A stretch of 32,410 nucleotides of DNA from Robiginitomaculum sp. (lineage in GTDB: Bacteria > Pseudomonadota > Alphaproteobacteria > Caulobacterales > Maricaulaceae), in NCBI GenBank assembly GCA_016763185.1, contig JAESUG010000112.1:1-32410 (forward strand), in the 5' to 3' direction. Shown in pieces: positions 1 to 32,410 of the stretch. Made by a program: the position numbers and the translations under genes. Below the pieces are notes generated by a model that saw only the letters and a program-made list of their open reading frames with translations, had not been told where the DNA came from and searched no databases. How positions within the stretch are numbered: position 1 is the first letter of the stretch; each line of letters opens with the position of its first letter.

Positions 1-64
1 CGTGGGCAGGATAGACAACATAGTCTTTAGCTTTGAACATTTTGGAGGCGGTTTTCTTGCTCAT
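1..64 (-). CDS. carD: CarD/CdnL-type transcription regulator, N-terminal 21 residues only
   Basis: Only the first 21 codons lie in the window; the gene runs off the left edge on the minus strand. The visible peptide starts MSKKTASKMFKAKDYVVYPA, ending at the Tyr-Pro-Ala-His that opens the RNA-polymerase-interacting domain of CarD/CdnL proteins, which bind the RNAP beta subunit and stabilise open complexes at rRNA and housekeeping promoters. The gene fdxA lies upstream on the same strand, a pairing usual in alphaproteobacteria and supporting the call. The rest of the protein cannot be judged. Confidence 0.82.
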   Translation of the reverse strand, partial: MSKKTASKMFKAKDYVVYPAH

Positions 65-325
65 TTTTATCATCTCTTATTTGTTATTTCGGGTTGATCT
101 TGATCGACGTAATTTCATAAAACCCCACACCGATCAGAGGGATCGGCGAGGCAGTTGATATTATTTGGTTTTCAGAAAGCGGTTTTTGTTCCAGTAAAGA
201 ATAGATAAATTGACACAAAGCACTCGCAAAATCGCTAACATATGGTCGAACCATAACACAAATTGCGACAAAAACAAAGACATGACCGGTATTTTTGTCA
301 TCAACCAATTGTGTACCAATAACGG
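65..325. other. fdxA-carD intergenic region, no convincing gene
   Basis: This gap probably holds the carD promoter and the fdxA 3' end. A 6-bp perfect stem (CCGATC, 5-nt loop, GATCGG) lies at 130-146, but no T-run follows closely, so it is only a weak terminator candidate. A minus-strand open frame (84-308, 74 codons, TTG start) fills most of the gap. It resembles no family I know and has no visible ribosome binding site. I do not annotate it. Confidence 0.4.
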
Positions 326-667
326 TTAGTCGCCTTCGCCGGGTTTTTCAGAGAAGTATTTTTCAAACTTACCGGTTTCATCGACCATATCGTCAGCATC
401 AGTAGGCGCTGGTTTCGTCGTGGTAATATTCGGCCAAATGTCGGCGAATTTGGTGTTGATCTGCAACCATTTACCATCCGCGTCATCTTCGGTGTCAGCC
501 TTGATGGCCTCGACCGGGCATTCTGGCTCGCACACCCCGCAATCAATACATTCATCAGGATGGATCACTAAAAAATTTTCACCTTCGTAAAAACAATCAA
601 CCGGACACACTTCAACGCAATCCGTATATTTGCAACGTACGCAAGCATCAGTAACAATAAAAGTCAT
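326..667 (-). CDS. fdxA: 7Fe ferredoxin FdxA (3Fe-4S plus 4Fe-4S)
   Basis: Small soluble electron carrier of 113 residues, the usual length for the Azotobacter FdI-like family. The cysteine pattern is complete. C9, C17 and C21-Pro fit the 3Fe-4S half. C40, C43, C46 and C50-Pro form the CxxCxxCxxxCP block of the 4Fe-4S half. C25 is also present, and the acidic C-terminal tail is typical. An AAGAA-type ribosome site precedes the ATG. In alphaproteobacteria this gene usually sits between an S4-domain RNA-binding gene and carD; here the gene upstream encodes a TerB-like protein instead. The redox partner is not evident from the neighbourhood. Confidence 0.95.
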
Positions 668-726
668 CGGTGTTCTTTATAATTGGAAAGGTTGCGCCGC
701 CTAGTTGGGAACATCCGGCTCTGCCG

Positions 727-1182
727 TCAAGTGTTTTTCGCACGTGCTTTGGCCGCACGTTTGGCTCCCGCACGCTCATGGTCGGTAACCGCCAACAGCG
801 CTGAAACGCGCCTGATCAAAGCGTCCTCAAAGGGGCTTTCTTCGCCATCGGCAAAGGTAACGTCCCATAAATGCCCGATCAGCGCCACCCGTTCAGCCTT
901 TGGCATATTGGATTTAATGGCGCGGGTGAAGGTGTAATGATCCACCGCCATTTCGGCACGCCCTTCGGCGGTGTCTAACAAAGCGGCGGCGGCGCTGCCG
1001 TCTAAACCAAAGCTTTGTTGGATCACGTTTAAGATGGTTTCTTGTTCGATATCCGCATAAATGCCGTCTGCTAAGGCGGCCTCCACCAACAAAGCGATGG
1101 AGCTAATTCGGGCATCATCACGGTCATTGGCAACCACGACAGGGGTTTCAGTGCCAAAAAGTCGGCGTATTTTATCAAACAT
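727..1182 (-). CDS. TerB-family protein (COG4103-like)
   Basis: A 151-residue, mainly helical, acidic cytosolic protein. The start MFDKIRRLFG was chosen because it opens the conserved domain; an upstream ATG at 1221 would only add residues that overlap the preceding gene. The stretch around residues 28-50 (ALLVEAALADGIYADIEQE) and the later ALIGHLWDVTFADGEESPFE are the paired acidic helix motifs of TerB-like domains. These domains are named after tellurite resistance but are mostly of unknown function and may bind metal. The start overlaps the upstream gene by 8 bp (ATGTTTGA), so translation is probably coupled. The molecular role is unknown. Lys/Arg/Ala-rich residues form the C-terminus. Confidence 0.8.
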   Translation of the reverse strand: MFDKIRRLFGTETPVVVANDRDDARISSIALLVEAALADGIYADIEQETILNVIQQSFGLDGSAAAALLDTAEGRAEMAVDHYTFTRAIKSNMPKAERVALIGHLWDVTFADGEESPFEDALIRRVSALLAVTDHERAGAKRAAKARAKNT

Positions 1183-2218
1183 GTTTGGTCCTTGATTTTG
1201 GGGCAATGGCAACGCCATCATTTTGTTTCAGGCTCTGTAGTACAGCAAATGGACTATCGGGATCAATTTTCTTTTGATTGGTTGGCGATGTTTTGTGGTT
1301 TGGTGGTTTGGGTTTGCGCTTCACCGCTGGTTTTGCGCTTTTCGCAGTTTTGGTTTTTGGTGGCCGATTGACCCAACTACTTGCTAGCTCATCAATTTCG
1401 TCGGCTTCCATGGTCACAGTTTCATGTCGTTGATAGCCAAGGCTGGTTAAAATTAGCGCCAAATCTGGTTTGGAACATCCCAACAAAGCAACCATCTCCA
1501 ACGTCGGTTGAAAGCTTGTCTGGCCAGCTTGTTGTTTGGCGTTTCGAATTTCCACACCCACTCTTTCTAACATATCAAGACGGATCAGACGATTGCCGCA
1601 TTTTCGCAAACCGACAGCAGACAGGACAGCCGTCAAGTGTTCACCATCCACGGCAAAAGAGGTAAGCCCCGGCGGTGCAAAAAATGGCTTACCATTACCC
1701 TTTGGGCCAAAGGCCAATAATAATGCCAACAATCGCGCCGCCGCAGGACGCAACAAATGCGGCATGAACAAAGAAAACTCACCAAACCGAACCCCGCAAT
1801 CGCGCAAGCCGGCCCGCTGCTCTTGGCTAAGCTCCTTTAGCTCTTTGGCAATTTGCCGCCGATCAATTGCGCCCAAGGCCGCCAACAATCGAACGCCCAA
1901 GACCATTGTCGCCGGGTCCAATGCGTCGGTGTCAATTTTGTCGCGCAACAACAATAATGGTTTTAGACGCTCAGCCATTTGCATTTGTACCCACGCGGCC
2001 AACCGTTGCTTTATTTGCTCTTCGGCTGGCTCAACCAGCAACTCCAACCCGGGTTGCAACACAGTTGGCCCGGCGCAAAGCTTGGCAATACTGGTTTGTT
2101 GCCACAGCACTTCTGCCTTGTCATTTAGTGAAAACGCATCGTCTTTGGCGGTTATCAGTTCGTGCATTGGTTTCTTAATCTCCGGCGCGAGGAAGGTATC
2201 AATATTGTCGCTTATCAT
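1175..2218 (-). pseudogene. Isolated C-terminal domain of alphaproteobacterial Ski2-like helicase (ATPase part missing)
   Basis: The 347-residue frame matches, from memory of the family, only the C-terminal half of the roughly 900-1000-residue helicase encoded beside fdxA/carD in many alphaproteobacteria. Landmarks are LWQQTSIAKLCAGP and LELL near residues 38-60, LRDCGVRFGEFSLFMPHLL near 140, NRLIRLDMLERVGVEIR near 210, ALLGCSKPDLALILTSLG near 245, and the terminal SPFAVLQSLK. No Walker A, DEAD/DEAH box or helicase motif VI is present here or in the 11 bp separating it from the DUF3108 gene upstream. No Shine-Dalgarno is evident. The frame is open and ends in a coupled overlap with the TerB-like gene, so it may still be expressed. 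It could be a remnant of a deletion or a standalone domain with its own role. A Lys/Pro-rich linker lies at about 285-325. Confidence 0.7.
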
Positions 2219-2229
2219 GAAAAGCGGTG

Positions 2230-3042
2230 TTATTTGTTGGTTGTAACCTCAATTTTGCGAGCTTCAACCACCACAGTGCCAAAATCAAGCTTTGCCTCAA
2301 AGCGCACGGGTAGCCGTAAACCTGCTTTTGGTTCTTGGGCGAGCCAAATGGTGATCGGGGTTTGATAAACTTCCAAGTCAGCTAGGTCATCTGCATCAAA
2401 ACCAGCCACCGGCACATACCAAACATCGCAGCGCAGTGCCATGCCACGATAAGCCCGGGTGCGAATTTCTTCCACACCTCTCATTTGCAACCGCAGATCA
2501 TAGCGCTGTTTGCCGTCAAAAACTGGAATGGTTCCCGCGCATTGCTTCGTTTCATCCTTATGGCCGGCTTGGATGGCTAGGGTTAAAATCGCACTGACCG
2601 GATCATGCGCTTCAAGCCGTTGCGCCATGGTTGCCGGCGGATCGCCCATTGAAAAAAGCGGTGGATCAACCCGAACCGTGACCAATTCGGGTTCGTAGTT
2701 CATACTTAATTCGCGATTTTTACGGCCATCAAGCTCTTTATGCCAATACTCTTTAGTCGTTAATTGATTGTCCTTGAACTGACCGCTGGCACTGGCAAGG
2801 ACTGTGATTTTTTTGAAAATGGAGATGAAACCTGAGGTACGAAAATCAGCGCGGATGGCATAGTTTTCACCAACAAATGCGGCCGATATTTTGCTACTGA
2901 CAATGGGAATACCTAGCCATCGTCCGCTGTAAATAATATCCACTGACCTTTCTGCGCCCAAAGAGTTTGCCTGAGCCGGATGTAACTGGACAGGTAGAAT
3001 TATGACAACAATTCCCAACAATAAGGACCGCATTCGAACCAT
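2230..3042 (-). CDS. DUF3108 periplasmic protein
   Basis: Predicted exported protein of 270 residues. The start at 3042 gives a clean Sec signal peptide (MVRMRSLLLGIVVIILPVQL, probable cleavage after AQA near residue 25), and AGAGGAAA precedes it at good spacing. A longer frame reaching 3186 lacks such a signal. The mature part matches the DUF3108 pattern of a lipid-binding-like beta barrel: DIIYSGRWLGIPI at the start, TSGFISIFKK, repeated beta strands, and PITIWLAQE followed by LPVRFEAKLDFGTVVVE at the end. Function is unestablished; an envelope role is inferred. The gene is divergent from rpmB, a common alphaproteobacterial arrangement, with about 250 bp between them. Confidence 0.85.
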   Translation of the reverse strand: MVRMRSLLLGIVVIILPVQLHPAQANSLGAERSVDIIYSGRWLGIPIVSSKISAAFVGENYAIRADFRTSGFISIFKKITVLASASGQFKDNQLTTKEYWHKELDGRKNRELSMNYEPELVTVRVDPPLFSMGDPPATMAQRLEAHDPVSAILTLAIQAGHKDETKQCAGTIPVFDGKQRYDLRLQMRGVEEIRTRAYRGMALRCDVWYVPVAGFDADDLADLEVYQTPITIWLAQEPKAGLRLPVRFEAKLDFGTVVVEARKIEVTTNK

Positions 3043-3238
3043 AAAACTTTCCTCTACACATACGATCCAACAGCTATACCCGGCACAATATGGCTGTAAT
3101 ATGAACAATAACTGATTTTGCACACAAACCACAGGACGAAACGCTTGACCTTGGGCGTTGATTTCGCTATCTGACCGCACGCTCATGATCTAGCTTGGCT
3201 TTGATCTTTGGGCTGTCTGTGAAATACAGGTTTAATTC

Positions 3239-3275
3239 CTGTAACGATAATTTGCTGTAACGATCCTGTAACGAT
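3239..3275 (+). repeat. Three direct copies of CTGTAACGAT in the rpmB leader
   Basis: Identical 10-mers start at 3239, 3255 and 3266, ending 20 bp before the rpmB ATG. The periods are 16 and 11 bp, so they are not one simple tandem unit. They may be local duplications or a repeated protein- or RNA-binding site in the rpmB leader. Confidence 0.85.
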
Positions 3276-3295
3276 AAAGAATATTGGAAATCAAA

Positions 3296-3595
3296 ATGTC
3301 CCGTCGTTGTGAACTTACTGGTGTTGGTGTGATGTCTGGCAACAATGTTAGCCACTCAAAGCGCAGAACCCGGCGCAAGTTTTTGCCGAATTTGTGCAAT
3401 GTTACTTTGGCGTCTGAAGCTTTGGGCCAGTCGTTCAAATTGAGAATCACCGCTGCTGCGTTGCGCTCGGTTGATCATAATGGTGGTTTGGATCCGTTCT
3501 TAAACAAATGTCGCGATGAAAATCTTTCGGAAACTGCTTTAAAAATCAAGAAAAGCCTCCGCAAGAAACAAAAAGAAGAAACCGCGACGACATAA
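3296..3595 (+). CDS. rpmB: 50S ribosomal protein L28
   Basis: Ribosomal protein L28, 99 residues, about the usual alphaproteobacterial length. The start [20 protein letters not shown] is the canonical N-terminus; a TTG 12 bp upstream was rejected because it only adds four nonconserved residues. [18 protein letters not shown] and the [21 protein letters not shown] block are diagnostic. The C-terminus is Lys-rich. The protein binds 23S rRNA in the large subunit. It is monocistronic: a strong intrinsic terminator follows 25 bp after the stop. The leader carries three copies of a 10-mer. Confidence 0.97.
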
Positions 3596-3619
3596 GCTGA
3601 ACCCATTTTGAAAAACACC

Positions 3620-3646
3620 AAGGCGGCTGTCAGGGCCGCCTTTTTT
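3620..3646 (+). terminator. Intrinsic terminator of rpmB
   Basis: A perfect 8-bp stem, AAGGCGGC (3620-3627) with GCCGCCTT (3635-3642), has a 7-nt loop and runs into a six-T tract (3641-3646). It starts 25 bp after the rpmB stop and separates rpmB from the amidohydrolase gene. Confidence 0.92.
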
Positions 3647-3698
3647 ATTGTCCCGGTTTCAAATAGGTTCTACTAATTTCTTACACGAGGAGAACCCG

Positions 3699-5348
3699 AT
3701 GAAAACAAGCTGGATATGGATTGCCGTTTTGAGCGCTGCGCTTGCAGCTTGTACGCCAAAACAAGATGTCGACCGATTATTGGTCGGCGGCGTTATTCAT
3801 ACCGGCGTTGCCGGTGCAAAGCTGGCCGAAGTGGTGGCGATCAAAGAGGGGCGCATTGTCTATGTCGGCACCAAGGCCGGGGCAAAGGCCTATCAAGCCA
3901 ACACTACCACTGATCTTGGCGGCGCACATGTATTCCCCGGATTTACCGATGCTCATGCGCATTTGTTTGGAATTGGCGAGCGTGAGACCAATTTGAACCT
4001 TGCCGGTATCCATTCACTGGCCGAAATGTTAGCGGCAGTGCGACAAGAAGCTAAAAAGCGCCCCGAAGGTAATATTGTCGGGCGCGGTTGGATTGAAACC
4101 CATTGGCCCGAAGGCCGCTTTCCCAATCGCTATGATCTGGACAGCACAGTACCGGGCCGAGTGGTGATCTTGGGCCGTGCCGATGGTCATGCGTTGGTAG
4201 CCAGCTCCAGCGCGTTGGATGCGGTCGGCCTGGGGCCACAGACCGTGGATCCAGATGGCGGGCGCATTGAGCGCGATGGCGAAGGTGCGCCGTCTGGTAT
4301 CTTAATTGATTATGCGATGAACCTGTTAGACCCGTTGCTGCAAGAACCCATTGGCGAGCAACGAAGACCGGTTTTGTTGGCCGGCGCGAAGGTAATGGCC
4401 AAATTTGGCTGGACCGGCATGCACAATATGTCCGTAAGCCATGATGATGTGATCCAGCTCGAAGCCTTGACCAATGACGGGGAGCTACCGCTTCGCGTCT
4501 ATAATAGCATTGACGTTTCCGGCCTAAGCCTATTGGAGGCTGGGCCTAGGTTTAGTGACGATCACAAAGTGATCACACGGGCCATTAAAATCTACACGGA
4601 TGGTGCATTGGGATCGCGTGGTGCAGCATTGTTGGCCCCGTATTCGGATGCGCCGGACACCGATGGTTTGATGTTAACCAGCCGCGAACAGACCGCGCCC
4701 TTATTGGCCGAAGCCTTGAGCAAGGGTTGGCAAATTGCGGCCCATGCCATTGGCGACAAAGCCAATCGCGAAATGTTAACTTGGATGGAAACGGCGTTTG
4801 CGGAAGCCGAGCTTGTAACCTCCCCGCGCTGGCGCATTGAACACGCGCAAATGGTTCACCCCACTGATATTGCCCGTTTTGCCGCCCTTGGGGTGATCCC
4901 CAGCATGCAACCCTCGCATGCCATTGGCGATCTGTACTTTGCCGGGGATCGAGTTGGATTGGAGCGCTTGGTTGGTGCCTATGCTTGGCAATCCTTGATT
5001 GATGCGGGTTCGATCATTGCCGGTGGCTCCGATGCACCGGTCGAGCAAGGCGATCCTAAAGTTGAGTTTTATGCGGCCACGATCCGCGCTGGCTTGGATG
5101 GGTTTCAAGGCGATGGCTGGCACAAAGAGGAAGCGGTAGCCCGTGAAACTGCGTTAAAAATGTTTACGCTATGGCCGGCCTTTGCTTCGTTCCAAGAGGA
5201 CGAACTAGGCACGGTTGAGGTTGGCAAGCGGGCCGACTTTACCGTGTTTGATCGCGATCTAATGACGGTCCCGGCTCAAGATATTTTAGAAGCAAACGTA
5301 TTATGGACCATTGTTGATGGTCAAAACACGTATAAAGCTGAGCCATGA
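3699..5348 (+). CDS. YtcJ-like amidohydrolase, predicted lipoprotein
   Basis: Metal-dependent hydrolase of the amidohydrolase_3/YtcJ group, 549 residues. The start at 3699 has an upstream ACGAGGAGAA and gives a lipoprotein signal with lipobox LAAC (Cys18); a longer frame from 3648 lacks this. Metal-site elements are in order: HAH at 86-88, the candidate carboxylated Lys in IKIYTDGALGS near 297, HAIGD near 348, RIEHAQ near 380, and GSDAPVEQGDP near 445. Relatives include N-substituted formamide deformylases and proteins labelled AepA, but substrates are rarely known, so I assign no substrate. Lipidation suggests a periplasm-facing enzyme. It overlaps the next gene by ATGA, so the two are probably cotranslated. 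Confidence 0.9.
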   Translation: MKTSWIWIAVLSAALAACTPKQDVDRLLVGGVIHTGVAGAKLAEVVAIKEGRIVYVGTKAGAKAYQANTTTDLGGAHVFPGFTDAHAHLFGIGERETNLNLAGIHSLAEMLAAVRQEAKKRPEGNIVGRGWIETHWPEGRFPNRYDLDSTVPGRVVILGRADGHALVASSSALDAVGLGPQTVDPDGGRIERDGEGAPSGILIDYAMNLLDPLLQEPIGEQRRPVLLAGAKVMAKFGWTGMHNMSVSHDDVIQLEALTNDGELPLRVYNSIDVSGLSLLEAGPRFSDDHKVITRAIKIYTDGALGSRGAALLAPYSDAPDTDGLMLTSREQTAPLLAEALSKGWQIAAHAIGDKANREMLTWMETAFAEAELVTSPRWRIEHAQMVHPTDIARFAALGVIPSMQPSHAIGDLYFAGDRVGLERLVGAYAWQSLIDAGSIIAGGSDAPVEQGDPKVEFYAATIRAGLDGFQGDGWHKEEAVARETALKMFTLWPAFASFQEDELGTVEVGKRADFTVFDRDLMTVPAQDILEANVLWTIVDGQNTYKAEP

Positions 5349-5914
5349 AAAAAAAGATGATCGAAATGGCCGGCGGCAAAAATGCCTTACGCGCCTTGTT
5401 CGGAGTTTCATTTGTTGAAAGCTCGGTATTTCCCATTCCACCGGATGTGATGTTGATCCCGATGGTATTGGCCCGACCTGATCGAGCATGGGTGATTGCT
5501 GGGGTTTGCACCTTGGCATCCGTATTGGGTGGCTTGGCGGGCTATGCCATTGGCTGGTTTGCATGGGAGGCTCTAGGCCAGCCAATTTTGGAGATGTATG
5601 GCAAACAAGAAGCCTATGACCGGTTTGTTACCTGGTTTAACGAATGGGGATTTTGGTCCGTATTTGGGGCTGGCTTCACCCCCTTCCCCTATAAAGTCAT
5701 CACCATTACCGCAGGTTCCGTACAGTTAAACTTGTTGGCCTTTTTTGCGGCAAGTGTGCTGTCCCGTGGCGCTCGGTTTTTTCTGGTGGCGGCCATTATC
5801 CGCTTTGCTGGCAACCGGGCGCGCGATTTGATCGAAAAATATTTTGGATGGATTACTTTTGGCTTATTCGCAATGGCTTTACTGGCTATTTTTGGATTGC
5901 GCTTTATCCACTAA
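5345..5914 (+). CDS. YqaA-family (DedA/VTT-like) membrane protein
   Basis: A 189-residue inner-membrane protein of the YqaA group. Conserved elements are the N-terminal FVESSVFPIPPDVMLIPMVL re-entrant-type segment, the glycine-rich ASVLGGLAGYAIGWFAWEALG helix, and the GAGFTPFPYKVITITAG segment characteristic of the VTT fold. C-terminal helices follow, with an Arg-containing SRGARFFLVAAIIRF segment. DedA/VTT proteins are implicated in lipid scrambling and envelope homeostasis; that role for this subfamily is inference. The start overlaps the upstream amidohydrolase gene by 4 bp. The stop overlaps the convergent adenosine kinase gene by 4 bp. Confidence 0.9.
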   Translation: MKKKMIEMAGGKNALRALFGVSFVESSVFPIPPDVMLIPMVLARPDRAWVIAGVCTLASVLGGLAGYAIGWFAWEALGQPILEMYGKQEAYDRFVTWFNEWGFWSVFGAGFTPFPYKVITITAGSVQLNLLAFFAASVLSRGARFFLVAAIIRFAGNRARDLIEKYFGWITFGLFAMALLAIFGLRFIH

Positions 5915-6891
5915 AGCAAGCTGGCCAGAGAAATTTCCGATCGCGCACCGTAATGCGAGATCACCTCTGCCGCCGCCAGCGAACCTAACTCACCGCAACG
6001 CTCCAACGACAATCCAGCCGCCAAACCATACAAAAGTCCCGATGCATACAAATCTCCAGCGCCAGTGGTGTCCACCACGCGCTCCACGCTGGCGGCTGGA
6101 ATTTCAACAAGGGTTTCACCGTCCATGATCAGCGAGCCTTTTTCGCCTAAAGTTACCACGGCGAACCCGCTATCATTTCGAACTTGCGCCAACGCATCAT
6201 CCAAAGACATGGTTTGATACAGTGATAAAAGTTCGATTTCATTGGCAAATAAAATATCGATGGAGTTTCGGATTAAATGTAAAAACGACGCACGATGCCG
6301 ATCGACACAAAACAAATCAGACAGCGTTATCGCGGTTTTGCGTCCCGCAGCACGGGCAATTTCAGAAGCCTCAACAAACGCTTTTTTGGCTGGGTCGAGA
6401 TCAAACAAATACCCCTCCATATAAGTGATATGCGACGCGCGGATCATTTCTGGGTCAAGGTCAGACGCACAAAACTCTGCAGAAGCGCCCAAAAAAGTCG
6501 ACATGGAACGTTGTGCATCTGGCGTAACTGCAATTAAGCACCGTGCAGTTTGCGGGCCATCAACCAATGGCGCAACTTCATAGGCCGCGCCGCTTGCCCG
6601 CAAATCATGAGCAAAAATTTCGCCCAACCCATCATCGGCAACTTTGCCAATAAAAGCAGCTTTACCGCCGAATGAACCAATACCCGCAATGGTATTCGCC
6701 GCCGAACCACCAGAGGTTTCAGTCGCCGGTGGAAAGCTTGAATATAATGCTTGCGCCCGATCTTGGTCGATTAAAGTCATTGAACCTTTGACAATATCTT
6801 GCTCAAACAAAAAATCATTGGGAACCGTAGCAATGATATCGACAATCGCATTGCCGATGCCAAGCACATCGTATTTAGCAGTATTAGACAT
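5911..6891 (-). CDS. Adenosine kinase (PfkB family)
   Basis: Ribokinase-like sugar kinase of 326 residues, the adenosine-kinase length. It has GIGNAIVDII at 11-20, the substrate-binding GGSAANTIAGIGSFGG at 61-76, a lid region, NEIE at 217-220, and the PfkB signature DTTGAGDLYASG at 274-285, with Asp280 as the predicted catalytic base. It would phosphorylate adenosine to AMP in purine salvage; other nucleosides or sugars cannot be excluded from sequence alone. It starts 3 bp after the stop of the paraoxonase-like gene, so the two probably form an operon. Confidence 0.9.
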   Translation of the reverse strand: MSNTAKYDVLGIGNAIVDIIATVPNDFLFEQDIVKGSMTLIDQDRAQALYSSFPPATETSGGSAANTIAGIGSFGGKAAFIGKVADDGLGEIFAHDLRASGAAYEVAPLVDGPQTARCLIAVTPDAQRSMSTFLGASAEFCASDLDPEMIRASHITYMEGYLFDLDPAKKAFVEASEIARAAGRKTAITLSDLFCVDRHRASFLHLIRNSIDILFANEIELLSLYQTMSLDDALAQVRNDSGFAVVTLGEKGSLIMDGETLVEIPAASVERVVDTTGAGDLYASGLLYGLAAGLSLERCGELGSLAAAEVISHYGARSEISLASLL

Positions 6892-6894
6892 GGA

Positions 6895-7953
6895 TTATTC
6901 TTCCTTTTGTTGGGTGCAAACCAAGAGACTTGTATCAAACACGCCTCCCATGAAGATGGTGTTATCAATCACGGCGGCAACCGACAACGCATGTAACGGA
7001 TCACCGTTGGAAAGATAAACTTCTGAAACTTTTTTCTCGTCCAGTTCAATACGAAACACTTGGGATGGGCTTGGTTTGGCCGCATCTTTGGCATGGCCCG
7101 AAAGATCTAATAACCTTGGGTGACTGCCGATCCAAAGACTGCCATCGGCGGCCACATCAATATTATCCAAGCCACTGCCTAGATGAAGTTGGTCGCGCAA
7201 TATCAGCTCGCCGGTGCTGGGCGCGCGGTCGTATATTCGCAAGGCTTGATCCATCATACCGCTAACAAAGAGCTGCTTGCCATCATCTGAGGCAGCAATG
7301 CCGTTGGCATAGGCAAACCCCGTTGCCACCGGTGTCACAGACATATCGTCAACCCAAACCACATTGCCGTTCTTCCGCCTAAACAACGCGGTTACAAAGG
7401 CATGCAGTGAACCGGCTTTTGCCGATGTGTCATTGGTCATGTAAAATTGATTGTCACCCACAACACTAAGATCGTTTGGACTATAAAACAAATCGCTTTC
7501 AAAAGTGCGAACCAGCATCAGTCGGTCTCCGGCAATCGCAAATTTTCGGACAAGCTCATTCGGTTTTGAGCCATGATCGATCACAAACAAATACCGTGTG
7601 CCGTCGCTATCCACATACAAATCAAGCCCATGAGGCGCAAATCCTGCCCCGCCCAAATCCGGTAAAATCATCGGTTTGGCGGTGCTTGGTGCATCCACGG
7701 GCATCATCCATATCGAACCCGTGGACGACGGTTGTCTGCGATCATGGCTGGAAATAAACACCATGCGGTTTTCACGGTCGATCACCAGATCCTCGGCACC
7801 CACAATCGGTGCCGCAACTGCACAGGTTCCAGCAAAATGCGGGTGTACGGGTCGCAATTGCCCGGTCCACAACATGGTTCGCCACCAAAAAACTGAAAGC
7901 ACTACGCTTACTATAAGCAATATCAAGCCGCCGCGCCGCAACCAATTTCCCAT
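6895..7953 (-). CDS. Membrane-anchored paraoxonase-like lactonase/arylesterase
   Basis: A 352-residue six-bladed propeller protein with an N-terminal anchor helix at about 10-25. The start at 7953 was chosen over 7965 because GGAG lies 6 bp before it. All paraoxonase (PON) active-site motifs are visible: GAEDL at 52-56 (Glu54 calcium ligand), PHG at 107-109 (His108 equals catalytic His115 of PON1), SPNDLSVVGDNQFYMTND at 158-175 (Asn160), YANGI at 215-219 (Asn217), LDNI at 262-265 (Asp263, Asn264) and GSHP at 276-279. The family hydrolyses lactones and aryl esters and often N-acyl-homoserine lactones. The substrate here is unknown; the anchor suggests periplasmic location. It is the first gene of an operon with adenosine kinase and is divergent from the Rieske gene. 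Confidence 0.88.
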   Translation of the reverse strand: MGNWLRRGGLILLIVSVVLSVFWWRTMLWTGQLRPVHPHFAGTCAVAAPIVGAEDLVIDRENRMVFISSHDRRQPSSTGSIWMMPVDAPSTAKPMILPDLGGAGFAPHGLDLYVDSDGTRYLFVIDHGSKPNELVRKFAIAGDRLMLVRTFESDLFYSPNDLSVVGDNQFYMTNDTSAKAGSLHAFVTALFRRKNGNVVWVDDMSVTPVATGFAYANGIAASDDGKQLFVSGMMDQALRIYDRAPSTGELILRDQLHLGSGLDNIDVAADGSLWIGSHPRLLDLSGHAKDAAKPSPSQVFRIELDEKKVSEVYLSNGDPLHALSVAAVIDNTIFMGGVFDTSLLVCTQQKEE

Positions 7954-8081
7954 GACGTACTCCATTTGTATGTTGGTTAGGATGTAGCCGCAACGCCGCT
8001 AAAAAGCGAGCCAATAATGTAAGGCGCCGTATTAAAAAGCAGGGCTTTGCGTCGAGCATAAACACAGATACAACAGAGCTC

Positions 8082-9119
8082 ATGTTTTTAACTGACCTTT
8101 GGTATTTTGGGGCGTGTAGCCAGCAATTAGAGCCGGGCGCTTTATTGCCCATTGAGCTATTGGGCCAGCCGGTATTGGTTGGCCGCGGGTTTGATGGTGT
8201 GGCGTTTGCGATGCGTGATATTTGTCCCCATCGCGGCATTTTACTATCGGGTGGCCGCTTGGTCGAAAAAAACGGCGAAACCCAAGTCGAGTGTCCGTAT
8301 CACGGCTGGCGCTTTGGAACCGATGGGCAATGCGCTTTCATTCCATCCCTAACTGATGAGCAAGCGGCCCACACAGAGCTGTCAAAAATTTCCAACCAGA
8401 GATTTCACGTTCGCGAACAACAAGGGTTGATCTGGATATACCAAGGCAAAAATCAACCCGCTGATGACCCCATATCGCTCGACTTAGTGGGCAATGCCGC
8501 GCCGAAGCTCATCACATCCACAGTGTTTGATTGTCATGTGGACCATGCGGTCATCGGTTTGATGGACCCGGCTCATATCGCCTTTATTCATCGCCAATGG
8601 TGGTGGCGCACGGAAAAATCCGTTCACGAAAAGGCCAAAAAATTTGGACCGGTACCCAATGGCTTTTCCATGTTACCCCATATCCCGTCCAGCAATTCTT
8701 TTTTGTATCGGTTGCTCGGCGCAAAGCCAGAAACCGAAATTCGCTTTCAATTGCCGGGTATTCGGGTTGAATATATCCGAATTGGCGAGAAATATGTGGT
8801 AGGCTTTACTGCCGTTACCCCCATGAACGCAAAGCAAACCAAGATCACAATCGTAGCTTTTTGGGATCATCCCATTGTGTCGCTATTTCCAAAATGGCTC
8901 ATACGCAAAGCTCTGGATGTTTTTGTTGGCCAAGACCGTGATGCGGTAAACGCCCAACAAAAAGGGTTGGCCTATCAGCCTAATTTAATGTTGATCCATG
9001 ATGCAGACGTACAAGCCAAATGGTATTTCGCCTTAAAAAAAGCATGGGAAACCTCGCAAAAAACCGGTACAGTTTTTGTCAATCCAGTGCCGACAAAAAC
9101 CTTGAAGTGGAGAAGTTGA
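8082..9119 (+). CDS. Rieske-type aromatic-ring-hydroxylating-like oxygenase
   Basis: A 345-residue oxygenase-component protein with an N-terminal Rieske [2Fe-2S] domain (C48-Pro-H50 and C71-x2-H74-Gly-Trp). The mononuclear iron site shows DPAHIAFIH at 162-170, with His165 and His170 as ligands. A QDRD segment near residue 287 probably supplies the third, acidic ligand. It resembles one-component Rieske oxygenases (KshA- or chlorophyllide-oxygenase-like) that need separate reductases; no ferredoxin or reductase gene is adjacent. The substrate is unknown. ATG at 8082 starts directly at the conserved FLTDLWYFG; the ribosome site is weak. The following small membrane-protein gene begins 13 bp downstream. 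Confidence 0.88.
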   Translation: MFLTDLWYFGACSQQLEPGALLPIELLGQPVLVGRGFDGVAFAMRDICPHRGILLSGGRLVEKNGETQVECPYHGWRFGTDGQCAFIPSLTDEQAAHTELSKISNQRFHVREQQGLIWIYQGKNQPADDPISLDLVGNAAPKLITSTVFDCHVDHAVIGLMDPAHIAFIHRQWWWRTEKSVHEKAKKFGPVPNGFSMLPHIPSSNSFLYRLLGAKPETEIRFQLPGIRVEYIRIGEKYVVGFTAVTPMNAKQTKITIVAFWDHPIVSLFPKWLIRKALDVFVGQDRDAVNAQQKGLAYQPNLMLIHDADVQAKWYFALKKAWETSQKTGTVFVNPVPTKTLKWRS

Positions 9120-9132
9120 TGAGAGTTGTAAC

Positions 9133-9333
9133 ATGGCAATAAATATCATGATATTTGCGGCATTGGCTGTGGTGGTAGCCACGTTAATTGGCGGCATGAT
9201 CAATATGGTCCGCGGCGGTTCTGGTGAAGGCAGCAGATCCAACAAATTGATGCGAGTACGAATTATCGTGCAAGCCATTGCCGTGGTTTTGCTCATGATC
9301 GGGTTTTACCTAAAATCAAACAGCGGGGGCTAA
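9133..9333 (+). CDS. Twin-transmembrane HIG1-domain protein
   Basis: A 66-residue membrane protein with two hydrophobic helices (about 4-26 and 43-60) joined by a positively charged loop (GGSGEGSRSNKLMRVR). This is the hallmark of bacterial HIG1-domain proteins, relatives of mitochondrial respiratory supercomplex factors. In alphaproteobacteria such a gene commonly precedes a PduO-type adenosyltransferase and the ETF genes, exactly as here, which strengthens the call. The stop is 3 bp before the GTG of the next gene. A role in respiratory-complex association is inferred from the eukaryotic relatives. Confidence 0.87.
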   Translation: MAINIMIFAALAVVVATLIGGMINMVRGGSGEGSRSNKLMRVRIIVQAIAVVLLMIGFYLKSNSGG

Positions 9334-9336
9334 ACC

Positions 9337-9909
9337 GTGGTCCGTTTGAACAAAATTTATACCAAAACTGGCGATGCCGGCGAAACCCATTTGTCTGATG
9401 GCTCGCGAACCCAAAAGACCGACCAAAGAGTTGCCGCCTTTGGCGCGGTGGACGAGCTAAACAGCGCGCTTGGCCTAGCCGTGGTTGCGATAACGGATAC
9501 GTCTTTGTTGCACTCTTTGTCCCGTATTCAAAACGAGCTATTTGATTTGGGCGCAGATCTTTCTCATCCCGGCCCCGACGAAAATGCGAAAACGCCGCCG
9601 TTACGGGTGATCGCCAGCCAAACCAGTCGGCTGGAGGCTGAGATTGACCAGATGAATGATACGCTATCGCCCTTACGTAGTTTCGTGCTCCCCGGCGGCT
9701 CCGAGGCGGGTGCAAGATTACATGTAGCGCGGGCCATTTGCCGCCGCGCCGAACGAGATGCATTGATTTTATCCCAAACCCAAAACGTCAACGAACAGGC
9801 GTTGATTTATCTAAACCGACTATCCGATCACTTATTTGTCGCCGCGCGGTGGGTAAATGGGCGTGAAGACAATGAAGTTTTATGGGTGCCCGGCGCTAGC
9901 CGAAGCTAA
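9337..9909 (+). CDS. Cob(I)alamin adenosyltransferase, PduO type
   Basis: A 190-residue ATP:cob(I)alamin adenosyltransferase making adenosylcobalamin. Diagnostic motifs are the N-terminal YTKTGDAGETHLSDGSR (ATP binding), FGAVDELNSALG, SFVLPGGSEAGARLHVAR, CRRAER, and YLNRLSDHLFVAAR near the C-terminus. It starts with GTG at 9337, immediately after the HIG1 gene; the Val-Arg-Leu-Asn-Lys start is family-typical. Being fused operonically to ETF genes fits coenzyme-B12-dependent propionate/methylmalonyl-CoA metabolism feeding the electron-transfer chain, though no mutase is in the window. Confidence 0.95.
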   Translation: MVRLNKIYTKTGDAGETHLSDGSRTQKTDQRVAAFGAVDELNSALGLAVVAITDTSLLHSLSRIQNELFDLGADLSHPGPDENAKTPPLRVIASQTSRLEAEIDQMNDTLSPLRSFVLPGGSEAGARLHVARAICRRAERDALILSQTQNVNEQALIYLNRLSDHLFVAARWVNGREDNEVLWVPGASRS

Positions 9910-9982
9910 CATCGGTTGACCAAAAGCTATGCACTGTTTACCTGTGCGACAAACAAAAGCACGTTCCGATGAGGAGAGAAAA

Positions 9983-10732
9983 ATGAAAGTATTGGTTCCG
10001 GTAAAACGGGTGGTCGATTTTAATGTCAAGGTTCGGGTAAAACCTGATGGCTCTGGCGTTGAACTGGCAAATGTAAAAATGTCGATGAACCCGTTTTGTG
10101 AAATCGCGGTCGAAGAAGCCGTGCGCATGAAAGAAAAAGGGCTGGTTACCGAGATCATCGCCATTTCAGTCGGCCCCAAAGCCGCCCAAGAAACCATTCG
10201 CACCGCGTTAGCGATGGGCGCAGATCGCGGTATTTTAATCGAAACCGATCAATTGATTGAACCGCTTGGTGTTGCAAAATTGCTAGCAAAAGTAACCGCC
10301 GAAGAAAACCCGGATCTGGTGATCCTTGGCAAACAGGCAATTGACGATGATAGCAATCAAACCGGTCAAATGCTGGCCGCAATGTTGGACTGGCCACAAG
10401 GCACATTTGCCTCCGAGCTGGTCAAAGAAAATGACACATTGTTGCTCACCCGCGAAATTGACGGTGGCTTGCAAACTTTACGCTTGCAAATTCCGGCAGT
10501 GATCACCACGGATTTGCGCCTGAACGAGCCGCGATATGCCTCATTACCAAATATTATGAAGGCGAAGCGCAAACCCATAGATGTCAAAGCGCCGGATGCC
10601 TTTGGCATTGATCTTAGCCCCCGTTTAACCGTGGTCAGCACCGATCAACCTGCAGCACGTAAAGCCGGGGTTATATTGGAAAGCGTGGCCGATCTGGTTG
10701 ATAAATTAAAAAATGAAGCAGGAGTGATCTAA
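9983..10732 (+). CDS. etfB: Electron transfer flavoprotein beta subunit
   Basis: A 249-residue ETF beta subunit, the standard length for the mitochondrial/alphaproteobacterial group I type. The start [19 protein letters not shown] follows a very good GAGGAGAG site. It contains [18 protein letters not shown]-like [25 protein letters not shown] (the family signature), and [24 protein letters not shown]. It binds AMP and pairs with EtfA to carry electrons from acyl-CoA and other dehydrogenases to ETF:quinone oxidoreductase. Its stop overlaps the etfA start by one base (TAATG), indicating coupled stoichiometric synthesis. Confidence 0.97.
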
Positions 10733-11658
10733 TGCGAGCGCTGGTAATTGCTGAACATAATAATGAAACCCTAAATGATGCCACCGCCAAAACGGTACGC
10801 GCAGCTTTAGCCTTAGGCGGCGAAGTTGACGTGCTTGTGGCCGGGATAAACGCCACAGCGGTGGCAGAGGCGACGGCCAAGCTGGACGGCGTAAAAACCG
10901 TTTTGCACGCCGATGACGCGGTGCTGTCCAAACAGATGGCCGAAGCGATGCAAGCACTGCTGGTGCCGATGATGGCGGACTATGACGCATTGCTGGCGGC
11001 GGCCACCACCACGGGCAAAAATATCTTACCCCGGATTGCTGCCAAATTGGATGTGATGCAGATATCCGAAATCACCGAAGTAAAATCAGCCGACACCTTT
11101 GTTCGTCCGATTTATGCCGGTAACGCCTTGCAAACCGTAACCTCATCCGATGCCAAAAAAATTATTACCGTGCGCCCCACTGCATTTACCCCTGTCGGCG
11201 CGGGCGGCAGTGCCAGTATCAGCAAAATTGATGCACCCGCCGGACCCTTTGCTGCGGAATTTGTCAGCGACGAGTTGACCAAGTCAGACCGGCCAGAGCT
11301 CACCGCCGCCAAGATCATCATCTCCGGTGGGCGCGGCATGGGTTCGGGTGATAATTTTGCCATGCTGGAGCGCATTGCCGACAAGCTTGGCGCTGCCGTT
11401 GGCGCGAGCCGTGCTGCCGTTGATGCCGGGTTTGTCCCCAATGACTACCAAGTTGGGCAAACTGGCAAAATCGTGGCACCTGAGCTTTATATTGCCGTAG
11501 GTATTTCCGGGGCCATCCAACATTTGGCCGGAATGAAAGACAGCAAAGTCATCGTCGCCATCAACAAGGATGAAGATGCGCCAATTTTCCAAGTCGCTGA
11601 TTACGGTTTGGTGATGGATTTGTTCAAAGCGATCCCGGAGCTGGAAGCGGCGCTATAA
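10732..11658 (+). CDS. etfA: Electron transfer flavoprotein alpha subunit
   Basis: A 308-residue ETF alpha subunit. The N-terminal domain is about 1-180. The C-terminal FAD-binding domain is marked by [63 protein letters not shown] and [20 protein letters not shown]. It carries the FAD that shuttles electrons. It follows etfB with a one-base overlap. In many relatives a 3-hydroxybutyryl-CoA dehydrogenase gene follows; here a small membrane-protein gene follows instead, after 76 bp without a clear terminator. Confidence 0.97.
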
Positions 11659-11743
11659 GCCAAGCCCGTTTCATTTGGGGTTCGGTTGGCGTGAAATTTG
11701 CTGTTACACTGTTTTCTTGTCTGGAAATGGAACAATGAGCAGC

Positions 11744-11775
11744 CAAAGTGACAATCAAACAAAGTGACAATCAAA
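11744..11775 (+). repeat. Perfect 16-bp tandem duplication at a gene start
   Basis: CAAAGTGACAATCAAA occurs twice back to back (11744-11759, 11760-11775). The unit is not a multiple of three. The ATG at 11735 therefore reads into TGA at 11765, whereas a single copy would join that ATG in frame to the downstream reading frame. Confidence 0.93.
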
Positions 11776-11939
11776 ACGCGCAGAGCAAAATACCATTTGC
11801 CTTGGTATTGGTCGCCTGCGCCGGTTTGGGATTTGTGTTAACGCAGGTGCGCGATGGATTTGCCGAAGATGTGGCATGGGTTGCCATTGCGGTTTCTATC
11901 GGTGGCTTGTTTGGTCTATTTTGGCGCTCAAGGCGCTGA
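11748..11939 (+). CDS. Small two-helix membrane protein, start disrupted by duplication
   Basis: A 63-residue frame with an Asn/Gln/Ser-rich start, two hydrophobic segments (about 16-32 and 43-57) and a basic end (WRSRR). I recognise no family. The only standard start in the open frame is a GTG at 11748 inside the duplication, without a ribosome site. The natural-looking start is ATG at 11735, preceded by GGAAATGGAACA, but it now hits a stop after ten codons. Removing one repeat copy restores a continuous 62-65-residue protein. It may be a recent frameshift, a contingency switch, or expressed by reinitiation at the GTG. The 3' end overlaps convergent tlpA by 12 bp. Confidence 0.5.
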   Translation: MTIKQSDNQNAQSKIPFALVLVACAGLGFVLTQVRDGFAEDVAWVAIAVSIGGLFGLFWRSRR

Positions 11940-12536
11940 AATAGCTTGGTTAATTCGGGTAATTGCCGTCTCGGACACCCAGTCAAAGCCACCGGAAAGC
12001 CGAGCTAATTCACGCCCCTCGCGGTCATACAACACCGATATCGGCAGGCCTGTTGGATAGTCTTTTACGTATAATTGACGAACCACACCAAAGCTCTTGT
12101 CTTGGTAAAATGCCAGATTTTTGAGATTGTGTTCAACGTAAAATGCTTTGGCATCGGCGGCGACGCGGTCTTCGGAAATAGCAACAACCTCAAAATCAGC
12201 GCCGCCAAGCTTGGCTTGTAACTGGTCCAATGACGGCATTTCTTCAACACAAGGCACACACCATGTGGCCCAGATGTTCAGTAAAATCACCTTTCCTTCG
12301 AACTCAGCCAGCGTTCGTTCATCACCATTGGCATCCAAGAACGGTACATCCGGGCGTGGAGGCCGGGGGTTTAACGTGATCAACTGGCCAAGAACTGGCC
12401 GGGCGCTCTTGTCATTTTGTTCGATCCGCGCTTGGGTACGGTCCGGGTCAATCACCGAGCGAGCCATCACAAATAAAATACCGACCGCCCCAATAAAAAA
12501 CAAACTATACAAACTGATTTTCAAAAACTTTTTCAT
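11928..12536 (-). CDS. tlpA: TlpA-family thiol:disulfide reductase
   Basis: A 202-residue membrane-anchored thioredoxin-like protein. MKKFLKIS at 12536 was chosen as start because a signal-anchor helix (about 8-26) follows directly; the longer frame adds a nonconserved leader. The thioredoxin fold faces the periplasm, with WCVPC at 92-96 as the redox site and a cis-Pro region at YPTGLPISVLY. TlpA proteins supply reducing power for cytochrome oxidase copper-site assembly and cytochrome c maturation. It is divergent from argH across 44 bp, a common alphaproteobacterial arrangement. Confidence 0.93.
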   Translation of the reverse strand: MKKFLKISLYSLFFIGAVGILFVMARSVIDPDRTQARIEQNDKSARPVLGQLITLNPRPPRPDVPFLDANGDERTLAEFEGKVILLNIWATWCVPCVEEMPSLDQLQAKLGGADFEVVAISEDRVAADAKAFYVEHNLKNLAFYQDKSFGVVRQLYVKDYPTGLPISVLYDREGRELARLSGGFDWVSETAITRINQAISAP

Positions 12537-12580
12537 TCCAATGACCCAAATCAAACACAAGAAAACCTGAAAGACCTCAT

Positions 12581-13978
12581 ATGGCACAAAATGACAAGGA
12601 TAAAGTCAATCCACTTTGGGGCGGCCGGTTTGTAAACGCTGCCGACGACATCATGCAGCGCATCAATGCCAGTATTGATGTTGACCGGCATATGGCCAAC
12701 CAAGATATCACTAGCTCGCTGGCCCATGTGCAGATGTTGGGCGCGTGCGGAATTATCGAGGTCGGCGAGGCCGAACAAATCAGCCAAGGTTTGATCAAAA
12801 TACAAGCGGAGATCGAAGCCGGCGAGTTCGAATTTACCCCAGAACGCGAAGACATTCATATGCATGTGGAAGCCCGGTTACACGTGTTAATTGGCCCGGT
12901 TGCCGGTAAATTGCACACGGCACGCTCGCGCAATGATCAAGTGGTTACTGATTTTCGCCTTTGGCTACGCGAAGCTTTAACCCAGCGGGTGCAACAGATA
13001 CGCGAACTGCAACGGGCATTGGTACGCCGGGCCGAGGAATACAAGGATGCTATTTTGCCAGGGCTTACCCATTTGCAAACAGCGCAACCGGTCACTTTTG
13101 GCCATCATTTATTAGCTTTTGTTGAAATGTTGGAACGCGATGCCGGACGGTTAAGTGACGCCAATACCCGGCTGAATGAGTGCCCGTTGGGGGCCGCCGC
13201 CTTGGCTGGAACCGCATTTCCTATCGACCGTGAACAAACCGCCAAAGCCCTTGGGTTTGAGCGCCCGATGGCCAATTCACTGGATGCGGTTTCATCCCGT
13301 GATTTTGCACTGGAGGCGCTTTCAGCATCGGTGATTTGTGCCGTGCATTTATCGCGCCTCGCCGACGAAATGGTGTATTGGACATCGACCGGAATTGGCT
13401 TTGGGGTGTTTAGCGACCGGTTCTCTACCGGTTCCTCGATTATGCCGCAAAAACGAAATCCCGATGCCGCCGAGCTGGTGCGCGCCAAAACCGGACGTAT
13501 TAGCGGCGCGTTTCAAAGTCTGGTGCTGGTTCTAAAAGGTCTACCTTTGGCCTATTCAAAGGATATGCAAGAAGACAAAGAACCGGTGTTTGATACCATG
13601 TACACCCTTGATCTGTGCCTCACCGTGATGACCGGTTTGGTTGGGGATATCAAAATGGATCGGGAAAAAATGGCCATTGCTGCGGGTGGGGGGTTTTCCA
13701 CGGCAACGGACCTTGCCGACTGGTTGGTGCGCGAAGCCGGTAAAACCTTTCGCGAAGCTCATCATATTGCGGGCAGTTTGGTGGCAATGGCCGAAACCCT
13801 CGGCATTGGGTTGGAGCAATTGGAGCTAAAACAAATGCAAAGCATTGCCCCAGAAATACGTGCCGAAATTTTTGACGTATTATCGTCGCAAAATTCTGCG
13901 AATAGTAGAACTTCCTATGGTGGAACCGCACCAAGCCAAGTACAAATACAGATCGATAAATGGAAAACACGCCTATGA
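12581..13978 (+). CDS. argH: Argininosuccinate lyase
   Basis: A 465-residue fumarase/aspartase-superfamily enzyme that splits argininosuccinate to arginine and fumarate, the last step of arginine synthesis. It has NPLWGGRF near the N-terminus, [17 protein letters not shown] near 109, [20 protein letters not shown] near 165, and the superfamily signature [15 protein letters not shown] near 285. [14 protein letters not shown] lies at the C-terminus. Length is normal. Its last codons overlap the lptM start (ATGA), so the two are cotranslated. Confidence 0.97.
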
Positions 13979-14175
13979 TCAAACCCAATACACCCACCCG
14001 AACTAGCTTATTATTGATAGGCTTTGCTACTTTGATACTCAGTGCCTGTGGGGTGCGCGGCGCACCAGAAATTCCACCGCCGTTATGGGGCGAAGCCAGC
14101 GAAGAGCGCAAAGGTGATACCCTACCGCAAAACCCCACATCAAACGACGAGCTTGATGACGACAAGGATGACTAA
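13975..14175 (+). CDS. lptM: LptM-like small lipoprotein
   Basis: A 66-residue lipoprotein. The start ATG at 13975 overlaps the argH stop by ATGA; an in-frame ATG at 13960 inside argH is less likely. A basic N-terminus, hydrophobic [14 protein letters not shown] with the lipobox Cys, and the following [12 protein letters not shown] match the LptM (YifL) family, which assists disulfide maturation of the LPS translocon LptD. The tail is acidic (DELDDDKDD). The position after argH is conserved in alphaproteobacteria. The next gene would usually be lysA; here it is the DUF4175 gene. Confidence 0.85.
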
Positions 14176-14229
14176 ACTTTAAGGTAACACGTCTTAGAAA
14201 CCCCCGCTGATTGTGCTAGTATTTTGCTC

Positions 14230-16740
14230 ATGAAAAACCAACGCCGCCCCCTTCGCGTAAAACTAATTGTTTGGTGGAGCCGAGGTGCGTTATTTTTTGA
14301 ACAAATACTGGGCTTGTTATTTCCGGCCATTGTGTTTCCAGCACTGTATCTGGCACTGGCCTTAACCGGCTTGTTTGAAAGCACCGGCGATCCTTGGCGG
14401 TTGATCTTGGCCAGCATGGCGCTGGCCGGGTTCGCATTTTATTTGCACCAAAACTGGCCCAAAGTTCGATGGCCAAACACCCAAGCCTCTGAACGCCGCG
14501 CTGAAACGGATGCAAACTTGGCATTGGGAACACTAAGCGCCTTACACGACCATCCCGAAACCGGGGACGGCTCTGCAAGCGCCGCACTTTGGAAGGCTCA
14601 CCAACAACAACTATCCGCAAAAGCCAAGTTCATAACCGCCCAACCAACCCGTGCCGTATTAGCCGCCAAAGACAGTTGGGGCTTGCGGGTGCTGGTGGTG
14701 CTGGCGCTTTTCACGGGCGTTATTTTCGCAGGTCCCGCTTGGCAAACCAGGCTAGGCACCGCGTTACATCCGGGACTTTTATTAGCAACCGACCAGAACG
14801 TTGCGATAGAGGCGTGGTTAAACCCGCCGGAATATGCCGGGTTACCACCCATATTCTTTAACGCAGCCGAGCCGCAGCAGCTGGTTGCTTTGCCCGGCAC
14901 CGAGTTCGTCATTCGTGTCGTTGGTGCGCGGCGCGCACCCCTGTTACGCGCTCGCGGCGAAACCATTGCACGAACACGCCTTGCCAGCCTTGGCAATGGT
15001 GTATTTGAGGGGCGAGTTACAATCACTGGAACCAGTACATTGACGCTTTCGGGGGGTGCGAAGGGAACATGGAGCATTGATGCGCGCGCCGATCTGCCGC
15101 CAATGATCCGCTTTGAGGAAAACCCAGAAGCCAACGAAATAGATGAATTGACGTTTTCATTCATTGCTGAAGATGATTTTGGTGTGGAAAATGTTCAACT
15201 GCGCATCAGCAGCGAGACGGAAGGGTATTTCGAGAAAACCGATATCGTTGCGCTCATCTTGCCCAAAGCCAAAAAACTGGAACAACAACAATCCCTAGAC
15301 CTCACCCAGCATATTCTAGCCGGGCTACCGGTTCGTTTACAATTAGAAGCCCTCGACGGCGCAGGACAAACTACGCGTAGCGAACCTGTGTTTGTTCATT
15401 TACCCGAAAAATTATTCATCAAACCATTGGCGAAAGCGATAGCGGAACAGCGCCATTTAGTGATGCGCGATAGCCGGTCCTATGCACCTATACCGGAACC
15501 TAAACCTGCCGAACTAGAGGCGCAAGCTGCGATGCTCGGTGGCGATATGATTTTAAATGAACGCCCGCTAGCCAGGCTGTCACTGGCTCCTTCTGGTGTG
15601 CAACGCACCTCTGCATTATTGCGTTCCGTAATGCGCGCGCCCCAGCTCGCCAACCAAGATCCGGTGGTTTGGATTGGTTTGGCCTATGTCAGCGGACGGT
15701 TGCTCAAAGCGCGCGGACAAAATGATCTAACGGACTTAAATCCTGAAATGTGGCAGATCGCGCTCCGGGCCGAAGGTGGCGAGCTGGAAAGCGCTGCCGC
15801 CGCGTTAAAATTAGCCGAGAAAGCCTTACAAACCGCTTTGCTGTTGTCGGCACCACCGTCAGAGTTACACCGATTAAGCCAAAAATACGAAATGGCCGTA
15901 AAACGATATTTACAAGCCTTGGCCAGGCAAGCGCTCGACGAAGAGGGCGGCGCCGGCGGGATGGGCAATGCGATGAGCGCCGATCAATTGCAAGAAATGC
16001 TAGACGCATTACAAGCCTTGACCGAAACTGGTGCCACCGGTGATGCACGGGCATTGCTAAAAGCGCTGGCCGCCATGTTACAAAATTTACGGCTACAAAT
16101 GGCGACAGGTCAAGGCGGTGACGGCGAAGAAGACATCGTCGCCGAAGCCATGCGCAAAGCCCTTGAAGAACTAGGCGAAATGCTCGGCAAACAACGCGAA
16201 GTATTAGACGAGACACAACAACAGACAAATACTGAAAATGGCTCAGAGCCATCCGGGGCACAACAGCCGGCTGCAGGCGGCGCGGGTTCTATGCAAGACC
16301 TGGCCGATAAACAGGGGCAATTACAAAACGCATTACAAGAACTTGGCAAATCTGGCGCTGTGGCCAATAGTGGTGCGGGGCAAGCCTTAGACGATGCCGC
16401 TCAAGCCATGGGCGAGGCCGCCCAAGCCTTAATCCAGGGTGAGGGGGAACCCGCTTTGGCCGCGGGACAACGGGCGCTTAGCCAATTGCGCCAAGGCGCT
16501 GAAACCTTGGCTGGTGAAATGTTAGACCACCAAGAAGGCGAAGAGAATCGCGGACAACGCGACCCCTTTGGCCGGCAAAGCAATAGCGGCAGCATGAGCG
16601 CTGATGGTACCGAAATTCCTGACCTGATCGACCCACAACAAGCTCGTAAAATTTTACAAGAAATTCGCCGAAGAGCCGCTGAACAACAACGAACTCGTGA
16701 AGAATTGGATTATCTGGAACGCTTGTTGGAACGTTTTTAA
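14230..16740 (+). CDS. DUF4175 / TIGR02302-family membrane protein
   Basis: An 836-residue inner-membrane protein of the family annotated DUF4175/TIGR02302. Hydrophobic helices lie at about 18-40, 56-72 and 150-170. A periplasmic Ig-like region follows, with AWLNPPEYAGLPPIFF, then FIAEDDFGVENVQLRI. Beyond about 500 it is predominantly helical and Gln/Ala-rich, with many predicted coiled-coil segments and a conserved end (IPDLIDPQQARKILQEIRRR, LDYLERLLERF). Function is unknown; an envelope role is inferred. Start: ATG at 14230; no good ribosome site is visible. The stop overlaps the convergent zinc-ribbon gene by 4 bp. Confidence 0.9.
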   Translation: MKNQRRPLRVKLIVWWSRGALFFEQILGLLFPAIVFPALYLALALTGLFESTGDPWRLILASMALAGFAFYLHQNWPKVRWPNTQASERRAETDANLALGTLSALHDHPETGDGSASAALWKAHQQQLSAKAKFITAQPTRAVLAAKDSWGLRVLVVLALFTGVIFAGPAWQTRLGTALHPGLLLATDQNVAIEAWLNPPEYAGLPPIFFNAAEPQQLVALPGTEFVIRVVGARRAPLLRARGETIARTRLASLGNGVFEGRVTITGTSTLTLSGGAKGTWSIDARADLPPMIRFEENPEANEIDELTFSFIAEDDFGVENVQLRISSETEGYFEKTDIVALILPKAKKLEQQQSLDLTQHILAGLPVRLQLEALDGAGQTTRSEPVFVHLPEKLFIKPLAKAIAEQRHLVMRDSRSYAPIPEPKPAELEAQAAMLGGDMILNERPLARLSLAPSGVQRTSALLRSVMRAPQLANQDPVVWIGLAYVSGRLLKARGQNDLTDLNPEMWQIALRAEGGELESAAAALKLAEKALQTALLLSAPPSELHRLSQKYEMAVKRYLQALARQALDEEGGAGGMGNAMSADQLQEMLDALQALTETGATGDARALLKALAAMLQNLRLQMATGQGGDGEEDIVAEAMRKALEELGEMLGKQREVLDETQQQTNTENGSEPSGAQQPAAGGAGSMQDLADKQGQLQNALQELGKSGAVANSGAGQALDDAAQAMGEAAQALIQGEGEPALAAGQRALSQLRQGAETLAGEMLDHQEGEENRGQRDPFGRQSNSGSMSADGTEIPDLIDPQQARKILQEIRRRAAEQQRTREELDYLERLLERF

Positions 16741-17522
16741 GGGCTGGCGGGTTCACTCTCGGCTTGCCATGCGGTTTCTGTCGAAACAACGGCCCGCTCA
16801 TCAACAAACTTAATTTCGAAATCCAAGGCTCCGGGCGGTGGATCTCGTAATTGCGACACAAAATCAAGCGAAGCACCAACATCCAATTTGCTCTGCTCAG
16901 GTTCGATCACCCAAGTAAAAACCGGTGTGCCATCTGGTTCGACAAGCTGTGCCTCTAATAATGGAACTGGCTGGGTTTTGTTAGAAACATTCACCACTTG
17001 GCCACTGGTTTGCAGGACGTTTGCACCACCACTTATTTTGCGGATGGCCGTGATATTTTGTATTTCAAGTCCATAATAATTAACCTTGCCGCCTAAGGCA
17101 GCGTACGCACTAGCGGTGTTTGGCCAAACCCGCACCACATCAACGCGAAAAATCCAAGCTCCGGTTAAAATCAACACAAAGCTTGCAGCAATTCCGGCCC
17201 AAACCCCAGTAACCCGAATTTTGCGTTGTCGTTGTCGTTCGGCTTCACGGCGGGCGCGGATGGCTTGGGCGACCTTTGGGTCGCGACGAATGACCGGCTC
17301 TGGCTCTGGCTCTGGCTCTGGTTCTGGTTCTGCCAATACCGGCTCTGGTGATGGCGGCGCAGCCGGTTCTTGCGTCAGTTGTTCTGCGCTTTGTTCTGTG
17401 CCAGCTTCGTCCACCAACCAGTTGTGTCCGCACGAAGCACAGCGTACCTTACGTCCGGCGGAACCGATGGCGGTTGCGCTTAACGAATAACGCATAGAAC
17501 AGTTTGGACATGTCAGTATCAT
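16737..17522 (-). CDS. MJ0042 zinc-ribbon / DUF3426-like single-pass membrane protein
   Basis: A 261-residue protein. The N-terminal MJ0042 zinc ribbon uses Cys5, Cys8, Cys28 and Cys31. A low-complexity Pro/Glu linker contains (EP)n at about 65-76, encoded by a near-perfect hexanucleotide repeat. An Arg-rich stretch (88-103) leads into one transmembrane helix (105-125). A periplasmic beta domain like DUF3426 follows (ISGGANVLQTSGQVVNVSNK, FVSQLRDPPPGALDFEIKF). The gene is divergent from ftsE, a conserved alphaproteobacterial neighbourhood. The function is unknown; a cytoplasm-to-periplasm link near the division genes is inference. Confidence 0.88.
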   Translation of the reverse strand: MILTCPNCSMRYSLSATAIGSAGRKVRCASCGHNWLVDEAGTEQSAEQLTQEPAAPPSPEPVLAEPEPEPEPEPEPVIRRDPKVAQAIRARREAERQRQRKIRVTGVWAGIAASFVLILTGAWIFRVDVVRVWPNTASAYAALGGKVNYYGLEIQNITAIRKISGGANVLQTSGQVVNVSNKTQPVPLLEAQLVEPDGTPVFTWVIEPEQSKLDVGASLDFVSQLRDPPPGALDFEIKFVDERAVVSTETAWQAESEPASP

Positions 17523-17556
17523 GGCTTTGCCGAATCAACTTTAATTACGTAAACAT

Positions 17557-17571
17557 AAGAGGTCGCTCATT
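17557..17571 (+). promoter_or_regulatory. Candidate ribosome site and ATT start for ftsE
   Basis: AAGAGG (17557-17562) lies 6 bp before an ATT (17569) that is in frame with ftsE, 26 codons upstream of the first ATG. The frame stays open throughout and encodes VTVLSMSHVGLRYG, matching the first beta strand of FtsE. No standard start codon lies in this extension. Confidence 0.4.
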
Positions 17572-17646
17572 CCGTCGTTCAAGTCCAGATCAACCCCACT
17601 TGTCACAAGCGTACATGATGATGACCAAGATGTAACGGTCCTCTCA

Positions 17647-18321
17647 ATGTCGCATGTGGGGCTGCGCTATGGCAATGGCCCCGAAGTGTTACGTGATATC
17701 AATTTGACGTTACACCAAGGCTCGCTTCAGTTTTTAACCGGCCCATCGGGTGCCGGCAAAACAACGCTTTTAAAGCTAATTTATCTAGCTCTACATCCCA
17801 GCCGTGGGTTTGTGCAATTGTTCGGGCAAGATACCAGTTTGGCCTCACGGGATGATCTGGCCTATTTGCGGCGCAAAATCGGGGTGGTGTTCCAAGGGTT
17901 TGGTTTGTTGGATCATTTGTCTGTGTTCGAAAACGTCGCGTTGCCGCTTCGCGTTACGGGCCGCGAGCACCAAGACTACCAAGCGGACGTGAAAGATCTG
18001 CTCAGTTGGGTTGGGTTGGGCAAGGTATTAGATGTCTCTCCGGCAACGCTTTCCGGCGGTGAAAAACAGCGCGTCGCCATTGCCCGCGCCGTGGTTGCCA
18101 AGCCTGAGCTTCTTATCGCCGACGAGCCAACGGGAAATGTTGATCCGGAAATGGGCAAACGGCTCATGCGTTTGTTTCTCGAATTAAACCGCTTGGGCTC
18201 CACTGTTTTAATCGCCAGCCATGATACAAATTTGATTCAGGCCGTGATCGCTGATATTTATAGCCTAACCGATGGCGCACTTAGCTTTCTTCCCGCCCGC
18301 AAGAAAAAGAAGCCAAAATGA
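17647..18321 (+). CDS. ftsE: Cell-division ATP-binding protein FtsE
   Basis: ABC-type ATPase of the FtsEX complex, 224 residues from the first ATG. It shows Walker A GPSGAGKTT (32-40), the signature LSGGEKQRVAIARAV, Walker B LLIADEPTGNVD, and a switch His in IASHD. FtsEX acts at the septum on peptidoglycan hydrolase activation. The start is doubtful. ATG at 17647 lacks a ribosome site and gives a protein about three residues short of E. coli FtsE in front of Walker A. The open frame continues upstream with family-like sequence. The 3' end overlaps ftsX by ATGA. A Lys-rich tail ends the protein. Confidence 0.93.
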   Translation: MSHVGLRYGNGPEVLRDINLTLHQGSLQFLTGPSGAGKTTLLKLIYLALHPSRGFVQLFGQDTSLASRDDLAYLRRKIGVVFQGFGLLDHLSVFENVALPLRVTGREHQDYQADVKDLLSWVGLGKVLDVSPATLSGGEKQRVAIARAVVAKPELLIADEPTGNVDPEMGKRLMRLFLELNRLGSTVLIASHDTNLIQAVIADIYSLTDGALSFLPARKKKKPK

Positions 18322-19193
18322 GCGATTTACAAAAACCCGCACCCTTGCTGCCCTCGGATGCAGAGCATGATGGACCACTGTTTTTTGTCATCGCCATTAT
18401 CGTGTTTTTGGCATCTTTGGCGGCGATTAGTGGGTTTTTGGCGGTGCAAAATGTCACCCATTGGCAACAAACCTTACAAAGCGAAATGACCGTGCAAATC
18501 AAATCAGGAAACATGGCCCAAGCCGAGCAAGCCGCCCGCCAATTATCAACGTTTCCCGGTGTAAAAAATGCCCGCGCCGCGTCCAGAGACGAAGCCAAAG
18601 CCTTGCTAGAGCCTTGGTTGGGGGCCGATAATATCCCGGACGATCTACCGATCCCTTTATTGGTTCACGTGCAATTGGAACAACAAAATCCTCCAGATGC
18701 AAAAACCTTAGCCGCAGCTTTGGCCGCAACCGGTATTGATGCCAGTGTCGATGACCATCAACATTGGGCCAAGGATCTGGCCCGTTCGGCGCGGGCCGTG
18801 CAAATATTGTCAATTGTGGTATTGGCCTTGCTGGTTACCGCTAGCATTGCAGTAACTGGTTTTGCCACTCGTGCTGGCTTGGCGGCGCGGCGCGATTTGG
18901 TGGAAGTTTTGCATTTGGTTGGAGCGCGAGACCGGGTGATCGCCAAGTTATTTGGCCGAAGGTTTGTGGTGCTTGGGTTTAAGGCCGGTGCTTCAGGTGC
19001 AGTATTGGCGGCCATTAGTATCGCCATATTATTGGCCAGCGGCGTAGGGTCTTCGTCATTTTTGGGCGGTGCGGTTCGACCCGGGTTTGCTCATTTATTG
19101 TTGTTATTGCCGGTGCCGGTATTAACTGCCATTGTCGGTGGTTGGACAGCAAAATGGTCCGTGTTGAGCAATTTACGGAAAACAACACAATGA
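18318..19193 (+). CDS. ftsX: Cell-division permease-like protein FtsX
   Basis: The 291-residue membrane partner of FtsE. It has a cytoplasmic N-terminus, a first helix at about 21-42, a periplasmic region with a large extracellular-loop-1-like domain (HWQQTLQSEMTVQI and on), then three C-terminal helices around 158-180, 214-236 and 255-280. The conserved EVLHLVGARDRVIAKLFGRRF is the coupling segment between helices that contacts FtsE. The start overlaps ftsE by 4 bp. A near-duplicate of its 3' end follows. Confidence 0.93.
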   Translation: MSDLQKPAPLLPSDAEHDGPLFFVIAIIVFLASLAAISGFLAVQNVTHWQQTLQSEMTVQIKSGNMAQAEQAARQLSTFPGVKNARAASRDEAKALLEPWLGADNIPDDLPIPLLVHVQLEQQNPPDAKTLAAALAATGIDASVDDHQHWAKDLARSARAVQILSIVVLALLVTASIAVTGFATRAGLAARRDLVEVLHLVGARDRVIAKLFGRRFVVLGFKAGASGAVLAAISIAILLASGVGSSSFLGGAVRPGFAHLLLLLPVPVLTAIVGGWTAKWSVLSNLRKTTQ

Positions 19194-19211
19194 TAAAAAC
19201 GACACAATGAT
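19179..19211 (+). repeat. Near-tandem 17-bp duplication of the ftsX/ydcF junction
   Basis: AAAACAACACAATGAT (19179-19194) and AAAACGACACAATGAT (19196-19211) differ at one base and are offset by 17 bp. The first contains the ftsX stop within ATGA; the second contains the start of the next gene. Between them lies a six-codon frame (19190-19210) overlapping both genes by ATGA. Confidence 0.85.
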
Positions 19212-19791
19212 TCGGGCGCTCATTTTTTGGATTTTAGTATCCCTAGCGATCAATGTGCTGACCGGTTTGGTTGCGTTTGCGATGGCCACTGCCGAAGCTC
19301 CAAAGCCGACACTACCGCAAAGCACTGCCGGAATTGTGGTGTTGACCGGAGGTTCTGGCGAGCGCATTCGTAGAGCTGCACAATTATTGCAAAACAAAAC
19401 CGGGCAACGGCTTTTGGTTTCCGGGGTAAACCCAAAAGTAAGCGAACCGGACTTGCTTGGGTTGTCAGGTTTATCTTCACAAGATTTAAGTTGCTGCCTT
19501 GACGTCGACCGACATGCGATGAACACCAGAGGCAATGCTAAGCAAATCGCTATTTGGGCAAAAATCCATAACTATGATCACTTATTGGTGGTTACCTCTG
19601 GCTATCACATGCCACGAACATTGTTAGAGCTACAAGCCGCCCTGCCCACCACTGCTTTGTGGCCCGTATCCGTTGCCAGCACCGGCCCCGCAAAACAACA
19701 TCTTCTACGGCGAAGTGTCACTGAATACGCAAAATACCTTGTGGTGTTAGTGCTAGGTGTGCCAGAACCTAACGGAACAGAAGCCTCATGA
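19207..19791 (+). CDS. YdcF-like DUF218 membrane protein
   Basis: A 194-residue protein with an N-terminal anchor helix (about 4-27) and a DUF218/YdcF domain. It has IVVLTGGSGERIRRAAQLL near 43-61, LLVSGVNP, MNTRGNAKQIAIWAK near 102, and HLLVVTSGYHMPRTLLEL near 125. YdcF-type proteins are thought to act in envelope polysaccharide or vancomycin-sensitivity-related processes, but biochemical function is not established. In alphaproteobacteria the gene commonly sits between ftsX and a plsC-like gene, as here. It overlaps the next gene by ATGA. Confidence 0.87.
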   Translation: MIRALIFWILVSLAINVLTGLVAFAMATAEAPKPTLPQSTAGIVVLTGGSGERIRRAAQLLQNKTGQRLLVSGVNPKVSEPDLLGLSGLSSQDLSCCLDVDRHAMNTRGNAKQIAIWAKIHNYDHLLVVTSGYHMPRTLLELQAALPTTALWPVSVASTGPAKQHLLRRSVTEYAKYLVVLVLGVPEPNGTEAS

Positions 19792-20519
19792 TGAACTATG
19801 TTCGCGGGGTCATTTTTTTGTGCGGGTTGTGTTTGGTGACCTTGGTGGTTGGTTTGCTGTTTCTTCCTTTTTTGTTACTCCCCATAAAATGGGCCAAAAT
19901 TCCGGCGATGATATGGCTTAATTTGCTATTTTTTGGGGTTCGATATGTCCTTGGCATTCGGCTCGTGGTCGAGGGCAAGCAGAACATTCCAACCGGCGGG
20001 GCGCTGATTGCATCGAAACACCAAAGCATGTTGGATGTGTTGATCCCTTGGCGTTTGTTTTCATTCCCAGCGCTCATTTTAAAACAAGAGCTTTCTTGGA
20101 TACCGATATTTGGCTGGTATGTGATGAAACTTAAGAATATTGCAATTGACCGCAAAGGTGGAGCCGCTGCCTTGCGCTCCATGCGCCAGATCAGCACCAA
20201 ACTAGCCCGCGAAGGACGACAGATTTTAATTTTCCCCGAAGGTACACGGGTCGCCCCCGGAACAAAAATCGCCTATAAGTCGGGCGTAGCGGCGCTGTAT
20301 CTGGAGATGGGCGTCCCGTGCGTACCCATTGCGCTAAACACCGGATTGTGCTGGCCAGCACGGGGTTTAAATTTTAAACCGGGCGTCGTCACCGTCCGTA
20401 TCTTACCGGTAATTGAACCGGGGTTGGACCGTAGCGCATTTATGGCGCAATTGGAGCACCAGATCGAAACCGCAACCGACGAATTGTTACAAACCGCCAG
20501 CAATGAGAACACCAAATGA
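19788..20519 (+). CDS. 1-acyl-sn-glycerol-3-phosphate acyltransferase (PlsC family)
   Basis: A 243-residue membrane-associated acyltransferase that probably makes phosphatidic acid from lysophosphatidic acid. It has an N-terminal hydrophobic region (about 8-33), the catalytic HX4D (His78-Asp83 in SKHQSMLDVL), the acyl-acceptor motif FPEGTR at 149-154, and VPCVPIALNTG as block IV. Length is normal. A role with ornithine-lipid synthesis (OlsA-like) is possible but not distinguishable here. Four-base overlaps link it to the ydcF-like gene and to the DUF2125 gene. Confidence 0.92.
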   Translation: MMNYVRGVIFLCGLCLVTLVVGLLFLPFLLLPIKWAKIPAMIWLNLLFFGVRYVLGIRLVVEGKQNIPTGGALIASKHQSMLDVLIPWRLFSFPALILKQELSWIPIFGWYVMKLKNIAIDRKGGAAALRSMRQISTKLAREGRQILIFPEGTRVAPGTKIAYKSGVAALYLEMGVPCVPIALNTGLCWPARGLNFKPGVVTVRILPVIEPGLDRSAFMAQLEHQIETATDELLQTASNENTK

Positions 20520-21511
20520 GCCCCAAGCAACCATCTAAAAGCTTCAAACGAACCATCTGGTTACCGGTGCTGGTCTTGGCATTATTGTTGGCGGCGTGGA
20601 GCGTCTATTGGGCATTGGGTGCAGCTTGGTTAAAGCAGCAGGTACACCAAGAAATAGCCCGATATCAAGTTCAAGGGGTTGAGGTAAGTTTCGAGCACAT
20701 GCAAATTGGTGGCTGGCCGTACCGATTTGCCGTAACGATGCGCGAGCTGCGTGTAGCCACTTCATCCACGGACCAAGAGCTAGAAATTTTCATACCCACC
20801 ATGCACGTTCATGCGATGGCGTGGAACCTTTCGCATCTGATTGTAGAAATACCGCAGCACGCGCAAGCCCACACCAATGGCGGGCAAAGCTGGGTTTATA
20901 CCTCCGAACGAACCAGAGCGTCATTGGTGCTGCAAGACGGATCTCTTTCTCGATTGTCCATAGAATTGGTCGCGCCTCAACTAGATACCGGCACCGGTCA
21001 AACTGCATTTCGCGCCGAGCAGCTCGAAGTTCATATCCGGCCCGGATCACAGCCAAATAGTCAAAATATTTTCAGCTTTGTTACCAAACCGCTGTGGCCG
21101 ACAATGCCCGTACAGGATATCAAGCAAATCCGCGTCCAAGGCAAAGTGTTTTCATGGGATGCTTTCATGGGCACGAATAGCTTGCATGGGTTTCGTGATG
21201 CTGGCGGGCATTTGGTGCTGGATGAGGGTTTGTTCGAAACCTCATCCTCGTCCGTCCACGTATCTGGAAACCTGCAGATAGATGAAAATGGGTTTGCCAA
21301 AGGCCGGTTAAAAACCAACTTTATCCGTCCTGCGGCGCTGCTCTCTGGGCTAGATCAAACGCAATTAGACAGTGATACTCGCAAGGCCATCGCCGCAATT
21401 TCCTTGCTAACTGGCGGTATTGACGAAGCTAATGTATCGTTTCAGTTAAAAAAGGGTGCGGTTTATAGCGGGCCGTTTCGCTTGGCGCGCCTACCGGCAC
21501 TCATCCACTAA
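20516..21511 (+). CDS. DUF2125 exported/anchored protein
   Basis: A 331-residue protein with an uncleaved-type N-terminal helix (about 13-33) and a large predicted periplasmic beta-rich domain. GGWPYRFAVTMRELRV near residue 65 is the DUF2125 hallmark. It is the last gene in the ftsE-ftsX-ydcF-plsC chain, overlapping plsC by ATGA. AsmA-like lipid-transfer relatives are a possible structural comparison, but function is unknown. It converges on the chorismate mutase gene with 13 bp between stops. Confidence 0.85.
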   Translation: MSPKQPSKSFKRTIWLPVLVLALLLAAWSVYWALGAAWLKQQVHQEIARYQVQGVEVSFEHMQIGGWPYRFAVTMRELRVATSSTDQELEIFIPTMHVHAMAWNLSHLIVEIPQHAQAHTNGGQSWVYTSERTRASLVLQDGSLSRLSIELVAPQLDTGTGQTAFRAEQLEVHIRPGSQPNSQNIFSFVTKPLWPTMPVQDIKQIRVQGKVFSWDAFMGTNSLHGFRDAGGHLVLDEGLFETSSSSVHVSGNLQIDENGFAKGRLKTNFIRPAALLSGLDQTQLDSDTRKAIAAISLLTGGIDEANVSFQLKKGAVYSGPFRLARLPALIH

Positions 21512-21524
21512 TATTTTGAGAAGC

Positions 21525-22220
21525 TCAAAAGAAATTCCCGATGGATATTGTCGAGGCTTGCGCATCAAGAGGTCGATCGCTTTCTAGTAATACCAACCCT
21601 TTTGCGCGGGCAATCTCGTTTCCTTGTGCCGCATATTCGGATGTTTCTTCGATGACAGACCAACAGGTTTGTCCGCTTTGGTACGGCGGCCCACCGACAC
21701 TTAGGCAACAGGCGGTTCGCCGATCTGGTGGCCATTTGGGCAAACAAGCTTTGACCTGTACCGGTGCGTCGGGCTTGGCCAACGTGCACCACCAAGTTTG
21801 CTGATCGCTTGGATAAGGTAATATCGCAATTGAGCCCTTTGTGTCGGCAATTTGTTGGCGCCAGTTATGAAAAGCCAAATTTTCGGTGGCGGCATTGGGA
21901 AAAGCCGCCAAACCCAAAGCGTTCATTTCGGAGGATTGGGTCAATAACACCAACGGTCCTTGGCGCATTAACGAGGCGGTGATCAATGCGTTCCACATAG
22001 AGAGCAACACCTCTGGTGCTAAAATTTCGTTTCTTTGGGCCATCAAGCGTTGGAGTACAGCGTGCTCCCGAACCGGGTCCCATGGCGGGCTTTCAGTGGT
22101 CTTAAGAGCGCGCAAGTTGGTGGCCAAATGCAAACGTAACTCGGCCAATGCCAATATTTGATCATCAATCGCATCAATATTGGTCCGGGTTTGCAATATA
22201 TCATCAGTGGAAGTGATCAT
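21525..22220 (-). CDS. Chorismate mutase (AroQ type) with unassigned C-terminal domain
   Basis: A 231-residue protein. Residues 1-95 form a helical AroQ chorismate mutase domain: TNIDAIDDQILALAELRLHLATNL, the REHAVLQRL motif, and a third helix with ALITASLMRQG. It would convert chorismate to prephenate for Phe/Tyr synthesis. Residues about 95-231 (VLLTQSSEMNALGLAAFPNA and on) form a separate segment I cannot assign; it is not an ACT or recognisable prephenate dehydratase domain. The start overlaps the methyltransferase stop by ATGA. In many alphaproteobacteria hisC and tyrA-type genes follow; here the gene ends the operon. Confidence 0.8.
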   Translation of the reverse strand: MITSTDDILQTRTNIDAIDDQILALAELRLHLATNLRALKTTESPPWDPVREHAVLQRLMAQRNEILAPEVLLSMWNALITASLMRQGPLVLLTQSSEMNALGLAAFPNAATENLAFHNWRQQIADTKGSIAILPYPSDQQTWWCTLAKPDAPVQVKACLPKWPPDRRTACCLSVGGPPYQSGQTCWSVIEETSEYAAQGNEIARAKGLVLLESDRPLDAQASTISIGNFF

Positions 22221-22924
22221 GGTGAGGCTTTCGGTAAAAATACAGGTCGAACTTGTGGGGTGCGAGGATCAACCATACGCATTTTAGTGGCTTCAACCAA
22301 TAACACACCACCTAAAAACGGCCAGAAAATTTCACCGGTTCGTTCCCATGCATTGATATTGGCCGAAGATGCAAACCAAGGATGCGGCGGGGCGAACAAA
22401 GCTTGCGCTCTGGCCGTGCAGATTAGACCCGCTTGCTCAAAAAGCCGCAAGACCTGAAAATAAGAAAATGAGCGCCCATGTCCAAACGGCGTACGAGACG
22501 TAGCCGACCACAAGCCAATGCGGTGCGGAACCACCAGCACAAGTCGCCCACCGGCCACTAAGGACCGGGTCAATTGATACAAGGATTGTAGCGGATCGGC
22601 GGCTTCTTCCAGAAAGTGCGCGACCAGTATTTTGTCAAAACAGTTTTCGGCAAACGGTAAAGCCAAAGGGTCGACCAAAACCGATTGCACATTGCCCGCC
22701 GCTGGCCATTGCTCTACGCCTTGGCGGGCGGGCATGGCATTGACCAACCGCCTCGCATCTTCTTGCCATTGCTCAATAAAGGCCGAGCCGAAACCAAGGC
22801 TAAGCACATCACGGCCCGCCATATTTGGCCATAAGGTCGCCAACCTGCGAGTCACACACAGTTTGACCATTTCACCAAGGCGTGTTTGATAAAACTGGCT
22901 TAATTCGTGTATATCTGGGTACAT
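22217..22924 (-). CDS. Class I SAM-dependent methyltransferase
   Basis: A 235-residue methyltransferase-11-type protein. Motif I is VLSLGFGSAF near residue 40. An acidic-Pro segment (DPLALPFAENCFDKILVAHFLEEAADP) near 85-110 is the typical motif II/post-I region, followed by LVAGGRLVLVVPHR. The start ATG at 22924 has GGAG 6 bp upstream; a longer frame to 22942 lacks this. The gene is divergent from gloB and adjacent to chorismate mutase, a conserved arrangement. Its substrate is unknown. Confidence 0.85.
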   Translation of the reverse strand: MYPDIHELSQFYQTRLGEMVKLCVTRRLATLWPNMAGRDVLSLGFGSAFIEQWQEDARRLVNAMPARQGVEQWPAAGNVQSVLVDPLALPFAENCFDKILVAHFLEEAADPLQSLYQLTRSLVAGGRLVLVVPHRIGLWSATSRTPFGHGRSFSYFQVLRLFEQAGLICTARAQALFAPPHPWFASSANINAWERTGEIFWPFLGGVLLVEATKMRMVDPRTPQVRPVFLPKASP

Positions 22925-22981
22925 AGCTTCTCCGAAATACAAACATGCCGAATTTGGCGCTCATTGGCAAAGGAAAAACAA

Positions 22982-23746
22982 ATGCTTGAAGTTGTACAAA
23001 TCCCGTGTCTTACGGACAATTATGGATTTTTGGTTCATGATCCTGTATCTGGTAAAACCATTAGCATTGATAGTCCCGATCCAAATTTGATCACCAAAGC
23101 GTTAGAGGAGCGAAATTGGTCGCTTGATGCGATCTGGAATACCCATCATCATTTTGATCATGCCGGCGGCAATACCGCGTTGGTCGAGCGCTGGAATTGT
23201 CAGATCATCGCGCCATTAGGAGACGCAAAACATATCCCCAATGCCAACCGGTTGGTTACGGACGAAGATACCGTTTTTCTAGGCGAAGTGCCGGCGCGGG
23301 TTTTGCACACACCAGGCCATACCTTAGGACATGTGGTCTATCTGTTCGAATCACAAAAGCTGGCATTTGTCGGCGATACATTGTTTGCCTTAGGGTGCGG
23401 ACGATTGTTTGAGGGCGGGCCAGAACAGATGTGGCCCAGCTTACAAAAACTAATGCAATTGCACCCAAGCACGCTGATCCATTGCGCCCACGAATACACC
23501 GCCGATAATTTACGCTTTGCTTTAACCATTGATCCAAAAAACCCGGACTTGTTGCACCGTGGGCAACAAATTCATCAAGCCCGCGCCGACGGCAAAGCTA
23601 CCATACCGTTTTTATTGGAAACCGACCTTGCGACCAACCCGTTTTTACGGGCAGCAGACGAAGGAATTCGCCGCCAATTGCACCTAGAAACCGCAACGGA
23701 TTGCGAAGTATTTGCAGAAATTCGAGGGCGGAAGGACATGTTTTAA
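22982..23746 (+). CDS. gloB: Hydroxyacylglutathione hydrolase (glyoxalase II)
   Basis: A 254-residue metallo-beta-lactamase-fold hydrolase converting S-lactoylglutathione to lactate and glutathione in methylglyoxal detoxification. The start [20 protein letters not shown] follows AAAGGA. Metal ligands are visible: THHHFDH at 54-60, HTPGHT near 110, [11 protein letters not shown] near 135 and HCAHEYT near 170. The C-terminal helical domain carries NPFLRA. Length is normal. The stop overlaps convergent purH by 4 bp. Confidence 0.95.
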
Positions 23747-25335
23747 TGGCGAAAATGGCGCATGCCGGTAAAAACCATCGCTATTCCTGCTGCATCGGCC
23801 GCCGCAATTACCTCATCGTCACGGAGGGAGCCACCGGGCTGAATAACGGCGCTGGCCCCGGCCAGTGAAAGCTCGGATAACCCATCCGCAAACGGAAAAA
23901 ATGCGTCTGAAGCGGCGCTTGAACCAAGGGTGCGGCTTTGTTCCCACCCGGCTTGCTCACATGCTTGCTTTGCTTTGCTGCTGGCGATTTTGGCCGCATC
24001 AACCCGGCTCATTTGTCCGGCGCCAATGCCCGCGGTTGCGCCGTCTTTGACATACACAATGGCATTGGATTTAACGTGTTTGGCTATTTTCCAAGCCATG
24101 ACTAGATCAATCAATTCGGACCGGGTTGGTTTTATCTTGGTCACACAAACCAGATCATCAACGTCTATAGCTCCGTTATCGCGCTCTTGAACCAATAAGC
24201 CATCCGTCACCGTTTTTACCTCGGCGCCAACGCGGGTTGGCTCCGGCATTGCGCCGGTGAGCAACACGCGCAAATTTTTCTTGGCCGCAAATATTGCCAA
24301 GGCTTCGGTGCTGGCCATAGGCGCAATCACCGCTTCAACAAATATTTTACAGATCTCGGTAGCGGTCTCGGCGTTAATTTCAGTATTGCTAGCAATGATA
24401 CCACCAAATGCCGACACGGGATCGCACGCCAAGGCGGCTTTATAGGCGCCCGCTTGAGTTTTGGACACCGCAACACCACACGGATTGGCATGTTTAATAA
24501 TTGCCACCACGGTTTGCTGCTGCTGCGCAAATTCAGCAACCAGTTCAAACGCGGCATGCGCATCGTTCAAATTGTTATAGCTAAGGGCTTTGCCTTGTAC
24601 TTGGGTGGCATTGGTTACGCCGGGCTTGGTTGTGCCGGTCCGGTAGAGGGCCGCTTGTTGATGTGGGTTCTCCCCATAACGCAATACCTGTTGCAACACC
24701 CCGCCAACGGTTCGGTATTGCGGGTTCGGCTCGCCAATTTGCTCGTTGAACCAATTGGCAATCTTCGTGTCATAATGGGCGGTGCGGCCAAAAGCTTTGG
24801 CGGCCAAGGCGATCCGTAGCTTGGCGCTCACTGCAGCATCTGGCCCCTCGAGCTCTGCCAATACGTCGGCTAGATCAATCATATCCGTGCAAACCGTGAC
24901 AAAGGCATGGTTTTTAGCCGCTGCGCGCAACATGGCTGGACCGCCAATATCAATGTTCTCGATACATGTGGAAAAGTTAGCGCCGCTATCTCTGGTTTGC
25001 TCAAATGGATAGAGATTAACCACCAACAAATCGATCGCAACAATCCCGTGGGTTTGCATAGCGCTCACATGCTCTGGTACATCGCGCTTGGCCAGTAATC
25101 CCCCATGAATATTTGGATGTAAGGTTTTAACTCGACCGTCCATCATTTCCGGAAAATTCGTCAACTCGCTGGCATCAAGCACCGGCAATCCAGCCGCCAA
25201 CAAGGTTTGGGCGGTACCGCCCGTTGAAACCAGTTCAACCCCAAGGGCGACCAACCGCGTGGCATATTCGGCCAACCCCGTTTTATCAGAAACCGAAAGC
25301 AAGGCCCGTTTGATCGCTAAGGGTTGTTGGCTCAT
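23743..25335 (-). CDS. purH: Bifunctional AICAR transformylase / IMP cyclohydrolase
   Basis: A 530-residue enzyme for the last two steps of de novo IMP synthesis. The N-terminal IMP cyclohydrolase (about 1-200) shows [21 protein letters not shown] and [15 protein letters not shown]. The C-terminal transformylase shows [29 protein letters not shown], the catalytic [12 protein letters not shown], and [11 protein letters not shown]. Length is normal. The heparinase-family gene lies 72 bp upstream on the same strand, a conserved alphaproteobacterial pairing; no riboswitch-like structure was recognised in the gap. Confidence 0.96.
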
Positions 25336-25407
25336 AAGCTAGTTTCCGTATCCAAAGAAGCAATCCGCGCTCGATGTACCAATTTTCTTATAGAAACAAG
25401 CGGTAAT

Positions 25408-27141
25408 TTAACTATTGGTATCAATTTTGCGTAACGACCAACGAACACAATTGCTTGGTTCTTCCCCCATACCATTGGGATCAGCAGCGCCGGTGATCAA
25501 AATTTGCACGGTTCGTTTTGGTGGCGCACCTGTCGCTAGGTATATAGACGGCTCCAAGCTTATCTGTGCCTGGTCACACCGAAATCGCCAACCCTCGCCA
25601 TTTTCCAACAATAACAAAGCGCTACAGTGATCGCGGGCCATTGAAGCGCGCACATTTGGATGTAAGTGAAACCGCAACACGTAGGCAATTGGTTGTAGGT
25701 TTTGGGTTTTCTTCACTCCCACCGGACGTTCCAAACTGTCTTCGCCGCGCAAATCGAAACCGGTCTTGTCCAAAAACAATCGTCGGTTATGTTGCAATCC
25801 ATACCTAGAAACATATTCGCGATGCCGACCAGACAGCCAAACACCATCATCGTTCTCGGTTCGCCGAGCCGGGAAAGCATCCTCGCGATCATAGGCAATT
25901 GGACCTAGTAATTTGGTGGCCAAACCCTTGACCAAAACTCGACTTGAAGACATATCATCAATGATCAATGTCGAGTGAGCCGCGCTCGTTCGGCTTGGAT
26001 AACGCCATTGTTCACTCAGGTCCGCGGACCAACCGCAATTTGTTATTAAGTTCCCCGACTTGGTTTCGAAAACAAAACTAAGCGTGCCCGCATGCGCATT
26101 GCTAGCTTGCGCGCCCAATGGGGTACCGCCGCAGTCAAATAATAATGTCGAGCGTTTTGATTGCAGCCGTTGATATTTCGAATGCGGGGCAAACAAAAAG
26201 GGGGTTTCGCTTTTTCGAAGTACCGGTAAAGCTTGCCGGATCGCCAACCGATCCCCAACACCGCCGCCATTAAAGGGCGCCAACTCGCCCGTTGCCATCA
26301 TACAAAATCGCACAAACGGTTGTAATTTATCTAGGGTTTGGCGAATAAATGACGGCACCATCATGGTTTGCTGATCAAGCAAAGTGGACAAAGCGTCAAG
26401 CTCCACCATCAATCGGGCCGCAATTTGCGGGTTGCGCGAGCCATGTCCGCCATCGGGTAAAACTTGCTTGCCGATTTCAAGCTCCAACAGATCAAGGCCT
26501 GTTTTCTGGAAACCCTTCATTCCAAACAAACAGGTGCCAGCTGTGGCCAACGCAATCGCGATCCACAATTTGGTTTCATTCTCATCGCAAACCGGGATCA
26601 CTGATTTTAGGTGGCGCAATTGTCGGCCTAAACTATCCAACCGGGTACTGATATCGACGGCATTGCCGCTAAACAGATACGCGGCGGCCCCCAACCAAGC
26701 CAGACACCGTTCAGCGGTAATGGCTTCGTTCCAAGCAAACCGGTTCCAGCGACCATATTTGTTAATCCACGCATCGACATGACCACGGGTTAACGCAGCG
26801 GCTTCGTCATGGTTTGCATAAGCACTTACATCATCCAGCCAACCAAAGCTGTGCAGTGAACTGGCAAATGCTCTGGACGGCGTTGGTTGCGCCCAAGCAT
26901 CCTCAATGCTGTCGAACGAGAGGCGCTTGCCAGCCAATTGCAAGACACCATCCGCAATATCTTCGCCATGAACGGGATCGGGCGTAAAAGGTCGCTTCGG
27001 CCAAGGTTTGTGTAAGATCGGCGCCGGGCCAGAAAAAACCACAGCGCGGTATAATGGCATCGCATGCCATTCATCACTGGCTGCTTGACGAAGGCGCAAC
27101 AGTGCGCCACGTGCATATTGTGCCAGTTTCGGCTTGACCAT
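25408..27141 (-). CDS. Heparinase II/III family protein
   Basis: A 577-residue protein of the heparinase II/III-like family that alphaproteobacteria carry next to purH. The N-terminal part is an (alpha/alpha) toroid-like region, with WNRFAWNEAITAERCLAWLGAAAYL near 125 and DGGHGSRNPQIAARLM near 230. The C-terminal part is a beta-sandwich with LLFDCGGTPLGAQASNAHAGTLSFVFE near 335, RTSAAHSTLIIDD near 380, and RYGLQHNRRLFLDKTG near 440. Family members cleave acidic polysaccharides, but this lineage has no proven substrate and no clear signal peptide. Start ATG at 27141; GAGAG lies 9 bp upstream. Confidence 0.88.
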   Translation of the reverse strand: MVKPKLAQYARGALLRLRQAASDEWHAMPLYRAVVFSGPAPILHKPWPKRPFTPDPVHGEDIADGVLQLAGKRLSFDSIEDAWAQPTPSRAFASSLHSFGWLDDVSAYANHDEAAALTRGHVDAWINKYGRWNRFAWNEAITAERCLAWLGAAAYLFSGNAVDISTRLDSLGRQLRHLKSVIPVCDENETKLWIAIALATAGTCLFGMKGFQKTGLDLLELEIGKQVLPDGGHGSRNPQIAARLMVELDALSTLLDQQTMMVPSFIRQTLDKLQPFVRFCMMATGELAPFNGGGVGDRLAIRQALPVLRKSETPFLFAPHSKYQRLQSKRSTLLFDCGGTPLGAQASNAHAGTLSFVFETKSGNLITNCGWSADLSEQWRYPSRTSAAHSTLIIDDMSSSRVLVKGLATKLLGPIAYDREDAFPARRTENDDGVWLSGRHREYVSRYGLQHNRRLFLDKTGFDLRGEDSLERPVGVKKTQNLQPIAYVLRFHLHPNVRASMARDHCSALLLLENGEGWRFRCDQAQISLEPSIYLATGAPPKRTVQILITGAADPNGMGEEPSNCVRWSLRKIDTNS

Positions 27142-27277
27142 ATCCCAAAGCTCTCACGACCTGAAGTGCAGAACCAAACGGCACTCCTTGCGTAGTGCAT
27201 ACAACATAAAATACAAACACAGCAATGAAAAGCCAAGCCTAAACTACGTGCTTAGCCCTTCGGTCGCCCAGAACCAT

Positions 27278-27775
27278 TTAATACCCGGCTTGAACGCCTT
27301 TTGGGATAACCCGAGCCCGTTCGCCATATTCGACCCAAACCGGGGTACCATTGGCAATTGGATAGTCACCGCCGCCTTGGGTAATGGTGATATGGTCGCC
27401 ATCGCGGTCGAGCTGTATCGTATAGGCAAAGCCTTCTCGTTCCGTAGTATTTTTCTCAATTGCCGAACCGACAAGACCGCCAACAATTGCACCTAAAATG
27501 CCACCCACAAGCCGCCCTGCATCATCACCGCCAAGCTCAGCACCGGCAATACCGCCAACCGCAGCGCCGCCAACTGTGCCGACACCGCTTTGCGTGCCTT
27601 CAATTCGGATCGCGCGGCTGGAAACAACAATCCCAGAGTCAGAGCGCGATATTTGACCGATACTGCCACGGCTATAGTCATTGGCCCCTAATTCGGAGGC
27701 ACATGCGCCGAGCAAAAGAGCGGTAGATAAACTAGCAGCGCCAACAGCGCGGCGAAGTGAATTTCGTTTCAACAT
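27278..27775 (-). CDS. Glycine-zipper (17-kDa antigen-like) outer-membrane lipoprotein
   Basis: A 165-residue lipoprotein. The start at 27775 has AAGGA at ideal spacing and gives a signal peptide with lipobox LLLGAC (Cys25); longer frames to 27844 are less likely. The central region (about 78-122) is a glycine-zipper pair, GTVGGAAVGGIAGAELGG and LVGGILGAIVGGLVGSAIE, as in SlyB/PcpY and rickettsial 17-kDa antigens. A C-terminal beta segment follows (FAYTIQLDRDGDHITITQGG). It probably stabilises the outer membrane. The 136 bp to the heparinase gene shows no clear terminator. A 12-bp palindrome lies 73 bp upstream. Confidence 0.9.
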   Translation of the reverse strand: MLKRNSLRRAVGAASLSTALLLGACASELGANDYSRGSIGQISRSDSGIVVSSRAIRIEGTQSGVGTVGGAAVGGIAGAELGGDDAGRLVGGILGAIVGGLVGSAIEKNTTEREGFAYTIQLDRDGDHITITQGGGDYPIANGTPVWVEYGERARVIPKGVQAGY

Positions 27776-27847
27776 AGGATTTCCTTGCATGAAATTAGAG
27801 AAAATAACCCCCAACGGGCAATCTATCAGGATGTTTCTGAACAAGTG

Positions 27848-27859
27848 CTGAACGTTCAG
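27848..27859. promoter_or_regulatory. 12-bp perfect palindrome, possible operator
   Basis: CTGAACGTTCAG is a perfect palindrome located 73 bp upstream of the glycine-zipper lipoprotein start and about 80 bp before the promoter of the divergent hydrolase cassette. Its form is compatible with a TetR-type operator; the protein that would bind is unknown. Confidence 0.45.
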
Positions 27860-27935
27860 TAATGAGGTTCGAAACCCATTCTAACAATAGCAACCATAGT
27901 GATCTCTATCATACCGCTTTCTAAGTAGGCGGGAC

Positions 27936-27990
27936 TTGACATTAATTTTTGTCAGGTATACATGACATAATATGTCAAGATAACCTGACA
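27936..27990 (+). promoter_or_regulatory. Promoter with two TGTCA-N8-TGACA operators
   Basis: A consensus -35 TTGACA (27936-27941) is followed at 15-16 bp by TATACA/ATACAT. Two palindromic sites, TGTCA-N8-TGACA, lie at 27950-27967 (covering the likely -10) and 27973-27990. A further TGACA half-site forms part of the -35. Half-sites start at 27937, 27950, 27963, 27973 and 27986. The array ends 31 bp before the hydrolase ATG. I infer repression by the XRE protein encoded at the end of the cassette. Confidence 0.75.
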
Positions 27991-28021
27991 TTTTTGTGAT
28001 TCAAATACGGAGATATTAAAA

Positions 28022-28978
28022 ATGAAAAAATTAAAGCCAAAGGGAGTTATGCATTTCCCGCCCATTAAAAATTTACCCATAGGCGCGATCATAGCTTTGA
28101 TCACAGCCGTAATTGTCGCCATATTGGTGGCACGGGCATCCACCAATGCTGAAGCGGCAACTCAAATTTTTGCGGACAGGATCGTTGTCGAGGTTGAAGG
28201 CGAAGGCACCCCCGTCTTGATCATTCCAGGCCTTACCTCCTCACCAGAGGTATTTAAAAGCGCCCTGACACATCATCCACATACGAGTATTCATTGGATC
28301 ACGCTTGCCGGTTTTGCCGGGGTTCCAGCGCCTACGGACTTGGATGAATTTGTTACGCCCGCAGCCAATGCAATTGTGAATTATATCAAGAAGAATGACT
28401 TAAAACAAATAAAGTTCGTCGGTCATTCCATGGGTGGGGTTCTGTCTTTGATGATCGCAGCGCAACTTCCTGAGCGGGTAGACAGTATCTTGATCATCGA
28501 CGCGGTTCCGTTCTTAGCTGCTTTGTTCCAACCCGGTGCTGATCCCGAACTTGTAAAAAACAACAAAGCAACAATGCGCGCGCAAATTAGTAATATGAGC
28601 AATACCGCGTTCATCGCAATGATGCGCCAAGGCCTCCCAAGGCAAGCAACATCGCCCGCAGCACAAGCCCGTGTCTGGGCTGATATTGAACGTGCCGACC
28701 AACAAGCTGTTGCTGTTGCGACATCGGAACTGTTCACCACGGATTATCGCCCTATTTTGAAAAATATTGATGCTGAATTGTCTGTGATAATTCCACACAA
28801 TGCGTATATCGGTGTAACGCCCGAACAATTGCGCGATCGGTACAAAGACCAGTATAATGGCATTGAAAATGCTGAATTTCATGTCATTGAAAATTCTCGC
28901 CATTTCATTATGCTTGATCAACCTGAAGCGCTCTCCGCAGCATTTAACGCTTTCATGGAAGGTAACGTAAATGAATAA
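28022..28978 (+). CDS. Membrane-anchored alpha/beta hydrolase
   Basis: A 318-residue protein with a basic N-terminus, one hydrophobic helix (about 20-38) and an alpha/beta-hydrolase domain. VLIIPGLTSSPEVF (65-78) carries the oxyanion-hole region. GHSMGG (134-139) gives nucleophile Ser136. SRHFIMLDQPE near 290 gives the catalytic His. The acid is probably in the SVIIPHNAYIGV region or nearby but is not certain. The domain should face the periplasm. The substrate is unknown. CGGAG precedes the start. Its stop overlaps the next gene by 8 bp (ATGAATAA). It is the first gene of a three-gene cassette under a palindromic operator array. Confidence 0.85.
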   Translation: MKKLKPKGVMHFPPIKNLPIGAIIALITAVIVAILVARASTNAEAATQIFADRIVVEVEGEGTPVLIIPGLTSSPEVFKSALTHHPHTSIHWITLAGFAGVPAPTDLDEFVTPAANAIVNYIKKNDLKQIKFVGHSMGGVLSLMIAAQLPERVDSILIIDAVPFLAALFQPGADPELVKNNKATMRAQISNMSNTAFIAMMRQGLPRQATSPAAQARVWADIERADQQAVAVATSELFTTDYRPILKNIDAELSVIIPHNAYIGVTPEQLRDRYKDQYNGIENAEFHVIENSRHFIMLDQPEALSAAFNAFMEGNVNE

Positions 28979-29357
28979 GCCAGCCAAATTATACGGCATT
29001 CGGATGGTCTGGATTTTCGTCTTTTACACTGTCACCGTTGTTGGCATTAATCTGCTCGATGATCAATTTACATTGCCACAATGGTTTCGAATAACGATGT
29101 CATTGGCTCCAATACTTCCAGCAGTTCTGATGGTATTTGCGATTATTTCGTTCGTCCGAAGCATGGACGAAGTTTGGCAACGGATCATTACCGAGTCTTC
29201 TCTGGCTTCTGCGATAATTGTCGGGCTTGGCTGTTTCACCTATGGGTTTTTGCAAGGCGCAATGGTATTACCTGATATTTCACTATTGTGGGTATGGCCG
29301 GCCCTGATCGCAGTTCAAGGCATTGCCATGATCTTTGTCAAACGACGTTACCAATGA
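28971..29357 (+). CDS. Multi-pass membrane protein of unknown family
   Basis: A 128-residue hydrophobic protein with about four transmembrane helices (roughly 10-28, 43-62, 77-97 and 103-121) and a basic C-terminus (VKRRYQ). I do not recognise a named domain. Small four-helix proteins are often encoded directly before short XRE regulators, as here. Overlaps of 8 bp upstream and 4 bp downstream indicate coupled translation with both neighbours. It may act with the hydrolase or sense the signal for the regulator; this is inference from position only. Confidence 0.8.
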   Translation: MNKPAKLYGIRMVWIFVFYTVTVVGINLLDDQFTLPQWFRITMSLAPILPAVLMVFAIISFVRSMDEVWQRIITESSLASAIIVGLGCFTYGFLQGAMVLPDISLLWVWPALIAVQGIAMIFVKRRYQ

Positions 29358-29554
29358 ACAATAATATTCGCGCCCTTAGAGCGAAACTACGCTGGAGCCA
29401 AGCGGACCTTGCCGAACATGTCGGAGTTTCGCGCCAAGCAATCAACGCCGTAGAAACTGGAAAGCATGACCCATCTCTGCAACTTGCGTTTAATATTGCA
29501 AAGTCGTTTAACCTGACGATTGAGGGCGTATTTGACCCAACGGCGCAAGAGTAA
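29354..29554 (+). CDS. Small XRE-family HTH repressor
   Basis: A 66-residue DNA-binding protein that is essentially one Cro/C1-type helix-turn-helix. The pattern RALRAKLRWSQADLAEHVGV (6-25), SRQAINAVETGKHDPSLQLA (26-45) and LTIEGVF near the end is typical of YgzD-like short regulators. Start ATG at 29354 overlaps the membrane-protein stop by ATGA. Being the last gene of the cassette, and given the palindromic sites at its promoter, it probably represses its own operon. It converges on rsmB with 16 bp between stops. Confidence 0.92.
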   Translation: MNNNIRALRAKLRWSQADLAEHVGVSRQAINAVETGKHDPSLQLAFNIAKSFNLTIEGVFDPTAQE

Positions 29555-29570
29555 ACCTTGGCTTAAAGAT

Positions 29571-30875
29571 TTAATGTTTACGCAAACGAGCGATAAAAAA
29601 GGCATCCATGCCGCCTTGGTCGGCCAACGCGCCGGGTGGAATTCGAACCATGCCATCGGTTAAAAACCCAGCAGCAAATCCAGCTTGTGGTTCGGTGAAC
29701 GGCTCTAGGGTCAAGCTTTCGTCGGCCAATAGTTCAGCCAAAACCTGCTCGCCTTCTTCTGGTTCGGCTGAACAGACGCAATATATCATGCGGCCACCGG
29801 GTTTTAGCAGACGTGCCGCATTTTTCGCCAAGGCCAATTGTTGTTCGGCCAGCACAGCAAGGTCCGCAGCTCGTCGATTGTGCAACACATCCGGTTGCCG
29901 GCGAAAAATTCCGGTGGCTGAGCATGGTGCGTCCACCAACACCGCATCAAACTGTTGATCTGATTGCCAATGGGCCGCATCTTTACAGACCAACTTCGCG
30001 CTTTGTTTGGTTCGGCTTAGGTTTTCGCTCAGCCGTCTTAGGCGCTGTTTGTTCTGGTCAACCGCCGTAACCACGGCTCCAGCTGCCGCCAATTGCATGG
30101 TTTTTCCGCCGGGTGCAGCGCACATGTCTACGATCTGCTCATCCGGCTGTGGGTTGAGCAATTGCACCGGAAGGGCGGCGCTTACGTCCTGAACAATCCA
30201 TGTGCCCTCGCCATACCCCGCAATGTCCTCAATGCGGCCCTTGGCGGCAATTCGGACAGTTTGTGGGCCGAGCCGTACGCCGTCCAATGCGCTCGCCCAG
30301 TGTTCAGGATCGGTAAAAACCGTCAAATCCAACGCCGGGGGTTCCATCAACGCCACGGCAGCTCGTTCACGGGTTCCCGCGCCATATCGTTCATCCCAAA
30401 TTTCGCCTGGCCAATTGGGAATATTTTGGCTGATGGGGGTATCGTCAAGCAAGCCCTTTTGCTCTCGTAAAATTCGCCGAAAAATAGCGTTGATCAAGCC
30501 CTTATACGGGCGCGCGGTCCGCATCTGAACGGCCGTTTGCACAAATGAATGGACCACACCATGTGGCGCCGAGCGTAAAAACAATAGCTCGGCAGTTCCG
30601 GCCCGCAAAATCTGACGAGCGCTTAGCGCTTGTTTCGGCAATGGTTTGGCCAGCATCGCATCCAAAATCGCGTCTATTTGACCCATACGGCGCAAGCTCG
30701 TTCCAATAATGGCACGGCTTAAGGCCCGGTCCCGTGGCGGCAAGGCCATAAATCTTTGGTCTTGCTCTAAAAACTGATCCAAGGGCCGATGTTTGCCAAA
30801 CACCCATTCCAACGCACGTACTGCACAACCACGGGGGTCGGGCCGATTGCGAATTGGTTTTGATTGTGTGTCCAT
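29571..30875 (-). CDS. rsmB: 16S rRNA m5C methyltransferase RsmB/NOP family
   Basis: A 434-residue protein with an N-terminal NusB-like helical domain (about 15-140) and a C-terminal Rossmann methyltransferase. Motifs are VDMCAAPGGKTMQLAA (SAM binding, near 245), DAPCSATGIFRRQPD (motif IV with the release Cys, near 317), and YCVCSAEPEEGE (motif VI; its second Cys corresponds to the nucleophile, normally TCS, here VCS). It methylates cytosine 967 of 16S rRNA in E. coli. An alternative is another NOP/Sun-type RNA target. It is divergent from the SDHAF4-like gene, a usual pairing. Confidence 0.92.
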   Translation of the reverse strand: MDTQSKPIRNRPDPRGCAVRALEWVFGKHRPLDQFLEQDQRFMALPPRDRALSRAIIGTSLRRMGQIDAILDAMLAKPLPKQALSARQILRAGTAELLFLRSAPHGVVHSFVQTAVQMRTARPYKGLINAIFRRILREQKGLLDDTPISQNIPNWPGEIWDERYGAGTRERAAVALMEPPALDLTVFTDPEHWASALDGVRLGPQTVRIAAKGRIEDIAGYGEGTWIVQDVSAALPVQLLNPQPDEQIVDMCAAPGGKTMQLAAAGAVVTAVDQNKQRLRRLSENLSRTKQSAKLVCKDAAHWQSDQQFDAVLVDAPCSATGIFRRQPDVLHNRRAADLAVLAEQQLALAKNAARLLKPGGRMIYCVCSAEPEEGEQVLAELLADESLTLEPFTEPQAGFAAGFLTDGMVRIPPGALADQGGMDAFFIARLRKH

Positions 30876-30925
30876 ACGAGGCCAGATACACTAGTGTTTC
30901 GACCAGCCCAAGCAAAATTACAAAA

Positions 30926-30943
30926 ATAGAACAGCTGTTCTAT
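30926..30943. promoter_or_regulatory. 18-bp perfect palindrome upstream of rsmB
   Basis: ATAGAACAGCTGTTCTAT is perfectly self-complementary and lies 51 bp upstream of the rsmB start, between divergent genes. It abuts the hairpin that follows. The core GAAC-N4-GTTC resembles Gram-positive LexA sites, but alphaproteobacterial LexA uses GTTC-N7-GTTC, so no factor is assigned. Confidence 0.6.
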
Positions 30944-30978
30944 ACTCAAAACACCGAATGTACCGGTGTTTTGAGTAT
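30942..30978. repeat. Perfect 15-bp inverted repeat, 7-nt loop
   Basis: The arm ATACTCAAAACACCG (30942-30956) is exactly complementary to CGGTGTTTTGAGTAT (30964-30978), with loop AATGTAC. It lies between divergent genes, where a terminator is not needed, and may be a structured RNA, a protein site or part of a dispersed intergenic element. Confidence 0.85.
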
Positions 30979-30983
30979 CGTTT

Positions 30984-31085
30984 TCTTTGCTACCCATCAA
31001 CGTATCCAAAAACCGGTGCCCACTTTTTGGGTCGTCTTTGCTACCCATCAACTTATCCAAAAACCGGTGCCCACTTTTTGGGTCG
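30984..31085. repeat. 51-bp tandem repeat, two copies
   Basis: Copies at 30984-31034 and 31035-31085 match at 50 of 51 bases (G31002 versus T31053). Each contains an imperfect hairpin CCAAAAA-N11-TTTTTGG with the inner sequence CCGGTGCCCAC. Similar CCGGT-centred hairpins occur as dispersed intergenic repeats in alphaproteobacteria. Confidence 0.9.
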
Positions 31086-31144
31086 ATGGAGTATACAGAT
31101 AAATCATGATATAAATCCACGAGCGAAACCCAAATGAGGCAATG

Positions 31145-31321
31145 ATGAACCAACAACCCATAAGCAAGGCCGCAAAACGCGCCCTAGAAGAAGCCAATAT
31201 CCGGCGCACCGAACAACAAAAAGCCAGCAAACCCGCCACAAAAGAAGCCGGCGGCCCCAAAGGCATTGAACCCACCCGCTATGGAGACTGGGAACGCAAA
31301 GGCATTGCCAGCGATTTCTAA
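31145..31321 (+). CDS. SDHAF4-like (DUF1674) succinate dehydrogenase assembly protein
   Basis: A 58-residue protein. The conserved end GPKGIEPTRYGDWERKGIASDF, split here as GPKGIEPTRYGD and WERKGIASDF, is the diagnostic DUF1674/SDHAF4 motif. Family members help mature the flavinylated SdhA subunit. The N-terminal part is charged and probably flexible. Two ATGs are adjacent (31142 and 31145); GAGG at 31135-31138 fits the second better. The gene is divergent from rsmB, which is the common alphaproteobacterial arrangement. No sdh genes are nearby. Confidence 0.9.
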   Translation: MNQQPISKAAKRALEEANIRRTEQQKASKPATKEAGGPKGIEPTRYGDWERKGIASDF

Positions 31322-31589
31322 CCCGAAGCTAGAAAGACAGTCTTCAAACTCGAAGCTCCCAACCCGCGACCACACCTCGAACAACCCCAACCCAACTTGC
31401 CCGCGCAAGCGCGACTGCGCGTCGCCCGGTCAGGGCGCCCGGCCGGAGGCGCACTCTTCGCGCCGCGAGACAAAAAAACAGGAAACACCAGATGCGAGCG
31501 CGGGGATCGCCTAAATGGGATATTGATTTTGGTATGGGTTTTGCTCCTGCTAAGGTAGAATGTTCTATTTTGAGAAACAGGAGAGCGCC
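31322..31589. other. Intergenic region with a very GC-rich segment
   Basis: After the SDHAF4-like stop, 268 bp hold no convincing gene. Bases 31399-31470 are far richer in G+C than the flanks and contain nested inverted repeats: GCGCA/TGCGC (31403-31420), CGCCC-GGTCA-GGGCG (31423-31437) and the palindrome GGGCGCCC (31433-31440). This may be a dispersed repeat or an imported scrap. An open frame from ATG 31492 runs into the secreted-protein gene in another frame and is rejected. The ribosome site AGGAG for the next gene is at 31579-31583. Confidence 0.5.
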
Positions 31590-32410
31590 ATGCGTTCAAT
31601 TCAGCTCGTTGCAAGTTTGGTTTTGGCCTCTGCGTTCGGTGCAATCGCCAGCACCGCATTGGCCAGCGATCGTAATTTTTGTTTGGTTGGCGCTGCGAAC
31701 AATGATGCGCAAAACCTGCATTGCGCGTCCGGGTGGATCGCCGCCAATGGCACCCAATTGGGACAGGTTCCCGACCCACGCAACACACCGAAAACACCGC
31801 ACAATACTGCAAGTTCTGTTTGGTCTAGTTCGTCGGCATCCTATACATCTGGTGGCCACGCGACCCCGGTTTGGCAAGCACCAACCCGCGTCTATTCTTC
31901 GCAAGCCCAAAGATATACGCCACCAAGCCACCACCAAGCCGCCCTGCAACCGCAAATTCGCGAAGTTTTTGTAACCAGAGGCGCTGCACAGAGCACTGTG
32001 TATTCTGGCGATTGGAAGCAACAAGTTTATACGAGACCGGTACCGTCCGCACCCATACATCAAGGCGCAACTTGCGGTTCAACCTATACCGCGCCTGCGG
32101 TCTCACGCGGTACATATCGCCATCAAACCAATAATTGTGGTCATTATAGCAACCGACACACAAGTGGCAGTTCCGAATGTTTCACCTATGCGCAAGGCCA
32201 AAGGCAAGCCGTGGCCTGCCCTCAAGCAACCACCAACACATGGACCAACACATCACAGTCCTATCCGGTGACCGTTGTTCAACAGACGTCACATACACAA
32301 ACAATATCAGATGGCTTTTTTAATGGCCTGAACGGTGGTGTCGGCGGCGGCGCGGTGAGCTTTTATGGTGGCGGCGGTGGCGGTTCATTTATTTCTAGTG
32401 GTTCAAGTAG
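31590..32410 (+). CDS. Secreted Ser/Thr/Gln-rich, Gly-rich protein, 3' truncated by window
   Basis: An open frame of at least 273 codons that runs off the right edge. ATG at 31590 follows AGGAG at 6-bp spacing. A Sec signal peptide is clear (MRSIQLVASLVLASAFGAIA, cleavage probably after ALA near residue 25). The mature part begins with two close cysteines in NFCLVGAANN and LHCASGW, then a long low-complexity region rich in Ser, Thr, Gln, Tyr, His and Pro. Later cysteines occur in ATCGSTY, NNCGHY, SECFTY and VACPQ. The visible end is Gly-rich (GGVGGGAVSFYGGGGGGSF). I recognise no family; a surface or adhesive protein is possible, by composition only. Confidence 0.75.
   Translation, partial: MRSIQLVASLVLASAFGAIASTALASDRNFCLVGAANNDAQNLHCASGWIAANGTQLGQVPDPRNTPKTPHNTASSVWSSSSASYTSGGHATPVWQAPTRVYSSQAQRYTPPSHHQAALQPQIREVFVTRGAAQSTVYSGDWKQQVYTRPVPSAPIHQGATCGSTYTAPAVSRGTYRHQTNNCGHYSNRHTSGSSECFTYAQGQRQAVACPQATTNTWTNTSQSYPVTVVQQTSHTQTISDGFFNGLNGGVGGGAVSFYGGGGGGSFISSGSS

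Follow-up and report, generated by a model that had tools for sequence, protein, structure and literature searches.

The window, which is the whole 32,410-nucleotide stretch of Robiginitomaculum sp. DNA analysed here, carries three overlapping genes on its forward strand that encode an alpha/beta hydrolase (ABH), a four-helix membrane protein (TM) and a small XRE regulator (XRE), and these are preceded by an array of palindromic operators (Table 1). The three open reading frames are present where the first-pass annotation had placed them and with the overlaps that it had given, 8 nt between the ABH and TM genes (28971-28978) and 4 nt (ATGA) between the TM and XRE genes (29354-29357). The N-terminal anchor and the GHSMGG motif that it had read in the hydrolase also hold, the former appearing in our structural model as a hydrophobic helix. 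The operators were absent from that annotation.

Table 1. Coordinates of the cassette genes and of the elements read within and upstream of them
Feature	Position	Strand	Basis
First operator, degenerate, AGTAGGCGGGACTTGACA	27924..27941	+	Hand reading; matches by position the first operator of L051, L054 and L056; putative
Likely -35 box, TTGACA, right arm of the first operator	27936-27941	+	Hand reading against relatives; putative
Operator 2, TGTCAGGTATACATGACA	27950..27967	+	Exact TGTCA-N8-TGACA
Putative -10 box, TATACA, 15 nt past TTGACA, within operator 2	27957..27962	+	Weak consensus; hand reading
Operator 3, TGTCAAGATAACCTGACA	27973..27990	+	Exact TGTCA-N8-TGACA
ABH, alpha/beta hydrolase, 318 aa, with N-terminal membrane anchor or signal peptide	28022..28978	+	Open reading frame, Pfam, model
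N-terminal hydrophobic helix of ABH, residues 20-51	28079..28174	+	Model; part under pLDDT 60
Nucleophile elbow GHSMGG of ABH, residues 134-139, Ser136	28421..28438	+	
TM, four-helix membrane protein, 128 aa, without a Pfam family above cut-off	28971..29357	+	
Conserved Asp66-Glu67 between TM helices 2 and 3, predicted cytoplasmic side	29166..29171	+	Conservation, loop charges
XRE/HTH_3 regulator, 66 aa	29354..29554	+	

Around the cassette we tested four neighbours, PurH (23743-25335), a heparinase II/III-like protein, a glycine-zipper 17 kDa-type protein and RsmB, and for these four the earlier description of the block as otherwise housekeeping is roughly right. Neither the Rfam search at gathering thresholds nor the tRNA search returned a match. 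In another genome of the same genus (L135:900-8024), the homologues of RsmB, the 17 kDa-type protein and the heparinase are contiguous with no cassette in between, and a TM-TM-XRE set lies ∼2-3 kb from them. For this reason, the position of the cassette is not fixed.

We searched family genomes with an ABH profile built from eight ABH proteins encoded near TM-XRE, which therefore favours the subfamily linked to that pair; of the 137 genomes, 46 gave an ABH match at E ≤ 1e-20. The three genes are neighbours in 37 of these 46, a count made up of all 30 of the first-returned ABH loci and 7 of the 16 fetched afterwards. We also scanned named genomes using the ABH profile alone and retained the 80 best of 411 confirmed stretches. 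The three genes occur together at 46 of these 80 loci: 20 in the order ABH-TM-XRE, 25 in the order TM-XRE-ABH and one on opposite strands, with 34 ABH genes lacking the pair. When these 80 loci were sorted by record titles, the triad was present in 42/46 from named Alphaproteobacteria (L088, one of the four without it, has a record that begins just 262 nt before ABH) and in 2/32 from other named groups (Woeseiaceae L062 and Corticimicrobacter L109), while two more triads were labelled merely Proteobacteria. The same title sorting gave 25 gammaproteobacterial loci with ABH and neither TM nor XRE. The most similar named ABH among the 80, at 51% identity, belongs to a Robiginitomaculum MAG and sits in the same three-gene set.

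Searching from the membrane protein instead, we found TM in 91 of the 137 family genomes, including 44 of the 46 with ABH versus 47 of the 91 without it (Fisher p 3.6e-8, with relatedness ignored). With the cut-off at E ≤ 1e-20, 47 of the 91 TM genomes have no ABH, which is thus not integral to the regulator. In a TM-only search, matches occurred in 26 of 61 genomes, the window's own counted. At 20 loci read from this search, the window's own again included, XRE accompanies TM in the gene set at 19, the twentieth being cut off by a contig end, and a homologous ABH is present in nine; a few loci have an additional TM gene between members of the set. XRE was read beside TM at fetched loci such as these, a subset of the 91 TM genomes. 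The breadth of TM and its presence in nearly every ABH genome point to TM-XRE as the chassis and ABH as a frequent cargo, and the changed gene order argues that the association has been selected, beyond mere inheritance. The cassette is a genuine conserved module that recurs in many alphaproteobacteria well above chance.

Two further gene families were seen beside ABH. In seven Caulobacter-type loci (L071, L072, L081, L084, L086, L088 and L112), one gene family lies 3′ of ABH, and the sole member tested (L084) is TraB/PrgY/GumN. Genes of another family, LysR-type by eye, lie near ABH in seven of the 34 lone-ABH loci (L067, L079, L085, L117, L119, L120 and L129), from Pseudomonas, Erwinia, Leclercia, Cedecea and Advenella, where the ABH family is perhaps under another regulator.

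The promoter region of the ABH gene carries palindromic operators of the form TGTCA-N8-TGACA. The exact pattern occurs three times in the whole 2.47 Mb genome, and two of these sites are at the cassette promoter. The first and second operators are separated by 8 nt, likewise in L051, L054 and L056, and the second and third by 5 nt, as in L052 and L055. Relatives have between one and four operator sites, mostly two or three, and the arms of their exact pairs are always 8 bases apart (spacings of 4-12 bases were allowed, and up to three pairs were listed per locus). In many of them, the TTGACA right arm of the first site resembles a -35 box and the next site covers the -10 region, regardless of which gene leads, which is the arrangement that a repressor would show. 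In the window itself, a promoter scan returned no sigma-70 site near 27950, and the promoter was read by hand against the relatives. The single shared promoter proposed earlier is thus backed by the gene overlaps and by the operator array 5′ of ABH but not by the scan, and we treat it as putative. The proposal that the cassette is self-regulated gains strong support from the conserved array upstream of it, and on this computational evidence autoregulation appears very likely.

A broader form of the operator, TGTMARG-N4-CYTKACA with up to 2 mismatches, which was partly learned from loci later scored, lies upstream of 41 of 45 triads (the exceptions being L072, L086, L112 and L118), as against 0.4% of 824 random windows and one of 33 windows in front of ABH genes that lack TM-XRE; L092 and L076, with upstream windows under 250 nt, were excluded from the triad and lone-ABH counts. 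The single lone-ABH match is in Bordetella petrii (L098), where no TM-XRE was detected and a one-mismatch operator falls at +73 of the longest ORF. Genome-wide placement and controls are stronger evidence for the operator than the scoring of loci from which the pattern came. The 137 family genomes contain 47 exact sites, compared with 6 when the pattern is reversed, and at 38 of the 47 a TM or ABH gene follows within 1.2 kb. Among the remaining nine, one is beside an amidohydrolase and a TM-XRE pair that the TM genome search had missed (L169), one precedes a different small membrane protein-XRE pair (L170), one is directly upstream of a TraB/PrgY/GumN gene (L167), and two precede lipoprotein-like ORFs with sub-threshold matches to alpha/beta-hydrolases (L174) or to a peptidase (L171); the other four have no evident link.

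ABH stands apart from TM-XRE in nine family genomes, seven of them of the same genus. In six of these seven (L158, L159 and L161-L164), the top-scoring operator in the entire fetched locus is at most 100 nt upstream of ABH, as is the second-best in the seventh (L160). At L157, the second and third best scores are at -45 and +13, and at L165 the best is at +99, all counted from the longest ORF reading, whose true start may be further in. Lone ABH genes of the genus have operator-like sites near -72/-40, weaker than the cassette operators. At L134:5778-8321, where an IS1595-type transposase, a PIN-domain gene and others sit between TM-XRE and ABH, the separated ABH has its own operator pair. Together, these sites suggest control in trans, with the proviso that those at unlinked ABH genes are weak, come mostly from one genus or related species, and have a TTGACA arm that could merely be a -35 box.

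These observations also bear on whether ABH has nothing to do with TM-XRE beyond a common promoter, as one might suppose from the frequency of lone ABH in Gammaproteobacteria and of TM without ABH in many genomes. The two gene orders, the opposite-strand case and the operator-like sites at unlinked ABH genes all argue otherwise; we rejected chance neighbourhood on these grounds and regard it as highly improbable.

In the TM model (mean pLDDT 93.8), four long helices pack into a bundle. LiaF-TM is the sole Pfam match of TM, below the cut-off at 18.2 versus 27 bits, and Foldseek found nothing in the PDB at E ≤ 0.001, a result that does not amount to evidence of a new fold. Loop charges predict that both termini are cytoplasmic and, therefore, that the loop between helices 2 and 3 is as well. 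This loop holds two of the six positions conserved in at least 90% of 18 sequences: E67 is invariant and D66 reaches at least 90%. The loop is a plausible candidate for the contact with XRE, which itself matches HTH_3 at 55.1 bits (cut-off 23). From the pairing of the two genes, and by analogy with known systems, we lean towards the view that TM acts on XRE.

The composition of the pair also resembles a toxin-antitoxin or defence-like module in which TM would be the toxin and XRE the antitoxin. Autorepressor palindromes are typical of toxin-antitoxin loci, the genes here overlap, and XRE is related to the HipB/Y4mF antitoxin family, with a score of 51.8 bits that nevertheless falls below the NCBIfam cut-off of 71.65. 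PADLOC found no acceptable defence component among the cassette proteins, giving a generic HTH for XRE, a weak Cas3d match for ABH (E 0.0036) and nothing for TM, and a search of 72,556 plasmids with TM returned one weak match. We rejected this reading as very unlikely, given the missed Y4mF cut-off, the conservation of TM as a four-helix protein and the operator-like sites that precede unlinked hydrolases too.

XRE genes of the same genus also adjoin other small membrane proteins with an ADERD motif, the DUF2178-XRE pairs, which are similar in layout to TM-XRE but have no significant homology to TM (hhalign probability 0.2); hhalign comparisons of TM with two small membrane proteins of other XRE loci left homology unsupported. 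In genome G016, a DUF2178-like membrane protein (21.4 bits, cut-off 22.8) adjoins XRE at L177:1002-1478, TM has no match at E ≤ 1e-8, and ABH keeps its operator.

ABH scores 53.2 bits against Abhydrolase_1 (cut-off 25.8), and its Pfam match, GxSxG motif and His place it in the Abhydrolase_1/6 superfamily. The 25 best of its 39 NCBIfam matches (PcaD, BioH, RutD, YbfF and others) are all far below the equivalog cut-off, with PcaDC the best at 57.7 bits versus 390, so that none of these assigns ABH to a characterised family. The first-pass annotation had named such a family, along with rare co-occurrence of the three genes elsewhere, as outcomes that would speak against its reading, and neither came about. 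The fold and the catalytic residues rest on the model (pLDDT 82.3) and on conservation: all 81 aligned sequences have G134, H135, S136, G138, D160, D241 and H294. At the position after strand 7 where the acid usually lies, 55 of the 81 have Asp and the window's ABH has Asn; since this position is not conserved and D160 and D241 are, one of the latter is probably the catalytic acid. N-terminal hydrophobic segments occur in 61 of the 65 ABH relatives scored and a lipobox-like match in five of the 65, where the 65 are what remained of 80 hydrolases after 15 without the anchoring motif of the regular expression were dropped. These N-termini make the envelope the most likely site of action, a location in which we have high confidence, while any particular substrate would be a doubtful guess.

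Two readings compete most seriously with ABH as the exported output of the switch, namely a hydrolase-as-sensor scheme and a lipid-remodelling function. In the first, ABH would bind and cleave a small signal, as RsbQ or the plant receptors D14/KAI2 do, and inform TM-XRE. The likeness lies in the model, which has a GxSxG motif and a conserved His and whose VIA-align Z is highest for D14/KAI2 (28.3), with RsbQ at 27.0, and the co-encoding of ABH, TM and XRE in two orders would suit such a partnership. However, the Pseudomonas fluorescens aryl esterase reaches 26.6, just 1.7 below the top, and entries for this esterase rank first in Foldseek. Both D14 and RsbQ use a catalytic acid after strand 7, the position that is not conserved here although Asp160 and Asp241 are; ABH is also probably exported, unlike these proteins, and TM-XRE presumably works alone in the 47 TM genomes without ABH. 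We therefore consider a sensory hydrolase improbable.

In the second reading, ABH would be a phospholipase for membrane-lipid upkeep under an envelope-stress switch, with a lipid or lipid perturbation as the ligand and no role in detoxification. PlaF has phospholipase A activity, a single N-terminal hydrophobic helix and dimerisation through that membrane helix, and we know of no XRE or TM partner for it. The model of ABH likewise has the alpha/beta-hydrolase fold behind an N-terminal hydrophobic helix, and PlaF (6i8w) appears at Foldseek rank 24 and, by sequence, at E 1.6e-5. The LiaF-TM match, sole and sub-threshold, would fit an envelope-stress role for TM. Identity to 6i8w, in a comparison that covers fold and sequence, is only 18%, and some ABH relatives are lipoprotein-like, which leaves a PlaF-like enzyme a possible but minority explanation.

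Among known regulators, the LytTR Regulatory Systems (HdrRM and BrsRM) come close in layout. In these, a membrane protein inhibits the regulator with which it is paired, and autoregulation runs through direct repeats upstream of the -35 box (PMC6193735), with membrane sequestration described for HdrRM (PMC13384398). The cassette shares the pairing of a soluble regulator with a separate small multi-helix membrane protein in what gene overlap suggests is one operon, as well as autoregulation, promoter repeats and variable cargo. Compared with those same accounts, it differs in several respects: its regulator is HTH_3/XRE and lacks the LytTR DNA-binding domain, its repeats are palindromes that appear to overlap the putative promoter, its membrane gene precedes the regulator gene instead of following it, and its control is probably repression instead of positive feedback. 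The DNA-binding part of another regulator, BcrR, is of the XRE type. Published accounts of BcrR describe a four-helix membrane domain that anchors the regulator, no obvious extracellular domain and direct sensing of bacitracin (PMC3968067, PMC13384398, PMC10269533). BcrR is a single chain whereas the cassette divides the DNA-binding and membrane parts between two ORFs, and BcrR activates a transporter operon, unlike the cassette. Because a defining feature of each was looked for and is absent, the cassette is a member of neither group, and by analogy, it would work as a BcrR divided in two would, or as LytTR Regulatory Systems would with XRE as the regulator. The Caulobacter regulator HigX, a four-helix membrane domain fused to LytTR, is reported to adjoin an uncharacterised hydrolase gene almost universally (PMC13384398). 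The literature searched, mostly outside subscription papers, contained no named system of such composition, as the first annotator had also believed. The novelty is in the combination and the operator, not in a new principle.

Taken together, we favour, with moderate confidence, an autorepressed operon in which the four-helix TM tunes XRE and the product is an envelope-anchored serine hydrolase. Small XRE would bind the tandem palindromes TGTMARG-N4-CYTKACA over the putative -35/-10 boxes and shut the operon. TM, which is encoded with XRE at every locus read except the one cut by a contig end, would be the sensor or tether of XRE, and the signal would lie in or beyond the membrane. Upon signal, TM probably captures or releases XRE via its cytoplasmic Asp-Glu loop. 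The cargo, a serine hydrolase that its N-terminus predicts to be anchored in or exported across the inner membrane, would be made on induction and may act on an envelope ester, lipid or lactone. The earlier reading of the cassette is thereby supported in part: self-regulation is well backed, and a signal-responsive envelope or detoxification role is a proposal, with export of the hydrolase predicted from its N-terminus.

More tentatively, TM-XRE could be the type case of a widespread, unnamed class of split membrane-linked repressors, each a soluble XRE with an interchangeable small multi-helix sensor, that would read the membrane state and switch on exported hydrolases, with TraB/PrgY/GumN, amidohydrolase and PF00756 esterase as further cargo. 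The enzyme would destroy or repair what TM senses, such that each module forms a closed feedback loop; we see this generalisation as possible, though short of probable. Where a small XRE gene adjoins one for a small membrane protein, the two are readily overlooked as a hypothetical pair. Should TM prove to control the repressor, the cassette would be the XRE equivalent of LytTR Regulatory Systems and would carry, in its own enzyme, a clue to the signal. Because the operator can be read and has few other occurrences in the genome, and the enzymatic cargo is defined, this control is directly testable in tractable Caulobacterales.

At two loci of the same genus (L180:1495-3180 and L182:1489-3180), another XRE gene precedes two genes for small membrane proteins and one more ORF. 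In L182, this last ORF is a PF00756 esterase (E 2e-7), and the truncated L180 copy has no match; here a second, unrelated hydrolase is paired with an XRE-membrane protein set.
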